Shown: one piece after another, positions 1 to 64,000 of the stretch
Position numbering within the stretch: the first letter of the stretch is position 1
Layout of the letters: every line of letters begins with the position of its first letter
Assembly (NCBI RefSeq): GCF_001999965.1
Contig: NZ_CP019646.1
Span: 2,728,001 to 2,792,000, forward strand
Direction: 5' to 3'
From: Limihaloglobus sulfuriphilus
GTDB lineage: Bacteria > Planctomycetota > Phycisphaerae > Sedimentisphaerales > Sedimentisphaeraceae
Length of the DNA: 64,000 nt
The notes under the pieces: generated by a model
The model's input: only the letters and a program-made list of their open reading frames with translations
Database searches by the model: none
Told to the model about the DNA's origin: nothing
Made by a program: the position numbers and the translations under genes

Positions 1-538
1 TCATATCCGGTACTGACTGAGACGGCCCCCAGAAGTCCTGGCGTTTGCCGCCGGCATAGAGCATGTCGTCATAATTGAATTTTCTCTTAACCGCCTCGAG
101 TCCGTACTCCTGAAAAACTCTCTCGGGAATATCAACAGAATTCACGTGCTGCTTTTCCACTATCTCAAATATACATGCCTGCGCTATTATATCAGAATCT
201 ATTTCGTGCAGCCTGCGGGCGGTTTCTTCTGCCTTTGCAAAGATATCCTCCTCGCTGACCGCCTTGCCGTAATGAGCCGGATAGTCCGTCTTTGAGTTCC
301 AGATGTAGGAGACTCTGCCGACAAATTTTGCGCCGATATTTTCGATCATTCTGTAGTCATCTTCAGGGCAGGCGCTGTAACTTAGCCCGTTCATCGTTAT
401 TGCTCTGCTTAGATAATTCAACAGAACGTCTTTGCTGATACTGCCTCGAAAATCGTAGTTTGTCCGGGCATTTATATTCTTAACATTTATACACATTGCT
501 GAGAATAAAATAATAATTGTCAGTTTTTTTATACGCAT
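1..538 (-). CDS. Secreted protein of unknown function, 5' part only (runs off the left edge)
   Basis: Reading leftward from an ATG at 536-538, an open frame continues to base 1, giving about 179 residues with no stop. AGGA lies about 8 bases upstream of the ATG. It begins with a basic-hydrophobic signal peptide (MRIKKLTIIILFSAMC). After the signal it aligns throughout with residues 304 to about 490 of the next gene (695-4117): shared blocks are LSRAIT/ISRAIT, MIENIGAKF/MIGNIGAKF, FNYDDMLY/FSYEDMLY and GPSQSVPDM/LPGASIPDI. It lacks the N-terminal discoidin and Fn3-like modules of that paralogue. The core domain is not one I can name. Probably exported; function unknown, perhaps glycan-related from the neighbourhood. 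Confidence 0.8.
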   Translation of the reverse strand, partial: MRIKKLTIIILFSAMCINVKNINARTNYDFRGSISKDVLLNYLSRAITMNGLSYSACPEDDYRMIENIGAKFVGRVSYIWNSKTDYPAHYGKAVSEEDIFAKAEETARRLHEIDSDIIAQACIFEIVEKQHVNSVDIPERVFQEYGLEAVKRKFNYDDMLYAGGKRQDFWGPSQSVPDM

Positions 539-694
539 AAAAATCCTTTAGCTTTGTTTGAAGCTGAATCTAATCTGAAACTCAACATCTTAGCCCCGGG
601 CAAGTCAGGGCCTGCGGATAAACAGCCGCCATAAATGAGACGCTGGTTTGTCCGCCTCTTAAGCGGCAATACTTCTAATGCTTGAGGCAAACAC

Positions 695-3600
695 CTATCT
701 GCCCCCGCTCAGCCAGCTTTGGCCAAGAAGCTCAATATCGAGCATATCTACATGTCCGCTTTTATCAATATCTGCAGTTTTCTCCGCGGCAGTCAGTTTC
801 ACATCGTCAAGATGAACAAACGTTCCGCCCAGAGACACCCTTAGTTCTCTGCCGACAAGCTGCTCTGAGCCGGCGCTGTCCCATGAGACGCTCTGAAGTA
901 CCCACTCACCTTTTATAAGCGGCACGGGATTGGGCATTATATACAAACCATCAACAGCGTCGGCGGCCGCGAGTTCGACCTCGCCTTCGCCGTCAACCGC
1001 CAAAAGGCTGATCCGCGATGAGCTGCCGGTGGAGGTTAACGGCACACCCACGCCTGCACAAAGCTGATAAGTTGTATCAGTATCTATCAAAACGCCGCTG
1101 TCCTGCGTAAGGGTTCCGCCCGTTGCATATATTACCTGCTCGCCGTGCGGCACTGTCTGTCCCGGGCTATACAGGCTTGGCCACTGGGCATCAGATGGAT
1201 CATAAATCTTCACCGCGCCGTTCAGGTTCCAACCTTCGGGCAGGGCTGAAGATATGCGGCCGTCCCTGACATCGGGCAGCTCGAAGCTGCTGTTTGACAG
1301 GGGTAAAACCGAGCTGTAAAGCCAGTCCCGGGCAAGCGTGGAAAAATCTTTCAAATCTACTGAATCATCAAAATTGATATCACTCCTATCGTACATGTTG
1401 GCGTCAACCTCAATAAACGCCGTGCAGTAGCGTTTCTCCGCGCCGCCGTCGAGGCTTGCGGCGATGCCGGCGGTTATCCGGAGGGTATCCACATTTGAGA
1501 TGCATCCCGTGCCGCCGTCGTAGATCTCTATAACAGAGCCGCTGCCGGCGGGCACAGCAGAATCGTCGAGGCCGTGAACACGGGTTATGCTTTTGAAAAC
1601 ATCCGGCTCATCAACCGTGCTGTAGGAGAATCCCAGATTATAAAACCGCCTGCCGTCAGAGGTTGGTGCTGTGAAGACAGTTATGTCGCGAAGGGTTCTT
1701 GAGCCGGTGTAGTTTTGGTTGAATTTTATCTCAAAATCGCCGTAAACGAAATTCTCGTTATCCGCGGGAAAACCAAAGCCAAGCCCGCCCTGCTGCTGTG
1801 CTGTTGAGTCGGCTATGTTCAGTGCCTGGCCGTATTCCATGGAATCAACGGATAAATCTGCCAGGCCTGCCTGGAAAGCCGACTGAAGTGTATCATCAGC
1901 CTGAGTCTGCGGCCAGGGGTAGTTTTCAATCTGGTATTGAGACTGCTCAACCTGGATGCCGGGCATTGTTGAAGTATCCATATTGGCCCATATTTTCTTT
2001 ATCGTCTGTTCCTGGCCAAAGGCATCAGGGAATACCGTACCCGGCATGTTCGCCCTGTACGCCCAGATCAAACTGCCGTCCCCCTTTTCAATCGGGTCGG
2101 CGGCGATGGTTGTATGTCCCGGCATACGCACATAGCCGACGGCATCGTTCGCCTTGAGCCAGTCAACGGCGTACTCGATCCAGTAATTGCGGTAATCATT
2201 ATCACAATGCGCAAACCAGCTTATCTCATCCCAGCCCCACGGCCAGTGTGTCTCATCGCCGCCGCACACACCGGGGTTGGAAGCACCGGAATTATCGAAC
2301 TCCACGTTGTACGGCAGGGCGTCGCAGTACCAACCCGAAGGTGTCATCCCCGCCTTGCTCTTGCCGTATATACTGTCGATATGGTCAAACTCAAGCGTTG
2401 CGTTATACTCCTCGCTGCAGTCTTCCTTGGGACGCAAGGGGAAAAGGTTTATATCCATAAGGTGCTCGCCCCCCTGAACAATGCCGTCTCTGGCATGTGA
2501 ATCACACAGGATAAAGCCCCTTCTGGCGTGCTGCGAGGCATACTCGCGAAGACGGCCCAGAACATCATACCAGCTGCTGTAGTCCGGATCATTGTGTGCC
2601 ATAGCAAGAACCTGCCCGAAGTGGATTGACTCAAAACCGGCATCAATATACCGCCGTCCGCGGTAATAAAACCACATCTTTGTCTCCAACCGCGTAATGT
2701 CCGGTATAGAAGCCCCGGGCAGCCAGTGGTTCCTAAAACTGCCGTCGGGATAAAGCATGTCTTCATAGCTGAAGTTCCTCTGCTCGACCGGCAGCTCAAA
2801 CTCCTCGAAAACCCAGGCGGGTATCGGAATCTGCTCAACACCGGCACCTGAATAGCCCATTGCCACCCTGTCGGGTGTCTCAGCGCTGTACGCCGAGTAG
2901 GTTGTCTCAAATATTGTGCCCTGTATGAGTGCTTCATGGTCCTGGGCCTGCATCTTAGCCGCGTATCCGGCTATTGTTTCGTAGTAATAATCATCGTCGG
3001 CCATATGAAAATCCGTCGGGCTGTGCGGCACGTCCCAGGCAATAGCCGCCCGGCAGATGAATTTAGCCCCGATGTTTCCAATCATTCTTTTATTTTCTTC
3101 AAACGCCTCTTCATTGACAGGCCGGCAGAAATCGCCCTGTGTAATTGCCCGTGAGATAAAACTCTCGGTCGTTTCTCTCGACATCGAGCCGTCAAAACGG
3201 TACCGGGCATGACCTGTGCTGAACGACATTACAGGCCCTTTCCACGGGCTCTCGGGGTTGGAGTCATTGTATTGATCCACCCTCCAGTAGTATCTCTTGC
3301 CGTCCTCGAGTGTGCCGGGAGAGTATGACGGCTGCGAGTGGAACCCCCTGAAAACGCCGGTTGTATCGCTTGTATCCGCCTCAAGAACCGCTTTGTAATT
3401 GTCGGAAAAATACACCGCATGAGGCTCAGCCCCGCCGGTAAGCTCACCGGCAAGCCAGCTCAGAGTAACATCAGGATAAACGCCGCGTGCGGTATCTATC
3501 GGGTAGAACTGCGAGGCCTGGGTTTCGAGGCTGAAAAAGCGGACTTCACTGAGCCCGTAGCCGATTGTGCCGTCGCCCCAGCAGCCGTCCGTTGTGTGTG

Positions 3601-4117
3601 CGGTTATCACGAGCTCTGTGGCGGTTATCTCCTCAAGGTCAATCTCTGTATTGTGCGAATAACCTGCTGTGCCGGGTGCTATGTTAAATACATAATCGCC
3701 GAGCTTGTGCCAGTTTTGATTGTCTGATGTGTACTCGATGCTTACATTCTTGAGTCCTCTGCCGGTAGAGCCCCAGTTGAGGCCCTCCTGGTTATAGTTC
3801 CAAACCCACATCCGGCCGAGCCTGCGGGGTTTGTCGAACTTGAAAGCTATCCACGCCGGGCCTGTCTCGGTATTTGTGTTGGCACTCGAGACCGGTGCCC
3901 CGGGGACGGTAAGCCACATTGTCGCCCCTCCGTCGTGATTGTCGTGGAGATCGTCTGTCAGCCCTGATTCGTCAATCACCCGCACAGCAGGAACGGTGGA
4001 GTTGTTCTCACTGCTTGCCCATACTTCGATCTGCTCATACCCAACAGGCCTGTAAGCATATAGAGAACATGTTAATACAAAAACAGCGGCAAGGAGAATG
4101 TTTTTTTTGATAGACAT
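695..4117 (-). CDS. Large secreted multidomain protein: discoidin-like, Fn3-like, unknown core, two dockerin-like modules
   Basis: 1,140 residues. A signal peptide (about 1-21) is followed by a discoidin/F5-8C-like module (about 22-200, with GRMWVWNYNQ and an EVRFF end). Next is an Fn3-like module (about 205-302, with YYWRVDQYN). A large core of unknown family starts at about residue 304 and is shared with the truncated gene at 1-538. A dockerin-like loop DINFDDSVDLKDF...DWL lies at about 913-933. A beta-rich putative carbohydrate-binding module follows. A second dockerin-like end (DIDKSGHVDMLDIELL...SWL) occupies roughly the last 25 residues. Presumably a cell-surface or secreted glycan-active or glycan-binding protein. 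No catalytic residues are recognised. Paralogues at 6031 and 26173 share the discoidin and dockerin parts. Confidence 0.85.
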   Translation of the reverse strand: MSIKKNILLAAVFVLTCSLYAYRPVGYEQIEVWASSENNSTVPAVRVIDESGLTDDLHDNHDGGATMWLTVPGAPVSSANTNTETGPAWIAFKFDKPRRLGRMWVWNYNQEGLNWGSTGRGLKNVSIEYTSDNQNWHKLGDYVFNIAPGTAGYSHNTEIDLEEITATELVITAHTTDGCWGDGTIGYGLSEVRFFSLETQASQFYPIDTARGVYPDVTLSWLAGELTGGAEPHAVYFSDNYKAVLEADTSDTTGVFRGFHSQPSYSPGTLEDGKRYYWRVDQYNDSNPESPWKGPVMSFSTGHARYRFDGSMSRETTESFISRAITQGDFCRPVNEEAFEENKRMIGNIGAKFICRAAIAWDVPHSPTDFHMADDDYYYETIAGYAAKMQAQDHEALIQGTIFETTYSAYSAETPDRVAMGYSGAGVEQIPIPAWVFEEFELPVEQRNFSYEDMLYPDGSFRNHWLPGASIPDITRLETKMWFYYRGRRYIDAGFESIHFGQVLAMAHNDPDYSSWYDVLGRLREYASQHARRGFILCDSHARDGIVQGGEHLMDINLFPLRPKEDCSEEYNATLEFDHIDSIYGKSKAGMTPSGWYCDALPYNVEFDNSGASNPGVCGGDETHWPWGWDEISWFAHCDNDYRNYWIEYAVDWLKANDAVGYVRMPGHTTIAADPIEKGDGSLIWAYRANMPGTVFPDAFGQEQTIKKIWANMDTSTMPGIQVEQSQYQIENYPWPQTQADDTLQSAFQAGLADLSVDSMEYGQALNIADSTAQQQGGLGFGFPADNENFVYGDFEIKFNQNYTGSRTLRDITVFTAPTSDGRRFYNLGFSYSTVDEPDVFKSITRVHGLDDSAVPAGSGSVIEIYDGGTGCISNVDTLRITAGIAASLDGGAEKRYCTAFIEVDANMYDRSDINFDDSVDLKDFSTLARDWLYSSVLPLSNSSFELPDVRDGRISSALPEGWNLNGAVKIYDPSDAQWPSLYSPGQTVPHGEQVIYATGGTLTQDSGVLIDTDTTYQLCAGVGVPLTSTGSSSRISLLAVDGEGEVELAAADAVDGLYIMPNPVPLIKGEWVLQSVSWDSAGSEQLVGRELRVSLGGTFVHLDDVKLTAAEKTADIDKSGHVDMLDIELLGQSWLSGGR

Positions 4118-4185
4118 TTTTCCAACTTATGAAAATTTAACAACAGGTTATTACAAAAATCCGGCACTTAAGCCGGATATAATGA

Positions 4186-5025
4186 TCAGTGGTCGTAGAA
4201 GTAGTACGTCCAGCGGGGGTTCTGAAACAGTTTGGGTTTTTCACCCAGATCATCCGGCTCCTCGGAGACATGCCCGTCCACCCAGGCGATATTGGCATAG
4301 CCGTAATTTTCGCCTGGTTTTTTGCTGTGCCAGCGGGTCATTACGCCGTTGGGAGCGTAGGCGGTTTTTACTGATGATGGAGGTATAAGCGGATTGAAAG
4401 TTTCTTTCGAGACAGCGTAAAACTCATGATCCATGAAATAAACGGTCTGATCCGGCTGGCGAATTTTATCTATTTTCGTAGAACCGTGGTCGTACCAGTA
4501 AACATAGCCGGGGCCTTCGCCGAAAGCGCCTCTGTCCGCCGGATCGGAGATAAACGTACCCGGGCTGCCCTGGGGCTGGGCGGAGGCTATCCAGCTGTTG
4601 ATGCCGTAGGTTATAGTCTTTTCTGCCACATCTGGATCAAGAGTTCCCATTCCGATATCATCGCCGGACTGCACGCCGAAGAAGCCGGCACTTTTGGCAG
4701 ACGGGCAGGCATAAACATTGTTATTTCTCTGGTTTCTAAGAGAATTGGTGTATTTATGCAGAGAAGTATTGTTGGCCCTGCCGTCTTCCCACGCAGGATC
4801 CGGCCATGACCATGACATGCCAAGCGCCCAGCCATTGTTATCCACAGACCACAGTGCCGCGGCCATATTGATGCTCCGCAGGTTGCTCTTGCACACAACG
4901 CTTTTGGCAGCCTCTCTGACCCTGCTCAGGGCCGGCAGCATTATCGCCATCAAAAGCGCTATAATCGAGATCACAACCAGCAATTCAATAAGAGTAAATC
5001 CTCTGGTTTTGTTTTTGAGTTTCAT
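4186..5025 (-). CDS. Type II secretion/type IV pilin-like protein with H-X-DG C-terminus (copy 1)
   Basis: 279 residues. The N-terminus is a classic prepilin methylation signal ([20 protein letters not shown]), cleaved between G and F, followed by the hydrophobic helix. The C-terminal part has a conserved RWHSKK...[11 protein letters not shown], which resembles the planctomycete pseudopilin-associated H-X9-DG region, though the H to DG spacing is wider here. These proteins are abundant in Planctomycetota; known members are assumed to be exported through a type II/IV-pilus-like route, and their role is unproven. It is a near-duplicate of the gene at 5069-5896, 43 bp upstream in the direction of transcription. 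The two differ at the N-terminal tail and a few scattered positions. Confidence 0.88.
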
Positions 5026-5068
5026 AATAATTTCTAATTCCTTTTAAATCAGCTTTACAGTATTTCTA

Positions 5069-5896
5069 TTAGTGGTCATAAAAGTAATACGTCCAGCGTG
5101 GTTTCTGGAACAGTTTGGGTTTCATTCCCAGATCGTCAGGCTCCTCGGAGACATGCCCGTCCACCCATGCGATATTGGCATAGCCGTAGTTCTCGCCGGG
5201 TTTTTTGCTGTGCCAGCGTGTCATTACGCCGTTGGGGGCATAATGGCTCTTGACATTCGAGGGCGGAATCAAAGGGTTAAAATTTTGTTTGGCCACGGAG
5301 TAGAATTCATGATCCATAAAATAAACGGTCTGATCAGGCTGGCGGATCTTATCTGTCTTCGTTGAACCGTGGTTATACCAGTAAACATAGCCGGGGCCTT
5401 CGCCGAAAGCACCTCTCTGAGCCGGATCGGAAATAAATGCGCCCGGGCTGCCCTCGGGCTGGGCCGAAGCTATCCAGCTGTTAATACCGTAGGTAATTGT
5501 CTTTTCTGCGACATCCGGGTCGAGAGTACCCATGCCGATATCATTGCCGGACTGAACACCGAAGAAACCGGCGCTCTTGGCAGAGGGGCAGGCATAGACG
5601 TTGTTGTTTCTCTGGTTTCTAAGAGAATTGGTATATTTGTGCAGCGAAGTATTGTTGGATCCGTTTTCATACGGAGGATCCGGCCATGACCAGGACATGC
5701 CAAGTGCCCAGCCGTTGTTATCTACAGACCACAGCGCCGCGGCCATATTTATGCTGCGAAGATTGCTTTTGCAAACAACACTTTTGGCGGCTTCTCTGAC
5801 CCTGCTCAGCGCCGGCAGCATTATCGCCATCAAAAGTGCTATAATCGAGATAACAACAAGCAGTTCAATCAGAGTAAAACCTCTTTTGTTTGTCAT
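5069..5896 (-). CDS. Type II secretion/type IV pilin-like protein with H-X-DG C-terminus (copy 2)
   Basis: 275 residues. It has the same architecture as the following gene: a prepilin cleavage/methylation signal at about 4-25 and a RWHSKK...WVDGHVSE C-terminus. The protein is almost collinear with 4186-5025; differences include MTNKRG against MKLKNKTRG at the start and DPPYENGSN against [10 protein letters not shown]. This is a recent tandem duplication with purifying selection visible along the chain. AGGT precedes the ATG. It probably shares a transcript with copy 1. Substrate and role are unknown; the surrounding secreted glycan-binding proteins suggest surface assembly. Confidence 0.88.
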
Positions 5897-5976
5897 AGTT
5901 TCTAACCTTTTTTGTAAACTTATGATTAAACGGGCTGTAAACGCGAAGAAGCCCGGATTATTTCAGTTTCATATAG

Positions 5977-6009
5977 GGCTGCCGCACTCATTTATACTGT
6001 GCGGCAGCC
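5977..6009 (-). terminator. Strong hairpin after the LamG protein gene
   Basis: A perfect 11-bp stem GGCTGCCGCAC (5977-5987) / GTGCGGCAGCC (5999-6009) with an 11-base loop lies 21 bases past the stop at 6031. There is no U-run, so it may be a processing or stability element, or an incomplete terminator, between the LamG gene and the pseudopilin pair. Confidence 0.5.
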
Positions 6010-6030
6010 TTTGGAGTTTTATTTAAAGTT

Positions 6031-9000
6031 TCAATTTGTGTTTAGAAGCCAGTTTTCTGCGTAGATAATCAAATCCGCAGAATCTACAACACAGTCGCCA
6101 GAAAGGTCTGCCTGGGGTGTCTGGCTGCATTCGGGGAAGGCAACTATTGAGATATCATCGATATCTATAGTGCCTGTGCCGCCTGTTTGGGCGGTGTAAC
6201 AGCCGACAAGCATACCTGTTACAGCGGTGACATCATCAAGGCTGTAATATCCGTTTGCCTGTGCGGTGTAATCGGGATATTCAAGATTTTCGGTAAGGAT
6301 TGTCAAATCTGCCCAGTCCTGATCGCCGGTAGTTGAGCCGTCAATGAAGAACTCCGCCGCGATATCGGATGTTGTCATTCCACTGTCGAGAATCTTGATA
6401 TAGAAGAGATCTTCAGTGCTGTTGCCTGTGTGGCGTTTAACTGACATGCGTATCTGGTCAAATTCACTCAGATTTACATTGCCGTAATACGGCGCCGGCA
6501 GCTCAAATACGATCTCGCTGTATGTGTTGACCGCGGCACTGTTGTCGTAGCTCCAGCTCAGGGCCTTATCGCCGTTGTTTGCCTGCTGGGCATCGTTTAT
6601 CAAATCAATTGCACTCACGCCCGGAGCATCATACCAGATGTACCAGAATTCCTCAAGGGCGAGAAGATCCGCATACGATTCAAAATCATCAACTGTTGTC
6701 TGGGAGTATTTTCCGATCAGATTGTCAGTTAGCCACTGGGCTGAAAGATTCGGATAGTCCAGAAGGTCAACAGAGCCGTCATTGTTGAAATCACCCGCCA
6801 TATACAGCGCTTTGATCTGCTCAGCGCTCAAGGCCCCTGTCCAGATGCTGAAATCATCTACCTGGCCGACGAACTCATTTCCGTTGCCGAACGGGTCAAC
6901 GGGGCAAAGCTGAGCCAGAGCGGTGGCGTTGCCGTTGATATTAGCTTCGGCGGCGGCTATCTCTATACCGTTTTTGTAGAGCCTGATAATATCAGTGTCA
7001 TAGGTAACGGTTACCATCTGCCATTTGTTAATATCAAGCTGTGCATCGCTGGAGCCAATCGGATAATCCCAGAAATCAAGCTCACCCTCATAAGAGATAT
7101 AGCGTGTAGTCTGGCCTGCGCCGCCGAATCCGCCGAATCCGCCGATTACGGTCGGGCTTGGCGGCTGCGTGTCTGCCTTTAGCCAGGTGTTTATTGACCA
7201 GGCCACTGCTTTGTTGAGAGGCAGGTTGGCGGCAGACGCTTTCGAAACCGCATCACCCGCGGCGAAATCAAACGCATCGCCGACATTGCCCGCTACAGCC
7301 GCCGGAGAGCCGGCTATTTCGCCGTCGTTGCCGTTGCCCGAGACGTCGCTTACGTATGTATTGGTTACAGTTGAGCCGGCAATGCCGAACCGCAGCTCAG
7401 CCAGGCCGCAGCCGTACATCCACTCACCGCTCCACTGACCGTCGGGGAAACCGTCTCCATCATTGTCTTCTGCCCTGGCGGTTATTACCACCATAGCCGC
7501 ATTAACTCCTCCAAAGTCCACAACTGTGTTGTGTTCATAACCGGATTCACCGGTTGCGCGGGCAAACTCAAAGTCGCCGAGCGTCTCCCAGGTAGAACCG
7601 TCAGCGCTGTAATTGATGGTCACCCATCTCATGCCGCGTGCCGTTCCGCCGCCGTCGCCGCTTGCCTGGTTATAGTTCCAGACCCACATCTCGCCAAGCG
7701 GATAAGCCTGGTCAAACTGTATAGCGATCCATGCAGGACCCTCAGGAAGAACCCCCTCAACCGCACTTGAAAGCGGCAACGGGTTGCTGCCATCGTAGTT
7801 TATCCAGCAGTCCAGATTGTTATTGTTATGGGTCAGACCCGACATTCCAGAGCCGTTTACTACGTTTTCAGGCGGAGTTTCGCTTACAGCTCCGTCTGTA
7901 GATGCCTGAACAAACTCAATCGAAGAATAGGGTATTGCTTCCTGATACTCTTCATTGACAAACTCATCAAAGTTCCAGTGAAGCACCTTTTCCGCCGGCA
8001 GTCTCGAAGCCAGTGTCGAAATATCTCCCGCGGATATGGCATAGTTCCAGATGCAGAATTCATCTATAAGTGCCGTTGTGCCGTAACCCTGAACCCACTG
8101 GCTCCAGCCAAGTGCCGCCTTGGGAAATCCCGAGGCATCGCCAAGGTCCATAATGTCACCGGTAAGGCTGTAAACCAGAGCACCGTTCTTGTACATGTAA
8201 AGCGTCCGTGTGCCGCCGTCATAAACAGCAGTCGCCATCTGCCAGATGCCTGTATCCCAGTTGGCCCCGGAGATGGTTGCCTCGGGATTGTTATGAAACT
8301 CCATGCGTACCTGATCATAGCCAACATAGTTTCGCGAATCTCTCAGACCCGCTCCGCCGTTGTTGAGGCTTCCAAAACCTCCAATCTGGGCCCAGTTCGC
8401 CGGAAGGCTGTCAAATTTTGCATAGAAGTTCATACTCCATGAATCCTCAGCCGCCAGGGGCAAATCGCTGCAAGCGTCATTGATTACCCAGTTCTGGCCG
8501 GGATTGATTTGAATAGCATCGCCTACAAGGCCCTCAGCCGCGACAACGTCACCGTTGATAAGACCGTCATTGCCATGGCCGGATACGTCTGTGAATTTGC
8601 CCTCTGACATTTCGCCGCTCCAGTGCAGTACTCTGGAGGGGATTGTGGGAAGCTGCTGAACCATTGCGTCAAGCTCGGCCTGTGTCAAAGCATCATCCCA
8701 GATAGTAAACTCGTCTATCTGGCCGACAAAATGGCCGACAGTATCCCAGAAATCCGGAGCTATCCTTATTTCAGGGGCACAGGGAGCCGTTGCAATCTGC
8801 TCGTAATAGGCAACTTCCTCGCCGTTTTTATACATCCGGTATGCCTGGCCGTCATATGAAACTGTAAGCATCTGCCATATATCAGCGTTTATCACAGCGG
8901 TAGTAGCCATATTGGGTGTTCTGTAAAAGGCAAGTGTCGCATCTTCATGATGTGAGGTTATGTAACGTGTATGAGGAGGATTATAAGTTGGTGTCGCCAC

Positions 9001-9351
9001 TGCTCCCATACCGCCGAACGCCCACCAGTTGGGCACCACGCCGTTGGGTTTTACGTACATATTGATAGTCCAGGTGTCCTCCACCCCTGTGGGCAGGTTG
9101 ACAGCGTTGAGTTTCTCAATATACTCACCTAACTCAGTCAGCTCAAGGCATTGCCCGATAACTCCCTGGGCATATTCAGGCCCGCTGCCGTCATAGTAGC
9201 TGCCGTCATTGCCGTTACCGGAGGTGTCGTTTAAATTGTTTTCAAAGCTCCATTCTACTACTTTCTGCGCACCAAACGAAACTGATGCTGTTATCATAAA
9301 CGCAATGACAACAAACATCAGGACAAGGACATTTATCCGCTTTGTTTTCAT
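6031..9351 (-). CDS. Large secreted LamG-repeat protein with discoidin-like domain and dockerin-like modules
   Basis: 1,106 residues from the ATG at 9351. This start has GGAG about 9 bases upstream and leads straight into a signal peptide (MKTKRINVLVLMFVV). A frame extension to 9408 has no such support. There are three concanavalin A/LamG-like modules, each with the VxDxSGNGNDG entry motif and an IDEFxIWDxALT exit motif, at about 30-235, 240-450 and 650-845. A discoidin-like module with GEMWVWNYNQ lies at about 470-640. A dockerin-like DFNNDGSVDLLDY...QWL follows, then a beta-rich module, and finally DLSGDCVVDSADLIIY...NWL at the end. No catalytic domain is evident; it looks like a glycan-binding surface or scaffold protein. 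Confidence 0.88.
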   Translation of the reverse strand: MKTKRINVLVLMFVVIAFMITASVSFGAQKVVEWSFENNLNDTSGNGNDGSYYDGSGPEYAQGVIGQCLELTELGEYIEKLNAVNLPTGVEDTWTINMYVKPNGVVPNWWAFGGMGAVATPTYNPPHTRYITSHHEDATLAFYRTPNMATTAVINADIWQMLTVSYDGQAYRMYKNGEEVAYYEQIATAPCAPEIRIAPDFWDTVGHFVGQIDEFTIWDDALTQAELDAMVQQLPTIPSRVLHWSGEMSEGKFTDVSGHGNDGLINGDVVAAEGLVGDAIQINPGQNWVINDACSDLPLAAEDSWSMNFYAKFDSLPANWAQIGGFGSLNNGGAGLRDSRNYVGYDQVRMEFHNNPEATISGANWDTGIWQMATAVYDGGTRTLYMYKNGALVYSLTGDIMDLGDASGFPKAALGWSQWVQGYGTTALIDEFCIWNYAISAGDISTLASRLPAEKVLHWNFDEFVNEEYQEAIPYSSIEFVQASTDGAVSETPPENVVNGSGMSGLTHNNNNLDCWINYDGSNPLPLSSAVEGVLPEGPAWIAIQFDQAYPLGEMWVWNYNQASGDGGGTARGMRWVTINYSADGSTWETLGDFEFARATGESGYEHNTVVDFGGVNAAMVVITARAEDNDGDGFPDGQWSGEWMYGCGLAELRFGIAGSTVTNTYVSDVSGNGNDGEIAGSPAAVAGNVGDAFDFAAGDAVSKASAANLPLNKAVAWSINTWLKADTQPPSPTVIGGFGGFGGAGQTTRYISYEGELDFWDYPIGSSDAQLDINKWQMVTVTYDTDIIRLYKNGIEIAAAEANINGNATALAQLCPVDPFGNGNEFVGQVDDFSIWTGALSAEQIKALYMAGDFNNDGSVDLLDYPNLSAQWLTDNLIGKYSQTTVDDFESYADLLALEEFWYIWYDAPGVSAIDLINDAQQANNGDKALSWSYDNSAAVNTYSEIVFELPAPYYGNVNLSEFDQIRMSVKRHTGNSTEDLFYIKILDSGMTTSDIAAEFFIDGSTTGDQDWADLTILTENLEYPDYTAQANGYYSLDDVTAVTGMLVGCYTAQTGGTGTIDIDDISIVAFPECSQTPQADLSGDCVVDSADLIIYAENWLLNTN

Positions 9352-9433
9352 AATACATCTCCACTGTAATTTTAAAACTCTAATATTGCCTGCCCTGTAA
9401 AAAAACAAGACGCAAGCCCCAACAAAATATCTT

Positions 9434-9490
9434 GAGAATACAGGACTCAGAACAGCAACTGCTTACAGCGCGTCCTGAGTCCCGATTCTC
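9434..9490 (-). terminator. Long hairpin after the PEP-CTERM gene
   Basis: GAGAAT/ATTCTC (9434-9439 with 9485-9490) and GGACTCAG/CTGAGTCC (9443-9450 with 9475-9482) stack into one stem. A smaller AGCA/TGCT stem sits inside. It lies 25 bases past the stop of the minus-strand gene at 9516 and is followed on that strand by AAGATATTTTG, a weak U-tract. Likely the terminator of 9516-10277. Confidence 0.6.
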
Positions 9491-9515
9491 ATTGTATTCA
9501 ATTTTTTACTTCAAG

Positions 9516-10277
9516 CTATGCCAGGCGTTTTCTAACCAGCAGCCCGCCGAGTCCAAGCAGCACCATCGTAGCCGGCTCGGGAACCAGGTTGATATCTACT
9601 TCTACTATATCGGTTGCCGCCCAATTGCCGTCAGCCTGCGTGAGACCATTAGCAATTATACGAACGCCACTGGTATTCTCCAGACCTATATCAGTAATAG
9701 ATATTTTGGACACAGTTCCTGTTGCATTGGAATCCGACGTAAGAAAACCATCAGTTATTGGTGTCCAGGCTGTCTCGCCAATCGCAAGCGATTCAATCAT
9801 AAACTTATAATTTACTCTAACATCACCAGGGCCATTACCTACAAGGATATCAATCTGGTCCAGTTCCCTGCCGGTATATGCAGGGGAAGAGTCGTACCCA
9901 GATTCCCAGATAACAGAGACATAGCCGTCGCCTACACCGTCAACACCAATGGTTGTGTTGCCATTGAAAGCCCACCATTGATCGCCGGCATCTTTTATCG
10001 CCTGCAGTGTTGTCAAGCCGCCCCACATGGGTCCATCCGTCGCTATCCAGCCCCCGCCTCCGGGGTTATTCCAGACCATGCTTTCCTCAGTGAGATGAGC
10101 CGGATCTGTAGCCTGGTAGGTGTCAAGATTACTACATCCGTGATCTACCTCACTACGATCTGCAAAAGGCACATGCCACTCAGTGAGTGTGCCGTGAAGA
10201 ACGGCTGCCTGAACAAGGCCGGCTGAAAATGTTAAAACTACAGACATAATAATCAATTTCTTCGTTCCACTAAACAT
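9516..10277 (-). CDS. PEP-CTERM sorting-domain protein
   Basis: 253 residues. A signal peptide (about 1-24) leads a beta-rich body of no recognised family. The C-terminus is a textbook PEP-CTERM signal: VPEPATMVLLGLGGLL followed by basic VRKR. Proteins of this type are sorted by exosortase and appear on the surface or in exopolysaccharide. No exosortase gene is in this window. It is followed by a strong hairpin and preceded by the LacI regulator at 10341-11378, 63 bp away and co-directional, so it could share that promoter. Confidence 0.87.
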   Translation of the reverse strand: MFSGTKKLIIMSVVLTFSAGLVQAAVLHGTLTEWHVPFADRSEVDHGCSNLDTYQATDPAHLTEESMVWNNPGGGGWIATDGPMWGGLTTLQAIKDAGDQWWAFNGNTTIGVDGVGDGYVSVIWESGYDSSPAYTGRELDQIDILVGNGPGDVRVNYKFMIESLAIGETAWTPITDGFLTSDSNATGTVSKISITDIGLENTSGVRIIANGLTQADGNWAATDIVEVDINLVPEPATMVLLGLGGLLVRKRLA

Positions 10278-10340
10278 AACTAATTCCTTTCAACAAGGTT
10301 AAAACTTTACAGGCTCATCCGAAAGCCTGAAACTAACAAC

Positions 10341-11378
10341 TTAAATTCTCTCACAACGGGCAGCAGTGCCCAGGTCCTGATAATAAAAATCCAAAACACG
10401 CGAGGGTATCTCTGCGGCCTTGTCTTCTAACAGTCTATTTAAAAGGTGAACCGCCGAACGGCCCATCTCGTTTTCCGGTTCTATATAGGCACTGACACAT
10501 AAGCCCTGGTCAGTGGCTGACTCGCTGGCGAAGGTTATTATTGATAAATCCGACGGAATACTCAGCCCCAGCTCCCTTGCCGCGGTCAGCAGCGGAGCGG
10601 CGGCATTGGCCCAGTAGAGCAGAAATGCAGTAGGCCGCTGGGGACGGGTTAGAATTGCCTTGAAATATTCTATCTGATCCGACATTCTTTCCTGTATGTT
10701 GTGCTTTGGCGTAGCGTTAAACGGCTCAAGGCCGGCACTCTCCATCGCATGTTTATACCCGATATAACGGTCAAGCACACTGTAATGAGCCCCTGCCTGC
10801 AGGTCGTTGAAGTAGATATCAATAAAGGCTATTCTGGTATGCTTTAGTTCAATAAGCCTGGAAGTTGCCTCAAAACCGCCCTTGACACAGTCGGCATAAA
10901 CGGCTTTGGTATCTCTTTTTGTATTGAGCCAAACCGCGGGCATACTGGATTCTTTTACTAAGGAAAGGACATTTTTGGGTATGTGATGGTTGTAGTTGAC
11001 TATCATACCATCGGCCATAAGGGTTCTAAAAACCTTTGGCAGTTCACTCTCATCGTTATAACCGTCTTCCGGAAGGCGGGTTATGAGCAGATGCATATCT
11101 TTTGCCTCAAGCTCCTCGTGCAGTCCGTTAAGAAGATTGCTCGGGGTATAACTGCGGAACTGATGGCCGCTCTGCACAAGCGCTGCACAGCCGAAACGGC
11201 CAGTGCGAATCACCTGGGCCGAGCCGTTGGGAACATAACCCAGTTTCTGGGCGATTTCCTTTATCTGCCGCCGCCGGGCGTCGCTTACGCGGGCCTTGGG
11301 CTTGTTGTTAAGCACTCGCGAAACAACTGAAACATCGACGCCGGCCTGTGCGGCTATTGACTTCAATGTAGCGGCCAT
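10341..11378 (-). CDS. LacI-family transcriptional regulator (regulator 1)
   Basis: 345 residues. The N-terminal helix-turn-helix (residues about 4-50: LKSIAAQAGVDVSVVSRVLN, then a hinge with YVPNGSAQ) is typical of LacI/GalR. The rest is a periplasmic-binding-protein-like sensor domain (about 60-335). Its ligand is presumably a sugar, which cannot be read from sequence. The region upstream holds a good promoter and three CG-centred palindromes, so it probably controls its own transcription, and possibly the PEP-CTERM gene downstream. The preceding gene (SGNH esterase, 11609) is the end of the seven-gene glycan unit. Confidence 0.93.
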   Translation of the reverse strand: MAATLKSIAAQAGVDVSVVSRVLNNKPKARVSDARRRQIKEIAQKLGYVPNGSAQVIRTGRFGCAALVQSGHQFRSYTPSNLLNGLHEELEAKDMHLLITRLPEDGYNDESELPKVFRTLMADGMIVNYNHHIPKNVLSLVKESSMPAVWLNTKRDTKAVYADCVKGGFEATSRLIELKHTRIAFIDIYFNDLQAGAHYSVLDRYIGYKHAMESAGLEPFNATPKHNIQERMSDQIEYFKAILTRPQRPTAFLLYWANAAAPLLTAARELGLSIPSDLSIITFASESATDQGLCVSAYIEPENEMGRSAVHLLNRLLEDKAAEIPSRVLDFYYQDLGTAARCERI

Positions 11379-11412
11379 AAAACAAAACCTCTAAACACAA
11401 TTAACAGTTGAC

Positions 11413-11422
11413 CAAACGTTTG
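11413..11422. promoter_or_regulatory. Operator-like palindrome CAAACGTTTG
   Basis: A perfect 10-bp palindrome centred on CG, the usual centre of LacI-family operators. It lies 7-16 bp downstream of the expected start of the LacI-1 transcript. Flanks GAC/GAC give a partly extended repeat. Confidence 0.55.
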
Positions 11423-11435
11423 ACCAACTTACCGG

Positions 11436-11464
11436 AGTTTAAATAACCAGAGGAAAAATGTCAA
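11436..11464 (-). promoter_or_regulatory. Sigma-70-type promoter of LacI regulator 1
   Basis: On the minus strand, TTGACA (11464-11459), a 17-base spacer and TAAACT (11441-11436). The same -10 TAAACT is found at LacI regulator 2. The predicted transcript start is near 11429, giving a leader of about 50 bases. Confidence 0.65.
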
Positions 11465-11487
11465 CAAAAAAACAAGAAAAAATTCAT

Positions 11488-11505
11488 TGAACAAGCGTTT
11501 GTTCC
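11488..11505. promoter_or_regulatory. Operator-like palindrome GAACAAGCGTTTGTTC
   Basis: A 16-bp imperfect palindrome (11489-11504) centred on CG. It is the exact reverse complement of the core of the second site at 11509-11526; the two centres are 21 bp apart, two helical turns. It lies upstream of the LacI-1 -35 box. Confidence 0.6.
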
Positions 11506-11508
11506 ACC

Positions 11509-11526
11509 TGAACAAACGCTTGTTCA
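11509..11526. promoter_or_regulatory. Operator-like palindrome GAACAAACGCTTGTTC
   Basis: Partner of the preceding site (core 11510-11525), flanked by T and A to give an 18-bp element. Its centre is 100 bp from that of the downstream site at 11413-11422, a spacing that would allow repressor-mediated looping. Confidence 0.6.
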
Positions 11527-11608
11527 ATATATCTCAATGTTATGCGGAGATTTACGAGCGAATAAAAGAAAGGAAAATTTTTAAATTCCGCCCAGCCGTA
11601 AGGAAAAA

Positions 11609-12715
11609 CTATTTATCTTTATCCGAGATAATAGAAGCGACAAACGGGGTCAGCTCATCAGCTATAATATGAAAACCGGTATCGGTCATGTGTGTGCCGT
11701 CAACCGTTGGATGGTCGCCGCCGGGTTTGATTATTTCACCTGCATCGAAGAGGTAAACTTTTTTATCACCTTGCTTTACGAATTTTTCATACGTCTCGAA
11801 CAGCGGCTTATGCTGTTGGTCATAAACGGCTTTTCTCTTCGGCTCAAACTCTCCGGCGTAACGTATCTTGGTCATGAGAATTACCGGTATTTCCGGCCTG
11901 GTCTGGCGCAGAATCGTTACAAACTTCTCATAACGCTGCTCCATAAACTCAGCGTTCATGTTGGCCACCGAATCAACGATATACACAGAGGCGTCTATTT
12001 CCGCAATCAGCCTGGCCATTATTTCCTCGCCGCAGCCGCTGCCGGAAAAGCCCAGATTAACAATATCGGCATTCAGCCGCCTGCCAACGATTGCCGCGAA
12101 CGAGTTTGAGCCGCGGCTGGCGCATGCCCCCTGCGTGATGGAGGTTCCATATACGACGATGGGTTTTTGTATCTGGTATTCGGTTGGGCCCTCTACGGCG
12201 GCATCGCTGTCAACGCCTACCTTCAGGCTTGCAAGCTCCGCATAAACGGGCAGATACAATGTAAACTCCCGCATCTGGCGGCTCTTTGAGGTAAAATACG
12301 TGTGCTCGTATTCATTTGAACCATCTTTAGGTCTTGTCGTCATCCAGAACAGGTTATCCTGCGGCGGGCCCAGGTACAGGTCTATTCCGCTGACCGCCGC
12401 GGCACCCATGTGCCACATTGCTATGCGTGAGGATTCCTCCATACCGTGGTTGATTTTCAGCTTCAGGCTGGTTGAATCGGTCTTAAAACGCACCCTGGCT
12501 CCGCTGGGGCATTTACTCATCCACCAGGCCGTCTTGGTTATATTTTCCTGCTCACGAACCGGCAGCCGGTAAAAGAGGCCGTCGTTTTCGGCAAACCAGG
12601 GCAGTCCGTAAACTTTGAGATTTTTATCTTCTCCAACCTTAAGCCATTTAGTTTCTGCATCAGCTGCGTTCAATGTCAACCCCGCTGCAATAATCAGTAA
12701 TAAATATTTTTTCAT
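11609..12715 (-). CDS. SGNH/GDSL-family hydrolase (probable secreted carbohydrate esterase)
   Basis: 368 residues. Signal peptide about 1-20. An N-terminal beta-sandwich (about 25-165) of the type that precedes SGNH domains in carbohydrate esterases is followed by the SGNH hydrolase (about 170-360). Block I is VYGTSITQG (nucleophile Ser), block II is NLGFSGSG, and block V is DGTHMTDTGFH with the catalytic Asp/His pair. It is the last gene of the seven-gene unit, 12 bp after the AGE-type gene. A likely role is removal of acetyl or other ester groups from an exported glycan; the substrate is inferred only. Confidence 0.88.
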   Translation of the reverse strand: MKKYLLLIIAAGLTLNAADAETKWLKVGEDKNLKVYGLPWFAENDGLFYRLPVREQENITKTAWWMSKCPSGARVRFKTDSTSLKLKINHGMEESSRIAMWHMGAAAVSGIDLYLGPPQDNLFWMTTRPKDGSNEYEHTYFTSKSRQMREFTLYLPVYAELASLKVGVDSDAAVEGPTEYQIQKPIVVYGTSITQGACASRGSNSFAAIVGRRLNADIVNLGFSGSGCGEEIMARLIAEIDASVYIVDSVANMNAEFMEQRYEKFVTILRQTRPEIPVILMTKIRYAGEFEPKRKAVYDQQHKPLFETYEKFVKQGDKKVYLFDAGEIIKPGGDHPTVDGTHMTDTGFHIIADELTPFVASIISDKDK

Positions 12716-12727
12716 TTCAGTAGTCCT

Positions 12728-13885
12728 TTAAAAACCATTCTCAAGCTGCGTGCACATCAGCAGAGCTCTGGGAACATGGAAAAACCCTTTGTAGGCACTG
12801 CCCTTGCATGTATGGGTAAGATTACCCATCCGGTCGCAGTAGCCGAACCAGCCGCCGAACTTATCATCAACGAAATGCTCAAAGCTGTAGTCGTGCACTT
12901 TCCTGAGCCAGTCGATCCACTTTTTATCGCCGGTTATTGTGTAGGCAAGATTCAGTGCGTATATAGCCTCGGTATGGGGCCACCACAGCTTCATATTCGA
13001 TTCGAGCTGTATAGTCGGCCGGCCCTCAAGGTCCATAAAGTAGTATATCCCGCCGTACTCTTTGTCCCAGCCGAAATCAAGCGAGCCTTCGAGTACATCA
13101 AACGCCATATCACGCGATTTTTTATCATCCACAAACCGCAGGAGATGCAGCAGGAACCAGGCAACCTCTATGGAATGCCCCGGATTGAAAAACCGCCCTT
13201 CCGGCCAGTCGGAGATATCAGAGCCGTCAAGCGGGGCGTTCTCTATCAGCACCCGTTTATCTTCATTATAATGCGCCCAGACATTTTTGATGCTCTCGTT
13301 GATCACCTCGAGATATTCATCTTTGGGCTCATGCTGCTGAAGCTCGATCGCCATACTTGCCAGCACCATAACGTCGGCAAGGCTGCTGGTTTTGGGCAAT
13401 CCGTCAAAAACCGGCCTGTCCAGAAGAGATGCGTCTGTAACCCACTGCTTTATCTTCCAGAACAGATCCCGTGCCATCTGGAAATACCGCTCTTCGCCGG
13501 CCGCCCTGCCGTATTCGAGATATGCAAGCATACAGAAAACCGCACCGTAAACTTTCCTCTGGTAGAAATACGGCCTGCCCTCACGGGTCAGCGAGAAGTA
13601 ATATCTGCCCTTTGGGTCTATTGCGTTTTTTTTTATAAAATCAACGCCGAGCTTTGCAATCTCAAGATACTTATCATTCTTGTCAAACTCGTTGTACAGC
13701 CGCGAAAACATCCACACCGACCTGCCCTGAAGCCAGATATATTTCTTTGTATCAAAAAGACTTCCGTCCCAGTCAAGGCAGGTGAATGTGCCGCCGCTTT
13801 GGTAATCTGGAGAATGTTTCTCCCAGAATGGAATAACCGAGTTTACAAGATTATCCCTGTATGTTTTTATGTATTCTTTATTCAT
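12728..13885 (-). CDS. AGE-family epimerase/isomerase (N-acylglucosamine 2-epimerase-like)
   Basis: 385 residues from ATG 13885; a TTG three codons earlier is less likely. It is an (alpha/alpha)6-barrel protein over the full family length. Motifs seen are the WLQGRSVWMFSRLYNE block near residue 50, FNPGHSIEVAWFLL near 240 and KLWWPHTEA near 300, which hold the family's active-site Arg, Glu and His residues. Cytoplasmic, no signal peptide. Family members interconvert GlcNAc/ManNAc, glucose/mannose or cellobiose/Glc-Man. The neighbouring GlcNAc-type enzymes favour an amino sugar, but a mannose-type substrate cannot be excluded. It overlaps the preceding gene by 8 bases. Confidence 0.88.
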   Translation of the reverse strand: MNKEYIKTYRDNLVNSVIPFWEKHSPDYQSGGTFTCLDWDGSLFDTKKYIWLQGRSVWMFSRLYNEFDKNDKYLEIAKLGVDFIKKNAIDPKGRYYFSLTREGRPYFYQRKVYGAVFCMLAYLEYGRAAGEERYFQMARDLFWKIKQWVTDASLLDRPVFDGLPKTSSLADVMVLASMAIELQQHEPKDEYLEVINESIKNVWAHYNEDKRVLIENAPLDGSDISDWPEGRFFNPGHSIEVAWFLLHLLRFVDDKKSRDMAFDVLEGSLDFGWDKEYGGIYYFMDLEGRPTIQLESNMKLWWPHTEAIYALNLAYTITGDKKWIDWLRKVHDYSFEHFVDDKFGGWFGYCDRMGNLTHTCKGSAYKGFFHVPRALLMCTQLENGF

Positions 13886-14822
13886 TGTCCGCAAAATCCG
13901 TTATGTTCATTTCTCTGCTATCTACCCTGCCAAAACCGTTTACAACGATTCTGCCCGGATAAAAGTCCATTATCGCGTACGCGTTTGTATCGGGCGTTGA
14001 CATAAGCCCGTTAAGTGTCAGGTAATGCCTGCCGTTTTGATATACATAGCCCCCATCGTGGTCATGGCCGCAGATATACGCCTTAAAAGACGGGTGCGAC
14101 TCAAAAACCTGAACAACCTTGTCATTATTCAACGCCGTCAGGCTTTCCTGGCGTGAGACGTAGGGATGATGGCCGAAAATCACAACCGGCTCGCCGGCGT
14201 TGTCTGCTTCACTGAGCAAAGCATCAACCCAATCAAGCTGCTCATCACTGACGGTAGCGTTCCAGGGAACCGCCTTTGGCGAGCCCTGCTCTTTGAGATT
14301 ATCCAGAATCGAGCGGGCAAGCTCATATTTCTCGCTGCCCTCGGGCTGTGAAAATACGCTTATCTCGTTTGTATCAATAACAATAAACCGCCAGCCGCCC
14401 CGCTTAAAATCATAATAGTTACTATCCATGGACAACCTGTTAAGCAAGGTATCGTAATCAGCGGTATCACTAAGATCATGGTTGCCAATGACATGATACT
14501 TATCACATCGGATTTTTTCCCAGATCGGGAGAACTTTATCATAGCTCTCAAGGTGTATATCTACCAAATCTCCAAGCTGAATGGCGAATTCCAGATCGCG
14601 GCGGTTGAAAGTCTCCACGCACTCGGTTAATTTGCCCAGAGACGGCCTGTAATACGAATTATACTTGGGTATATCGTCCCTGTCAGCGTACTGCACGTCG
14701 GCAACAACACCAATGGAAAACTCCGGCTCGCCCTGAACAGAGTACGCGGCGGGCTCATCGCCGCAGCCGCTGATTAAAAAAAACATCAAAAGCCCTGAAA
14801 CTAAAGAATATATTTTCAGCAT
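13878..14822 (-). CDS. Lipoprotein calcineurin-like metallophosphoesterase
   Basis: 314 residues from ATG 14822; AGGATTTG lies upstream, and a TTG two codons earlier is not preferred. The signal peptide ends in the lipobox LISGC, so the enzyme is anchored on the outer face of a membrane. Metal-binding motifs are in order: GVVADVQYAD, QLGDLVD, VIGNHDLSD, IFGHHPY and CGHDHDG. This is the full set of the calcineurin-like superfamily. In this operon it directly follows the NAGPA-type phosphodiester glycosidase, so phosphate ester or diester removal from a glycan is a reasonable inference. Related proteins also act on nucleotides or ADP-ribose-like compounds. Confidence 0.87.
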   Translation of the reverse strand: MLKIYSLVSGLLMFFLISGCGDEPAAYSVQGEPEFSIGVVADVQYADRDDIPKYNSYYRPSLGKLTECVETFNRRDLEFAIQLGDLVDIHLESYDKVLPIWEKIRCDKYHVIGNHDLSDTADYDTLLNRLSMDSNYYDFKRGGWRFIVIDTNEISVFSQPEGSEKYELARSILDNLKEQGSPKAVPWNATVSDEQLDWVDALLSEADNAGEPVVIFGHHPYVSRQESLTALNNDKVVQVFESHPSFKAYICGHDHDGGYVYQNGRHYLTLNGLMSTPDTNAYAIMDFYPGRIVVNGFGRVDSREMNITDFADNE

Positions 14823-14831
14823 AGTCAAATC

Positions 14832-16484
14832 CTATATCGTCTCTAAAAGCCAGTTTTTCGCCAACACGGCAAAATCTTTGACATCAATGATATGTGCTCC
14901 GTCCGAATTGTCAATATCATATTCAGACTGGTTAAGCCAGTTTTCTATCAGCAGCTTGAAATCGAGTAAATCGATAACGCAATCCAGATTCAGGTCGGCG
15001 GCGTTTCCTCTGCCGGCCTTGTGCTGCTGCTCACACGTCTCAATAAAGTCCAGAGACCCCGTTCCGGAAAGACTAACCGTATCGATATAGAGCTCAACAT
15101 CCGCGTTTGGCCCAAATATATGAATACTGTCAAGCGAAAATGCCGAGCCTGTTATCTGCCCGTCTCCGTTGACCCAGCCCTGCCATTGGCTCTCATCGTC
15201 GAGATTCCACTGGCAGCAGTGCCAGAAACCGTCTGCCGGCAGTGCGATCGGAATCCCGCGTTCCATGCCGCCGTCGTTGTCGATACACAGAGACACACTG
15301 ACATCCTCTGCCGTTGTCTTTGCCCAGAAACCGGCATAGCCGCCAACCGGTGCGGTAATATTCTGCGATGGGCTTGCGGTAGAGCCCGATACCCACCTGA
15401 CAAACCAGCCGCCGCCGGGATTCTCAGAAACAGAGGTTAATTCAGGGTCATCTTTTACAAAAAGCCTTGCACTGCCATCAAGCGTCCAGGACTCCCCCGT
15501 AACGGCATCCGCGGTTGACTCCGCGGCAACGATACCCTGCGTAGAACCGGAGTAGCCGGGTGAATAGGCGAATGTGCCCTCGTCACCGTTCTCAAAATCG
15601 TTAAAAATGAAATATTCAGGGAAGCTGTTATCTGCCTCGGCGAAGACCGCAAGGTTGTTTGCTGTTACCCTCTGCTGCCCTGGAACCCCGCCGTCGATAG
15701 ACACATTGATATTTTCGTAATACGGCTCGCCGAAATACATGGTGGTTGAACCGCCGCCGTCAAGGTTTATCCCCTGGTACGCTCCAAACCCGAGAAGAAC
15801 GTCGGCTACCTCGGCAACGGTCATTCCCTCGCTGAAGCCGGCCTGTCTGCCGTCAACGGTCATCAGTATCAGCTTGTTATCCTGTGTTATGCCCGCGGCT
15901 GTGCGGGGGTGCAGTTCATAGTGGTGATTCCAGTCGGTAACATGCTTCACCCCGTCCTGAATAATCCACTCACTGCCGGGGACGGCGTTGTAAACCTCTA
16001 CGCTGAAAGGTGCTGTATAATATCCAATCGGAAAATTCGGCACAGGATATATCATATCCGCCTTGTTGTCCTGTGAGATATTCAGCGACACATACGGCTC
16101 GGGCCAGTCCGCGTATGCGGTAAAACCGGAATAAGTCTGCCCCATCGACGCGGCATAGCCCATAACGTCATAACCGCCGGAGGTGCTGTTCCAGAAAAAG
16201 AAGCCTCCGTTTATGCCGATCTGAGCACCTTCTTCGAGGACAAAATCCCGAACTGTCTTGCCGGATGTCTCGCCGGCGGCGTCTCCGTTTGAGGGTGTGG
16301 CCTTAAAACTTATCGTCGGCTCTGCCAGGTCGATCACAAGGACGTTGATGTTGAGAGGTCTTGGTTCGGTCAAAGTTCTGTGGGTACGGGTAACGCCTTT
16401 GTACGGGGTCGAAACCTCGTCAACTGCCAGGGCAAACGTACAGCAAAAAACGAGCATAATTACAATGGTGATTTTTTTTAACAT
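14832..16484 (-). CDS. Secreted phosphodiester glycosidase (NAGPA domain) with two dockerin-like modules
   Basis: 550 residues. Signal peptide about 1-20. The NAGPA/DUF2233 domain (about 55-285) shows GINGGFFFWNS, RTAAGITQDNKLILMTVDGR and NLDGGGSTTMYF. In characterised relatives this domain removes GlcNAc from a phosphodiester (the lysosomal uncovering enzyme) or acts in exopolysaccharide metabolism. A beta-sandwich, possibly carbohydrate-binding, occupies about 290-470. The end carries two dockerin-like repeats, DLNLDCVIDLLDFKLLIENW and DIDNSDGAHIIDVKDF...NWL. Sixteen bases separate it from the acyltransferase gene upstream. The only catalytic enzyme of the seven-gene unit with dockerin-like tails. 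Confidence 0.88.
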   Translation of the reverse strand: MLKKITIVIMLVFCCTFALAVDEVSTPYKGVTRTHRTLTEPRPLNINVLVIDLAEPTISFKATPSNGDAAGETSGKTVRDFVLEEGAQIGINGGFFFWNSTSGGYDVMGYAASMGQTYSGFTAYADWPEPYVSLNISQDNKADMIYPVPNFPIGYYTAPFSVEVYNAVPGSEWIIQDGVKHVTDWNHHYELHPRTAAGITQDNKLILMTVDGRQAGFSEGMTVAEVADVLLGFGAYQGINLDGGGSTTMYFGEPYYENINVSIDGGVPGQQRVTANNLAVFAEADNSFPEYFIFNDFENGDEGTFAYSPGYSGSTQGIVAAESTADAVTGESWTLDGSARLFVKDDPELTSVSENPGGGWFVRWVSGSTASPSQNITAPVGGYAGFWAKTTAEDVSVSLCIDNDGGMERGIPIALPADGFWHCCQWNLDDESQWQGWVNGDGQITGSAFSLDSIHIFGPNADVELYIDTVSLSGTGSLDFIETCEQQHKAGRGNAADLNLDCVIDLLDFKLLIENWLNQSEYDIDNSDGAHIIDVKDFAVLAKNWLLETI

Positions 16485-16500
16485 TTTAGCTCTATCCTGA

Positions 16501-17982
16501 CTATGTTCTTAGATATATTTTTTTCTTAGAGAATACGCTTACAAAAACAGCCACCGCCGCGGTCAATACGACTGCCAGCACAAAGCCCGGCAATGGATGG
16601 CTGCTGTAGAAATCCAGCAGAGCCGCCCGCAGGCCAAACAGCCCCAGCAGGGGATGCAGAACGTTCGGGGTGGAGATATATGCTATCATCGGATTCTGGC
16701 CGTTGTATATCAAAACCTTAAAGTATTTCGTCAGATTATATCTTTGCAGCAGCACCGTAAAAATAATTATACAGTAAATTGCCAGCGCCGTGCAGATAAA
16801 ATAATAGCTTAATGTGCTTGGATCCTTTTTTATGCCGCCCTGGTACGGCTCCAGCAGAAACCCCAGTACAAGCCAGAACGGGGCCCATCTCGACATGACT
16901 TCAATCAGCCTCTCATCACTGTTGAGCGGTTTCCGCACAGTTAAATATACAAGCAGAGACAGCACAGACGCCGCGGCAAAAGTCACAAAGACATAACGGG
17001 CTTTGAGCCCCGCCACTGTAACGAATACAATACAGAGCGATAGTACTAAGAGCATGATGTATCTAAACGGGGCCCAGGCAGTATCTTCTTTTTCAGTCTT
17101 ACTGCTCAGCCAGTCGCTGATATTCTCACCGATTATAGTAGCGGGAATAATTATAAATAGGTATTTCAGAAACCGCCACTGGATTATCCAGCTCAAATCA
17201 TAAAGAAAACGCAGCTTCTCCGTCAGATACGGTTTGATAAATGTCAGCTCATAATGCGAACCGGCGGTCTTGAGCCAGCTGTTCTCTGCTGAGGCGGAAA
17301 GCCCGATTGCCAGCACCAGAGCCATCACGCCAAGCCGCAGCATCGGATGATTGCGGGTGAAGAGCCAGATCAGCCCGCCAAAGAGTACAAGATTGGCGAG
17401 AACGTGCAGAATGATATTGCTTCTGTAAACGCTGAAGCCCTTGCCGTCTTTGTAGGTTATAAAATAAAGTATCGAACAGGCAGCGATTATACCGGCGGTT
17501 TTTATCCCCGTTCGTGCGCCGGCGGGCATATTCCAGGGCCACCTGCCCCAGATGGCAAACATCAGTCCAAACATCAACATACATACCAGCCATATACCGG
17601 CAGTCGGCTCGCCGCTTATCGAAAACGGGTTTATATTTTTAGCGAATATCGCAAAACCAAGCAGCCAGGCAAACCGCCTGAGCGTTGCTATTGAAAGCGA
17701 GAAGACGGATTGGCCGCTTTTAAGCCTTCTGCCAAGTGAGAGCGGAATCGCCGCACCCATGGAAAAGATGAAAAACGGAAATACAAGATCCACCCAGGTT
17801 ATCCCCGGCAGGTTCGGATCAAACTGATGTGAAGGCGGGGGTGTCTGGGCATGGTACATCCACGACGGCAGGCTGCCGAATGGTTCAAGGCCGGAAAGTA
17901 TCATCAGCAGTATGGCAATCCCCCGAAGCATATCAAGGGAATAGGCCCGCTTTGCCGGCGATGTAACCAAGTCCTTATCCAT
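16501..17982 (-). CDS. Multi-pass acyltransferase, DUF5009/heparan-alpha-glucosaminide N-acetyltransferase-like
   Basis: 493 residues with about 10-12 hydrophobic membrane segments. The N-terminus KRAYSLDMLRGIAILLMIL and the segment ITWVDLVFPFFIFSMGAAIP are hallmarks of the HGSNAT/DUF5009 group, which carries acetyl groups across a membrane onto sugars (on terminal glucosamine in the animal enzyme). The bacterial substrate is unknown. Five bases separate it from the DUF4434 gene upstream, and it lies 16 bases before the phosphodiester glycosidase. Its position beside GlcNAc-type enzymes supports amino-sugar acetylation, by inference. Confidence 0.82.
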   Translation of the reverse strand: MDKDLVTSPAKRAYSLDMLRGIAILLMILSGLEPFGSLPSWMYHAQTPPPSHQFDPNLPGITWVDLVFPFFIFSMGAAIPLSLGRRLKSGQSVFSLSIATLRRFAWLLGFAIFAKNINPFSISGEPTAGIWLVCMLMFGLMFAIWGRWPWNMPAGARTGIKTAGIIAACSILYFITYKDGKGFSVYRSNIILHVLANLVLFGGLIWLFTRNHPMLRLGVMALVLAIGLSASAENSWLKTAGSHYELTFIKPYLTEKLRFLYDLSWIIQWRFLKYLFIIIPATIIGENISDWLSSKTEKEDTAWAPFRYIMLLVLSLCIVFVTVAGLKARYVFVTFAAASVLSLLVYLTVRKPLNSDERLIEVMSRWAPFWLVLGFLLEPYQGGIKKDPSTLSYYFICTALAIYCIIIFTVLLQRYNLTKYFKVLIYNGQNPMIAYISTPNVLHPLLGLFGLRAALLDFYSSHPLPGFVLAVVLTAAVAVFVSVFSKKKIYLRT

Positions 17983-17987
17983 GGCAG

Positions 17988-18944
17988 TTAAACCGGATCT
18001 GCCTCGCCTTTGGCCAAAGCCTCCTCAGAGATGCCCGACTCAGCCAGCCATTCACAGTACCTTTTATGCAGATTGTGCGCTGCGGGATAGATAGAATTGG
18101 GGCTTAAAAAATGTGAAAACTCAAATGTTATCAGTTTGTCAACCTTCGCCCGTTGAGCGGCCTGAATCTTATGCAGCATCGCCGGCCAGGGCAGAGGCAT
18201 GAACTTGATCGGCATATCCCTGTCGAATGTCTCAACATTTACCCAGCTCGTTATGCCGTACTTCTTTGCCAGCTTGCTGTTAACCGCCAGATAGTCATGC
18301 AGCTCGTGAAAATCCACATGGCCGTCCTGGAATGCGACAATATCAACGCAATCAGTGATCTCGGCAAAAATCCTGTCCCACTGTTTTTCATGCTCTGATA
18401 GATTTGTCGGGTCTTCGGAGAACTGCTTTTTGCCGTGTATGAACGGCGATATGAGTATCGGCATATCCTTGAGCTCTTTGAGGTGGCGGCCGAGTTCACG
18501 GTAAACCTTCATGATCTTGTCGTTGTAGGTATCGATCTCATGACACATATACCAGCCCTTAAAAGCCTTGCGGTGTCCGTACTTGTTGACGGCCTCTTCA
18601 GTGAAAGCCTTGTTGATATCCACCTCTTTGCGGTAATTGCCGCTCATCCAGTATTCGCCGCTGTCATACGTGCCGAAGAACAGATCCATCCCATTTTCCT
18701 CGGCAAGGCTCAGAAACAAATCAAGCAAATCTACCGGCACGGGCAATATTGAGCCGACAGATTTTTTTATCGCTTCTGAATCGAATGTCGCGGCACGCCT
18801 GTAGGCGCTTCTGATTATGATAACAGTATCTATGCCTGTCTCTTTCATAGCGCGAAAATCCCGCGCCCAATCCTGCGGGCCCCAGTTGGCCGAGGGTATG
18901 TCGTGAGATATCTCGTCTAAAAAAGTTCCGGTAATTTTTGCCAT
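17988..18944 (-). CDS. DUF4434-type (beta/alpha) barrel protein
   Basis: 318 residues, no signal peptide. The start GTFLDEISHDIPSANWGPQDW followed by DFRAMKETGIDTVIII is characteristic of DUF4434 proteins, predicted TIM-barrel glycoside hydrolase relatives. Acidic candidates lie in CHEIDTYND and in FQDGHVDFHEL. Catalysis has not been demonstrated as far as I know, and the function is open. It is the second gene of the seven-gene unit, 22 bp after the glycosidase-like gene and 5 bp before the acyltransferase. Confidence 0.75.
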   Translation of the reverse strand: MAKITGTFLDEISHDIPSANWGPQDWARDFRAMKETGIDTVIIIRSAYRRAATFDSEAIKKSVGSILPVPVDLLDLFLSLAEENGMDLFFGTYDSGEYWMSGNYRKEVDINKAFTEEAVNKYGHRKAFKGWYMCHEIDTYNDKIMKVYRELGRHLKELKDMPILISPFIHGKKQFSEDPTNLSEHEKQWDRIFAEITDCVDIVAFQDGHVDFHELHDYLAVNSKLAKKYGITSWVNVETFDRDMPIKFMPLPWPAMLHKIQAAQRAKVDKLITFEFSHFLSPNSIYPAAHNLHKRYCEWLAESGISEEALAKGEADPV

Positions 18945-18966
18945 TATTATAGACCCTTGCCCAATA

Positions 18967-20787
18967 TCAATTGCCTTGAGAAAGTGTTACAAATACAGCA
19001 TAGCTTCTGGGCTCAAGCTCTGCCGCCATAAACTTTGAATCTGCCAGATTCCTGCCGGTTACTATTTCTACGGTATCCGGTTTGCTGATGGCCTCTTTCC
19101 AGCCGATTCTTATATTTTTTTGCCTGGCAGAATGATTGAAAACCGCAACCATGCGTTTCTGTCCGAGTTTATAAGCGAAAACGGCATCTTTGTCAAGGCC
19201 AAAGGGTAATATAAGCTCGTCACTGCAATCCTCGCCATCAAGAATATAGTCCTCTATCTCCGCGGCAATTGCTGAAACCTCCGATACGGCGTAATAGCCG
19301 GCTCCGTCGAGGACTTGAAGATACCACACGGCAAAACCGCCGCTGCCGTACATAAGCGATTTCATCAGCCGGTAGCTGAACTGCTCGGGTGTGGGCATGT
19401 CTTTTTTGAAATCGAGGAAATTCTCTATAAACATCTCTGCCGGTATATGCGGAATGCTTCCAAGCGCCTCGGTCGTAGCCGCGTAGTCTTTGGTGCTTCC
19501 GTAATAGCCGCTGGAGCCGTAATAGATGCCGCCTTCTTTTGCGAGAAGGTCCCAGTCGGTAGCGTACATCGCTTTGCTGAAACCGGCGAGGTTCCCAACG
19601 TATTTGTGCCCGCTGTAATAGCCGTACTCAATAGTCGGGTCAATCTCGGCGATAGCCTCGCTCATAAGAGATGACATCTGAGCACTTTGCCAACAGCGGA
19701 AATCAATCCATTCTTCGAGATAATTATCTCTTATTATTTCAGGTGTAAGTTCTTTTGATGCTTCAATTTCGGCAAACTCTTTAAAAGCATCCATTGTGAT
19801 CGGCGTATGAACATCGCCGCAGATATAGGACCTGTCGCGTGCCGCGGCCTTTTCTTCGTTATCGTTTGTTACTGCGGCGTATCTGCCGACAACATTTTCT
19901 TTGAAATATTCCTTGATTACATCTTTTACCTTTTCACGGTTATCAAGACACCACGTGTGGCAGATGTTGTTCTTAAGCAGAAAATCAGGTTTGGTTATCC
20001 GGTTTCCCTCTGCGTCGAGAGGGTACACCTCGGGGTATTTCTCAGCGAGAACGGGCATCATATTATGCCAGAACATTATCCATCCCGGCCGCACGCCCTG
20101 ATCTTTGAGCAGCTGAGCAAGTGTGTCGTCCTGCTCAAAATGCCGCATGTTCGTCAAAATATTTATACCGCTGCCAAGAACCGCCCTTTTTATAGCGTCT
20201 TTGAATTCCGGATTCGCATAGCCGCAATAATCAAACGCCTCTGAACGCAGCCGCCGCGGGCTTTTACCCTTGAGCTCGGGCAAAACAATAAACTCCGCGT
20301 CTGCAAGCTCCCAGGTTTTGCCGCTTTCTTCAAGCTGTAAACTGATTTTGACGGGATATTTCCCGGGTTTGGCGTTTCCCGGGTTTATCAGGACCGCCGC
20401 CCGGCAGCTTTTCTCGATATCTGCTGAATATTTTAGATTGTCCTCTACCATCTTTGCCGGCACCGAGGGCATTTTTACCTTAGCCGTTACCTGCTGCTCG
20501 CTTAGGGTATTTATGCAGATTTCAAAGGGCACCATCAGCGGCCTTGGCTGCATCGCAAACGCCTGCGACTCACCATAACCGGATGAGACCTTGAAACCGG
20601 AAGGCATGGTTATTGACAAAACCAGAGACCCGTCTCCGCCAAGCGCCTCTGTAGGCATCTGCGGCCATACCGGCATATCGCAATTCTGTACCAGATATGC
20701 CGTTTCTCCGCGGGGCCAGAGTGAAAGATCATAACCAAAAGTTAGACTGCAGCAAAGTAATAGAAGTACTATCGAAGATAATTTCAT
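18967..20787 (-). CDS. Secreted glycoside-hydrolase-like protein, first gene of the seven-gene glycan unit
   Basis: 606 residues. Signal peptide about 1-18 (MKLSSIVLLLLCCSLTFG). An N-terminal beta-rich part (about 20-175) precedes a region that reads like a TIM barrel (about 180-520): ILTNMRHFEQDD, GWIMFWHNMMP, VTNDNEEKAA (a possible acid/base Glu) and IPAEMFIENF (a possible nucleophile). A small beta domain ends the protein. This layout recalls GH42-like or unclassified clan-A glycosidases, but I cannot assign a family. It leads an operon whose seven genes are separated by 22 bp or less. Confidence 0.7.
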   Translation of the reverse strand: MKLSSIVLLLLCCSLTFGYDLSLWPRGETAYLVQNCDMPVWPQMPTEALGGDGSLVLSITMPSGFKVSSGYGESQAFAMQPRPLMVPFEICINTLSEQQVTAKVKMPSVPAKMVEDNLKYSADIEKSCRAAVLINPGNAKPGKYPVKISLQLEESGKTWELADAEFIVLPELKGKSPRRLRSEAFDYCGYANPEFKDAIKRAVLGSGINILTNMRHFEQDDTLAQLLKDQGVRPGWIMFWHNMMPVLAEKYPEVYPLDAEGNRITKPDFLLKNNICHTWCLDNREKVKDVIKEYFKENVVGRYAAVTNDNEEKAAARDRSYICGDVHTPITMDAFKEFAEIEASKELTPEIIRDNYLEEWIDFRCWQSAQMSSLMSEAIAEIDPTIEYGYYSGHKYVGNLAGFSKAMYATDWDLLAKEGGIYYGSSGYYGSTKDYAATTEALGSIPHIPAEMFIENFLDFKKDMPTPEQFSYRLMKSLMYGSGGFAVWYLQVLDGAGYYAVSEVSAIAAEIEDYILDGEDCSDELILPFGLDKDAVFAYKLGQKRMVAVFNHSARQKNIRIGWKEAISKPDTVEIVTGRNLADSKFMAAELEPRSYAVFVTLSQGN

Positions 20788-20838
20788 GGATTCCCTTATC
20801 TAAAATTCAACAGCTGAATATATATACATCAATACAGA

Positions 20839-21618
20839 TTAGAACAGGGACATGCCCGGCTCTTCCTTGTAGTAGCTTCCGGCAGGCTCCCAGATGTATT
20901 TATTGGCGTAGTCTTCCTCTGTGTTCAGTGACTGGCATTTCTCAACATGCCCGTCAACAAACGAGAAGTTGCTCCCGCTGCCGTGTACAGTCGGAACAGC
21001 CTGCATAAAGCGCCAGGCTCTCCAGTCATTGGGCGATTCTGCCGGATCAAAAGCCGAACTGAAATAATTACCCATGTATTGACTCGGCTTGGTGGCATCG
21101 GCATACCAGTAATCGAACATATGCGGCACCTGTGCGGCCTGTTCAACCTTTGCTATCTTTGTATATCTCTGGAAACCCAGATGATAATTATAGTGATAGC
21201 CTGTTCCGATACCAAAACCATCGCCGCTTCCGTCTTTGGTTGCCTCAACGCTCATTGCCGTCTTCGCGTTTGCAGGGCAGTAATACCCTTCAAATACGCC
21301 GCTTTCATCTGCCTCTGCCGCCCAGCGGCTTCCAGAGGGCAGGTAGTTAGTTATGCCGCCGTCTTCGGGGCCTTTCCACCAGGCTTTCCAGGTTCTCCAG
21401 GAGTTACCCATTGGAAAGTACCCGTTGTTGTCTTCAGCATAAAAGGTCCATACCGTGCCCAGGGTTTTCAAATTCGTGCCGCAAACAACGGCCTTAGCCT
21501 GCTGTCGTGCGCGGCTGAGAGTAGGCATCAAAATCGCCATAAGTAAAGCGATAATTGATATTACAACAAGAAGCTCAATCAGGGTGAACGCCTTAGAATA
21601 CCTGTTTTTTGTAGTCAT
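20839..21618 (-). CDS. Type II secretion/type IV pilin-like protein (third pseudopilin)
   Basis: 259 residues. Prepilin signal [20 protein letters not shown] (cleavage before F at about residue 11) followed by PTLSRARQQAKAVVCGTNLK, then a globular domain ending in VHGSGSNFSFVDGHVEKC. That end matches the H-X9-DG spacing better than the copies at 4186 and 5069. It is more distant from them than they are from each other. It sits 51 bases before the glycosidase operon and 62 bases after the PEP-CTERM gene, across a very strong hairpin. Confidence 0.87.
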   Translation of the reverse strand: MTTKNRYSKAFTLIELLVVISIIALLMAILMPTLSRARQQAKAVVCGTNLKTLGTVWTFYAEDNNGYFPMGNSWRTWKAWWKGPEDGGITNYLPSGSRWAAEADESGVFEGYYCPANAKTAMSVEATKDGSGDGFGIGTGYHYNYHLGFQRYTKIAKVEQAAQVPHMFDYWYADATKPSQYMGNYFSSAFDPAESPNDWRAWRFMQAVPTVHGSGSNFSFVDGHVEKCQSLNTEEDYANKYIWEPAGSYYKEEPGMSLF

Positions 21619-21638
21619 TTTTAATCCTCAATTTTGTT

Positions 21639-21661
21639 GGGGGCCCTTTTAGCGGGCCCCC
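21639..21661 (-). terminator. Strong GC hairpin between PEP-CTERM and pseudopilin genes
   Basis: A perfect 8-bp stem GGGGGCCC / GGGCCCCC with a 7-base loop, 19 bases past the stop at 21681 on the minus strand. There is no U-tract, so it is either a terminator that acts without one or an RNA-stability hairpin that lets upstream and downstream genes be expressed at different levels. Confidence 0.5.
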
Positions 21662-21680
21662 GTTTCAAATCGTTAAAAAC

Positions 21681-22394
21681 TTATTTTCTTCTCTTGAGAC
21701 AGGCAAGTCCGCCAAGCCCCAGGAGTAACATTGTTGCCGGTTCCGGAACTTCCGAAACAGCAAAGTTGTCAAAATAACCGTTTGGATAATTCCAACGATA
21801 TTTTCCGCCGAAGCCGGCGTTTGTTCCTGTAAGTACAGTTGTTGTTGTATTCAGTGTTATGTCCACGCCAAGATGGCTGAAATTCGCCGTTACATCGGCA
21901 CCGTCAACTATAAGCTGAATATGGAACGGCTGTGCCGCGTCGTAGTCAGCGAAGTAATAGTCGCCGTATGCTGCGCCGTCACTGTCAATGATACGGGCGT
22001 ATGCATCTAAGTTAGCGGTATCCAATACGACACCTGCCGCGACATACTGTGAATCTGACGCTCTTGCGGCGGCATAGTATTCCATCGGATAACCGGAAAC
22101 CATTTTGGTATCTACATCTACAATCATATCACTCTGACCTGCATCTGTAAAAGCGAGCCTCATGGTTGTATCACCGTAGGTCCCGTTCGAGTGCTGAGCC
22201 CAGCCGGGAGCCCAACTGACAAACTTGGTCATTGGTGCTCCGGCACCCTGCCATACTCCGCCGCTCTGGACATCCAGTTTCACACCGGAATTGTAGTCAT
22301 ACTGGTCAAAATTGTCCTGAAACAATGTTGCCGCGTTTAAACATACACTAACACTTAAAACAACAAACAAACTTAACTTCATCATTTCTCTCAT
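21681..22394 (-). CDS. PEP-CTERM sorting-domain protein
   Basis: 237 residues. ATG at 22394 with GGAG about 8 bases upstream; a second ATG three codons in is possible. Signal peptide about 1-22. The body has a LamG/laminin-like beta pattern (ATLFQDNFDQYDYN...), also seen in the neighbouring gene at 22462 (VLFEDNFDSYEF). The C-terminus VPEPATMLLLGLGGLA followed by CLKRRK is a PEP-CTERM signal for exosortase processing. A small family of related exported proteins occupies 21681-24666; the other two end in dockerin-like modules. Confidence 0.87.
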   Translation of the reverse strand: MREMMKLSLFVVLSVSVCLNAATLFQDNFDQYDYNSGVKLDVQSGGVWQGAGAPMTKFVSWAPGWAQHSNGTYGDTTMRLAFTDAGQSDMIVDVDTKMVSGYPMEYYAAARASDSQYVAAGVVLDTANLDAYARIIDSDGAAYGDYYFADYDAAQPFHIQLIVDGADVTANFSHLGVDITLNTTTTVLTGTNAGFGGKYRWNYPNGYFDNFAVSEVPEPATMLLLGLGGLACLKRRK

Positions 22395-22461
22395 TTTTTT
22401 TCTCCTTCAAACAAGAGTTACACTAACATTTACTCTGCACAACTGCGTGCAGATTTACTTC

Positions 22462-23361
22462 TTATCTCCAGTACTGATCGCACTCGGGCATCGCCGGATC
22501 AGAACATTTCGTCCAGTCCGCCGCGAGCGCCGCGAAATCAGCAAGATCCACAACATCATTATTATCTATATCTCCAGGCAGCGGAGGCACATAGGCTGTA
22601 CCTTCTACCGCGAAGTTATCAAAATACGCCTTGCCGTAGCCGCCCCACTGTCTCTGGCAGCCAAAACCGGCAGAGCCCATGCCGACAACATCTGTAACAA
22701 GGCTGACCGTCAGGCTGTAACCGGCATGGCTGACTTTCAGCTCGGCGTATGTGCCTGAGAGTGTCAGCTCTATATTTACGGGCAGCTCGGGATTATGTTC
22801 GGCAACCCAGGTATCACCGTTGGTGCCGCCATTGCTGTCACGGATACGGGCATAAACATCTCGTTTACCGTCTTCCTGAATAGAACCCAGGGCGATCCCG
22901 CCCAGAACATACTGGCCGTCACCAATCCTGCCAGCGACATAAATGTGAGGGATATAGTTTTCGTAATCTGGATAGCCATCTCCATCACTGTCTTCAGTAT
23001 GCCTGTCAGTGAGTTTATGGTAGTCGATAGATATGGTATAATCCGTCCCCCACTGACCGTCTATAACAGCCTCATAAAGCCCGAGAGCCGAGTAAAGTGC
23101 GTTGTTATCAGAGTAATAGACCATTCCGGGTTTGCCCGGGCCGACCTTCATCTCTACACTTGCAGCGGAAGGATCGCCGGCATACGGTGATATCCACTTA
23201 TCCGGCGCCGCGTCTGCCAGGTTGGCAAAGCCCCAGCTCAGCAATTCCTCGGGAAGAAACTCATAACTGTCAAAATTATCCTCGAAAAGGACTTCTGCGT
23301 TAACCGCGCCGATGACGGCGAAAGCTAAGCAGGCAGTGATTAAAATATTTTTTATCTTCAT
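22462..23361 (-). CDS. Secreted protein with laminin-like body and C-terminal dockerin-like module
   Basis: 299 residues. Signal peptide about 1-22. A beta-rich domain starts at FEDNFDSYEF and ends at KAYFDNFAVEG, matching the layout of the PEP-CTERM gene downstream (NFDQY...YFDNFAV). The terminal PGDIDNNDVVDLADFAALAADW is a dockerin-like calcium-binding loop and helix. Thus the same body type is carried to the surface by a PEP-CTERM tail in one gene and a dockerin-like tail in the next. Glycan binding is likely by analogy, not shown. Confidence 0.83.
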   Translation of the reverse strand: MKIKNILITACLAFAVIGAVNAEVLFEDNFDSYEFLPEELLSWGFANLADAAPDKWISPYAGDPSAASVEMKVGPGKPGMVYYSDNNALYSALGLYEAVIDGQWGTDYTISIDYHKLTDRHTEDSDGDGYPDYENYIPHIYVAGRIGDGQYVLGGIALGSIQEDGKRDVYARIRDSNGGTNGDTWVAEHNPELPVNIELTLSGTYAELKVSHAGYSLTVSLVTDVVGMGSAGFGCQRQWGGYGKAYFDNFAVEGTAYVPPLPGDIDNNDVVDLADFAALAADWTKCSDPAMPECDQYWR

Positions 23362-23403
23362 AGTACTATACTTTCAGTTAATAATTTCCATTTCAAAGAT
23401 TTA

Positions 23404-24666
23404 TTACCGTGTTTTCAGCCAGTTTTCTGCCATCATAGCAAAATCATCTATACCAACTGAGCAATCCTGGTTTAAATCGGCCTCAAAGTAATAAGTTCCG
23501 TCGTCACCGCAGACCAAAGGTTCATCCGCTGCCACGGTGTAAACTTCAAAATCATCAAACAATGCGTCCATGTAACCCCAACGCCACTCTCCGCCGAAGC
23601 CAGGTTCGCCGGCTGTAAGCGTTGTCTGGTATCTCATAACAGCCTTGCCCCCGTTATGCTCGGCGACACCCGTAACGTCTGCGCCTTCTACCTTGAGTGT
23701 CATGTAAACGGGCTGGTCAATATCAATAGCCGCCAGGTACCGACTTTCATAATTTTCCGGTGCGGCAGGGTCAAACACGCCGTCACCCTCAGTATCGTGC
23801 ATTATAGCATAGTAATTTTCGCTGTATGGCCCCCAGCCGACCTCAAAGAGAATATGGTCATTGATACTGTTGTATCTTGCCAGGGCGTAATAATTACATT
23901 TAGTCAAAGAGTCTGCGTTTCGCTTAGCAGCATTGAATCTGACAATATAGTCTGTAAGTTCAACTCCGTCTTTGTGGTGCGAATCGACCTTATCGGGAAT
24001 ACATGGCTTTACTAAATACTGCCAGTCATCGGGGAAGCCTCCGTAATAATCATCACGCATCCAGACCTGACCGGCGAATCTGCCGACCGCGGCCCTTCTT
24101 GCCGCTGTATGTTCGGCGTTTACATAGCCTTCCCAGCCGGTTGACCAGGAATCTGTAGTGCCCAGAAATGCCTCCTCGGTATAGCTGTCAAAATCATCAC
24201 CCCAGACTTTCTGGATCGCTGTTGTACTCAGGTCAAAGTTGAACCGAAGCCCCGTTATATCAGAGCCTGCCCATTGCGCCTTGAAAGCAACTCCGCTCAA
24301 AGAGGCGCTTGGATATCCGGCATCATCAATAGTAACCGCAAGTGTGAATGCCAGCTCATCAGAATCGTAAGCTGAGCTGATGACACCTGCCCCGATACCT
24401 TGGCTGATCCCGGCACTGTCAGCGGCAAAGGCGGGTGAATAATCCATCCAGACCGTCCCGTCAAGCTGAACCTCTACCACACTGAAATTGCAGTCATAAA
24501 AATAATTCGCAAAACCCTTTCGAGCCGCCGCGGCCCCCTGCCATGAATCGTCAGCTCCATAACTTTCCAGGCTGCCGCTCCACTGTGTTTTGATTTCCGC
24601 CCCGGCAAATGATACTAACATCGCCATTGACAGAAACAAACATAATAAATGTGTTTTTCTTGCCAT
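23404..24666 (-). CDS. Secreted protein with C-terminal dockerin-like module
   Basis: 420 residues. Signal peptide about 1-24. An N-terminal part of unknown family (about 25-165) is followed by a laminin-like domain beginning DDFDSYTEEAFLG and ending ALFDDFEVY, the same fold pattern as the two genes downstream. It ends DLNQDCSVGIDDFAMMAENW plus LKTR, a dockerin-like module. It is the first of three co-directional related genes and may be transcribed from the region after the LacI regulator 2 gene. Role unknown, probably glycan-binding. Confidence 0.83.
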   Translation of the reverse strand: MARKTHLLCLFLSMAMLVSFAGAEIKTQWSGSLESYGADDSWQGAAAARKGFANYFYDCNFSVVEVQLDGTVWMDYSPAFAADSAGISQGIGAGVISSAYDSDELAFTLAVTIDDAGYPSASLSGVAFKAQWAGSDITGLRFNFDLSTTAIQKVWGDDFDSYTEEAFLGTTDSWSTGWEGYVNAEHTAARRAAVGRFAGQVWMRDDYYGGFPDDWQYLVKPCIPDKVDSHHKDGVELTDYIVRFNAAKRNADSLTKCNYYALARYNSINDHILFEVGWGPYSENYYAIMHDTEGDGVFDPAAPENYESRYLAAIDIDQPVYMTLKVEGADVTGVAEHNGGKAVMRYQTTLTAGEPGFGGEWRWGYMDALFDDFEVYTVAADEPLVCGDDGTYYFEADLNQDCSVGIDDFAMMAENWLKTR

Positions 24667-24739
24667 AAGACAAACTCCGTCTAAAAACTACTTTCAAAGG
24701 GGCATAACCCCCGTTTCAGCCGGCAGGAAAAAAGACCTT

Positions 24740-24836
24740 GAGTCTGTTTCGACTCTAAATATAATAGCTTTCTAATGTTGAGCAGCTACTCAGCTATTAT
24801 GTGAACCGGTGATTCCCTCGGGTTTCACTGGTTCAC
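24740..24836 (-). terminator. Three consecutive hairpins downstream of LacI regulator 2
   Basis: Nearest the LacI stop is GTGAACCGGTGATTCC (24801-24816) against GGTTTCACTGGTTCAC (24821-24836), a 16-bp stem with two mismatches and one G-U pair and a 4-base loop. Then comes ATAATAGCT/AGCTATTAT (24761-24769 with 24792-24800), and then GAGTC/GACTC (24740-24755), followed on the minus strand by a run of T after six bases. Probably the terminator of the LacI gene or a leader for the dockerin-protein genes. Confidence 0.5.
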
Positions 24837-24843
24837 TGACCTT

Positions 24844-25947
24844 TTATGCCGCACCAGTTTTACCTTTTATATTTTGTTTTTTCAAATTAGCACATGGGCC
24901 TGTCGAATCCCTGATAACCAGCTCATGGTTAGTCCATATCTGGTTTGCAAGGCGGTTGGCCTCCATCCATGTAATACTTCTATCTATATAGTCAACAAGA
25001 ACTTCTGCTGCTTTTTTACCACCCTGATAAAGGGGCAGCTCCATAGCCGTTATTGACGGGCGGAACCACCTGCACAAATCAGTGTCGCAGCTGCTTATCA
25101 CGCTTATATCGCCCGGACAGGAAAAACCTGAATCCAGAACTGCGGAAATAAACCCGACACACCACTGGTCATGGCCGACCACGGCAGTTGGCCTCTCGCT
25201 TGATTTTGCCCATTCGATGCCCTGCTGGTACGCTATATTCATTATCCCCGTGTCAGCGTTGAGGCTTTTATAAGATGAGAACTCGATATCGTACTCGGGA
25301 TGTTGTTCGCGGAAGGCCTGTATTGACTTTTGAAAGACAACACAGCCAAGCGATGTCTCGAGGCCGCCGACGGCGATTTTCCTGTGGCCCAGCTTTGCCA
25401 GGTACTCAAACGAGCTGATCCAGTCAACGGGAAGGTCTCTGGCGACCGAGAGAATGCCGTCAACTGTAAAGTCGGTGCTTTCACCGACAAGAATAAAGGG
25501 CAGGCCGCTGTCAACGAACATCTGAAGAACATCTTCTTCTATGCGTCCGCTGATAACAATACCGTCAACTATTTTCTTTCTTACTTTTGAGGGCATCACA
25601 AAGTCTTTGACGCTGGACATGTCATAACAGTTAACAACACAGCTGTAGCCTTTTTCCTTGGCCGCGGCCTGTACTCCGGAAAGAATCGACGCGAAATAGT
25701 TGTTCGCCAGCCCCAGATTTGTTCTGGAAGAAAGGAGGAAGCCTATAGAGTGAGTCTTTCCGGTAACCAAAGCCCTTGCTGCCGCGTTGGGCACATAGTT
25801 GAGCTCTTTAACGGTTTGGTGGATTCTGTCCCTGGTTGCCTGGCTGACTTTATATTTTGATTTGCGGGCACGCAAAACGTCAGACACTGTTGATTTGGAG
25901 ACACCCACTCTGTCTGCTATTACCTGTAATGTTACAGTATTGGACAC
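24844..25947 (-). CDS. LacI-family transcriptional regulator (regulator 2)
   Basis: 367 residues. The helix-turn-helix VTLQVIADRVGVSKSTVSDV and hinge YVPNAAARALV (residues about 5-60) are typical of LacI/GalR, followed by a sugar-sensor domain (about 62-340). The palindrome ACGTACCGGTACGT fills the spacer of its own promoter and recurs at 26080, and with one change at the GH26 gene promoter. The regulator is thus probably an autorepressor that also represses the mannanase gene. The effector sugar is unknown, but a mannan oligosaccharide would fit. Confidence 0.93.
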   Translation of the reverse strand: MSNTVTLQVIADRVGVSKSTVSDVLRARKSKYKVSQATRDRIHQTVKELNYVPNAAARALVTGKTHSIGFLLSSRTNLGLANNYFASILSGVQAAAKEKGYSCVVNCYDMSSVKDFVMPSKVRKKIVDGIVISGRIEEDVLQMFVDSGLPFILVGESTDFTVDGILSVARDLPVDWISSFEYLAKLGHRKIAVGGLETSLGCVVFQKSIQAFREQHPEYDIEFSSYKSLNADTGIMNIAYQQGIEWAKSSERPTAVVGHDQWCVGFISAVLDSGFSCPGDISVISSCDTDLCRWFRPSITAMELPLYQGGKKAAEVLVDYIDRSITWMEANRLANQIWTNHELVIRDSTGPCANLKKQNIKGKTGAA

Positions 25948-26016
25948 GATTTAACTTTCTCTGATTACTAATCTTTCTCTCACAAGAACGTTACTCTTAA
26001 TAACTGTTATGATTCG

Positions 26017-26045
26017 AGTTTAACGTACCGGTACGTTTGGGTCAA
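26017..26045 (-). promoter_or_regulatory. Promoter of LacI regulator 2 with operator in its spacer
   Basis: On the minus strand, TTGACC (26045-26040), a 17-base spacer and TAAACT (26022-26017). The operator palindrome 26023-26036 lies wholly inside the spacer, so binding would block RNA polymerase directly. Confidence 0.6.
26023..26036. promoter_or_regulatory. Operator ACGTACCGGTACGT at LacI-2 promoter
   Basis: A perfect 14-bp palindrome (16 bp with flanking A/T) centred on CG as in LacI-family operators. One of two identical copies 57 bp apart, and the model for the third copy at 27917. Confidence 0.75.
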
Positions 26046-26079
26046 CAAAAAAATCCGGAAAACTCAAATTTTTAGGCAT

Positions 26080-26093
26080 ACGTACCGGTACGT
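26080..26093. promoter_or_regulatory. Second operator ACGTACCGGTACGT upstream of LacI-2
   Basis: Identical 14-bp perfect palindrome, centre at 26086.5 against 26029.5 for the promoter copy. It is placed upstream of the -35 box and could cooperate with the promoter copy. Confidence 0.7.
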
Positions 26094-26172
26094 TAGCTGC
26101 AAACAGAGTCCTGACGATTTATAAATACTTTAAAATTAAATGGTAACAAAAACATGGCCAGATCCGGTTCTT

Positions 26173-27852
26173 TTAAAGATTTTTCAGCCAATATTCACTG
26201 AATATCAGCAAATCTTCGATATTAACCGTATTATTCCCTGTTATGTCGCCTGCAAGATTGGATATATTTCCGCCCCAATTGCCGGCGAGACCCTCATAGT
26301 CGCAGAGGTTGACAAACCCGTCTCTGTCCAGATCAACCACTCCGGCTACGGACTGGGTCAGATAATACGGCTCAGCTAGCCGCCGGCGGTACAGGCTCAT
26401 ATACGGCTCTGTCACGAGGGAATTTGTTTCGGAGTCATGGATGTAAAACCACACCAAAGCCTTTATCATTGGATAGTTATACGGTAAATCAAACCACTGG
26501 TTAATCCATTCTATCCCGTCAATGCCGCTGTCAAGACGGTAAGCGCCTTCACTGATTATGATGGGTTTATAGCCGTAAGTTCCATAAAAATCGAACGAGC
26601 CGGGGCCGGCAGTACCGGTCAGAATATCCTCCGGATAGGGGCTTTCGCCCTGCGGATAGATGCTTATGCCCAGCCAGTCAACGTACTGGTCGCCGGGATA
26701 ATAATTGTCGGGCATATGGAGTGAGCTGTAAGTATAGCCGTTTGGCGACCATACAAAAATATGGTGCGGCTCCGTCCCGACCTGCTCGGCGATGTTGAAC
26801 ATACGCCGCCATGCGCGTCTGAAATTCAGATGATCTCCGCCCCAGGCGGCAGCGTTGGGAGGGAATGTCCAGCCGCCGTTCATTTCACTCATAGGACGCA
26901 GCCACACAGGATCGGTATTGCCGTTTCTGTTGGCATAATCTATAGACTCGGTAAAGAATGTTTCAAAGTATTGGTCATAATAACCGCCGGCTATATCTTC
27001 CGCTGTGATATTGGCTTGTGGTTCCCAGCCAACCTCCAGCAGCCTGGCGCCGCTGTAATCAAGATTGTAAGTGAGCCCGTACTGGCTCTTCCAGAGAGAG
27101 CCGAGATAATCCTTAAAATTTGATGCGCCCATGCTGGCATACCACAGAGTAATTGAGCTTTGTTTCTGTATCTGGTTCTCAAACGTTCCCAGGCTCATCC
27201 AGTAATTTGTGTTGCTGGCGTAAGCTCCGTGGTAACAGCCCCAATCGGGAACATGTTTCCAGCTGTTTGCGATATTGCCCCAGGCCTCTATTTCGCTGAT
27301 GAACATGTGGGCGGATTCCGGGCTGATAAGCTCATACTTAATGTATCGGGCGTTAACTGTGCCGGCCTGCTGCTCCACCCACTGGGCCTGATAAGAATAG
27401 CTTTCTTCCAGATTTGTTACAGCGGAACCGTAAGCCTGCCACTGCTCTGACGTATCACTGCGGGTATAAAACTGCACCGAATCGGCAAATTCTATCCCGT
27501 ACTGCTGCCGCGAACTCAGCCTTATACGAAGTTTATCAACCTCGTAAACCTTGCCTAAATCAAGAATTATATCTAACGAATAGACTCCCTCATCATACCA
27601 GCCAACCCACTGATCAAGCGGCCAGGCTATTCCTGTATCTTCATCAGTAAGTTTGGCGCCGCTGCACCAGTCGTTTGCCCAGCGGTCAGGATACGAGCTG
27701 TGAGGGGCCCTGCTGACGTTATAAAACTTGCCAACGCTAAGATTGCCGTAAGTAACCGCCCTTCCGTGTGCGGCAGAAACACTGAACACAATTAAACCCA
27801 AAAACAAGGCACGCGGCTGTAAAAACTTTTTAAAACATGTACTTAAAAACAT
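26173..27852 (-). CDS. Secreted GH26-type glycoside hydrolase (beta-mannanase-like) with discoidin and two dockerin-like modules
   Basis: 559 residues from ATG 27852 (AGAGG 8 bases upstream). A frame extension to 27939 would run through the operator and is rejected. Signal peptide about 1-30; discoidin-like module about 32-192; GH26-like (beta/alpha)8 domain about 200-490. The acid/base Glu is E323 in WLRPMSEMNGGW (the family HEMNG signature with Ser for His) and the nucleophile is E435 in IIISEGAY. Dockerin-like repeats DLDRDGFVNLCDYEGLAGNW and DITGNNTVNIEDLLIF...YWL form the C-terminus. Most GH26 enzymes cut beta-1,4-mannan. It is controlled, by prediction, by LacI regulator 2. Confidence 0.88.
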   Translation of the reverse strand: MFLSTCFKKFLQPRALFLGLIVFSVSAAHGRAVTYGNLSVGKFYNVSRAPHSSYPDRWANDWCSGAKLTDEDTGIAWPLDQWVGWYDEGVYSLDIILDLGKVYEVDKLRIRLSSRQQYGIEFADSVQFYTRSDTSEQWQAYGSAVTNLEESYSYQAQWVEQQAGTVNARYIKYELISPESAHMFISEIEAWGNIANSWKHVPDWGCYHGAYASNTNYWMSLGTFENQIQKQSSITLWYASMGASNFKDYLGSLWKSQYGLTYNLDYSGARLLEVGWEPQANITAEDIAGGYYDQYFETFFTESIDYANRNGNTDPVWLRPMSEMNGGWTFPPNAAAWGGDHLNFRRAWRRMFNIAEQVGTEPHHIFVWSPNGYTYSSLHMPDNYYPGDQYVDWLGISIYPQGESPYPEDILTGTAGPGSFDFYGTYGYKPIIISEGAYRLDSGIDGIEWINQWFDLPYNYPMIKALVWFYIHDSETNSLVTEPYMSLYRRRLAEPYYLTQSVAGVVDLDRDGFVNLCDYEGLAGNWGGNISNLAGDITGNNTVNIEDLLIFSEYWLKNL

Positions 27853-27905
27853 TTTAAAAACCTCTGATTTAATTTTATAAAATCTTCTTGAACCCAACAG
27901 TACGA

Positions 27906-27933
27906 TAAATACAATAACGTACCGATACGTCAA
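27906..27933 (-). promoter_or_regulatory. Predicted GH26 gene promoter overlapped by an operator
   Basis: On the minus strand, TTGACG (27933-27928), a 16-base spacer and TATTTA (27911-27906). The operator-like ACGTACCGATACGT at 27917-27930 covers the spacer and part of the -35 box. Confidence 0.5.
27917..27930. promoter_or_regulatory. Operator ACGTACCGATACGT upstream of the GH26 gene
   Basis: Thirteen of 14 bases match the LacI-2 operators at 26023 and 26080. It lies 65 bp upstream of the GH26 start and in the shared divergent region with the FAD-oxidoreductase/symporter genes, so it may affect both directions. Confidence 0.7.
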
Positions 27934-27975
27934 ATACAAGAAAATTATGGTTTCTTTAGAATTTCAAGGATATAC

Positions 27976-28004
27976 TGTTTATTTAAAACAGCTTATGCTA
28001 TAAT
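27976..28004 (+). promoter_or_regulatory. Possible promoter for the oxidoreductase-symporter pair
   Basis: TATAAT at 27999-28004 with a poor -35 (TGTTTA, 17-base spacer). Predicted start near 28011, 37 bases before the ATG at 28048. Confidence 0.4.
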
Positions 28005-28047
28005 TCCTGCTTGTGCAAATTACAGACTGGTATCTGCTCCTAAATCT

Positions 28048-29364
28048 ATGAAAAACATACACTATAACAAAAATATACCTCTTCGCGACAAGGTTGATAT
28101 CTTCATCGCCGGCGGCGGTTCGGCGGGCATATCTGCCGGCGTTACTGCCGCACGAGAGGGGCTGAAGGTTTATCTGGCAGAATCTCATACATGCTTTGGA
28201 GGTATGGCAACTGCCGGGTATGTGCCGCTTTTCATGCAGTTTGGCGATGGTGTCAATTTTCTCGCCGACGGATTCGGCAGAGAAGTATATGATGCTGTAA
28301 AACAGGCCGGTGGAATACTTTACAAAGACAAATACCTGTCAATTCCGGCGGAAAAACTCAAACGCATATACGATACGATGGCGGTTGATTCCGGTCTTGA
28401 TTTCACTTTCCAGACAGCGGTTGTAGATTCTGTTGTAGAGGATAAAAGCGTAAAATATGCCGTTTGCCACTCAAAAAACGGTACTTTCGCTGTCGAAGCG
28501 GATGTGTTCATAGACTGCACCGGCGACGGTGAGCTGTCTCTGCATTGCGGCGCGGAATACTCGTTTGGCGACGAAAACGGCAATACCATGCCCGGCACTC
28601 TTTGCAGCCTCTGGGCAAACATAGACTGGAACAGGGCAGAGCCCCCTGATAAGCTCAATATTGCTGAGCTGCTCGAAAAGGCGTTCAGGGACAAAATATT
28701 CACTGTGGAAGACCGCCATCACTCCGGCATGGCCCAAACCGGCAAAAACCTGGGCTCTGCCAACATTGGACATGTATTTGACCTTAACGCGGCAGATGCC
28801 GATTCTTTAACACGGGGTTTTATAACCGGCAGAAAGTACCTTAAAGAATACGAAGTCTTTTATAATAAGTATGTTAAGGGCTATGAAAACGCCGAGCTTG
28901 CCGCCTCCGGCTCGCTGATGGGCGTGCGTGAATCCAGAAGAATACGCGGCGAATACGTACTCAATATCCATGACTACATCAGCAGGCGAAGTTTTGACGA
29001 CCAGATAGGCTGCTACTGCTACGAGATAGACATCCACCCGGGCAGCGCCGCGAAAGAAGAATTCGAAAAATTCCAAAACCGGTTTCACACAAGCAGATAT
29101 CAGCCGGGTGAACACTATGGAATACCCTACAGAAGCCTCAGGGCAAAAGGACTGGAGAACCTGCTGGTCGCGGGCAGATGTATTTCAACCGATCAGAAGA
29201 TGCAGAGCTCAATCAGGACCATGCCCGGCTGCTTTATAACTGGCCAGGCTGCCGGCGCGGCTGCCGCGATTGCCGCAAAACAAAATTGCCGGCTTTCGCA
29301 GATCAATATAAACGATTTACAGAATAAACTTACAGATATCGGCGCTTTTATAGCGAAGAAATAA
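28048..29364 (+). CDS. FAD-dependent oxidoreductase (FAD_oxidored family)
   Basis: 438 residues, no signal peptide. The dinucleotide-binding motif FIAGGGSAGISAGVTAAREG lies near residues 18-37, followed by the acidic end of the second strand (VYLAE) and the family block CFGGMATAGYVPLF. The C-terminal GRCISTDQKMQSSIRTMPGC and FITGQAAGAAAAIA complete the FAD-binding fold. Proteins of this group are frequent in planctomycete and Bacteroidetes sugar loci, where the substrate is generally unknown. It lies 25 bp before a sodium:solute symporter with which it likely forms an operon, divergent from the GH26 mannanase. Confidence 0.88.
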   Translation: MKNIHYNKNIPLRDKVDIFIAGGGSAGISAGVTAAREGLKVYLAESHTCFGGMATAGYVPLFMQFGDGVNFLADGFGREVYDAVKQAGGILYKDKYLSIPAEKLKRIYDTMAVDSGLDFTFQTAVVDSVVEDKSVKYAVCHSKNGTFAVEADVFIDCTGDGELSLHCGAEYSFGDENGNTMPGTLCSLWANIDWNRAEPPDKLNIAELLEKAFRDKIFTVEDRHHSGMAQTGKNLGSANIGHVFDLNAADADSLTRGFITGRKYLKEYEVFYNKYVKGYENAELAASGSLMGVRESRRIRGEYVLNIHDYISRRSFDDQIGCYCYEIDIHPGSAAKEEFEKFQNRFHTSRYQPGEHYGIPYRSLRAKGLENLLVAGRCISTDQKMQSSIRTMPGCFITGQAAGAAAAIAAKQNCRLSQININDLQNKLTDIGAFIAKK

Positions 29365-29389
29365 AAACATAACTTAAAGGGAACAGAAT

Positions 29390-31345
29390 ATGAACCTCCA
29401 TTTTATTGACTGGGCGATTATAGCCGGACTGCTGACCATAATAATTTCAATGGCATTCTATACCAAGAAATTCAACAGGTCTGTTGCCGACTTCCTCGCC
29501 GCCAACAGAACCGCCGGCCGCTATATGCTCTGTATAGCCGACGGTATGTCAGCTCTTGGTGCCATAACAATAGTTATGCTGTTCGAAATATTCTACCAGG
29601 CCGGTTTTCCGGGAATATGGTGGGACATGTTCCGGCTTACTATAATACCGGCGGTGCTTAGCCTCTCGGGCTGGGTGATTTACCGGTTCCGCCAGACAAG
29701 AGCTCTGACTCTTGCTCAGTTTTTTGAGATGCGATACAGCAGGCGGTTCAGGATATTCTGCGGAATTATTATCTGGTTCTCGGGAATTTTAAATTTTGGG
29801 ATATTTCCCGCTGTCGGCGCACGGTTTTTCATGAATTACATGGGAATCGAGGAAACAACCGGCATCTATGTTGCTTTCATGCTTGCTCTTATATCAATCT
29901 CTCTTTTCTTCACCTTCGTTGGCGGCCAGATTACGGTTATGGTAACCGACTTTATACAGGGGGCCTTCTGCAACATAATGTTCCTTATAATAATCATAAC
30001 TGCGATGTTTATGTTTAAATGGGATGATATTACAGCCACTCTCAGCAAGGCACCGGAAAACGCTTCGATGATAAACCCTTTCGATGTCGCCAAGAGTGAA
30101 ACATTCAATCTGACATTCTACATGATACTGGCATTTACCGCGGCGTACGGTTTTCTCTCCTGGCAGGGCGCACAGGGCTATAACTCCGCCGCACTCAACG
30201 CCCATGAGGCAAGAATGGGCAAGAGCCTGAGCGTCTGGAGGCTGATCACGCAAAACCTCTTTGTCCTGATGCTTCCAATTTGCGCATATACATTCATGAA
30301 CAACCCCGCGTTCGCCCAGCAGGCACAGCCTGCCCATGAAATTCTAAGCTCCATAGAAAACCAGACAATCAGACAGCAGGTGACGGCGACTGTGGCGCTG
30401 AGGCATATACTGCCGATCGGCATACAGGGCGGGCTGATGGCGGTAATGCTCGCGGCGTTTATCAGTACCCACGACACATACCTGCATTCATGGGGCAGTA
30501 TCTTTGTCCAGGATGTTATACTTCCGTTCCGCAACAGACCGCTCACAAAAGAACAGCATATGCGATACCTCAAGCTCTCAATCCTTGGTGTGGCCGTGTT
30601 TATTTTCTTTTTCAGCCTGTTCTTCCGCCAGAGCGAAGCGATAATCATGTTTTTCCAGATTACCGGAGCGATATTTATCGGCGGTGCCGGCTCAGTCATC
30701 ATAGGCGGACTTTACTGGAAACGCGGCACAACGGCGGGTGCCTGGGCGGCGATGATAACCGGCGCGGTATTGTCGGTAGGGACTATGACGTTAAGACAAA
30801 TCCATGTCATATACCCATTTACAAATAAAGCTATTTCTTTCATAATATCCCAGCACAGCACAACAGTGGCCTTTTGGGTTGCGATATCTTCTATCTCGAT
30901 GTATATCATTTTTTCACTGATATGGCCCAAAACCGCAAACCTTGACAAATTGCTGCACAGGGGTATATATGCCGTCGAACAAGATAAGACACGGGCTGCG
31001 GCTAAACCGGTAAACAGGCTTAAAAGGCTAATAGGATTAAATGAAGATTTTAACCGCAAAGACCAGATAATTTATCTCGCGATGGTTTCCTGGACATTTA
31101 TGCTGATTGCAATGTTTGCCGGTCTTATAACCATCAACTTTTTTGTTAAACTCACAGACAGTTTCTGGATAACGTTCTGGAGATGGTTCATATATGTATC
31201 CATAGGGCTCAGCGCGGTAACAACAACCTGGTTTACGATCGGCGGCCTGATAGACATGAAGAAAATGTTCGCCCGTCTCAGAGCCAGAATCGAAGACGAC
31301 AGCGATGACGGAACGGTAACAGAAGATTATATGCTCAAAGAATAA
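29390..31345 (+). CDS. Sodium:solute symporter (SSS family)
   Basis: 651 residues with about 14 membrane segments and a C-terminal cytoplasmic tail. Family features include the N-terminal SVADFLAANRTAGRYMLCIAD stretch, the LTLAQFFEMRYSRRFRIF region and GGLMAVMLAAFISTHDTYLHSW in a later helix. GGGAAC sits ahead of the ATG. SSS carriers import sugars, amino acids, organic acids or inositol with sodium; context argues for a sugar or uronate released by the nearby glycanases. Likely co-transcribed with the FAD oxidoreductase. The terminal extension RARIEDDSDDGTVTEDYM is acidic. Confidence 0.9.
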   Translation: MNLHFIDWAIIAGLLTIIISMAFYTKKFNRSVADFLAANRTAGRYMLCIADGMSALGAITIVMLFEIFYQAGFPGIWWDMFRLTIIPAVLSLSGWVIYRFRQTRALTLAQFFEMRYSRRFRIFCGIIIWFSGILNFGIFPAVGARFFMNYMGIEETTGIYVAFMLALISISLFFTFVGGQITVMVTDFIQGAFCNIMFLIIIITAMFMFKWDDITATLSKAPENASMINPFDVAKSETFNLTFYMILAFTAAYGFLSWQGAQGYNSAALNAHEARMGKSLSVWRLITQNLFVLMLPICAYTFMNNPAFAQQAQPAHEILSSIENQTIRQQVTATVALRHILPIGIQGGLMAVMLAAFISTHDTYLHSWGSIFVQDVILPFRNRPLTKEQHMRYLKLSILGVAVFIFFFSLFFRQSEAIIMFFQITGAIFIGGAGSVIIGGLYWKRGTTAGAWAAMITGAVLSVGTMTLRQIHVIYPFTNKAISFIISQHSTTVAFWVAISSISMYIIFSLIWPKTANLDKLLHRGIYAVEQDKTRAAAKPVNRLKRLIGLNEDFNRKDQIIYLAMVSWTFMLIAMFAGLITINFFVKLTDSFWITFWRWFIYVSIGLSAVTTTWFTIGGLIDMKKMFARLRARIEDDSDDGTVTEDYMLKE

Positions 31346-31393
31346 CCGAACCTCATGTAACGGCAGAACAAGCGGTTGGCCCGTAACTCATTC

Positions 31394-32929
31394 TCAGTAA
31401 TCGTTCGGCTTGACAACCAATAGCGATACGGTTGTACCCTTATCGGGTGCAGATATGATTTCGAGTTTGGCGCGAATCAGAACGGCTCTTTCTTTCATAC
31501 TTGCCAAGCCGATGCCGTGATGGCCTTTGCCGCTAAGTTTTTCAGGCATAAAGCCCTTGCCGTTGTCTATGATTTCAACCTTGAGAGTATTTGGCCTGTC
31601 ATCGAAGACAACCTCAATGCGCGTGCAGCCGGAATGCTTACAGGCATTCCGCAGGGATTCCTGAATAATCCGGTAAACAAAAAGAGACTCTCTCGGGGGC
31701 AGCTTTTCAGGGGGACTCTCCGCACGGCAGATTATCTCAACACTTTCACTGTGAAGTGACTGGATTCTGCACTCTGAACGGACAGCCTCCAGAATACCTA
31801 ATTCATCAAGTATCGATGGGTGCAGCTGGCGGGACATATCGTGAATAAAAGTTGACAGATCAGCAAGCTCGCCGTTGACCTTGGCCAGATCCTGGCCAAT
31901 AACAGATTCTTTAGCCTTTCGTGCCGCCATCTCGACCCTGCCGATTTCTATCGCCAGATATGCTATACGCTGGGTAAGGTCATCATGCAGCTCCAGGGCA
32001 AGCCGTTTGTGTTCCTCTTCCTGAAAACTCAGCAGCTTTATAGCCAGCGCCTGCAAATCATCCTTGCCCTTCTTGAGCTCTATAGTCCTTTTTTCGACTA
32101 TCTCCTCGAGATGGCCGATAGCCTCCCGCTGCTGCTGCTGGGCTTTCTTAAGGTTTTCGAAAACACGCGTATATGGCATCATAAGCCCGGCCTGAACTAT
32201 CGCCCTGAAAACCAGATAAAAAGATCCTGCACGAACTATATGAGCAGCGAAATATGTTCTTGCATACACATTAGGGAATGAAAAAAAGATTATCTCAAAA
32301 AACACTTTGAGAATTACAGCGGTTATCAAAAGCAGGACAAACTCGCCTCCTAACTGCTTTCGACGGCTGAAAATCACAATAGCCGATGCAAAAAAGATAG
32401 CGGAAATCAAATATTCGCTATTCGTCTTGAAAGCGGTGAAACCCTCGCCGCCGGCATAGCAAACCGGAAAAAATTCCCAGTAAGCAATACTCATCATTAA
32501 AAAAGAGGTAGCCAGACCATAGACAAGCAGCATTGTTTGCTCGCTTATTTTTTTACTTGCGAACCTGGGCAGCACCAACAGCGATAGACTCTCAATATAC
32601 CTTGCCGCTATCCAGAATTGTGCAGACTGATTAGAACCATCCTCATACAGAATACTTATTCCCTTATATGCTATAAAGTGAAACATGTCAAAAAAACCTA
32701 TTGCCAGATAAGCAATCCCTATAAAAATCAGGAAACGGTTATTTGTGAAGGAACGGGAATTCCAGGCAAGGATAAAAATGCAGAACGAAACGATAACAAC
32801 AAACAGTTCTATAATCATGTGAAAGAATGCATGATTATTCAGGCTCAAGAACCGCAGGGTCAGGATAATCGCAGTCCAAAAGATGATAAGCATAATTTGT
32901 GATTTAATATTTTTGAAAAGCCAGAGCAA
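31394..32929 (-). CDS. Orphan membrane histidine kinase, MASE3 sensor plus HisKA_3/HATPase
   Basis: 511 residues. The N-terminal MASE3-like membrane sensor (about 1-250, several helices, with FFDMFHFIAYKGIS and SAQFWIAARYIESLSLL) is followed by a coiled-coil linker (about 255-305). The HisKA_3 dimerisation helix has the phospho-acceptor in ALELHDDLTQRIAYLAIEIG. The ATPase domain shows the N box QESLRNACKHSG, DNGKGFMPEKL and GIGLASMKERA. It should autophosphorylate and pass phosphate to a NarL/FixJ-type response regulator, but none is encoded next to it. It ends convergent with the symporter gene. Confidence 0.9.
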   Translation of the reverse strand: MLWLFKNIKSQIMLIIFWTAIILTLRFLSLNNHAFFHMIIELFVVIVSFCIFILAWNSRSFTNNRFLIFIGIAYLAIGFFDMFHFIAYKGISILYEDGSNQSAQFWIAARYIESLSLLVLPRFASKKISEQTMLLVYGLATSFLMMSIAYWEFFPVCYAGGEGFTAFKTNSEYLISAIFFASAIVIFSRRKQLGGEFVLLLITAVILKVFFEIIFFSFPNVYARTYFAAHIVRAGSFYLVFRAIVQAGLMMPYTRVFENLKKAQQQQREAIGHLEEIVEKRTIELKKGKDDLQALAIKLLSFQEEEHKRLALELHDDLTQRIAYLAIEIGRVEMAARKAKESVIGQDLAKVNGELADLSTFIHDMSRQLHPSILDELGILEAVRSECRIQSLHSESVEIICRAESPPEKLPPRESLFVYRIIQESLRNACKHSGCTRIEVVFDDRPNTLKVEIIDNGKGFMPEKLSGKGHHGIGLASMKERAVLIRAKLEIISAPDKGTTVSLLVVKPNDY

Positions 32930-32943
32930 TTTTTTATTCCGTA

Positions 32944-34185
32944 TTATTTAGACACTTGGGTTTTGAGCCATTCTTCCGCTTGTTCTTTTGTGTTTATAAT
33001 CTCTTCAAGCTGGAGTTTTTTGAGCTCTTTTAGTATTCTGCCGACAGTCGGGCCCTTTGGGCAGCCGGCATGTATAACATCATCGCCAGTAAGCAGCGGC
33101 TCGGGAATTACGTTTTCACGGTCAAACCCTGAGCAGATGCTGCGATTTTTCTCAAAGCCGTTCATATCTCCGCCGGTTGCCCTGAGCCAGGCCTCGCTGA
33201 GCATAACCAGCATCTGATACTCACTGCACGCATAAAGCTCCTTGAGCCTGGAGAGCTCAATTTTTTCAGAAGCAAAATCCTTGAAGTTTTCAAGCATCCA
33301 CAAAGCGTGTGAATAACGCTTATTACTTAACTTTAACTTTTTAAGATACTTACATGTTTTTTCACGCTGCGCGGCGACAAAAACCGCAGCCAGTCCCAGC
33401 GGCATCCCCAGCCCCCCGCCAAGCTCTGAAAGTACAGAGATACCCGTCTCAATTTCAGGCTTATCCATACCCTGAAATATCTCACAGCCAAGGCCGGATT
33501 CAAAAAGCAGATCGATGCCCCGTGACGGGTTGCCGCTTACAAATATTGACTCAAGCTCCTGGCAGACACGTTCAATGCTTATATTATTTATCCTGTCTGA
33601 ATATCTCTTTATTGCCTGCCATGTCTGCGGCTCGATCTCAAAATCCAGCTGGGCGGCAAACCGAACCGCCCTGAGCATACGCAGATAATCTTCATCGAAC
33701 CTGTGCCGGGGATTTCCGATAGTTCTGATAATCCGGTTTTGCAGGTCTTTCCTGCCGCCGACATAATCTATAATCTCATCGGTGAGCGGATTCTCAAACA
33801 TGCCGTTAACAGTGAAATCCCGCCGCAGGGCATCCTCTCTGGCATCGGTAAATTTTACACTTTCGGGCCGCCTTCCGTCAATGTAACCCTGGTCAGTTCT
33901 GAAAGTTGCGGTTTCAACTGCCTGCCGGCCAGTCATAACAACCACGACACCGAATTTAGCCCCTACGGTAATCGTCCTGCCAAAGAGATCGCAGACGTCG
34001 CCCGGCAGGGCATCCGTAGCCACATCGTAATCTTTGGGCTCTATTCCCAGCAGTTTATCGCGTACACATCCTCCTGCGTACAGAGCAAGATAACCTTTTC
34101 TGTTCAAACGTCTTACAACAGAAAACGCGGCATCTTCAGGTGTTATCAGTTTTCTGGTTGTCTGGCTGTTGTTCTTCATCGGCAT
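32944..34185 (-). CDS. CCA tRNA nucleotidyltransferase / poly(A) polymerase family protein
   Basis: 413 residues. Nucleotidyltransferase head: LYAGGCVRDKLLGIEPKDYD with the DxD-type metal pair, then ETATFRTDQGYIDGRRPESV, RRDFTVNGMF and a YLRMLRAVRFAAQLDFEI neck. It could add CCA to tRNA 3' ends or act as a poly(A) polymerase; sequence alone does not separate them. The initiator tRNA in this window has no encoded CCA, so a CCA-adding enzyme is needed somewhere in the genome. The start at 34185 overlaps rsmD by 50 bases; a second ATG at 34179 is equally possible. Confidence 0.85.
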   Translation of the reverse strand: MPMKNNSQTTRKLITPEDAAFSVVRRLNRKGYLALYAGGCVRDKLLGIEPKDYDVATDALPGDVCDLFGRTITVGAKFGVVVVMTGRQAVETATFRTDQGYIDGRRPESVKFTDAREDALRRDFTVNGMFENPLTDEIIDYVGGRKDLQNRIIRTIGNPRHRFDEDYLRMLRAVRFAAQLDFEIEPQTWQAIKRYSDRINNISIERVCQELESIFVSGNPSRGIDLLFESGLGCEIFQGMDKPEIETGISVLSELGGGLGMPLGLAAVFVAAQREKTCKYLKKLKLSNKRYSHALWMLENFKDFASEKIELSRLKELYACSEYQMLVMLSEAWLRATGGDMNGFEKNRSICSGFDRENVIPEPLLTGDDVIHAGCPKGPTVGRILKELKKLQLEEIINTKEQAEEWLKTQVSK

Positions 34186-34777
34186 CTGATATTTCTGGTT
34201 TCGCGGGTTCCATAATCAAAAACGTTTCGGCCATTTTCGACCACTCCCGCCTGTCATATACACTCAGCAGGCCATACTCCGGCAAAAGTGTTACCCGCCT
34301 GTGAGTTCTGACAAGTACGCGTCCCCCTTCGGCGGTCTGTTCGTTGAGAAGCAGCAGAAGCCGGCCGAGTTTTGACTTGAGGCTAATATCATAACTCATT
34401 GGGAATGGGGGATCTACAAATACAAGGTCATATTTCCTCTCCCCAGCCGGCAGCGGGGCGCCCGCTTTGAAAGCGTTCGTGCAGAAGACTTTGGCCTGTT
34501 CACCGGCTCCGGTTTTCTCAATGTTTCGTTCCAGCCGGCTGCACACTTTCCTGTTGAGCTCAACAAAACTTACGGTTTCTGCCCCCCTGCTGAGGCATTC
34601 AAGCCCGAATGAGCCGGTGCCGCAAAATATATCCGCGACTTTGCACCCTTCGGGCAGACCGTACCTGAATATTATGCTGAACACAGCCTCTTTGACACGG
34701 TCTGTTACCGGCCGCGTACTTATATCCGGCGGGCTTAAAAGTTTCATCCCCCGGTATTTGCCCGATATTATTCTCAT
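34136..34777 (-). CDS. rsmD: 16S rRNA (guanine-N2)-methyltransferase RsmD
   Basis: 213 residues. Family start MRIISGKYRGMKLLSP, RPVTDRVKEAVFSII, SAM-binding VADIFCGTGSFGLECLSRGA and catalytic VFVDPPFPM. RsmD methylates N2 of the guanine equivalent to E. coli G966 during 30S assembly. A C-terminal tail of about 25 residues (DADEEQQPDNQKTDNT) is low-complexity and overlaps the next gene. The long structured non-coding stretch 34778-35468 lies upstream. Confidence 0.93.
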   Translation of the reverse strand: MRIISGKYRGMKLLSPPDISTRPVTDRVKEAVFSIIFRYGLPEGCKVADIFCGTGSFGLECLSRGAETVSFVELNRKVCSRLERNIEKTGAGEQAKVFCTNAFKAGAPLPAGERKYDLVFVDPPFPMSYDISLKSKLGRLLLLLNEQTAEGGRVLVRTHRRVTLLPEYGLLSVYDRREWSKMAETFLIMEPAKPEISDADEEQQPDNQKTDNT

Positions 34778-34841
34778 AGTCCTCTTATGAACTGCACTTT
34801 AAATTTCAGGTTTCACTTTATAATCAGGCATAAATCAACCA

Positions 34842-34976
34842 CATGAACGCAAACCAAAACCTTAAATACGGTTTTGTGACCAAAGCCAAACCTGAAATGT
34901 ATATTATCTTTTAAACTCAGCCTGTGATAAGACCTCCCGGGCGGCTTGCAAAAAACGCCGGGTTACCCTGTCTTAT
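34842..34976 (+). ncRNA. Possible structured RNA with blocks resembling the c-di-GMP-I (GEMM) riboswitch
   Basis: On the plus strand the order is GCAAACC (34849-34855), hairpin, CAAAGCC (34881-34887), then GCCGGGTTACC (34957-34967). These are recognisable conserved blocks of the c-di-GMP-I aptamer in the correct order. Against this, the loop is not GNRA, the lower stem is poor and the second arm is about 30 bases too long. The gene that would be controlled (rny) starts 490 bases later. Strand and function are uncertain. Confidence 0.2.
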
Positions 34977-35105
34977 TACCATACACATTGCCGGTTACAA
35001 TTATCCAACAGAACCATTATACCCGAAATTTAAAAAAATTTTAAAAATATGAGTATAAATTTTTAAAATTTTATAAAAAAACACCATGAGCCGGTGAGAT
35101 TTCTC

Positions 35106-35134
35106 TTGATTTGGTTAGATTTCCCAATTATACT
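35106..35134 (+). promoter_or_regulatory. Candidate rny promoter
   Basis: TTGATT, a 17-base spacer and TATACT. Predicted start near 35141 would give rny an unusually long leader of about 330 bases containing at least two hairpins. Confidence 0.5.
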
Positions 35135-35468
35135 CTACGCGCGTTCGGCAGCTTTGAATTGTTGAAACTGCCGGTTAAACATAGATTTGTACGACAGGCA
35201 CTGCGGAAGCAGAGTCGGAAAGCTGAATTTTGTTAAAGGATTTTGTTCCTTTTACATATATTTACAATAAATGCGTAAAAAAATGAGTAGTATTTCAATA
35301 AATCTTGCGGTAATTTCTAAAGGCTGCAACTTTCAAATATAGTTAAATCTACACCCAGATTGCGCATTGTATGCTATACCTGGTTTCTCCCCAGGCACGC
35401 TTTCCTCTCATTCCAAGTCTGCTTCAAATCTTAAATTTTGAGTAATAACAGACTTATGGAAGATAAAT

Positions 35469-37052
35469 ATGGATATATACAGCATTTTCGGAACCGTCCC
35501 AGTGACGGCACTCGTCGGAATTGGAACCGGCGTTGTCGGCTTTGCCGTAGCCGTTATCGGAAGATACTTTTATGACAAAATGAACGCGGCGAAAATCGAG
35601 GCCGAACACAAAAAATGGGCAGATGAAGCAAGAAAAGAAGCTGATAACATTATAAAAGCCGCGAAACTTGAGGCTTCATCAGAACTTATCAAACGCCGTG
35701 AAGAGAGCACCCAGGAATTTAACCAGATCCGCAACGAACTTCGTGAACAGGAAAAACGCCTGACTCGGCGTGAAGACGCCGCCCAGAGACTTTCTGAGCT
35801 CGCGGCGGAAAAGGAAAAACAGATCGAACTCTCCGAAAGGCGCATGAGCGACCGCCAGACAGCCGTCGATAGAAAAGAGAAACAGATCACCGAAATTATG
35901 AATGAGCAGAAGAAAAAACTCTTCCAGCTCACCAACATGAATGTCGATGAGGCCCGTGAATTGCTCCTGAAACGCCTTGAAGATGAGTGTGAATACGAGA
36001 TGAACACGCTTATCAAGAAGAAAATCGAGGAGACAAACGACACAGTCGAGCAAAAAGCGCGGGAAATCATCAGCCTTTCAATACAGCGTTATGCGGCTGA
36101 CCAGGCATGTGAAAACTGTGTGGCCTCGGTTGACATTCCCAACGATGACATGAAGGGCCGCATTATCGGCCGCGAAGGACGTAATATCAGGGCCTTCGAG
36201 ATGGCTACCGGCGTTGACGTGATAGTCGATGACACGCCAGGTGTGATAGTAATCAGCTGTTTTGACCCGATTCGGCGTGAAACCGCCCGCCTTTCGATGG
36301 AAAAACTTATCCAGGACGGACGTATTCATCCAACCCGCATTGAAGAAATCGTCGCCCAGTCTCTCAAAGAGGTTAAGGCCAAGGTACTCCAGATCGGCAA
36401 AGAGGCCGCTGTCGAGGTTGATGTCCGCGGGCTCAATAACCGGATCCTCGAGAAACTCGGCACCCTGCACTTTAGAACAAGTTACGGCCAAAATGTTCTC
36501 CGCCATGATATAGAAGTAGCCTTCCTGGCACAGGTTATGGCAGATGAACTCGGCCTTGACGGCTCAGTCGCACGCCGTGCAGGTCTGCTCCATGACATCG
36601 GAAAGGCGATGGATCACGAGGTCGAAGGCGGCCACCCGGCGATCGGAGCCAACTTCCTGAAGCGGTTCAGTGAATCGTCAGTCATTATTAACTGTGTCGA
36701 GGCTCACCACGGTGATGTTGTGGCAGATAACCCATACAGCCCGCTTATCGCCGCCGCCGATGCCATTAGCGCTGCACGCCCGGGAGCAAGACGCGAAACA
36801 CTTGAACGCTACGTCAAGAGGCTCGAAAAACTCGAAGAAATCGCCAGCAGTTTCCGCGGCGTAACAAACTGTTATGCAATACAGGCCGGCCGCGAGGTCA
36901 GGGTTATTATAGACGCCGAAAACGTCAATGACGAAGCCGCGACCAAGGTTGCCCGTGATATCGCCAAAAAGATCGAAGACGAAATGACCTATCCCGGCGA
37001 AATTAAGGTAACACTTCTTCGTGAACTGCGTTGCGTTGAGTACGCACGATAA
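35469..37052 (+). CDS. rny: Ribonuclease Y
   Basis: 527 residues, close to the usual length. An N-terminal membrane anchor (about 12-34) is followed by a long charged coiled coil (about 40-205). The KH domain has [15 protein letters not shown] at about 230-244. The HD phosphohydrolase domain has [10 protein letters not shown] with His375-Asp376. RNase Y initiates mRNA decay at the membrane in bacteria lacking RNase E. It heads a plus-strand run with ymdB 26 bp downstream, the same pair seen in Firmicutes. Confidence 0.96.
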
Positions 37053-37078
37053 ACAACCGCTAAACCGGATACCCCACC

Positions 37079-37930
37079 ATGAAAGTTAACATACTATGTA
37101 TAGGCGATGTCGTAGGCAAACCGGGCAGGAACGTCCTTGCCGAGAAGCTGGCGGGCATTGTCAGCTCACATAGTATAGACTGCGTGGTTGTAAACGCGGA
37201 AAACGCGGCAGGCGGCTCGGGCCTTACCGAAAAGATATACAACAAACTTATGCGGTACGGGACTAATATTATTACCCTGGGCGACCACATTTTTAAAAAG
37301 CGGGAAATCATCCCGATACTGGAACGCTCGAATAACATCCTAAAGCCGGCAAACCTCTCCGAGCACGCATCCGGCAGGACATACGCCCTTTACCGGACAG
37401 GCAAGGGCCCTGTTGTCGGGGTTGCGACACTGCTTGGCAGGGTTTTTATGAAACCGGCAAACTGCCCCTTTGAAGCCATCGACAGACTGCTGCCCAAACT
37501 CAAAAACGAGGCGGATATTATTGTAGTTGAGGTTCATGCCGAAGCTACCAGCGAAAAAACTGCCCTGGGGTACTACCTCGACGGCAAGGTTTCACTCGTT
37601 TTCGGCTCACACACGCACGTCCAGACCGCCGACGAGCGAATACTGCCCGGCGGCACCGGATATATAACGGATATCGGGATGACCGGCCCGCATCAATCTG
37701 TTCTGGGACGCAACAGCGATAATGTAGTTAAGGCGATGCGGACGCAAATGCCTTACAAGTATGATGTTGCCACAGACGATGCCCGGATTTCGGGAATTAT
37801 AGTCACCATAGACAGCAATACAAAACAAACTGAAATGATACGAAGAATACAGGTAAAAGCCGACACGCACAACGGCGCAGCCTATGACAGCGATGACGGC
37901 AAACCGGAGCCGAACGGCTTTTTCTACTAA
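37079..37930 (+). CDS. ymdB: YmdB-family metallophosphoesterase
   Basis: 283 residues. The family start VNILCIGDVVGKPGRNVLAE is followed by VVNAENAAGGSGLT, LGDHIFKKREI, VEVHAEATSEKTALGYYLDG and FGSHTHVQTADERILPGGTG. These match the 2',3'-cyclic-nucleotide 2'-phosphodiesterase YmdB (TIGR00282) group, whose Bacillus member modulates RNase Y and biofilm genes. It directly follows rny, which supports the assignment. Cytoplasmic. The end KPEPNGFFY is a short tail. Confidence 0.94.
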   Translation: MKVNILCIGDVVGKPGRNVLAEKLAGIVSSHSIDCVVVNAENAAGGSGLTEKIYNKLMRYGTNIITLGDHIFKKREIIPILERSNNILKPANLSEHASGRTYALYRTGKGPVVGVATLLGRVFMKPANCPFEAIDRLLPKLKNEADIIVVEVHAEATSEKTALGYYLDGKVSLVFGSHTHVQTADERILPGGTGYITDIGMTGPHQSVLGRNSDNVVKAMRTQMPYKYDVATDDARISGIIVTIDSNTKQTEMIRRIQVKADTHNGAAYDSDDGKPEPNGFFY

Positions 37931-37949
37931 AACACAAACAAAATTTAAC

Positions 37950-38618
37950 ATGATAATCGAAACAGTAACACAAGGCAGCTACCAGACAAACAGCTATATC
38001 CTGCGAGGCGATAATTCCAGCGAATGTGTCATCATTGACACGGGAATGGATAACAAAGAACTGCTGGCACGAATTGATTCGCAAGCCCTTAAACCAGAGG
38101 CACTTCTGCTGACACACGGCCATCTTGACCACATTATCGGGGTGCCGGATTTACGCGATAAGTACCCGGGTATCAAAGTATGCATCCATGAAAATGACGC
38201 CGCGGCACTCAACGAGCCGGAGAGGAACATGTCCGCACACAGCGCGATATACCGCAATTTCACTACCGCAGCGGCGGATATTATACTCGAAGACGGCAAG
38301 ACATACAGCTTTGCCGGCATGGACTTTAAGGTACTTCACACCCCGGGGCATACGCCGGGCTGTATCTGTCTGTACTGTGAATCAGAAGCAGCTCTCTTTA
38401 CAGGAGACACTGTTTTCGCAGGCTCTGTCGGAAGGACAGATTTCCCAGGATACGATACCAACGCGGCACATCAGCAGCTGCTAAACGCCGTCAGAGAAAA
38501 GGTATTCGCCCTTCCCGATGATACGAAACTCTATCCGGGCCACGGCCCCTCAACCACACTGCGTTGTGAGAAGAAGTATAACCCGTTTTTCAACGGCCAG
38601 GGATTTGATTATATGTAG
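37950..38618 (+). CDS. MBL-fold metallo-hydrolase (glyoxalase II-like)
   Basis: 222 residues from ATG 37950, 19 bases after ymdB; the frame continues upstream but would overlap ymdB by 47 bases without need. Metal ligands are THGHLDHIIGV (HxHxDH), HTPGHTPGCICLYC, FTGDTVFAGSVGRTDFPGYD and LYPGHGPSTTL. These are the layout of the GloB/YcbL-like group of zinc hydrolases that act on thioesters such as S-lactoylglutathione or related substrates. The exact substrate is unknown. Confidence 0.9.
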   Translation: MIIETVTQGSYQTNSYILRGDNSSECVIIDTGMDNKELLARIDSQALKPEALLLTHGHLDHIIGVPDLRDKYPGIKVCIHENDAAALNEPERNMSAHSAIYRNFTTAAADIILEDGKTYSFAGMDFKVLHTPGHTPGCICLYCESEAALFTGDTVFAGSVGRTDFPGYDTNAAHQQLLNAVREKVFALPDDTKLYPGHGPSTTLRCEKKYNPFFNGQGFDYM

Positions 38619-38635
38619 CCGCCTGAAAGAGGCTT

Positions 38636-39313
38636 ATGAAAATACGCGAACTTCATGGCTGGGATTTATCCCCCAAAGAGGCAGTCGCCCTGCAGAGACA
38701 GCTGGCGGGAAAGATTTCCCTGAATAAATTCCACGGTTCTGTAAACCTTGTCGCAGGGGTAGATTGCGCGTTTACAGATGCCGGCAAAACCATCCTGTGC
38801 TGCTGCTGTGTGGTTGACATAGCAAACTTTGAGACTATCGAGACGGTCAGAACTAAACTGCCGGTAAATTTCCCATACGTGCCGGGCCTGCTCTCGTTTC
38901 GGGAGGCTCCGGTTTGTATCAAGGCCCTGCGGCTGCTCAAAACCCTGCCGGATGCGGTCATCTTTGACGGCCAGGGAATCGCCCACCCCCGCCGGCTCGG
39001 GCTGGCAGCACATATAGGGCTCCTGCTCAACATCCCAACCGTCGGCTGCGCCAAAAGCCGGCTCTGCGGCGAATACAGAGAACCCGGCCCAAGTAAAGGC
39101 CAAAGCTGCCCGCTTCTGCAAAAGGGGGAGCCGACAGGAAAGGTGCTGCGGACGCGAGACAACGTCAGGCCCGTATTTGTTTCACCGGGGAACAACTGCT
39201 CGATCGACGATGCCGCGAAAATCACCCTCGCATGTTGCAGTAAATACAGACTACCCGAACCAACCCGCCGGGCAGACAAGCTCGTCGCGGAGTTCAAAAA
39301 GAATATTTCTTAA
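38636..39313 (+). CDS. nfi: Endonuclease V (deoxyinosine 3' endonuclease)
   Basis: 225 residues. Conserved blocks are VAGVDCAFTD (catalytic Asp), FPYVPGLLSFREAP (the strand-separating wedge motif), DGQGIAHPRRLGLAAHIGLL and TVGCAKSRLCGEY. Endonuclease V nicks DNA near deaminated bases such as hypoxanthine. Seventeen bases follow the MBL hydrolase. A run of four cysteines (ILCCCCVVD) is unusual but lies in a buried strand. The restriction-modification insert begins just downstream. Confidence 0.95.
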   Translation: MKIRELHGWDLSPKEAVALQRQLAGKISLNKFHGSVNLVAGVDCAFTDAGKTILCCCCVVDIANFETIETVRTKLPVNFPYVPGLLSFREAPVCIKALRLLKTLPDAVIFDGQGIAHPRRLGLAAHIGLLLNIPTVGCAKSRLCGEYREPGPSKGQSCPLLQKGEPTGKVLRTRDNVRPVFVSPGNNCSIDDAAKITLACCSKYRLPEPTRRADKLVAEFKKNIS

Positions 39314-39320
39314 TTATTCT

Positions 39321-39349
39321 TTGATTTAAAGTATCTATTTAATTATTAT
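39321..39349 (+). promoter_or_regulatory. Promoter of the restriction-modification pair
   Basis: TTGATT, a 17-base spacer and TATTAT. The expected start at about 39356 is within two bases of the GTG/ATG start codons, suggesting a leaderless message. Confidence 0.5.
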
Positions 39350-39357
39350 TTATAGTG

Positions 39358-40884
39358 ATGCAGAGCAGCTTACTTCAAAAATCCGATAATCTCAGGCTCG
39401 CCGCGAATAAACGGCTAAACAAAATCAATAAGCTGAATTTTGCGCAGTATATGACCCCCTCCAGCACCGCTTCTTTTATGGCTTCATTATTTAAATTAAA
39501 ACCAGGCCGGGTTTCTCTCTTAGACCCTGGCGCAGGTATAGGCTGCCTGAGTTCAGCTTTTATAGACAGGGTAATTTCAGAGAAAAACCACTCCAATATA
39601 GAAATCGACTCCTATGAAATTGACAGTTCAATAAAGGGTTATCTGCACGATAACCTTTTTGATTTCAGCAGTTACGCAAATACACACGCAATTGCAGTCA
39701 AATGGAATATTTATAATGTCGATTTTATCCATCAGTCTGTTGATAATATTCTTTCAAATAAAAGTTTGTGGAATCATAGCCTAAAGCAGTATTCTTACTG
39801 CATAATGAACCCTCCCTACAAGAAGATATCAAGCAATTCCCAGTACAGAAGAGAGCTTTCTGCCTTGGGAATAGAGACAGTAAATCTCTACTCGGCCTTT
39901 GTGGCTTTGTCAATCGAGCTGCTTGAAGAAAGCGGGCAACTGGTTGCTATAATCCCCCGCAGCTTCTGTAATGGGCCTTACTATAAACCGTTTAGAAGGC
40001 ACATCTTAAAAAACACATCCATTGACCATCTGCATCTATTTAATTCCAGAAACAAAGCCTTTAAAGATGATAATGTTTTACAAGAGAACATCATTATTGC
40101 ACTGACAAAACAAAAAATACAAGGTCCTGTCACAGTCAGTATCTCAACTGACGATACTTTCGATGACATTAAATACGAGAAATACAGTTTTGAAAATATA
40201 GTTCACCGTGACGACCCGGAATCATTTATTCATGTACCTTATGAATCAAATTACAGTAAACACAATATTTCCAAAATCATGAAATCAAGCCTGAATGAAC
40301 TTGGAATTCAGCTGTCAACAGGCCCTGTAGTGGATTTTAGGCTAAAAGAACACCTAAGACTGAATCCTGAAAATGGCACATGCCCCTTGGTTTATCCCTG
40401 CCATTTTAAAGACTCAAGACTATACTGGCCAAAAGATGACTCAAAAAAACCAAATGCCATTGAGATTAACAATAAAACTCAAAAATGGCTTTACACTGCC
40501 GGCTACTATACTGTTGTTCGCCGTTTTTCATCTAAAGAAGAAAAACGAAGGTTAGTAGCAAGCGTTGTAGAGCCAGATATTTTTCCTAACTCAGAAGTTA
40601 TCGCTTTTGAGAACCATTTGAACGTATTTCATGAGAATAAAAAGGGGATTCCGGAACTTATTGCCCGGGGGCTCTCTGTTTTTCTAAATTCAACTGCTGT
40701 AGATAATTACTTTCGCCGTTTTAGTGGACATACACAGGTTAACGCTACAGATTTGAAAAACTTTAAATACCCAAACAGGGAAACATTAGTCAAGTTGGGG
40801 AAATGGGCTAAAAAACAAAACCGGATCACGCAAGAATTGATTGACATCAAAATTGACGGGCTGATAAATGGGAACTATTCGTAA
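39358..40884 (+). CDS. PstI/BsuBI-type DNA adenine methyltransferase
   Basis: 508 residues from ATG 39358 (a GTG precedes it by one codon). The N-terminus has KLNFAQYMTPSSTASFMASL and LLDPGAGIGCLSSAF (SAM motif I). The catalytic motif CIMNPPYKKI identifies an N6-adenine methyltransferase. The C-terminal half is a target-recognition region with NGPYYKPFRRHIL and FRRFSGHTQVNATDLKNF. Length and the endonuclease partner match M.PstI-like enzymes, which protect CTGCAG; that specificity is inference. Base composition is clearly richer in A/T than the flanking housekeeping genes, a sign of transfer. Confidence 0.9.
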   Translation: MQSSLLQKSDNLRLAANKRLNKINKLNFAQYMTPSSTASFMASLFKLKPGRVSLLDPGAGIGCLSSAFIDRVISEKNHSNIEIDSYEIDSSIKGYLHDNLFDFSSYANTHAIAVKWNIYNVDFIHQSVDNILSNKSLWNHSLKQYSYCIMNPPYKKISSNSQYRRELSALGIETVNLYSAFVALSIELLEESGQLVAIIPRSFCNGPYYKPFRRHILKNTSIDHLHLFNSRNKAFKDDNVLQENIIIALTKQKIQGPVTVSISTDDTFDDIKYEKYSFENIVHRDDPESFIHVPYESNYSKHNISKIMKSSLNELGIQLSTGPVVDFRLKEHLRLNPENGTCPLVYPCHFKDSRLYWPKDDSKKPNAIEINNKTQKWLYTAGYYTVVRRFSSKEEKRRLVASVVEPDIFPNSEVIAFENHLNVFHENKKGIPELIARGLSVFLNSTAVDNYFRRFSGHTQVNATDLKNFKYPNRETLVKLGKWAKKQNRITQELIDIKIDGLINGNYS

Positions 40885-41821
40885 GACCAAGCACATTGAA
40901 GAAGCAATACTTATATTAAAAGATTTTGGTTTGCCCAAAGAACAGCAAAATGTACGCTCTGGTCTGTGCCTGCTGGCACTGCTGGATTTAAAACCTGCCG
41001 CAAAGTGGCAAAATGCTTCTAACCCTCTTATAGGCATTACCCCCATAATGGAATGGATGAAGTTTTATTACAACAAGGACTACAAACCAAACACTCGAGA
41101 AACCGTCAGAAGACAATCAATACACCAATTTGTACAAGCAGGCATAGCTCTCCATAATCCAGACCGGCCGGACAGGCCCGTTAACAGCCCTAAAGCAGTA
41201 TACCAAATATCCCCGCATGTTTTAGAAACTGTAAAACATTTTGGTAAAACAACATGGAAACAAAAATTGCATGAGTTTCTAAATAAGAGAGAAACTTTGG
41301 TTCAACAATACGCAAGAGAAAGAAAACAGTATCTTGTAGCCGTTCAGATCAACAAAAAGAAACATATTCAACTTAGCCCTGGAATTCACAGCGAGTTAAT
41401 TAAGGCGGTTGTTGAAGATTTTGGCGCAAGATTTGTTCCTGATGGGAAACTTATTTATGTTGGCGATACTGGAAACAAATGGGGCTATTTCGACGAAACT
41501 CTTTTGGCTGAATTAGGTGTTCAAGTTGATTCTCACGGGAAAATGCCTGATGTCGTAATATTTTGCCAAAAAAGAAAGTGGCTAATATTAGTCGAATCAG
41601 TTACAAGTCATGGTCCTGTTAATAGTAAACGACACATTGAGCTTGAAAAAATGTTTTCTAAGTCTCAAGCAGGAATTGTCTATGTAACTGCATTTCCCAG
41701 CCGATCTATTATGGCACGTTACCTTAATGACATTGCCTGGGAAACTGATGTTTGGGTTGCACAAGACCCGTCCCACCTTATACATTTTAACGGCGTTCGT
41801 TTTTTGGGGCCGTATAGTTAA
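40868..41821 (+). CDS. PstI/BsuBI-family type II restriction endonuclease
   Basis: 317 residues, close to R.PstI. The N-terminal helical part (about 1-150, with RSGLCLLALLDLKPAAKW) precedes the nuclease core: KWGYFDETLLAELGV, KMPDVVIFCQKRKWLILVES, then VTSHGPVNSKRHIELEKMF and IVYVTAFPSRSIMARY. The PD...ES arrangement is the family's metal-binding region. It overlaps the methyltransferase by 17 bases, so the two are translated together. Several CTGCAG sites occur in the window (for example near 773, 10009, 38692 and 48104), consistent with protection in the host. A/T-rich like its partner. Confidence 0.9.
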   Translation: MGTIRKTKHIEEAILILKDFGLPKEQQNVRSGLCLLALLDLKPAAKWQNASNPLIGITPIMEWMKFYYNKDYKPNTRETVRRQSIHQFVQAGIALHNPDRPDRPVNSPKAVYQISPHVLETVKHFGKTTWKQKLHEFLNKRETLVQQYARERKQYLVAVQINKKKHIQLSPGIHSELIKAVVEDFGARFVPDGKLIYVGDTGNKWGYFDETLLAELGVQVDSHGKMPDVVIFCQKRKWLILVESVTSHGPVNSKRHIELEKMFSKSQAGIVYVTAFPSRSIMARYLNDIAWETDVWVAQDPSHLIHFNGVRFLGPYS

Positions 41822-41860
41822 ATTACTCAACCAAAGGATAGGTTTTCCTGCGGAAATACA

Positions 41861-41888
41861 TTGAAATAAGCGTAATGTTTGTTATAAT
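41861..41888 (+). promoter_or_regulatory. Promoter of pyrH
   Basis: TTGAAA, a 16-base spacer and TATAAT; a second TATAAT lies at 41893-41898. The start would be about 80 bases before pyrH. Confidence 0.55.
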
Positions 41889-41972
41889 TCGCTATAATAT
41901 ACTTTCGCAGTGTATCGGGCTGACGCGGCCTTCTGCGGAGTAAGTGTCTAATTCTATGCAGTATAATTGATT

Positions 41973-42689
41973 ATGATGAAATACAAACGTGTTCTTCTAA
42001 AGATATCCGGCGAGAGCCTTTGTGAGCCGGGGGGATTCGGCATCGACGATGCCCAGACCCGTGAAATAGCCGAAATGATCGCGAAAGTCTGCAAAACAGG
42101 CGCTCAGGTTGCGATTGTAGTTGGCGGCGGGAACCTGCTCAGGGGTAAAACATTCTCAAAAGACAGCTATATACCCAGGGCAACCGCCGATTATATGGGT
42201 ATGCTGGCAACGGTTATGAACGCCACGGCCCTTAGAGAGGGCCTTGCGATATCAGGTCAGCCCGCCCGTGTGCTAAGTGCAATCGAGGTGCCGGCGATAA
42301 ACGAAAGATTCGTGCGGCGAAACTGCATCAGCTACCTCGAACAAAACAGCGTCACTATACTTGCAGGCGGCACCGGAAATCCTTTCTTTTCTACCGATAC
42401 ATGCGCGGCTTTACGTGCCGCGGAGATCGATGCCGATGTCATTATAAAAGCCACCAAGGTTGACGGGGTCTTTACCGACGATCCCGTAACAAACCCCTCA
42501 GCCGAGCTTATACCGAAAATAACTTATCAGGACATCCTACACAAAGATTTAAAAGTCATAGACCACGCGGCTATCAGTATCTGCCGCGAAAATAATATAC
42601 CCATTCGGGTGATAAATATATTTAAGGAAAACAATATTTCTGATGTTCTCGCCGGCAAGGATATCGGCACCCTGATTTCAAATCAGTAA
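41973..42689 (+). CDS. pyrH: UMP kinase
   Basis: 238 residues from the first ATG; a second ATG follows immediately, and no clear Shine-Dalgarno exists for either. KRVLLKISGESLCEP, IAIVVGGGNLLRG, RATADYMGMLATVMNA, TILAGGTGNPFFSTD and IIKATKVDGVFTDDP define the amino-acid-kinase fold of bacterial UMP kinase, which makes UDP. It stands in the conserved pair with frr, 50 bp upstream of it. Confidence 0.96.
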   Translation: MMKYKRVLLKISGESLCEPGGFGIDDAQTREIAEMIAKVCKTGAQVAIVVGGGNLLRGKTFSKDSYIPRATADYMGMLATVMNATALREGLAISGQPARVLSAIEVPAINERFVRRNCISYLEQNSVTILAGGTGNPFFSTDTCAALRAAEIDADVIIKATKVDGVFTDDPVTNPSAELIPKITYQDILHKDLKVIDHAAISICRENNIPIRVINIFKENNISDVLAGKDIGTLISNQ

Positions 42690-42739
42690 ACTATAAAATA
42701 TTATCAGATAAGAAATAACAGAATTTGGAGATCTAAATT

Positions 42740-43300
42740 ATGCCTGTCAGAGCAATATTAAAAACCCACGAAGATAGCATGACTAAGACAGTTCAGTTTC
42801 TCGAGGATGAATTTCGCGGCGTCCGCACCGGACGCGCATCTACAGGTCTTGTAGAAAACATGAAGATAGATTACTACGGAAGCATGACTCCCTTGAAACA
42901 GATGGCGAGTCTTTCCATTGCGGAAGCTACACAGATACTGATAAAACCCTTTGATCCGTCATCTGTGAAAAATATCGAGAAGGCAATCAAAACCAGCGAC
43001 CTCGGGCTTACCCCCATGGCCGACGGAGGTACGATACGCCTGCCGATTCCGCCGCTCTCAGAGGAACGCCGCCAAAAAATAGCCGCACAGCTCAAACAAA
43101 TGGCTGAACAACAGAAAATAGCTATCAGAAATATCAGGCGGGACGCTAACAAACAGCTTGATGACGAGGAAAAAAGCAAGGTTATAACCGAAGATGACCG
43201 CGATAAGGGCAAGAAGGATATTGACGATATGACAAAAAAATATTCAGACCAGATTGACAATATCCTTAAAGATAAGATTAAAGAAGTTATGGAAGAGTAA
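42740..43300 (+). CDS. frr: Ribosome recycling factor
   Basis: 186 residues, the usual length. Family motifs are EFRGVRTGRASTGLVENMKIDYYG near residues 27-50, LIKPFDPSSVKNIEKAI, DGGTIRLPIPPLSEERRQ and the charged C-terminal helix KKDIDDMTKKYSDQIDNILK. It splits post-termination ribosomes together with EF-G. GGAG lies upstream of the ATG. It follows pyrH as in most bacteria. Confidence 0.97.
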   Translation: MPVRAILKTHEDSMTKTVQFLEDEFRGVRTGRASTGLVENMKIDYYGSMTPLKQMASLSIAEATQILIKPFDPSSVKNIEKAIKTSDLGLTPMADGGTIRLPIPPLSEERRQKIAAQLKQMAEQQKIAIRNIRRDANKQLDDEEKSKVITEDDRDKGKKDIDDMTKKYSDQIDNILKDKIKEVMEE

Positions 43301-43385
43301 TATCTCTCTATGCGGTTATGACGTTGAATGGAATTAGCAGCCAACTCTTAAAAACTATAACTACACCATTAATCAAGGTGACCAA

Positions 43386-46300
43386 ATGGACAATATAGAA
43401 AACAAACCAAAACGTCGTAAACCCACGCCAAAACCAAAAAAAACAAGTGAGGCTAATGACCATAAACCGAGCCTTGTGTTTGGCATTTTCAAGCTGCTCA
43501 CAGTATTCTCTATTCTGCTGGGCCTTCTGATTTATTTTGGCGTCCCCTATGCTGTATCGACCGAACAGTTTAAAAGGTTCATCACGAATCGGGTTGATTC
43601 TGAGGGGGGAATGCTGCGTTATTCAGAGCTGAAATTCAGCTGGGTTAAAGGCATTGACATAACAAGCGTAACTTACTATGACCCGAAGGGAGAGCTAAGC
43701 GTTCAGGCTGCCCGGTTAAAGGGGCGTGTACTTTATCTGCCTTTATTCAAAAAGGAAATTGTTCTCAAGGATGTTGTTCTTGACGCTGCGGACGTTTCTG
43801 TAACAATTTTAACCCCCGAGCAGAATGAGCCCGCCGTTTACCAGGCCGGCGGGGCGAATAGCCCGCAGACCGTTATATGCGGCCAGGATTTCAAGTTCAG
43901 CCTGACTGGTCTTGCGGCGAAAGTCAAAAACTCCAGATTCAGAATAAACACACTTATAACAACCCAGGCTATTACTGATTTTAAGGTCGAGCTGCTCCGT
44001 TTTACCGGCGTTAATGCTGATATCAATATTGATAAACCCGGCAACCCCAGCAAACTTGATGTAACAATGAACATCATCGCCGATGAGCAAAGCTACCCTG
44101 TAAACTTGAAATCGGAATTCCTTACTCCCTCAAACGGAATCCCCGAGACGCTCAGCCTCCAGTGCAATATCGACAAACTTGACATGTCGGTTCTTCAGCC
44201 GGCAGCTACGGTACTCCAGATTCCGGTCAAACTTTCCGGTGTGGTTGATCTCAATATCAATACGAAGATGGAGAACAAAACCATCCGCCATTTCACAGCG
44301 AGCTCAAACAGCAGTGAGTTCAAGGTGAAATCCGAGGTTGAAAACATTAAAGACATTGAAATAGAGAGCATCACCGGTGATATATCACTGCGCGGCGACG
44401 AACAATTCCTCTATTTTGACAAATTTTACTGCTCCACGGATTTCGGTACGATAAATCTTGAGGGCAAGATACCTCAAAAGCAATTTGACCTCAAGACTAT
44501 TTCAAATATCGGCAATTTTGCCCTCAACGGCAATCTCGATATTGACATCAAAAAGATGCTTGATACCTGCATGGTTATGGAACGGCCCGCAGGAAGTTTT
44601 ACAGTTAAATCCGGCCGTCTGCTGGGTTCTTTTAAAATGGATAACCTGGATTCGGGAGTTTTAACCTCTTCAGAATTGAGCCTGAATGACTTTTCCGCCA
44701 GCTCTAACGGCGAACTGGTCAGGCTATCCAAGCCGGTACAGTTAGTCTCAAAGGTTAAGGTCGATTCAAAATATAAACTTGAAACGATCGAAGAGATGAG
44801 CCTTACAAGCGACTTTTTCGAAATAAAAAGCTCCGGCCCGGTCGAAGCGGCAAACTTCACTGCTGATGTTGACATCACCGGAATAAATCGATTCGTCCGT
44901 TTCGCAACAGGCAGCGATGATATGACTTTTGCCGGCAAATTCAACTCATCCGGAATCATTAGCCGCCAGAACGGCATGGCTAAATTTGACGGTTCGGCAA
45001 ATATAAAAGACTTTAAAGTGCAGGATAAGATTAAAGACATCAGCATAATCGAACCGGATATACAATCCGCCTTTAAATTTTCCCTGCCCAGCGGCACATC
45101 CGCCGGTGAGGGCTGCTACGTTGAGGATTTCCGTTTGGAGCTGACAGCGGGAATGCTCAGGCTCTTCGATATGAACTTAAATCCCGACAGCAGCAGTCAT
45201 AAGGCTTCCTTTAAGGCAGATTTGTCGCTGAAGAAACTTTTTGACTGGGCAAAACTAATCAAGCCCGAGCTGGCCGGCTATGTTGTAAGCGGAAAACTCA
45301 ACGCCTCGGGAAAAGCGTCTGTAAATACTAATAAATACGCTGTTTTACTGGACAAATCGACCATTGAGGGGCTTTCGGTTATCTCTGAGGCAAAGACTCT
45401 TATCCAGCAGAAGAACATCTATGCCGACCTGGATGCTGAATTCGACGCTTTGAACAAGACCCTTAAAACCTCCAGGGGAGGGGTTGTCAAGCTGGATAAT
45501 CTTGAAATGAATATCGCGGCTCTTAACCTGGGCAATGACGGAACTACCCAGTCTATCGATGCCGACATTACCGCAGATTATGACCTTCTCAAGCTAACAA
45601 CTGATTTTATTAACTTGATACCTGAAAACATGAAAGCCCTAAAGGTTGCAGGTAAAGACCGGCTTGATTTAAAGCTCAAAGGCAGCTGGCCCGCCGCAGA
45701 GCCAAAAAAGATTCCTGATTCAGTCTCTGGAAACATTTCTTTCGGTTTTGACAGCATAAACTACAAAGGAATCAAAACAGGCGCAGCCAAAATCAAAGCC
45801 GCCATTGCTGCCGGCGTTCTCAATGTGGATCCTTTATCAGTGCCGGTAAACGAAGGCACGGTAAACGCCGATATTAAGGTTGATTTCAACAAAGAACTCT
45901 GGCCGCTGACGATAAAGACTCCTGTACGCCTGATCGATAATGTCTTCATAAGCGAGGAATCCGCCAGGGAACTGATGCAAAGACTCACGCCGCTCATTGC
46001 CACTTCGTCCAGATTGAGCGGCTATGTGACAGCTGACCTGACTAAATTTTCTATACCGCTTCAATCTGCGGACATGAATACCGCTGAAATTGAAGGATCC
46101 TACCGAATTAACAAAATCAAATTCAGTGCCGCACCGCTGTTTGACAGAGTTCTCAGTGCCTTTGGTCTTGACAGGCTGACCGCTCAGATAAATGTCCTAC
46201 CGACAGATTTTGATTTCAATAAAGGCAGGATGAGCTATAAACGAATGATTATGGATGTTGACAATGTGCCTTTTGAGTTGTCCGGGGCTGTGGATTCAAC

Positions 46301-46595
46301 TAAGAAGATGGATTTGCTGCTTACACTGCCCATAACCTTAAACGGCGAACTTGTCAGGACGAACCAGCTCCAGAACTCACAGAAGCGAGTCGAAGTGCCT
46401 TTGTCAGGTTTAATGAACAATCCTGATATTGAAGTTGAAGCCGTTCTCAAGCAGCAGGCTGCAAACCGCATAGATAATTTAATGAGGGATGCTTTAGGCG
46501 GAAGCGAGACCCAGAAACAAACCGGAGATGAAACTAATCCCGACACGACTGTTGAGGGCCTGATTAAAGAAGGCATCCGAAGTATTTTTGACTAA
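43386..46595 (+). CDS. AsmA/DUF748-like membrane-anchored protein
   Basis: 1,069 residues. A basic N-terminus (KRRKPTPKPKK) precedes one membrane helix (about 32-52: LLTVFSILLGLLIYFGVPYAV). The long remainder of repeated beta-strands includes LRYSELKFSWVKGIDITSV and recurring LSGxVDxNI/VSGKLNASGKAS patterns typical of AsmA/TamB-like periplasmic proteins. It ends with a low-complexity tail (GSETQKQTGDETNPDTTVEG). Such proteins form hydrophobic grooves for lipid transport to the outer membrane; the role here is by analogy. It follows frr by 85 bp, so may be in the same transcript. Confidence 0.75.
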   Translation: MDNIENKPKRRKPTPKPKKTSEANDHKPSLVFGIFKLLTVFSILLGLLIYFGVPYAVSTEQFKRFITNRVDSEGGMLRYSELKFSWVKGIDITSVTYYDPKGELSVQAARLKGRVLYLPLFKKEIVLKDVVLDAADVSVTILTPEQNEPAVYQAGGANSPQTVICGQDFKFSLTGLAAKVKNSRFRINTLITTQAITDFKVELLRFTGVNADINIDKPGNPSKLDVTMNIIADEQSYPVNLKSEFLTPSNGIPETLSLQCNIDKLDMSVLQPAATVLQIPVKLSGVVDLNINTKMENKTIRHFTASSNSSEFKVKSEVENIKDIEIESITGDISLRGDEQFLYFDKFYCSTDFGTINLEGKIPQKQFDLKTISNIGNFALNGNLDIDIKKMLDTCMVMERPAGSFTVKSGRLLGSFKMDNLDSGVLTSSELSLNDFSASSNGELVRLSKPVQLVSKVKVDSKYKLETIEEMSLTSDFFEIKSSGPVEAANFTADVDITGINRFVRFATGSDDMTFAGKFNSSGIISRQNGMAKFDGSANIKDFKVQDKIKDISIIEPDIQSAFKFSLPSGTSAGEGCYVEDFRLELTAGMLRLFDMNLNPDSSSHKASFKADLSLKKLFDWAKLIKPELAGYVVSGKLNASGKASVNTNKYAVLLDKSTIEGLSVISEAKTLIQQKNIYADLDAEFDALNKTLKTSRGGVVKLDNLEMNIAALNLGNDGTTQSIDADITADYDLLKLTTDFINLIPENMKALKVAGKDRLDLKLKGSWPAAEPKKIPDSVSGNISFGFDSINYKGIKTGAAKIKAAIAAGVLNVDPLSVPVNEGTVNADIKVDFNKELWPLTIKTPVRLIDNVFISEESARELMQRLTPLIATSSRLSGYVTADLTKFSIPLQSADMNTAEIEGSYRINKIKFSAAPLFDRVLSAFGLDRLTAQINVLPTDFDFNKGRMSYKRMIMDVDNVPFELSGAVDSTKKMDLLLTLPITLNGELVRTNQLQNSQKRVEVPLSGLMNNPDIEVEAVLKQQAANRIDNLMRDALGGSETQKQTGDETNPDTTVEGLIKEGIRSIFD

Positions 46596-46617
46596 AAGAG
46601 GGCCCTGCCGGTTGTTG

Positions 46618-46992
46618 TTAGATTTCTTCAGCCGGATTTTTCTGGATTTTGTACAGATAGCTGTCCAGCTCATTTTTGTCTTCAAAGACATTGAGCGTAG
46701 GCAGCAGGTGGACAATTTCAAAGACTTTCTTAACCTGCGGCTGCATGTGCAGCATTATCAGCTCTTTATGGAGTCTGCTCAGATAGGTTTTAACCTTTAT
46801 TATGATCCCAATGCCCGTGCTGGTTATAAGCTCAAGCTCTTTCATATCGAGAATCATCGTTTCAAAATCATGTTCCTTCAGCAATTTTTTTATCTCTTTG
46901 TCCAGCTCATGAGCCTGTTCAGAGTTAAGTCTGCCTTTAAGTGTTATTCTGACAATATGGTTTTCAAATCCGGTATTAAAGTTAAAAGCCAT
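46618..46992 (-). CDS. STAS-domain protein (anti-sigma-factor antagonist type)
   Basis: 124 residues from ATG 46992, which has GAGGAG about 8 bases upstream; the frame extends five codons further without support. A single STAS domain: HIVRITLKGRLNSEQAHEL, MILDMKELELITSTGIGIII with Ser/Thr at the usual phosphorylation site, and KVFEIVHLLPTLNVFED. It may take part in partner-switching regulation, but no RsbW-type kinase or phosphatase gene is nearby. It starts one base after the AI-2E family gene stop (46994), so is almost certainly co-transcribed with it. Confidence 0.88.
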   Translation of the reverse strand: MAFNFNTGFENHIVRITLKGRLNSEQAHELDKEIKKLLKEHDFETMILDMKELELITSTGIGIIIKVKTYLSRLHKELIMLHMQPQVKKVFEIVHLLPTLNVFEDKNELDSYLYKIQKNPAEEI

Positions 46993-46993
46993 T

Positions 46994-48124
46994 TCAGGAC
47001 TCCTCATTCTTTTGTTTTTCAGAATTATTCATCGGCATAGACTCGTCCATATCGGGGAATTGGCCCGCCATCAGCAAACCAAGCGGACGCAGTGTCTCAA
47101 ACCGCATTATGACTATACGGATTATAGCTGTTATCGGTGCTGCAAGAAGCATCCCGATTATGCCCCACAAGAGTCCCCAGAAAGAGAGAGCCAGCAGTAT
47201 CGTTACCGGATGCAGACTCAGCCCCTTACCCATCAGCTTGGGTTCAACGATATTTCCGATCGTTATCTGGATCGCCCCGGGTATTAGCACAACCACTGCC
47301 ATCATCAAAGGATTCTCGTATTGCGCCAGAGCTATCGGCAGCGGCAGAAACGTGGCGATTATTGAGCCGAGATTGGGAATAAAATTCAGTATGAACACCA
47401 GAATTCCGAAAAATGACGCAAGCTCAAGGTTGCAGATGGTCAAAATCGCCCAGACCAGTATCCCTGTTACAAATGAAACAGCAAACTTTATCGATAGATA
47501 TTTACTGATCTGATTACTGATGTCTGCGTATATTCCCTCGGGGATTTTATCCGGGTTATAACCGGCCAGAAGAAACATCAGAAATATCGCCACTAAAAAT
47601 GAATTTGTAACAAAACCCATTAAAGTTCCAAACGATGTGGATATAAACGATGGTATCTTGTTTTTAAGCTGCTGGAGAACTTCGTCGGAGACCTGTTCTT
47701 TTTGTATGCCGAAACCGGAATTTTCCAGTTTTTCGGTGAGCATCTCAAGCATCTGAACAAACTTATCGCCGTAATCAGCCGCCTTGCCGGCAATTGTGCT
47801 CACTGTGCTGGCAAAAAAGAAGCACAGACCGGTAAAAATAAGCAGAACTATCACCAGAGTCAGCAGAACTGCCGCGAATCGTACCATCCTGAGCCGATAC
47901 ATCTGCCAGTCAATAAGAGGTTTAACCATTTGCTTTATAAACAAAGCAAGCACGAACGGTATCAATACCGTCTTTGCGTACTCAAGGGTAAACCCTATAG
48001 CAACAGCCGCTAAAATTGCAACAGCGGCAGTTGATATCCAGTTCTGTTCGAGCCGCAGCCGGGCGGCGGCTTCCCTGGCTTTCATTTTTTCTGTTTCTGC
48101 AGTGTTTTTATTTTTATCACTCAT
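46994..48124 (-). CDS. AI-2E family transporter (PerM/YdiK type)
   Basis: 376 residues from ATG 48124 (MSDKNKN). A 30-residue upstream frame extension is not supported by a ribosome site or membrane topology. About eight membrane helices; family blocks are VLIPFVLALFIKQMVKPLIDW, PNLGSIIATFLPLPIALAQ, GNIVEPKLMGKGLSLHPVTI and LSFWGLLWGIIGMLLAAPIT. Members are putative exporters or sodium/proton carriers; the AI-2 name reflects one E. coli paralogue and should not be taken as function. Co-transcribed with the STAS gene. Confidence 0.9.
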   Translation of the reverse strand: MSDKNKNTAETEKMKAREAAARLRLEQNWISTAAVAILAAVAIGFTLEYAKTVLIPFVLALFIKQMVKPLIDWQMYRLRMVRFAAVLLTLVIVLLIFTGLCFFFASTVSTIAGKAADYGDKFVQMLEMLTEKLENSGFGIQKEQVSDEVLQQLKNKIPSFISTSFGTLMGFVTNSFLVAIFLMFLLAGYNPDKIPEGIYADISNQISKYLSIKFAVSFVTGILVWAILTICNLELASFFGILVFILNFIPNLGSIIATFLPLPIALAQYENPLMMAVVVLIPGAIQITIGNIVEPKLMGKGLSLHPVTILLALSFWGLLWGIIGMLLAAPITAIIRIVIMRFETLRPLGLLMAGQFPDMDESMPMNNSEKQKNEES

Positions 48125-48430
48125 AGGTCTGTTCAATGTTAATGGAGGTAATTTACAATAAGTATCGTAAGCAGCGGCATAAAAATCAAGAAATATCCAA
48201 AAAAGTCTATTCACCCCCTAAGAATGCGGGCAGGTAAAACGCAAAATGAGCGTAAAATCGATTTTTGATGAAAAATATGACATTTTCTGCAAAAAACCCG
48301 TAGAATTACTAGTTGTTATGGTTTCCCTATTATGTTATAAACATACTCGGAATTATTTGGGTGTAAAAGTAAATCCCTTATTCGAGGTTCTTTAAAATAA
48401 GTTATACATATCATATGGGACATTACCCTT

Positions 48431-48624
48431 TGGCAAGTCTGGCATTACAAAAGCCTCCTAAACATTTGTCCAACAAATGGTCTCCTAAACCAGACAACCA
48501 CTATGCCAGTCAGTGATGAGCGACCCACTTGTCATTGAAGGACTTGTCAATATCCATGTTCCATTTTGTGCTCCTTAAACCACAACCCTTCCCGGAGCGT
48601 CCTCCCCGGACGCTCCAATTTTTT
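48431..48624 (+). ncRNA. Candidate small RNA with repeated CUCCU(U)AAAC motifs
   Basis: A stem CTGGCAT/ATGCCAG (48439-48445 with 48503-48509) encloses a perfect hairpin CATTTGT-CCA-ACAAATG (48463-48479). CTCCTAAAC occurs at 48455-48463 and 48482-48490, flanking that hairpin, and CTCCTTAAAC at 48571-48580. CUCCU is complementary to Shine-Dalgarno sequences, as in several C-rich-loop regulatory RNAs. An intrinsic terminator closes the unit. The promoter is unclear: a TATACA at 48403 lacks a good -35. Confidence 0.4.
48594..48624 (+). terminator. Intrinsic terminator upstream of maf
   Basis: Perfect 9-bp stem GGAGCGTCC / GGACGCTCC with loop TCCCC, then AA and six T. Oriented on the plus strand, where no protein gene lies between the divergent transporter gene and maf. 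Confidence 0.85.
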
Positions 48625-48657
48625 GCGCTTTATTGGCGCTTTTCCCCCTCAATTATA

Positions 48658-48685
48658 TTGCCAAATATGTTTGTTTATGTATAAT
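48658..48685 (+). promoter_or_regulatory. Promoter of maf
   Basis: TTGCCA, a 16-base spacer and TATAAT, about 38 bases ahead of the maf leader end; GGAG precedes the ATG at 48730. Confidence 0.55.
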
Positions 48686-48729
48686 TGCAGTTGTTATTTA
48701 CACAAGTCTTTATTTAGTATGGAGAAACG

Positions 48730-49329
48730 ATGAGTAAAAATAACGAACCGTTTATACTGGCTTCTTCATCGCCGCGCAGAAGCGAATTATTAAAAGAAGC
48801 CGGTTATGAATTTGAAGTCCTGCCCTCCGGCATTGATGAGAATGCCTACCCTGCAGACGGTTTGTCCGTTTTTGAATACGCCTCGATACTGGCCAAGGCC
48901 AAAGCCTTCGCGGTTGCACTTAAACACCCAGGCAGACTTGTCTTAGGCGCAGACTCTATCGTTCGACAGGATGACTCGATCATTGGCAAACCAGCAGATG
49001 CCAAAGACGCAGATTCTATTATACGCAGGCTTTTTGCCAGTCCGCATGAGCTGGTTTCTGCTGTCGCGTTTATCTGCATAGATACAGGCACAGAGCTTAT
49101 AGACACTGATGTTACAACCGTTTATCCAAAGAAAATCTCTGAGGACAATATTGTTGACTATGTCAAAAGCGGCGATTGGAAAGGTAAAGCCGGCGCTTAC
49201 GGCATACAGGACCCCCAGAGCGATAAGTTCATTGAACGCATAGAAGGCAGCTTTACAAACGTAATGGGCCTGCCGATGGAAAAGACTTCCCGATACCTCG
49301 ACCGTCTGCTGCGGCTGAGGACGCAATGA
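48730..49329 (+). CDS. maf: Maf-family nucleoside triphosphate pyrophosphatase
   Basis: 199 residues. ILASSSPRRSELLKEAGYEFEVL at the N-terminus, a long GADSIVRQDDSIIGKPADAKD block with the catalytic Asp, then SGDWKGKAGAYGIQDPQSDK and GSFTNVMGLPME. The SSPRR...GAYGIQ pattern is that of the YhdE-type Maf proteins that hydrolyse dTTP/UTP and modified nucleotides and are linked to division arrest. It stands alone between the putative small RNA and the initiator tRNA. Confidence 0.94.
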   Translation: MSKNNEPFILASSSPRRSELLKEAGYEFEVLPSGIDENAYPADGLSVFEYASILAKAKAFAVALKHPGRLVLGADSIVRQDDSIIGKPADAKDADSIIRRLFASPHELVSAVAFICIDTGTELIDTDVTTVYPKKISEDNIVDYVKSGDWKGKAGAYGIQDPQSDKFIERIEGSFTNVMGLPMEKTSRYLDRLLRLRTQ

Positions 49330-49380
49330 CCAATCTCTAATCCCCGCTGGAAAAAAAGTTAACAAAATGATTTTTTTTCA

Positions 49381-49408
49381 TTGACTCTAAGGCTCAAGTT
49401 TATATACT
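49381..49408 (+). promoter_or_regulatory. Promoter of the initiator tRNA
   Basis: TTGACT, a 16-base spacer and TATACT. The expected start at about 49415 gives an 11-base 5' leader for RNase P removal. Confidence 0.65.
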
Positions 49409-49425
49409 TGCGATTCTTATCTTAT

Positions 49426-49498
49426 TGCGGGGTAGAGCAGTTGGCAGCTCGTCGGGCTCATAACCCGGAGGTCGCAGGTTCGAGTCCTGCCCCCGCTA
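49426..49498 (+). tRNA. Initiator tRNA-Met (CAU anticodon)
   Basis: A 73-base cloverleaf. The acceptor arm is GCGGGG with CCCCGC; the anticodon arm TCGGG-CTCATAA-CCCGG carries the three G-C pairs (GGG/CCC) diagnostic of bacterial initiators; the T arm is GCAGG-TTCGAGT-CCTGC. Position 1 is U and 72 is U, so the terminal pair is mismatched, as initiators require, although most bacteria have C1-A72. No CCA is encoded (A73 is followed by TTTT), so a CCA-adding enzyme must finish it. It has its own promoter and terminator. Confidence 0.93.
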
Positions 49499-49516
49499 TT
49501 TTCCATAAACCAACAT

Positions 49517-49554
49517 AATAAAGGACTTACAGCAATATGGGTCCTTTATTTTTT
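49517..49554 (+). terminator. Intrinsic terminator of the initiator tRNA
   Basis: Perfect 10-bp stem AATAAAGGAC (49517-49526) / GTCCTTTATT (49541-49550) with a 14-base loop, extended by TTTT. It lies 19 bases past the tRNA. Confidence 0.85.
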
Positions 49555-49649
49555 GCCCCGAAAGTGCAAAGATATAAACTGAATCCTCCGATTATGCGGC
49601 ACTTGCTTAACAACACGCCGGTTTTCCCGCTACAAGTGAAAAATCTGGG

Positions 49650-50084
49650 TCAACGGCTTTGACGGGGAAAGGTCAAACTGACAGAATATTCAACCGGGCA
49701 GGAAACCGAGTTTGATACCAGACAGTATTTTTCAGCTAAATTTGCCGCGTCTCTTATCTTGCTTTCAAATTCGCTGTTTAAGGCCTCGACCTCTGCGACA
49801 ACGGAGACACTGGTAAACCTTAAGCCTTGCTTGGTTTTTTCGACAGTACCTTCCGCATTTGATTTATAGCTCAAGATCTCTATCTTGAATTTATCAAGAA
49901 AATGAAAAAATACGAGCATTATGCAGCTGTTAATGGATGCCACAAACAATTCTTCCGGATTCAACGTATCCCGACTGCCTCCATACTCTACGGGAGCACC
50001 AACCGCAATACTGTCAATCCCGCTCATTGAAGTCATAGCTTTTTCTCTTGCGTTCTTCGTAATAGTGTTCTTAAACAATTCCAT
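49650..50084 (-). CDS. OsmC-family peroxiredoxin-like protein
   Basis: 144 residues. NPEELFVASINSCIMLVFFHFL carries the first conserved Cys; YCLVSNSVSCPVEYSVSL carries the second. Both are needed for organic-hydroperoxide reduction in Ohr/OsmC proteins. The GGSRDTLNPEEL start of the domain is typical. It lies 45 bp after the RND pump gene and would be the last gene of the long minus-strand unit. Its redox chemistry fits a unit that begins with thioredoxin. Confidence 0.9.
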   Translation of the reverse strand: MELFKNTITKNAREKAMTSMSGIDSIAVGAPVEYGGSRDTLNPEELFVASINSCIMLVFFHFLDKFKIEILSYKSNAEGTVEKTKQGLRFTSVSVVAEVEALNSEFESKIRDAANLAEKYCLVSNSVSCPVEYSVSLTFPRQSR

Positions 50085-50129
50085 ATACAGCTCTCTTTTG
50101 GGTTTAAATATAACAATTAAAATCCATAT

Positions 50130-53100
50130 TTATACAGCCTCACTTCTGACTGTACTGCCGCGAACCATGCCGTAAGCTGCCGGCAGAAACAGCAATGTTA
50201 ACAGCAGTGAATACAATAATCCGCCAATAACGGCGATGGCCATCGTAACGAGCATGCCGCCTTCCTCGCCGAGGTTCATTGCCAGCGGCACCAGCCCCAG
50301 AACAGTGGTTAACTGGGTCATTAATATCGGGCGGACACGAGTTGGGGCCGCTTTACGAATCGCCTCCAATGGTGCCATTCCGGCCTGACGATACTGCTCA
50401 GCTAAGGTCAGCAGCACCACACCCTGCGAGGTGATTCCGCCCATCATTACAAGAATTCCGATCTGGACAGTAACCCCGACAGGCTCTCCGGCCATCAACA
50501 GCGCGATAAGGGCTCCCGTCAGTGCCAACGGAACATTCAGAATAATAAGGAAAGGCAACACAAAGGATTCATACTGAATGGCCAATATTACATAAGCAAA
50601 TAAGGTGGCAAAACCGATTATCAGGCCCACTACGCGGCGACTTTCCTGGATAAACCGGGCCTCGCCGCCCATAGAAATCTCGACACCTGAAGGCGGCTCC
50701 AGATCAACAGCAACCTGCTCAGCCCTGGCAAGGGCCTCACCCACACTGACGCCGGCCGGGTCAGCACGGACAATGACTCTGATTACCTGGTCTTCACGGG
50801 AGAGTTCAACAGGCCCGACAGCTCGACGAACCTCTGCGATGTCCCGCAAATAAATCGGTTCACCATTACGCGTTTCCATGATCAGGTTTTCCAGATGTTT
50901 TTTGCTGGTAAGCGATATCTCCGGCACCATAACTCTAATCGGATAATATTCTGTTCCTTCACGATACTGGGTACTTACTATACCATGAACCAAGGTGCGT
51001 AATGTCGCCGCAACTTGATCAACAGAAACACCCATTGCAGAGGCACGGGCGCGGTCTATGTGCACGCGGTACTCAGGTTTTGTCATATCCATCGAAATGT
51101 TCACGCCGGATAATCCCGGTGTCTTAGTTAGTTGAGATGCTAATTTCTCAGAAAATTCATAGAGCATTACAACATCACTTCCCTTGATATTCACTTCGAC
51201 ATCCTGTTCGCCGACTTTTCGGAGACCTTTGATGGGTCTTTGTTTAACCGGCAGTTTTGCACCAGGCTCCTGCGACTGTACTTTGGCTACCAACGGCTTG
51301 ATCTTCTTAACAAACTCTTCTGTCGTGATGTCCCGCCGGCTTCGCGGCACAAGCTGGATATCCAGCTTTCCTTCGTTACTTACCTCAAGGGTATAAAGCC
51401 CAAAAATTCTGCCGCCGGAAAGACGGAAAGTGCTTTGTACTTCAGGTAAATCTCCAATCTGATTATCTACCCGTGTAAGAATCCGGTCAACCTCAGCCAG
51501 GGATGATCCGGCCGGCATCATGAGTTTAACCATGACTCTTCCGTCATCCAGCTTGGGTAAGAACTCTGTCCCAGACCGAGACGCTAACCAAATACTTATG
51601 GTAAAGATTATCAGTGTCAAAGCTACAACAAGCCACTTGAGCCGTAAACAACCGCCCAGCAGTCGCTCATAACTTCGTATTCCAAATCCAATTACGTGGT
51701 CGAAAATTCTGGCTATCGTCGAAGTCCGTCCGCTTTTTTCGCTTCGCAGCAATCTATCGGTCAGTAACGGTGTAAGGGTCAGGGCGATCAGCAGCGAAAC
51801 CACGACGACCCCGCCCACGACAAAAACCAGCTCACTCAGCAGTTCGGCAACCATGCCGGGGACAAACACAAATGGCAGAAATATTGCAAGAAATGTAAGA
51901 GTCGCAGCCACAATTGCAGAACCAACCTCTTCTGTGCCGCGATGGGCATAGTCTTTTACTCCGTCAGACTTTAACCGGGTGATATTTTCCATAACAACAA
52001 TGGAATTGTCCAGGATCACTCCTAAAGCAACCACCAGCCCTCCCAGGGAGAACACATTTATAGAAAAGTTAGCTGCCTTCATCACACCAAAATTAATCAG
52101 TAGAGTTACCGGCAGTGCCACCATCATCACAACCACCTGCCGCCATCTTCCCAGGAAGAGATATACCACAATAACAACTAAGATCGCGGACAAAATGGCT
52201 GAATCACGTACACTATTGACAGAATTTCTAACGTAGAGACCATCGTCTTCTACGTAACCAAACTCAATGTCTGCCGGGATATCACCGCTGTTCCGCAGTT
52301 CTTCCAAACGAGCTTTTACTCCTTCTGCAACGGTAACTGCGTTAGCAGCATATTGTTTAAGCACTTTGAACTCTACGCAGGGCTTGCCGTTAAAATGTGT
52401 ATTGATCCGCATTTCTGCATGGGAATCTTCTACACGGGCAACATTCCTTATATACACCTCTTCCCCGTTAGAATCTCTGGCTACGACAATATCTCTTATC
52501 TCCTCAAGATTTTCAAACTCTCCCATAGTGCGGGCGATAATCTCTCGAGGTTCAATGGTGACACGGCCGGCAAATGTTTCGAGATTTCCCTCATAGAGAG
52601 CTTTGGCAACCTGCGACGGAGAAAGCTTGTAGGCCTGAAGACGTTCCGGGTCAAGGTGAACACGAATTTCGCGTTCCATTCCTCCGACAACCTCAGCTCC
52701 GGCCGTTCCTTGAACAGAAGCCAGTCGATCTATAAGCCAGTTATCCGCCCACTCGCGAAGCCAGACAAGGTCGTGCTCGTCCGATGTCAGCATCACTTCA
52801 ATTACAGGCAATTGCGACGGATCGGCTTTGATGATGACAGGAGGATCCATGTCACGGGGCAATTTCTTTGTGACCCTGCCCATGGCAGCCACCACATCCT
52901 GAAAAGCCACTTCAACATCCACACCATAGGAAAAATTTGCCAGCAGCGTGTACATACCTTCTATACTGGATGATTCAATGTAATCGAGATTATCGACGGT
53001 AGCTATTACCTCCTCCAGCGGATCGGCTATGTTGTTCTCGATATCATCAGCTGTAGCACCGGACCACCAGATATGGATTTTTACCATAGGATAGGAGACA

Positions 53101-53216
53101 TCCGGTAAATAATTCACATCAAGCTGCGTGAGGCTAAAAAGACCGGCGGCAAAGGTCGCAACAACTAATACGGTAACCGCTACGGGGCGTTTGAGTGCAA
53201 TATCTGTTATCTTCAT
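50130..53216 (-). CDS. RND efflux pump, inner-membrane permease (HAE1/AcrB-like)
   Basis: 1,028 residues with the 12-helix, two-half RND layout. N-terminal MKITDIALKRPVAVTVLVVA, PDVSYPMVKIHIWWSGATAD, SLGGLVVALGVILDNSIVVMEN in helix 4 (an LDN in place of the DD pair of AcrB, as in many HAE1 relatives) and the second-half ALIALLMAGEPVGVTVQIGIL. It expels hydrophobic compounds by proton antiport together with the adaptor and TolC-like genes upstream. The start overlaps the adaptor stop by four bases (ATGA), indicating translational coupling. Confidence 0.95.
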   Translation of the reverse strand: MKITDIALKRPVAVTVLVVATFAAGLFSLTQLDVNYLPDVSYPMVKIHIWWSGATADDIENNIADPLEEVIATVDNLDYIESSSIEGMYTLLANFSYGVDVEVAFQDVVAAMGRVTKKLPRDMDPPVIIKADPSQLPVIEVMLTSDEHDLVWLREWADNWLIDRLASVQGTAGAEVVGGMEREIRVHLDPERLQAYKLSPSQVAKALYEGNLETFAGRVTIEPREIIARTMGEFENLEEIRDIVVARDSNGEEVYIRNVARVEDSHAEMRINTHFNGKPCVEFKVLKQYAANAVTVAEGVKARLEELRNSGDIPADIEFGYVEDDGLYVRNSVNSVRDSAILSAILVVIVVYLFLGRWRQVVVMMVALPVTLLINFGVMKAANFSINVFSLGGLVVALGVILDNSIVVMENITRLKSDGVKDYAHRGTEEVGSAIVAATLTFLAIFLPFVFVPGMVAELLSELVFVVGGVVVVSLLIALTLTPLLTDRLLRSEKSGRTSTIARIFDHVIGFGIRSYERLLGGCLRLKWLVVALTLIIFTISIWLASRSGTEFLPKLDDGRVMVKLMMPAGSSLAEVDRILTRVDNQIGDLPEVQSTFRLSGGRIFGLYTLEVSNEGKLDIQLVPRSRRDITTEEFVKKIKPLVAKVQSQEPGAKLPVKQRPIKGLRKVGEQDVEVNIKGSDVVMLYEFSEKLASQLTKTPGLSGVNISMDMTKPEYRVHIDRARASAMGVSVDQVAATLRTLVHGIVSTQYREGTEYYPIRVMVPEISLTSKKHLENLIMETRNGEPIYLRDIAEVRRAVGPVELSREDQVIRVIVRADPAGVSVGEALARAEQVAVDLEPPSGVEISMGGEARFIQESRRVVGLIIGFATLFAYVILAIQYESFVLPFLIILNVPLALTGALIALLMAGEPVGVTVQIGILVMMGGITSQGVVLLTLAEQYRQAGMAPLEAIRKAAPTRVRPILMTQLTTVLGLVPLAMNLGEEGGMLVTMAIAVIGGLLYSLLLTLLFLPAAYGMVRGSTVRSEAV

Positions 53217-54499
53217 TGTTTCTCTTCTCCTGATATTTTCTCAGTGGTTGCAGTCGATGAAGTATCGCCCACCTGAACTGCGGCTCCATCCTTGAGATTC
53301 AAGTTGCCGGCTACAACAACGATTTCACCGCCTTTCAAGCCTTCGGTGATCTGTATATACTCTTGTTGCTCCAACCCTGTCTTAACTTGTCTCATGTGGG
53401 CTTTGCCATCTTCAATAACATAAACGATCCTGCTGCCTCTGGGGGTTGCTATTATGGCTGAATCAGGAACGACGAGGGCATCATCGACCACACGGCCCTG
53501 CACCGATACTCTGGCAAAAAGATGGGGTATCAGCTCGACCGGTTCAACAATCTTCAGCTCAATGATACGAGTGCGGGATTCCATTTCGATGCGTGGGTAA
53601 ACCCTCGCGATTTTTGCATTAAATGTCTTTCCTGGAAACGCATCCAGCCGCACAACAGCTTCAGTCTCTTTGCGGATCTGGGCAGCGCTGCTTTCCGGCA
53701 GTCCCGCCCGAACCACCAGAGATGATGTGTCCATCATTTTGAGTAACTTTGCCCGAGGCGTAGCCAGGTCGCCCGGCCGAACATATACCTCCGTAATAAT
53801 GCCGGGAAACGGAGATGTAAGAAAACATTCATCAAGTTTTGCCTGAGCAAGAGCCAGCTTTGCAGCTGCCTCATCTACATCAGCCTGTGCCACCGCAATC
53901 TCTGTTTTTGTCGGCCCGGCTTCTAGCATGGACAGCCTTTCCTTAGCGGCCCCTAACTGTGTATGGCATTTTATGTAATCGACTCTCGCCTTCTCGGCCA
54001 TTTCACCAGGCAGAGAACCGTTTTCAACAAGCGACTTGATCCGGTCTAAGTCTTTTTTTGCAAAATCCGTGCAATCCTCAAAATGCCGAACAGATTCTTT
54101 TGCCTCAGCGATCTCTTCCGGACGTGCACCGGCCATAAGGTCAGCCAGCCTTGCTTCGGTTACGGCCAGTGCCGCCTGAGCCGCTGCTACCTCCTGGCGA
54201 TACAAAGGCCGGTCAATTTCAATCAGCTTCTGCCCGGCCTTCTCCACAAAATCTCCTTCCCGCCAGGGGCAATAAGCTATCGGCCCTTCAACGGTCGCCT
54301 CCAGAGTCATTGTATTTGTCGCAACAACATCACCCGTAGTCTCCAGAATCTCTACTATGCGTGTCTTTTCCGCTCTGGTAACCTCTACAAACGGAGCTGT
54401 TTTGGTTTTACCGGCTGTACTTTTATCCTTGCAGCCGTTTAATCCGATAAAAACAGCTCCACAAACCATGGTTATCAATATATGTTTTAAAATTGTCAC
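53213..54499 (-). CDS. RND efflux periplasmic adaptor (membrane fusion protein)
   Basis: 428 residues. The signal ends in a lipobox-like FIGLNGCKDK, so probably a lipoprotein. Order: FVEVTRAEKTRIVEILETTG start, half lipoyl domain, a long alpha-hairpin (about 95-215: VAAAQAALAVTEARLADLMAG and VAQADVDEAAAKLALAQAKL), second lipoyl half with SPFPGIITEVYVRPGDLATP, and beta-barrel/C-terminal regions. It links the RND permease to the outer-membrane channel. Sixteen bases follow the universal stress protein gene. Confidence 0.93.
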   Translation of the reverse strand: MTILKHILITMVCGAVFIGLNGCKDKSTAGKTKTAPFVEVTRAEKTRIVEILETTGDVVATNTMTLEATVEGPIAYCPWREGDFVEKAGQKLIEIDRPLYRQEVAAAQAALAVTEARLADLMAGARPEEIAEAKESVRHFEDCTDFAKKDLDRIKSLVENGSLPGEMAEKARVDYIKCHTQLGAAKERLSMLEAGPTKTEIAVAQADVDEAAAKLALAQAKLDECFLTSPFPGIITEVYVRPGDLATPRAKLLKMMDTSSLVVRAGLPESSAAQIRKETEAVVRLDAFPGKTFNAKIARVYPRIEMESRTRIIELKIVEPVELIPHLFARVSVQGRVVDDALVVPDSAIIATPRGSRIVYVIEDGKAHMRQVKTGLEQQEYIQITEGLKGGEIVVVAGNLNLKDGAAVQVGDTSSTATTEKISGEEKQ

Positions 54500-54515
54500 T
54501 TGTTATCTCCTTGGA

Positions 54516-55433
54516 TTATTTGATGTTACAGCTTTCTTTAGTTGGATCAGCACCTTCAATTTGTCTGGGAATCAATAAGACAGGGGACTGCGAATGACGT
54601 ATTACATTGTGGCTGACACTGCCCAAAAATATCTCGCTTATAAATCCCCGTCCATGGCTGCCCATGATCACGGCACTCACATCTGTTCCATTTATTCTCT
54701 TTAATATCTCACTGACCGGCGAGCCGTAAGGAATTTCAATATCTATTTCAGCATCACCGATTTTTACCAATCTTTTTTTCAGCTCTTCTAGCCGTTGTTT
54801 ATCAATCTCATTAAATTCATCCAATCTGTCCTTAAGGTGAATACCCAGCCGGGCTTGATCTTGAACGTGCAAAAGGGTTACATGAACAGTACCGCACTCA
54901 ACAAATTTACATACATACTCGAACGCCAGAGACGAATGTTCTGAAAAATCTGTTGCATATAAAATGTGATGTCTCAAATTTTTATTGTTATCCGCATAAA
55001 GCGGTTTTCCGGTCTCTTCATCCGCCTTCAAATGAATGATTAGAACCGGTTTTTTTGTCTGATGTATGATTTCTGCAGCAGTGCCTCCCAATAAAATCTC
55101 ATTGGCTAAATTGTGGCCGTGTGATCCGGCTACAATAAGGGAGCAGTTTCGCTTCTCTGCAATTTTCGGAATCTGCTCGCCGGCAAGCCCAAGTTCTGCA
55201 ACTACTGTTGTTTTAATTCCTTTACTTTCCAGAATCTCTTTTTGTGTATCTAACGAAGACACAATAGAGTCTTTTATTTGATCGGGGAAAGCGACTTGCT
55301 CCTTAATCATAAAACACTGAGCAAGAACACATTCACGGGTGCCAAGCATATACAAAGCATCGGCGCATCCCAGAGTGGCGTAAGAGGACGGCGATGAATC
55401 TGTAGCAATGAGAACTTTAGAAAACATAATCAC
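54516..55433 (-). CDS. Tandem universal stress protein (two UspA domains)
   Basis: 305 residues. Domain 1 (about 1-140) has the nucleotide loop AGSHGHNLANEILLGGTAAE; domain 2 (about 155-295) has MGSHGRGFISEIFLGSVSHN. Both keep the G-2x-G-9x-G(S/T) ATP-binding pattern. Soluble, cytoplasmic. It is wedged between the TolC-type gene (6 bp) and the RND adaptor (16 bp), so it is certainly part of the efflux operon. Such a position suggests a sensory or regulatory role for pump activity; that is inference. Confidence 0.93.
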   Translation of the reverse strand: MIMFSKVLIATDSSPSSYATLGCADALYMLGTRECVLAQCFMIKEQVAFPDQIKDSIVSSLDTQKEILESKGIKTTVVAELGLAGEQIPKIAEKRNCSLIVAGSHGHNLANEILLGGTAAEIIHQTKKPVLIIHLKADEETGKPLYADNNKNLRHHILYATDFSEHSSLAFEYVCKFVECGTVHVTLLHVQDQARLGIHLKDRLDEFNEIDKQRLEELKKRLVKIGDAEIDIEIPYGSPVSEILKRINGTDVSAVIMGSHGRGFISEIFLGSVSHNVIRHSQSPVLLIPRQIEGADPTKESCNIK

Positions 55434-55439
55434 ACTCCA

Positions 55440-56885
55440 TTAAGGGTTAACATCATCTCCACATGGCAATCCCGCTGCCTGGCGGAACTGGGCTATCGCT
55501 GTGTTGCAGTCAGCCAGGGCACGGTAATAATTCATCTGAGAGCTCAGAAGAGCCGACTGGGCATCAAGAACATCGACAATCGCCCCCTTGCCCAGGTCAT
55601 ATTTTTCGCGTTCAATGCGCAGGGATTCTTTTGCCATCTCAACCGCTTTTTCCGTTACACCTACCCTTGCCCGCGTGGATTCTATATTTGAGGCGGCGGT
55701 TTCTACTTCGACCTGAATCTGAAGTTTCAATCTTCTTAAACTCTCTTCAATAGATCTCAACCGGCTGCGTTCACGCCTGATTCCCGCATCAATCCTTCCG
55801 CCTTCAAAAAGCGGCATCTCTGCGAAGAGACCAACCGAACCAACCTCGTTGTCTTCATCAAAATCATCTGAATCCCATCGGCTTCCATAGGAAGCTCGAA
55901 GAGAGATCTCGGGCAATCTTCGGGATTTGGCGACATCAAGCATTTTACGCTGAACATCCACCCTTGATATTAATGATTGATAATCCTGTCTGTATGCCAT
56001 TGCAAGTGTGAACCCACGGTCAAGTTCATCCGGTATGTCACCGAGTATCAGCTGCCCTTTGATATCGAGAACCTCAGTTTCCGTATCGCAACCAAGCAAA
56101 CTGGTTAATAAAAATCTTTGAATATCAAGCGTATTACGCTCACGAAGCAATTGCTGTTCAATATCTGCAAGCCGGACTTCGGTTCGCAGCAAATCAACAT
56201 GTGCGGCTTTTTGTGCTTCCATTAATTCTTTGGTCCTTTTAAAATGCTCCCGGAGTGTTTCCTGAGAAAAGATCAGCGAATTGATAACCTCCTTCTGGCC
56301 GAGCATCGAATAAAATACACTTGTAATATTGAAGACAAGCTCCCTTTGGCTGTGAGCCAGTTGATGTTGAGCCGACTTGGCAAGCAAGTCAGCCGCCTTG
56401 ACCTGATTTTGAAGACGCCCGCCTGTGTATAAAGGCATGTTCAATACAATATCTCCGGAGACTAGGTCGTCGGTGAATTGTAACACTTCTGAGGTTCCGG
56501 GCCTTCTGGGCTGAATCAGTCTATCTTCTCTAAAATGTTCATATCCGCCTTCTGCGCTAATAGTTGGCCATAAGGCTCCTTCTGCGATATCCTTACCTGC
56601 CAGAGAGGTCTCGGTATCCCATTGTCTCTGCATTATTTCAGGGTTATTTTCAAATGCAGTTTCAAGGCACTGCTCAAGAGTTAATTCTAATCCACACTTT
56701 TGAGCAGCAGAAACATCTTGTGAATCAGATACGTTGTCATAAGACTGACCTTTTAGAGTTTCCTTAAGCGGCTGTTTGAGCTTGACTGTTTCCGGTTTGC
56801 GGTAAATATCCTGATTACCTGCTGTGCAGCCGGATCCCTTGATTACTGCAAGTACTGTTAATGTTATGATAAATGTATTTTTCAT
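55440..56885 (-). CDS. TolC-family outer-membrane efflux protein
   Basis: 481 residues. Signal peptide with lipobox-like IKGSGC near residue 20. LTLEQCLETAFENNPEIMQRQW opens the first TolC repeat and ARVGVTEKAVEMAKESLRIEREKYDLGKGAIVDVL the second. PEISLRASYGSRWDSDDF and LFEGGRIDAGIRRERSRL are beta-strand/helix joins of the channel. It forms the outer-membrane duct for the RND pump encoded two genes further on. Confidence 0.94.
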   Translation of the reverse strand: MKNTFIITLTVLAVIKGSGCTAGNQDIYRKPETVKLKQPLKETLKGQSYDNVSDSQDVSAAQKCGLELTLEQCLETAFENNPEIMQRQWDTETSLAGKDIAEGALWPTISAEGGYEHFREDRLIQPRRPGTSEVLQFTDDLVSGDIVLNMPLYTGGRLQNQVKAADLLAKSAQHQLAHSQRELVFNITSVFYSMLGQKEVINSLIFSQETLREHFKRTKELMEAQKAAHVDLLRTEVRLADIEQQLLRERNTLDIQRFLLTSLLGCDTETEVLDIKGQLILGDIPDELDRGFTLAMAYRQDYQSLISRVDVQRKMLDVAKSRRLPEISLRASYGSRWDSDDFDEDNEVGSVGLFAEMPLFEGGRIDAGIRRERSRLRSIEESLRRLKLQIQVEVETAASNIESTRARVGVTEKAVEMAKESLRIEREKYDLGKGAIVDVLDAQSALLSSQMNYYRALADCNTAIAQFRQAAGLPCGDDVNP

Positions 56886-56947
56886 TAGAAAACCTTTTGT
56901 CAGTAATGACGTTCAAATGTTGAAAAACATCAATTGTTTGAAAGCAT

Positions 56948-58282
56948 TTATACGCTGTTATGTAAGATATCCATTTCTGTCAACACACCAGTAATATTCC
57001 CTTTTTTATCTGTCACAATGACTTTGTATTCATGTTTTCTCTTCATTTTCTGGGCTATTTCTGATATTGGAGCGTCATACCTGATGTTGAGCACAGGCAT
57101 AAGCTCTACCTGATCAAGCCTTCTATCAAGTGACACTTGATCCGCCAAAAGATTGATAAGCGATTCAGCAGTCAGCACTCCTGCTGGTTTATTATCATCT
57201 GATAAAACGATTATTGAATGTATATGTTCCTCATCCAGCATCTTTATCGCATCATGTAAAGTTGCTTTATTATGAAGGGCAAATACACCTACTGCCATAA
57301 TGTCCTGAGCTGTTTCTTCAGGTGTTTTACCAAATATTTTTGGAGTAAACTTAATATACCATGCAGCAGACTGAACCTGAATGATATAGGCAATGGCTAT
57401 GATCAGAGCTATATCAGAGCCCTGTTTCCCAAAAACAGTCATAGCAATAGCCAGTGCGATAGAGAGATTCCGCATCACCGTTCCGTAAACCAGAGCAATT
57501 GCATCCTCTCGAGAAAAAAGCAGTTTCCCGACTAATGTACTGATAGAGAAGTTGACAAAATAGAGTATTATCAGCGGCACCAGGGACATCAGAAGCAATG
57601 AAGGCTGTGATATAATTGTTTTGGATTTTATTGCCATCGCAACAAATACAATACCTAAGACACCTATGGTGGAAATCAGGGGAAACTTCTTTTTAATGTC
57701 TTTATGATATTTTGCTTCACCGTATCTCTTGATAATGAACCGCTGAGTTGAATAGCCGGCAACCATTGGAAGAAAGACAATAATTGCAATCTGTTTAAAC
57801 ACATTTAAAAGTGGAATTTCAATAACAGCCCCCATTAACCACTTGATATAAAGCGGTGTTGCCAGGGAACCCGCAATAAGACCAATGACAGTCATCTTAA
57901 TGGCTGCATTGATATTGCCTCTGGCAAAGCCCGTCCACGAAATCGTCATACCGCTTGTTGGAAGCAAAGCCGCCAGAAGCAAGCCAAGGGCTATAAGCGG
58001 ACTGTCTGAGAAAAAGAGCTTACCAATACCGAAGGCAGCGAATGGAATTATCGCAAAGTTGATGAACTGCGTAACCAGCTGAACCTTCACGTCACCTCCA
58101 GAGAATACTTTTTTGATCTGGAGATTTACCATCATCGGATAAACCATCAAAAACGTCAATGGCACAATAAAGGTCTTTAGGAAAGAGGCATCATAATAAT
58201 AACCGTAAATAAGACCTAATATCATGCAGGCAGGGATATTATAAACTAAATATTTCTGAGCAAATGCTATTTTATTCCACAT
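56948..58282 (-). CDS. BASS/ACR3-like permease fused to a pair of CBS domains
   Basis: 444 residues. The N-terminal ten-helix permease (about 1-315) resembles the bile-acid:sodium symporter/arsenite exporter superfamily: ALLPTSGMTISWTGFARGN in the re-entrant region and YGTVMRNLSIALAIAMTVFG in the second. The C-terminal 125 residues hold two CBS motifs: MLDEEHIHSIIVLSDDNKPA with LTAESLI, and KMKRKHEYKVIVTDKKGNIT with LTEMDIL. CBS pairs bind adenosyl ligands and gate transporters. The ACR3 active cysteine was not found, so arsenite is doubtful. Member of the sigma-54 unit. Confidence 0.82.
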   Translation of the reverse strand: MWNKIAFAQKYLVYNIPACMILGLIYGYYYDASFLKTFIVPLTFLMVYPMMVNLQIKKVFSGGDVKVQLVTQFINFAIIPFAAFGIGKLFFSDSPLIALGLLLAALLPTSGMTISWTGFARGNINAAIKMTVIGLIAGSLATPLYIKWLMGAVIEIPLLNVFKQIAIIVFLPMVAGYSTQRFIIKRYGEAKYHKDIKKKFPLISTIGVLGIVFVAMAIKSKTIISQPSLLLMSLVPLIILYFVNFSISTLVGKLLFSREDAIALVYGTVMRNLSIALAIAMTVFGKQGSDIALIIAIAYIIQVQSAAWYIKFTPKIFGKTPEETAQDIMAVGVFALHNKATLHDAIKMLDEEHIHSIIVLSDDNKPAGVLTAESLINLLADQVSLDRRLDQVELMPVLNIRYDAPISEIAQKMKRKHEYKVIVTDKKGNITGVLTEMDILHNSV

Positions 58283-58326
58283 ATATTAACTCCGGGCGTA
58301 AAAAACGATTCCAATAAACATCTATT

Positions 58327-58725
58327 TTAAGCCGGTACAGCTTTGATATCGCTGACCCACTTGATCAGTATTTCTGTCAGCAGCGGATTCGGTGCTTCAA
58401 GAAAAGAAACAACATAGTGGGTATCGGTCTCGCAGATACCGATCGCCCTGGGCCGGACAGATAAAACCCTAGGGTCTGTAAGTTTTTTTCCAAAACAGAA
58501 CAAAACCACCTTGGCCGCCATTATGGCTTTGTCAATAAGCCCCTCATCAATTCCAACAGTATGTTCATAATGGTCAAAAGTGCTGACATATCTGGCAAAT
58601 GGATGGTTTTCGATTTGATCGCAGAAATACGAACAAATCTCATCGACATTCTGAAAAGCAACATGAGTTTTTGGAAATTCTTTTGAGTAGATTGGATATG
58701 TATCTTGAAAATGGCATTGTTCCAT
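58327..58725 (-). CDS. Small conserved protein of unknown function
   Basis: 132 residues, soluble, no signal peptide and no domain I can name. Visible features are a FPKTHVAFQNVDEICSYFC start, a central HYEHTVGIDEGLIDKAIMAA and VRPRAIGICETDTHYVVSF. Two cysteines (C33 and C35, as CSYFCD) and several histidines could bind a metal or react with thiols, but this is speculation. It lies between thioredoxin (114 bp upstream) and the BASS-CBS permease (44 bp downstream) in the sigma-54 unit, so a redox or transport-linked role is suggested by context only. Confidence 0.72.
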   Translation of the reverse strand: MEQCHFQDTYPIYSKEFPKTHVAFQNVDEICSYFCDQIENHPFARYVSTFDHYEHTVGIDEGLIDKAIMAAKVVLFCFGKKLTDPRVLSVRPRAIGICETDTHYVVSFLEAPNPLLTEILIKWVSDIKAVPA

Positions 58726-58839
58726 TGATTCATCCTTATAATCAGGCCTTAATTACTTTATTAATTATTCATTACTGAGCTTAACGGCGAAATAAACACT
58801 GCGTCTCTCCACAGGTATTTATTCGCAAAGCCGCGGTTT

Positions 58840-59160
58840 TTACGACTGAGCAGTTATTGCATTTGCCAGGCTTTCTCCTGACTGTACGCCGACAAAACGC
58901 CGGACTTCACGCCCGTCTTTAAACAGGATCAGGGTCGGTATAGCCTGAATCCCATATTTCATCGCAACATCTTCGGCTTCATCCACATTCACTTTTAGAA
59001 TTCTTGCCTCATCTCTGGTTTCCGCGGCCAGTTCTTCTAATATCGGCACCTGCATTTTGCAGGGACCGCACCAGGGCGCCCAGAAATCTACCAGACTAAT
59101 TCCCTGTTCAATGATTTTTCCAAAGTTATCTGAATTAGCTTCTATAACTAAATCTGACAT
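58840..59160 (-). CDS. trxA: Thioredoxin
   Basis: 106 residues. The WAPWCGPCK active site is at about residues 28-36, followed by VNVDEAEDVAMKYGIQAIPT with the cis-Pro and LILFKDGREVRRFVGVQS. Standard length and cytoplasmic. It follows the small lipoprotein gene by 48 bp and probably supplies electrons to oxidised cysteines such as those of the OsmC protein in the same unit. Its location in a sigma-54 operon with efflux and stress genes is not the usual housekeeping setting, so it may be a dedicated copy. Confidence 0.96.
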   Translation of the reverse strand: MSDLVIEANSDNFGKIIEQGISLVDFWAPWCGPCKMQVPILEELAAETRDEARILKVNVDEAEDVAMKYGIQAIPTLILFKDGREVRRFVGVQSGESLANAITAQS

Positions 59161-59208
59161 ATTGACTCCTGAAATAATTTTTTTTCAATAACTGCTATTA
59201 CGGGCTGC

Positions 59209-59379
59209 TTAGTCCTTACAAACCTCAGGCACTTCACCTGCGTAATCATACATCTTCTGATTTTGTTCATACGCCGTACGGCATTCATCGCTTGTTTCTC
59301 GGGATTCCTGACATCCGGAAATAAAAAACAAGGCCAGAAAACCAACAGCGACCAAAATGGATATATTTACTGTTTTCAC
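59209..59379 (-). CDS. Small cysteine-containing lipoprotein
   Basis: 56 residues from GTG 59379, which has GGAG about 8 bases upstream; a frame continuing to 59424 has no ribosome site. The signal VKTVNISILVAVGFLALFFI ends in a lipobox SGC. The mature part, QESRETSDECRTAYEQNQ onward, is short, acidic and has two further cysteines (DEC and VCKD). First gene after the sigma-54 promoter at 59512-59530. No family recognised; possibly a periplasmic thiol or metal sensor. Confidence 0.65.
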   Translation of the reverse strand: MKTVNISILVAVGFLALFFISGCQESRETSDECRTAYEQNQKMYDYAGEVPEVCKD

Positions 59380-59511
59380 AATATCTCTCCATATATTAAA
59401 GTTTCGTTGTTTTTTAAGCGGCATAATATCAACATCTGGATTCGTGAAAAACTTGTACCGAATACCGTTGTTAAATCAGCCTATTTAAATAATTCAAAGC
59501 TGACTGATAGA

Positions 59512-59530
59512 GTTGCAAAAGGTATGCCAG
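59512..59530 (-). promoter_or_regulatory. Sigma-54 promoter of the thioredoxin-efflux unit
   Basis: Minus strand CTGGCATACCTTTTGCA has GG (59528-59527) and GC (59516-59515) separated by exactly 10 bases, close to the consensus TGGCACG-N4-TTGCA. The start should lie near 59503, about 125 bases before the small lipoprotein gene. It sits directly behind the terminator of the activator gene. Confidence 0.75.
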
Positions 59531-59536
59531 AAAACT

Positions 59537-59563
59537 AAAAAAAGACCTGCATTGTCACAGGTC
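59537..59563 (-). terminator. Intrinsic terminator of activator 1
   Basis: Stem GACCTG/CAGGTC with an 8-base loop (59544-59563), followed on the minus strand by seven U. It lies about 108 bases past the stop at 59671 and separates the activator gene from the sigma-54 unit it probably controls. Confidence 0.8.
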
Positions 59564-59624
59564 CATACAGATAAAGTGGTTAGATAAATGAGTGGAGCGG
59601 GGAATATATTTTGTGAAGCTCTGG

Positions 59625-59656
59625 GTATGCGCAAACCAATGCAGGAATGCGCATAC
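59625..59656. promoter_or_regulatory. Inverted repeat GTATGCGCA/TGCGCATAC, probable enhancer site
   Basis: Perfect 9-bp inverted repeat with a 14-base gap; each arm contains or nearly contains the self-palindrome ATGCGCAT. Its centre is about 112 bp upstream of the sigma-54 -24 element, the usual place for an activator binding site, and lies just past the activator 1 stop codon. Confidence 0.55.
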
Positions 59657-59670
59657 TAAATGAAAGAAGT

Positions 59671-61047
59671 TTACAGTCCGAATCGGCGCAATTTCTTATA
59701 CAAACCGGCCCTGGTTATACCTAACATCCGGGCTGCCTGCGATTTATTGCCTTCAGCTTTGGCTAAGACTTCTTCTAACTTTGATCTTTCGTCAAAATCT
59801 CTTGTCTTAGCAGATTTAACTTTGGAAAAAGGTTTGTTTGGCCCTGTTAAAGTTGCAGGCAAACTATCGAATGTGATAACCTTCTGACTGCTGGTGGTAA
59901 CCGCAAAAGCGTGTTCTATTACATGTTCAAGCTCACGGATGTTTCCGGGCCAATTATGATTTATAAACCGATCCATCGCTTGGGGAGAACAGCCCTCTAT
60001 GCTTTTGTTATATTCCTCATTGAACTGACTTATAAAATGAGAAATTAAATCCTGCAGATCTTCTTTACGCTCACGTAACGGCGGCACATTCAACTCAACA
60101 ACATGCAGACGGTAATAAAGGTCATCTCTGAATTGGCCGGTATTAACTAAATCTGAAAGTTTCTTGTTGGAAGCTGCTATTACCCGAACATCAATTGGCC
60201 TTGGCAGACTCTCGCCAACCCGCGTAACCTCCTTTTCCTGCAGCACCCTCAAAAGCTTAACCTGTGATGAAAGCGGCATTTCTCCAATTTCATCCAAAAA
60301 TAGAGTGCCGCCAAACGCAGTCTCAAAACATCCCTCCCTGTTTTCGACCGCACCCGTAAAAGCCCCTTTTCTGTGCCCAAACAACTCCGCTTCTAAAAGC
60401 GATTGTGTCAAAGCACCACAGTTTACTGCGAGGAATATCTTATCCGACCTGTTGCTTTCGGAATGTATTGTCTTAGCTACTAATTCTTTACCGGTTCCGG
60501 TTTCTCCTTCAATAAGGATGTTTGCGTCATTCTTAGAGACTACCTGGATCAATTCATAAAGCCTTTGCATCTTTTCAGAGCGTCCGACCATTTGTCCGAA
60601 TTTTCCGCGTCTGGCGATTTCATGTTTGAGAAGACGGATCTCTGTTCGGGCCTGCTTGATCAGGCTCACATCAATCAGTGCTTCAATTGCGCCGATAATC
60701 TGATTCTGATCATCAAAAACAGGACGGCTTTTTCGCATCACAGGAACAACAGAACCGTCTTTTTTACGCATTTCGCATTCCACCTCTCCGTAATTGCCGC
60801 CGGAAAGCAATGGACAGAATGTTTTGCGTGTTTCAGGGTCTTGATTGGCACAGATATTCAACCTTAATTTTTCGCAGGTTTGGCCGACTATCTCAGATTC
60901 ATTGTAGCCTGTTATTTCTTCTGCCGAGTTATTCCAGTAAATAACCTGATGGTTCTGATCAACCATAAAGACAGCGCAGGGTACTGTTTCCAGAAGTGCT
61001 TCTCTGAAATAATGGTTGATTTTGTCAAGTTTTTTCATAACTTTCAT
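59671..61047 (-). CDS. Sigma-54-dependent transcriptional activator (PAS-AAA+-Fis), activator 1
   Basis: 458 residues. PAS domain about 12-125 (VPCAVFMVDQNHQVIYWNNS, with four cysteines that could sense redox or a metal). AAA+ domain about 150-385: Walker A GETGTGKELV, sigma-54 contact loop GAFTGA, Walker B TLFLDEIGEM and R-finger region DDLYYRLHVV. The C-terminal Fis-type HTH is KSQAARMLGITRAGLYKKLRR. It should act at a sigma-54 promoter, most likely 59512-59530 downstream. A promoter with a 16-base spacer lies at 61104-61131. Confidence 0.95.
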   Translation of the reverse strand: MKVMKKLDKINHYFREALLETVPCAVFMVDQNHQVIYWNNSAEEITGYNESEIVGQTCEKLRLNICANQDPETRKTFCPLLSGGNYGEVECEMRKKDGSVVPVMRKSRPVFDDQNQIIGAIEALIDVSLIKQARTEIRLLKHEIARRGKFGQMVGRSEKMQRLYELIQVVSKNDANILIEGETGTGKELVAKTIHSESNRSDKIFLAVNCGALTQSLLEAELFGHRKGAFTGAVENREGCFETAFGGTLFLDEIGEMPLSSQVKLLRVLQEKEVTRVGESLPRPIDVRVIAASNKKLSDLVNTGQFRDDLYYRLHVVELNVPPLRERKEDLQDLISHFISQFNEEYNKSIEGCSPQAMDRFINHNWPGNIRELEHVIEHAFAVTTSSQKVITFDSLPATLTGPNKPFSKVKSAKTRDFDERSKLEEVLAKAEGNKSQAARMLGITRAGLYKKLRRFGL

Positions 61048-61103
61048 TCTTTAAAAGTATTTATCAGCTGTGAACTGTCCTGGGAACTGTCACCGTTCAA
61101 ATA

Positions 61104-61131
61104 AAATTAACATTATTTTACTCATTGTCAA
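61104..61131 (-). promoter_or_regulatory. Candidate promoter of activator 1
   Basis: Minus strand TTGACA (61131-61126), a 16-base spacer and TAATTT (61109-61104). Expected start near 61097, 50 bases before the ATG. Confidence 0.5.
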
Positions 61132-61289
61132 CGTGATTCCTGCCTGATTGAAAGTGTTAGCGAGAAATTAGATGCATCTGGGCTATTCATACCCCTAAAG
61201 TTTACACGAAAGAATATCAACCTGCATTCGTAACACATTTGAGATAAACATCTTACTGCCCCTTCGCGGGGGACCAAATAAACCGTAGA

Positions 61290-61317
61290 TTGCAAAGGTT
61301 AACAGAAACTGTATAAT
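61290..61317 (+). promoter_or_regulatory. Promoter of activator 2
   Basis: TTGCAA, a 16-base spacer and a perfect TATAAT. The start is expected at about 61324, next to the ATG at 61325, so the mRNA would be leaderless. Confidence 0.55.
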
Positions 61318-61324
61318 TATATTG

Positions 61325-62659
61325 ATGAAACATGAACCTGTTCAACAAAAAGATGTAATTTTAGACAGTATTGCTGATGGTGTCTTCACTGTTAATAAAA
61401 ACTGGCGTATCACGACCTATAACCGGGCCGCCGAGCAGATAACCGGAATACCTCGTCGAAAAGCAATAGGTTTGATTTGCAAAGATGTTCTGCGTGCCGA
61501 TGTCTGTGAAAACAACTGCGCCCTGAGGCACACAATGGATACAGGTGAACCGGTAATTAACAAGCCTGTTTGTATAATAAGTGCGCAAGGCAGACGCAAA
61601 TCCATTACAATATCCACCGCCTTGCTTAAGGACAAAAAAGGTCAGGTTATAGGCGGAGTGGAAACATTTCGGGATATGACTGTTGTTGAAGAACTGAGAA
61701 AGCAGGTCAAAAAACAGTACAGCTGCGAAGACATAATCAGCCGCAACCACAAAATTCAGGAACTTTTTGACATTCTGCCGCAGGTTGCCCAAAGCAATTG
61801 CACAGTTTTGCTTGAAGGCCAGACTGGAACAGGCAAAGAGCTTTTCGCCAGGGCTATTCACAATCTGAGCCCCCGCAAAGATAAGCCTTTTATCGCCGTT
61901 AACTGCAGTGCACTTCCAGATACATTGCTCGAATCTGAGTTATTTGGTTACAAAGCCGGCGCCTTTACCGATGCGAAAAAGGACAAACCGGGCCGATTTG
62001 CGTTGGCAGAGGGAGGCACCATTTTCCTGGATGAAATCGGTGAAATGTCCTCGTCCGTTCAGGTTAAACTTCTAAGGGTGCTTCAGGAAAAAACTTATGA
62101 ACCAGTTGGCGCCGTTTCTTCTGAAAAAGCAAATGTACGGATTATCACCGCGACTAACAAAGATGTAGAGGAGCTGGTTGAGAAGGATATGTTCAGGGAT
62201 GACCTTTATTATCGAATCAACGTAGTTAAACTCTGCCTTCCGCCTCTGAAGGAAAGAAATGAAGATATACCGCTTCTTGTTGATCATTTTGTACATAAAT
62301 TCAATCAGGTTTACGACAAAAACATCTGCTGCCTAAGTGACAACGCAATGGCAGCACTTATGAGTTATGAATTTCCCGGCAATATAAGGGAGCTTGAAAA
62401 TATTATTGAGCACAGCTTTATCCTTTGTCACGGCGACGTTATTGAGGCCAAAGATTTGCCCCCGGCAATCCAAAAAGATGTCGGAGGCAAGGATCAAAAC
62501 CTTGACAATTTCAGGACTCTCAGACAGATGGAAGCTCTGATGATAGAAAGGGCTTTGAGTCGTAATGGAGGCAATCGTACGGCGGCAGCAAAGGAATTGG
62601 GGATAAATGCCAGCACACTTTTCAGAAAACTAAAAAACATCAATTCTACCAGCAAATAA
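61325..62659 (+). CDS. Sigma-54-dependent transcriptional activator (PAS-AAA+-Fis), activator 2
   Basis: 444 residues from ATG 61325; a TTG one codon earlier is less likely. PAS domain about 8-120 (ADGVFTVNKNWRITTYNRAA) with a cysteine set CKDVLRADVCENNC that may sense redox or bind a cofactor. AAA+ about 145-375: GQTGTGKELF, GAFTDA in place of GAFTGA, IFLDEIGEM and DDLYYRINVV. HTH GGNRTAAAKELGINASTLFRK. It is divergent from activator 1 and upstream of a sigma-54 promoter at 62839. The GAFTDA variant of the sigma-54 contact loop is worth noting. Confidence 0.94.
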   Translation: MKHEPVQQKDVILDSIADGVFTVNKNWRITTYNRAAEQITGIPRRKAIGLICKDVLRADVCENNCALRHTMDTGEPVINKPVCIISAQGRRKSITISTALLKDKKGQVIGGVETFRDMTVVEELRKQVKKQYSCEDIISRNHKIQELFDILPQVAQSNCTVLLEGQTGTGKELFARAIHNLSPRKDKPFIAVNCSALPDTLLESELFGYKAGAFTDAKKDKPGRFALAEGGTIFLDEIGEMSSSVQVKLLRVLQEKTYEPVGAVSSEKANVRIITATNKDVEELVEKDMFRDDLYYRINVVKLCLPPLKERNEDIPLLVDHFVHKFNQVYDKNICCLSDNAMAALMSYEFPGNIRELENIIEHSFILCHGDVIEAKDLPPAIQKDVGGKDQNLDNFRTLRQMEALMIERALSRNGGNRTAAAKELGINASTLFRKLKNINSTSK

Positions 62660-62691
62660 TTTTCCTGCCCCTTCGTCCAACTTTTAACACT

Positions 62692-62739
62692 GTTGCATAT
62701 TGCACGGAACTATTTCAATTCAGTATTGCAGTACGCAAT
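62692..62739. promoter_or_regulatory. Two inverted-repeat elements, probable enhancer for the NifX-like gene
   Basis: GTTGCATATTGCAC (62692-62705) and ATTGCAGTACGCAAT (62725-62739), both of the form TTGC-N4/5-GCAA or close to it. They lie about 107-141 bp upstream of the -24 element, the usual distance for sigma-54 activator sites. Confidence 0.4.
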
Positions 62740-62838
62740 TAAAATTGATGCGGCATTTCTTTTACAGAACTTCTCTAAATTCGTAAGCTCTTTAAATACA
62801 CACACTTACCAACCACGCCCCCTATTCGTAGAATATTA

Positions 62839-62852
62839 GGCACAGAAGTTGC
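62839..62852 (+). promoter_or_regulatory. Sigma-54 promoter of the NifX-like unit
   Basis: AGGCACAGAAGTTGCAT has GG (62839-62840) and GC (62851-62852) with exactly 10 bases between and keeps GGCAC and TTGCA of the consensus. The transcript would start near 62863, giving a leader of about 14 bases that just contains GGAG at 62866-62869. Confidence 0.75.
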
Positions 62853-62876
62853 ATAAAAGAAGTATGGAGATTGCTT

Positions 62877-63266
62877 ATGAGAATTGCAATATCAATTTGG
62901 CAGAATAATGTTTCGAGCGTCTTTGACTTTGCCAATAAACTTCTGCTCGTCGAGTTGGAAAACGGTAAAGAAAAAAACCGTAAGGAAGTTTTTTTGACAG
63001 AGCTAAGCGGACAGGAAAAAGCAATTAGATTGAGGCGGCTGAATGTTGATGTGCTCATCTGCGGGGCAATCTCCAGGTCGTTGAATGATGTCTTGAACAG
63101 CTCAGAAATTAAGGTGCTGCCCTTTGTTACAGGCAGGACAGAGCAGGTTTTGGATGCATACAAAACAGGACTGTTGTATCTGCCAAAATATGCCTTGCCC
63201 GGCTGCTGGAAAGGTGCCCGCAAAGGTTTTGACAGCCGGCAAGACAGACATAACAGAGATTTATAA
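62877..63266 (+). CDS. NifX/NifB-like dinitrogenase iron-molybdenum cofactor biosynthesis protein
   Basis: 129 residues from ATG 62877 with GGAG 8 bases upstream; an earlier TTG is not needed. The fold is the NifX/NifB-C-terminal alpha/beta domain: MRIAISIWQNNVSSVFDFAN, then VDVLICGAISRSLNDVL and KVLPFVTGRTEQVLDAY. In nitrogen-fixing bacteria it carries iron-molybdenum cofactor precursors. In anaerobes without nitrogenase, as likely here, relatives of this domain sit with DUF5320 and FmdB proteins and have unknown function. The C-terminus is basic (KGFDSRQDRHNRDL). Confidence 0.88.
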   Translation: MRIAISIWQNNVSSVFDFANKLLLVELENGKEKNRKEVFLTELSGQEKAIRLRRLNVDVLICGAISRSLNDVLNSSEIKVLPFVTGRTEQVLDAYKTGLLYLPKYALPGCWKGARKGFDSRQDRHNRDL

Positions 63267-63356
63267 GAATATTTTTCATTGCCTTGCGAGGCCAACAGCT
63301 GTCCAAAGTGTGGAACAAAAATGACAAGAGGTTAACTTTTTTGAAAGGAGACTATT

Positions 63357-63719
63357 ATGCCAGGTGGCGATGGAACAGGTCCCGGAGGAATGGGACCAAT
63401 GACAGGTAGAGCCGCGGGTTTTTGCGTCGGCTATTCAGTGCCGGGTTATGCAAATCCTGTTGGCGGACGTGGATATTTCGGCTGGGGCCGCGGCGGAGGC
63501 TGGGGTCGCCGTAACTGGTTCTATGCAACCGGTCTTCCAGGGTGGCAAAGAGCTGGATACGGCGTACCGGCATATAGCCGCGCAGGGTTTGCGCCAACAG
63601 CTGCACCACAGCAAGAGATAGACGCTCTCAAAGGCCAGGCCGAATACCTTGGAGATACGCTTGATGGGATACAAAAGCGTATTGAGGAACTAGAAAGCCA
63701 GAAAAACAGCAAAGAGTGA
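63357..63719 (+). CDS. DUF5320 domain-containing protein
   Basis: 120 residues. GDGTGPGGMGPMTGRAAGFC at the N-terminus is the DUF5320 signature. A glycine/tryptophan/tyrosine-rich middle (GRGYFGWGRGGGWGRRNWFY) follows, and a C-terminal coiled coil (QQEIDALKGQAEYLGDTLDG then RIEELESQ) ends it. AAAGGAG precedes the ATG. This family often accompanies NifX/NifB-like proteins in anaerobes; function unknown. It lies 90 bp after the NifX-like gene and is probably co-transcribed. Confidence 0.87.
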   Translation: MPGGDGTGPGGMGPMTGRAAGFCVGYSVPGYANPVGGRGYFGWGRGGGWGRRNWFYATGLPGWQRAGYGVPAYSRAGFAPTAAPQQEIDALKGQAEYLGDTLDGIQKRIEELESQKNSKE

Positions 63720-63933
63720 GATTAAGATAGCTGCGAATTTAGCTATCTCAGGCTCTTAAGGGATTTATGGGGATAGTGGTTCGTATAATGCACGGCACTA
63801 TCTCCAGCTTTATCGGTAGATTCAGCCCTTTATTGCAGGGCTGTACAATAAGGTGGCAAGTGTTTGCCATCCAGTATTTAAGACCGCTGTATTTTTAAGT
63901 GAAGCTGTAACTAATTCATGAGGAGTTAATTTA
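63720..63933. other. Hairpin-rich gap between DUF5320 and FmdB genes
   Basis: Perfect repeats are AGATAGCT/AGCTATCT (63725-63748), GATAGTG/CACTATC (63772-63802), CAGCCCT/AGGGCTG (63823-63843) and the palindrome TGGCAA-GTGT-TTGCCA (63854-63869). The first may be a terminator without U-tract. The last resembles a sigma-54 promoter, but the GG to GC distance is 9 rather than 10. Confidence 0.45.
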
Positions 63934-64000
63934 ATGCCGATATTTGAATACAAATGTAAAAAATGCGGTGCAAAAAGTGAATTTCTGGAAAAATCCGGCA
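63934..64000 (+). CDS. FmdB-family zinc-ribbon protein, 5' part only
   Basis: The window ends after 22 codons: MPIFEYKCKKCGAKSEFLEK. The CxxC of the FmdB putative regulatory zinc ribbon is complete so far. GAGGAG lies about 9 bases before the ATG. Family members are small and their role, perhaps in formamidase or metal regulation, is unproven. It continues the plus-strand NifX/DUF5320 group. Confidence 0.85.
   Translation, partial: MPIFEYKCKKCGAKSEFLEKSG

Follow-up and report, generated by a model that had tools for sequence, protein, structure and literature searches.

The question raised by this locus is whether two operons diverging from a pair of sigma-54 activators serve one response or two. 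The window, meaning the whole 64,000-nucleotide stretch that was analysed, had been read in a first-pass annotation as a single thiol/redox or metal stress response coupled to efflux, with nine genes on the minus strand, three on the plus strand and two activators between them. All nine minus-strand genes, from OsmC to the lipobox protein, were found where they had been placed and in the families that had been claimed:

49650..50084, minus strand: OsmC-like protein, closing the minus unit (Pfam PF02566, 61 bits)
50130..53216, minus strand: RND pump, HAE-1-like (PF00873, 803 bits)
53213..54499, minus strand: RND periplasmic adaptor (TIGR01730, 197.8 bits, above cut-off)
54516..55433, minus strand: tandem universal stress protein, Usp (PF00582, two stretches)
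55440..56885, minus strand: TolC-like outer-membrane channel (PF02321, two stretches)
56948..58282, minus strand: SBF/BASS permease, ACR3-like, with a C-terminal CBS pair (profile matches and relatives)
58327..58725, minus strand: DUF6858, small alpha/beta protein (PF21651, 171 bits)
58840..59160, minus strand: thioredoxin, WCGPC (TIGR01068, 118.5 bits, above cut-off)
59209..59379, minus strand: small cysteine-containing lipoprotein, GGAGAG ahead of its GTG start (lipobox and ribosome-binding site seen in the sequence itself)

A single transcript for the nine genes is plausible. The gap between trx and the DUF6858 gene is 114 bp. Neither a strong terminator nor a strong promoter turned up within the unit, so that the split into separate transcripts, named beforehand as an objection, does not cleanly hold. 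A sigma-54-like match at 51873 (15.2) falls inside the RND coding sequence, antisense to it, and was put down to chance. A generic sigma-70 scan gave a background level of matches (26 against 25.8 expected).

Both strands of the 64 kb were scanned for sigma-54 promoters with a PWM. The GG-N10-GC promoter proposed before each unit was borne out, the two being the best matches:

59514..59529, minus strand: sigma-54 -24/-12 promoter of the minus unit, TGGCATACCTTTTGCA (top score in the window)
62838..62853, plus strand: sigma-54 promoter of the plus unit, AGGCACAGAAGTTGCA (second score in the window)

In Markov-simulated sequence, PWM scores of at least 15 arose at a rate of 13 per 1.5 Mb, counting one strand. 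The strict pattern has 19 sites in the 3.87-Mb genome, these two included. An rpoN gene is present (PF04552, 204 bits, G000:C1:3656847-3657320), contrary to the objection that the genome might have none. Sigma-54 control is further supported by relatives, in whose minus modules such promoters were found wherever the contig extends to the upstream end. The minus-unit promoter keeps its position in L005 and L007, and the site with the highest score in its locus precedes the lipoprotein gene in these two, tolC in L009 and trx in L020. In L021, L022 and L023, nifX has a strong or moderate site upstream of it. Elsewhere in the host, the main chaperone genes also have near-consensus sigma-54 promoters upstream; dnaK is preceded by one in 28/28 readable genomes of the order.

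The two PAS-AAA-Fis activators were confirmed between the units and are called EBP1 and EBP2:

59543..59564, minus strand: EBP1 terminator, 9-bp stem then T-run, upstream of the minus-unit sigma-54 promoter
59625..59656, minus strand: candidate EBP1 enhancer (UAS), GTATGCGCA-N14-TGCGCATAC, paired TGCGCA, conserved in L005 and L007
59671..61047, minus strand: EBP1, PAS-AAA(GAFTGA)-Fis, proposed activator of the minus unit (profile matches; orthologues)
61322..62659, plus strand: EBP2, PAS-AAA(GAFTDA)-Fis, proposed activator of the ORP-like unit (profile matches; orthologues)
62692..62706, plus strand: tentative EBP2 site, GTTGCATATTGCACG (weak; similar elements in L021 and L009)

EBP1 and the minus unit are read in the same direction; a terminator of EBP1's own lies ahead of the minus-unit promoter. 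Its orthologues in L005 (79%) and L007 (65%) occupy the same place before lipo-trx, and paired TGCGCA sites lie 20-21 bp apart there too. The pair pattern occurs at 3 distinct places in the genome and is thus nearly unique. EBP2 orthologues (53-65%) adjoin nifX in L021 and L022 and the pump in L009. The tentative EBP2 pattern was not matched in L022 or L023, and only 3/5 upstream regions fit a common EBP2 site. No single enhancer common to the minus and plus units was found.

The plus unit held the expected NifX-like, DUF5320 and FmdB genes, in the families named:

62871..63266, plus strand: NifX/ORP-like protein (PF02579, 26.0 bits, just below the cut-off of 26.3; 48% to L022)
63357..63719, plus strand: DUF5320 protein (PF17253, 87.8 bits)
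63934..64000, plus strand: FmdB-type zinc ribbon, only its start in the window (PF09723 in L003:1935-2135)

These three genes were correctly described. They do not make up the whole unit, for the window edge cuts an operon that continues for at least 5.4 kb. From FmdB on, the order is a NifX-DUF5320-ferredoxin fusion, MinD-ferredoxin, ferredoxin, MinD-ferredoxin, Mrp and radical SAM. What the window shows as the plus unit is the beginning of an ORP-like operon. ORP (orange protein) operons are a described sigma-54 system of anaerobes, known from Desulfovibrio (PMC3897727, PMC6345978). The claim that no such combination is known applies to the minus unit only.

The overall best explanation, which we hold with moderate confidence, is two adjacent sigma-54 regulons that are separately switched. 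The proposed redox or metal character stands. The single coupled response is not supported in the form proposed: EBP1 and EBP2 are 37% identical and their candidate enhancers differ. Bound to the TGCGCA pair some 130 bp upstream, EBP1 would open the promoter at 59514-59529. Thioredoxin, DUF6858, the ACR3-like CBS-regulated permease and the TolC-adaptor-RND set would then be made, together with Usp and OsmC. Together they would probably pump out a toxic compound that is thiol-reactive, sulfur-linked or metal(loid)-linked, and repair thiols during anaerobic stress. EBP2 would turn on the ORP-like operon, whose NifX-type and 4Fe-4S/P-loop ATPase proteins are predicted to handle metal-sulfur clusters. 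Genes, promoters, enhancer and conservation were read directly from the sequence. Pairing of each activator with its unit, the signal, the substrate and any co-regulation of the two modules we infer. For the minus unit the most likely role appears to be export under anaerobic thiol/reactive-sulfur or metal(loid) stress, sensed by the cysteine-bearing PAS domains. Each PAS domain has three cysteines, two of them aligned between EBP1 and EBP2; the cysteines are conserved across both activator families, and all three are invariant in the EBP1 PAS domain.

Other genomes were searched for the parts of the minus module (trx, the TolC-adaptor-RND pump, DUF6858 and the ACR3-like CBS permease), of which DUF6858 is the signature gene. 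They occur piecemeal in MAGs of Sedimentisphaerales, Anaerohalosphaeraceae, Tritonobacter and Desulfobacteraceae and in one Chlamydiota bin; as the relatives are mostly MAG contigs, misbinning is possible. Gene content recurs and gene order does not, the DUF6858 gene lying downstream of the pump in L006, L008, L009 and L010; the objection of an order not kept in relatives thus does not cleanly hold either. The gene-order comparison suggested for Phycisphaerae showed the module to be nearly absent there, and so not a phycisphaeral trait. Among 392 Planctomycetota, DUF6858 was found in 1/392 and the adaptor in 2/392; in the phylum of the Desulfobacteraceae MAG an adaptor orthologue was found in 1/395 genomes. 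The RND pump is 84% identical to that of Tritonobacter and 78% to that of Desulfobacteraceae, a level across phyla that DnaK reaches within the order. Adaptor orthologues are at 65-68% in L009 and L010/L020, and permease orthologues at 80-87% in L005/L006/L007 and 59% in L015, where the CBS pair is lacking. The small lipoprotein is kept in L005; in L007 its reading frame is recognizable but interrupted by stops. Usp was not seen in related loci, nor was OsmC, several of these loci being incomplete; judged by these copies, both are outside the recurrent core.

The minus module is rare and shared across phyla. Because of the RND identity and the sporadic distribution, it is probably horizontally moving, and its core would have moved between phyla. 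GC content does not mark it as foreign, a plasmid search gave no match for DUF6858 and a search for viral contigs found none. With an unstudied protein family, DUF6858, at its core and a recurrent switch of one kind in unrelated bacteria, it has the look of a stress module that travels. Sulfur genes adjoin two copies: a TauE-type exporter, CoA-disulfide-reductase-like proteins and DsrE in L009, and rhodanese in L020.

Unrelated operons lying side by side by chance, alike only in promoter type, seem a rather unlikely account. The two modules are found apart in other genomes and the minus module was probably acquired, as this account would have it, but 2/19 strict sites in 3.87 Mb lie only 3.3 kb apart and flank two of the genome's only six strong sigma-54 activator matches (EBP1 and EBP2), and efflux genes recur beside EBP2 or ORP-like genes. 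That recurrence would suit one integrated regulon, in which both activators share a cue and the pump cooperates with the ORP-like operon, for example by exporting by-products of cluster turnover. Tritonobacter (L009) has ORP-like genes or EBP2 beside its TolC-adaptor-RND set, and an Anaerohalosphaeraceae MAG (L022) has a like adjacency with a different pump. In L009 it is an EBP2-type protein, not EBP1, that adjoins the pump, so the targets of EBP1 and EBP2 may overlap. The shared PAS cysteines point the same way. Against it stand the distinct activators and candidate enhancers, and a Desulfobacteraceae genome with the two modules on separate contigs under different activators; we consider an integrated regulon unlikely.

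A metal(loid) resistance operon expelling arsenite, antimonite or a transition metal through the ACR3-like permease and RND pump is improbable: ACR3 is the permease's nearest curated family, the Desulfobacteraceae copy has a nickel-responsive SCO4226-like gene and Sulfurimonas DUF6858 copies adjoin a putative cation-efflux protein (read by eye), but multidrug models give the RND protein a higher score than CusA/CzcA models do, and an ACR3 arsenite exporter was rejected on score (85.8 bits against a cut-off of 282.8) and on PTSGM, present here and in all four relatives, which replaces the PCTAM of the host genome's own ACR3-like gene, so that the TM4 cysteine is absent. Since the permease lacks the arsenite cysteine, metalloid may be only one substrate option for the separately switched minus regulon.

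No literature on DUF6858 or on the minus-unit combination was found in a partial library. An AF2 model of DUF6858 (pLDDT 85) gave no match at E < 0.001 in PDB and BFVD; DUF302/PsbP-like folds were weak (E ~0.01 or more, TM ~0.5) and were not used. Tentatively, the minus unit could be an undescribed mobile stress module of anaerobes, defined by three parts: DUF6858, an ACR3-like permease gated by CBS domains, and an RND clade whose coupling residues are altered. Its switch would be a sigma-54 activator with a cysteine-containing PAS domain; it might export reactive sulfur or toxicants bound to thiols, and may have been inherited together with ORP-like metal-sulfur operons. An unstudied family thereby gains a consistent genetic context and a regulator, the same sigma-54 wiring is seen to recur with an efflux module that probably moves horizontally, and an ORP-like metal-sulfur operon is located beside this module in an anaerobic planctomycete.

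Compared with HAE-1 pumps, the minus unit has the tripartite set of full-length RND protein, adaptor and TolC, and its sequence relatives are the TolC-dependent MdtB, OqxB and AcrB. It differs in scoring below the curated subfamily cut-offs and in its predicted sigma-54 control. The proton relay of AcrB was not recovered: D-D in TM4 is LDN (D-N) here, and Lys in TM10 is SQG (Gln). D-N and Q are both kept in L009 and L020, Q also in L008 and D-N also in L068. If the pump really works with D-N/Q replacing D-D/K, its energy coupling is worth measuring. The permease shares the SBF domain with ACR3/BASS permeases, and differs by its C-terminal CBS pair and its pairing with DUF6858. In PrdR (NF041552, CBS-PAS-AAA-Fis activators) the CBS pair is on the activator, whereas here it is on the permease; the matching PrdR residues are 126-576 for EBP1 and 6-123 for the permease CBS pair, and both matches score far below the family cut-off.

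The plus unit was compared with the ORP operons of D. vulgaris, orp1/orp2 and their EBP DVU2106 (PMC3897727, PMC6345978, PMC4641369). Shared are a sigma-54 promoter with an adjacent one-component EBP, EBP2 carrying the same GAFTDA variant as DVU2106, a NifX/Orp8-type domain, an Mrp protein, and a pair of P-loop ATPases that each bear two 4Fe-4S motifs. MrpORP of D. vulgaris is Mrp fused to Di-Nase, whereas Mrp here (L003:5754-6425, 223 aa) is without a Di-Nase domain and has an internal deletion in which the middle of its domain is missing. In D. vulgaris two divergent ORP operons surround the EBP; here there is one co-directional operon, with DUF5320, a zinc ribbon and radical SAM, and an unrelated efflux module lies on the other side.

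The ORF listing and Pfam assignments placed every gene of the first-pass annotation as described, and its 'unknown' gene is DUF6858. From upstream to downstream the minus unit encodes a lipoprotein, thioredoxin, DUF6858, an SBF/BASS permease, TolC, a tandem Usp, an RND adaptor, an RND pump and an OsmC-like protein. Neighbouring genes overlap by at most 4 bp and lie at most 62 bp apart, the exception being the 114 bp between thioredoxin and DUF6858. Two PAS-AAA-Fis activators (EBP1 and EBP2) are situated between the minus and plus units and a sigma-54 promoter lies directly ahead of each unit, both as had been proposed; rpoN is present in the genome at 3.657 Mb. The features are:

56948-58282, minus: SBF/BASS permease with two CBS domains (Pfam)
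second gene of the minus unit, minus: thioredoxin with WCGPC
59379, minus: GTG start of the small lipoprotein, GGAGAG ahead of it
59514-59529, minus: sigma-54 promoter of the minus unit
59564-59543, minus: EBP1 terminator, followed by the sigma-54 promoter
between EBP1 stop codon and terminator, minus: candidate EBP1 enhancer, GTATGCGCA-N14-TGCGCATAC, conserved in L005 (Sedimentisphaerales MAG) and MAG L007
62838-62853, plus: sigma-54 promoter of the plus unit

The two promoters gave the top two scores when a sigma-54 weight matrix was run over both strands of the 64-kb window (a score of at least 15 is reached by 13 sites per 1.5 Mb of Markov-simulated sequence, one strand). The strict pattern WGGCAYNNNNNTTGCW has 19 sites in the genome, two of them at this locus, 3.3 kb apart. 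The paired enhancer site was found at three distinct places genome-wide, including this one. The single coupled district first envisaged gave way to two probable regulons: EBP1 (loop GAFTGA) and EBP2 (loop GAFTDA) are 37% identical, EBP1 has its own terminator, and the candidate EBP1 site pair is conserved. Orthologues of EBP1 in MAGs L005 (79%) and L007 (65%) are followed by the same GCGCA pair (sites 20-21 bp apart), a sigma-54 promoter (scores 18.6 and 19.0, respectively) and genes for lipoprotein, thioredoxin, DUF6858 and permease. In L022 (65%, Anaerohalosphaeraceae MAG) and L021 (53%, Desulfobacteraceae MAG), the EBP2 orthologue is followed by a sigma-54 promoter and then nifX. Candidatus Tritonobacter (L009) has an EBP2-type protein (58-60%) encoded divergently from tolC-adaptor-RND-DUF6858; a promoter scoring 18.8 is located immediately ahead of tolC. 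The sigma-54 wiring is thus conserved, but the activator that faces the pump differs.

The remaining intergenic strict sites lie ahead of hsp20, clpB, two groES/groEL loci, dnaK and a type III-like glutamine synthetase, names taken from sequence reading rather than family scans. The near-consensus sigma-54 promoters directly ahead of the chaperone genes are those of L025, L026, L027, L032 and L033 in this genome; the dnaK loci across the order are L037-L066. The best site upstream of dnaK scored 16.9-20.4 in all 28 readable regions of the order, against a maximum of 10.8 inside the genes themselves; a sigma-54 promoter/chaperone trend has been reported computationally (PMC12316311). A histidine kinase and NtrC-type response regulator (L031:1-2075; G000:C1:2813500-2815574), about 8 kb from dnaK, form a candidate activator for the chaperone promoters. 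The glutamine synthetase and its promoter (L034:2083-2216 and 2453 onward) are divergent from another sigma-54 activator gene.

DUF6858 was found in 1/392 sampled Planctomycetota genomes and 1/395 from the phylum of the Desulfobacteraceae MAG; orthologues of the RND adaptor (E <1e-100) were found in 2/392 and 1/395, respectively. A DUF6858 search of genome contigs yielded 11 loci. Module partners adjoin it at six (L005-L010), and at a seventh (L015, Chlorobiaceae MAG) the sole partner is a permease without CBS. No module partner lies directly beside DUF6858 in Epsilonproteobacterial L011-L013 or Roseospira L014. DUF6858 lies ahead of the permease in this genome, L005 and L007, and behind the pump in L006, L008, L009 and L010; the gene content of the module is conserved, its order is not. 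The pump shares 84% identity with its Tritonobacter counterpart and 78% with the Desulfobacteraceae one, a level that DnaK shows between genera of the host order (74-84%). Horizontal transfer is the simplest reading, with the caveat that MAG contigs may be misbinned. The Desulfobacteraceae DUF6858 copy (L010:10001-10264; L019) lacks its first third and has a TGA stop. The Tritonobacter frame (L009:8283-8825) opens with what resembles a lipobox signal sequence, so that the protein may be extracytoplasmic there. DUF6858 gave a good structural model (pLDDT 85), which had no significant fold match in structure searches.

Promoters, enhancer and activators are evident from the sequence. Cysteines in the PAS domains would detect a signal of redox, sulfur or metal nature: two align across 7/7 activators compared, and each has a third, whose spacing differs between the two activator families. 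Thioredoxin, plus OsmC in this genome, would fit thiol repair. Neighbours at related loci (TauE-type exporter, CoA-disulfide-reductase-like proteins, DsrE, rhodanese) point to sulfur chemistry; a nickel-responsive-like protein is also among them. A PrdR match is split, the permease CBS pair (56948-58282) corresponding to the N-terminal CBS part and EBP1 (59671-61047) to the rest; by the logic of gene fusions, this hints at a possible ligand common to permease and activator.

The permease is ACR3-like, but scores under the ACR3 cut-off and lacks the ACR3 cysteine; a separate ACR3-like gene in the genome has PCTAM. In AcrB, the D-D of TM4 and the K of TM10 carry protons. The RND pump (50130-53216) instead has LDN in TM4 and SQG in TM10, at positions occupied by D-D and K in the solved pumps aligned with it, and both changes are common to L009 and L020. 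Across its clade (window pump, L009, L020, L068), D-N is found in TM4 and Gln for Lys in TM10 where covered. Energy coupling may therefore differ from that of AcrB. The thioredoxin/DUF6858/CBS permease/RND pump set recurs in relatives under a cysteine-PAS sigma-54 activator, a combination that was not found described in the literature library searched.

The plus unit extends past the window with genes for an FmdB-type zinc ribbon, then a fusion of NifX, DUF5320 and ferredoxin, two MinD-type ATPases that carry ferredoxin motifs and flank a ferredoxin, and Mrp/NBP35 and radical SAM proteins. The Mrp/NBP35 gene (L003:5754-6425) is missing the central part of its P-loop domain and is out of frame ahead of the gap; it is probably non-functional or an assembly fault. 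At L022:1-10690, an ArsR-type regulator, TolC, adaptor and different RND pump lie directly upstream of EBP2-nifX-nifX, a further case of efflux genes adjoining ORP-like genes. At L023:497-4475, an aldehyde:ferredoxin oxidoreductase-like protein (by eye) precedes nifX-nifX-DUF5320, and the sigma-54 site there is weak; a tungsten/molybdenum link is possible. Desulfovibrio ORP operons are under sigma-54 control by the activator DVU2106 and encode the NifX-type Orp8, the 4Fe-4S proteins Orp3 and Orp4, and Mrp (PMC3897727, PMC6345978). Two defining features, the Mrp-Di-Nase fusion and the second divergent operon, are absent here, and the plus unit was therefore termed 'ORP-like'. The parts of both units belong to known families, and the plus operon can be classed as an ORP-like variant: its gene set resembles that of the ORP operons, and EBP2 shares the GAFTDA loop variant of DVU2106 (PMC4641369).

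Follow-up and report, generated by a model that had tools for sequence, protein, structure and literature searches.

In the DVU0569-ald locus of Desulfovibrio vulgaris, the gene for a one-component activator is followed by a conserved motif, with a sigma-54 promoter serving a downstream gene, and the sigma-54 regulons of this bacterium usually comprise one to four operons (PMC4641369). The locus described here, found in a 64 kb stretch of DNA that we call the window, shares this layout, whereas its target genes and its phylum differ; the two systems are likened by layout and not by the letters of their operators. The nearest functional analogue that we considered is FisR of Cupriavidus and Acinetobacter, which activates sulfide oxidation (PMC7315123) and which, like the regulator of our locus (activator 1), is a sigma-54 activator with an N-terminal regulatory domain. 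This likeness is one of function, and the CoA-disulfide reductase-rhodanese of two related genomes, G002 and G004, may point to a thiol or sulfur link. The FisR-type targets sulfide:quinone oxidoreductase and persulfide dioxygenase were both absent from the window operon and from the partner operons scanned. Among the NCBIfam models, PrdR (NF041552) matches activator 1 best, through its PAS-AAA-HTH part (383 bits against a cut-off of 795), but this score is far too low for the model, whose first 125 positions, a CBS part that the SBF transporter has as well, are unmatched by activator 1, and the targets differ. As read from the sequence, the module is conserved and ordinary in kind, and its operator and putative regulon are newly described. 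To our knowledge, the activator of a sigma-54 regulon has been identified in few cases in this group of planctomycetes.

Activator 1 and its relatives

Activator 1 (59671..61047, minus strand) is a regulator of 458 amino acids composed of a PAS domain, a sigma-54 AAA+ domain and a Fis-type HTH domain (Pfam PAS_9, Sigma54_activat and HTH_8), and its gene ends with a TAA stop codon at 59673-59671 on the minus strand. Orthologues in other genomes match it with 59-79% identity. The AAA+ domain matches PF00158 with an E value of 5e-70 and contains the GAFTGA loop at residues 228-233, which is invariant across seven orthologues, and the same genome carries one gene for RpoN (PF04552, 2.1e-60). In the PAS domain, cysteines 24, 58, 66, 78 and 91 are invariant in the seven orthologues apart from the loss of C66 in G265, and C58 and C66 alone are common to the paralogues. 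Activator 1 is rare, with a close relative in 6 of 397 genomes of the class, and the named organisms among its relatives belong to the Sedimentisphaerales, the Anaerohalosphaeraceae and other Planctomycetota/Phycisphaerae metagenome assemblies, so that the host of the window very probably belongs to the Sedimentisphaerales. By kinship and genome form, G002 and G004 appear to be Sedimentisphaera-like. Cultivated members of the Sedimentisphaerales are anaerobic fermenters (PMC11266412).

Sites, hairpin and promoter behind the activator gene

On the minus strand, the stop codon of activator 1 is followed by GTATGCGCA...TGCGCATAC, a hairpin with seven T and then TGGCATACCTTTTGCA. This agrees base for base with the preliminary description, which had placed the stop, the repeat, the hairpin and an exact GG-N10-GC promoter at these positions. 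GTATGCGCA (59656-59648) and TGCGCATAC (59633-59625) are perfect complements and form a 9-bp inverted repeat, and the distance of about 112 bp that had been proposed between the repeat and the -24 element was measured as 112 bp from the repeat centre to the promoter GG. Taken alone, a 9-bp inverted repeat is unremarkable as evidence, and what stands out is that this one matches a conserved motif. Short-loop repeats of this kind are nearly fourfold commoner in the window than in dinucleotide shuffles (28 perfect 9-bp inverted repeats with a loop of at most 20, against 7.6 per shuffle).

Judged by its letters, the repeat reads as tandem near-copies of a 12-bp palindrome, GTTWGCGCWAAC, and not as one dyad with a 14-bp spacer. 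Since two copies of a palindrome also resemble an inverted repeat, the region had earlier been read as one. The proposal that it serves as an enhancer is supported by its conservation with the activator, and the single inverted repeat gives way to two palindromic sites. The distal predicted enhancer site, GTATGCGCATTC (site 1; 59645..59656, minus strand), belongs to the conserved tandem and is centred about 122 bp upstream of the -24 GG, and the proximal one, GTTTGCGCATAC (site 2; 59625..59636, minus strand), is centred about 102 bp upstream, which gives a centre spacing of 20 bp. With a motif matrix trained on 25 sites that all came from other species, the GTATGCGCATTC/GTTTGCGCATAC pair scored 26.6 bits and ranked first in the 64 kb, compared with 8.0 bits for the next-best pair of the window and 18.9 for the best of 30 shuffles. 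Site 2 is the top single site of the window with 17.6 bits, and site 1 is the weaker, degenerate half with 9.0 bits.

The sigma-54 promoter TGGCATACCTTTTGCA (59514..59529, minus strand) has the exact GG-N10-GC spacing of its -24/-12 elements and is the sole zero-mismatch instance of TGGCAY-N5-TTGCW in the window; the whole genome, a single contig of 3.87 Mb in which the window spans bases 2728001-2792000, contains 11 exact matches on both strands. Between the sites and the promoter, the hairpin (59564-59543) and its T7 tract (59543-59537) together occupy 59537..59564 on the minus strand, with an RNA fold of -11.7 kcal/mol (z -2.8), and probably form the intrinsic terminator of the activator transcript.

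Conservation with the activator and specificity among paralogues

We compared the flanks of seven orthologues, including that of the window, with 60-100% identity from the order Sedimentisphaerales and relatives. First, a tandem GCGC-centred pair lies within 50 bp after the activator gene in six of the seven, a set that is small, interrelated and in part the source of the motif tested on it. The spacing within these six pairs is 20, 20, 20, 21, 21 and 22 bp; the G002 site, GTTAGCGCTAAC, is a perfect 12-bp palindrome, and the pairs of other species read GTTAGCGCATAC/ATATGCGCAAAC, ATATGCGCATAC/GTTTGCGCAAAC and TTTAGCGCAAAC/GTTGGCGCAAAC. Second, all six site-bearing orthologues have a match to 15 or 16 of the 16 positions of the sigma-54 consensus at 120-158 bp after the gene. 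The thioredoxin promoters of G002 and G004 are near-consensus variants with TC for GC at -12, and their MMPL promoters have GT at this position. Third, among the genomes that carry the activator, 5 of 6 contain the composite of a pair and, at 80-110 bp, GGCA-N6-TT, compared with 28 of 391 others (p 1.7e-5). Both sites and promoter are absent behind the activator gene of the G074 orthologue (69% identity), where the MMPL gene found with sites in G002 and G004 follows the activator directly and without sites. Finally, the terminator that the preliminary description had included in the module is present in the window as a hairpin with T7, but a comparison of the 3' flanks found the hairpin missing or different in the orthologues. 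A T-rich stretch directly upstream of the -24 element is kept in 5 of the 6 site-bearing orthologues, and the T run may therefore have a role at the promoter as well.

The paralogues, with about 38-42% identity, show a different picture. None of 23 carries the tandem GCGC pair, against 6 of the 7 orthologues (Fisher p 1.2e-5), while behind the genes of 14 of the 23 the sigma-54 consensus is matched at 15/16 or better, and TTGC-N3to7-GCAA palindromes, mostly TTGCANNNTGCAA, occupy the enhancer region in 10 of 13 paralogues examined in other genomes. The recognition helix also changes, from GITRAGLYKK in activator 1 to the GINKSTLFRK type in the paralogues. The best argument for our assignment is this joint swap of operator and recognition helix at the same position, which suggests that the enhancer behind an activator gene is bound by the product of that gene. 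A layout of activator gene, palindromic enhancer, sigma-54 promoter and target operon appears to be general in these relatives, each activator clade having an operator of its own. In the window, activator 2 (61322-62857, plus strand) presents its gene, the palindromes TTGCATATTGCA and TTGCAGTACGCAA and then AGGCACAGAAGTTGCA (62838-62853), with a gene for a small protein near 62871 downstream of AGGCACAGAAGTTGCA.

The operators of the LacI family, too, are palindromic around a GCGC or CG core. The GTTWGCGCWAAC palindrome resembles them, and a superficially similar pair lies near a LacI/XylR-like gene in G074, so that the sites might belong to another regulator, such as a LacI-type repressor, with activator 1 using a site that we did not see. 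We regard this as improbable: the sites lie 70-135 bp upstream of sigma-54 promoters, a position typical of enhancers and unlike that of repressor operators, they track a rare activator, and the loci of the paralogues carry a different motif at the same position. The G074 pairs near the LacI/XylR-like gene and other genes were left uncounted, as they had no convincing link to sigma-54.

In G002, G004 and G265, operator pairs 11 bp apart were also observed just upstream of the activator gene (L005, L006 and L043). The pairs of G002 and G004 lie directly behind a sigma-70-like -10 element, and because of this adjacency we suggest that the activator likely represses its own gene in these two genomes, with a spacing of one turn. 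No 11-bp-spaced operator pair was found upstream of the activator gene in the window.

Proposed target operon, wider regulon and mechanism

All genes of the operon lie on the minus strand. The first encodes a small lipoprotein of 56 aa with a GTG start and an ISGC lipobox (59209..59379), for which no Pfam family was matched. It is followed by a thioredoxin with WCGPC (58840..59160; Pfam PF00085 and NCBIfam TIGR01068, above cut-off), a DUF6858 protein (58327..58725; PF21651), an SBF/ACR3-like transporter with C-terminal CBS domains (56948..58282; Pfam SBF, CBS), a TolC-like outer-membrane efflux protein (55440..56885; Pfam OEP), a universal stress protein with two Usp domains (54516..55433; Pfam Usp), an RND periplasmic adaptor (53213..54499; TIGR01730, above cut-off), an RND efflux permease (50130..53216; NCBIfam RND permease models, below their cut-offs) and an OsmC-like protein (49650..50084; Pfam OsmC), which is probably the last gene. 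In every genome that keeps sites at the adjacent promoter, the first enzyme gene behind this promoter encodes a thioredoxin or a thioredoxin-like protein. The small lipoprotein precedes the thioredoxin-type gene in the window and in G090, where it is likewise the first gene of the operon, and its frame is apparently broken in G068; homologues also open the MMPL operons of G002 and G004. As an observation in its own right, a lipoprotein that is about 55 aa long and has a DY.GE.PE-like ending is a recurrent first gene (window, L002, L159 and L186).

When the activator-bearing genomes were scanned with the pair pattern, sites were also found at further operons with sigma-54-like promoters. In G002 and G004 they lie upstream of an operon for the small lipoprotein, DUF302 and MMPL proteins and upstream of a separate operon for a zinc-ribbon protein and a ferredoxin. 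The G002/G004 operon also encodes a CoA-disulfide reductase with a rhodanese domain. In G265, several GCGC sites and the exact sigma-54 consensus TGGCACATCGGTTGCT stand on a contig that lacks the activator and are followed by genes for a thioredoxin and an MMPL transporter. Genome-wide scans, which are pattern searches that degenerate sites escape, yielded one target with the tandem site pattern in the genome of the window, namely the adjacent operon, and two or three in related species. The search for further copies of the repeat in this genome, which the preliminary description had proposed, returned one other pair, and this match was rejected as chance since it lies inside a DprA-like coding sequence. 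No sites precede the MMPL gene of this genome, a regulon member elsewhere, which is preceded here by an ArsR-type gene, and no comparable pair lies upstream of its other exact sigma-54 matches. Searching the literature for the operator word brought up nothing relevant.

These operons also bear on whether the repeat acts as RNA, forming a 3' stem of the activator mRNA and, with the hairpin, a bipartite terminator or stability element. The repeat lies directly behind the stop codon and folds well as RNA (-21.7 kcal/mol, z -3.8), but the orthologue copies are tandem palindromes of which several no longer pair as a long perfect stem, and there is no Rfam match. We rejected this reading as highly unlikely because the same sites stand upstream of operons that lack a preceding activator gene (L155, L139, L154, L159 and L186).

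Based on these observations, we suggest that activator 1 is very probably a local enhancer-binding protein that switches on the thioredoxin/efflux operon through two palindromic dimer sites and TGGCATACCTTTTGCA. The preliminary description had predicted that activator 1 drives the downstream unit, and the prediction gains support from a pair and promoter that are conserved with the activator and absent from the paralogues, and from the further operons with sites. Dimer sites two helical turns apart and some 70-135 bp upstream of the -24 element are the geometry used by sigma-54 activators. Dimers of activator 1 would bind the two GTTWGCGCWAAC sites on about the same face of the DNA, 102 and 122 bp upstream of the -24 GG, and a signal at the PAS domain would lead the AAA+ domains to assemble and hydrolyse ATP. 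By analogy with known sigma-54 biology, looping would bring them to RNA polymerase-sigma-54 held closed at TGGCATACCTTTTGCA, which would then open and start transcription near 59503. The transcript would cover the small lipoprotein, thioredoxin, DUF6858, the SBF-CBS transporter, the TolC-USP-adaptor-RND efflux genes and OsmC, and termination of the activator transcript at the hairpin (59564-59537) would probably leave the operon dependent on the sigma-54 promoter. That the operon is instead mostly read through from the activator gene, with the sigma-54 promoter minor, has very little to recommend it: the genes are co-directional, the terminator is of moderate strength and the hairpin lacks conservation, but a 290-base gap and a terminator separate activator and operon, and both promoter and sites persist in relatives that have not kept the terminator.

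The most plausible class of signal is thiol, reactive-sulfur or electrophile stress, a guess based on thioredoxin, OsmC, the efflux genes and the CoA-disulfide reductase-rhodanese of G002 and G004. A more specific reading is possible but rather doubtful, namely a Phycisphaerae-specific thiol or reactive-sulfur sensor whose PAS domain, with cysteines particular to the clade, would directly control a detoxification regulon centred on thioredoxin via tandem GTTWGCGCWAAC enhancers; its members would be thioredoxin, OsmC, MMPL/RND efflux, CoA-disulfide reductase-rhodanese, DUF302 and the small lipoprotein. What is gained is a testable regulon in related anaerobic planctomycetes, with an operator word, a geometry, a cognate regulator and target operons.

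Two minor observations concern the surroundings. A gene for a zinc-ribbon protein (MPIFEYKCKKCG) starts at the edge of the window (63934-64000, plus strand), and, as also noted for L188, its relatives are regulon members in G002 and G004 and stand beside OsmC and MMPL genes in G068. In the genome of the window, the exact sigma-54 sites at L124, L129 and L130 precede genes that, by eye and from their first residues, resemble ClpB, DnaK and GroES. This fits a report that genes for chaperones are enriched under sigma-54 control in Planctomycetota (PMC12316311).
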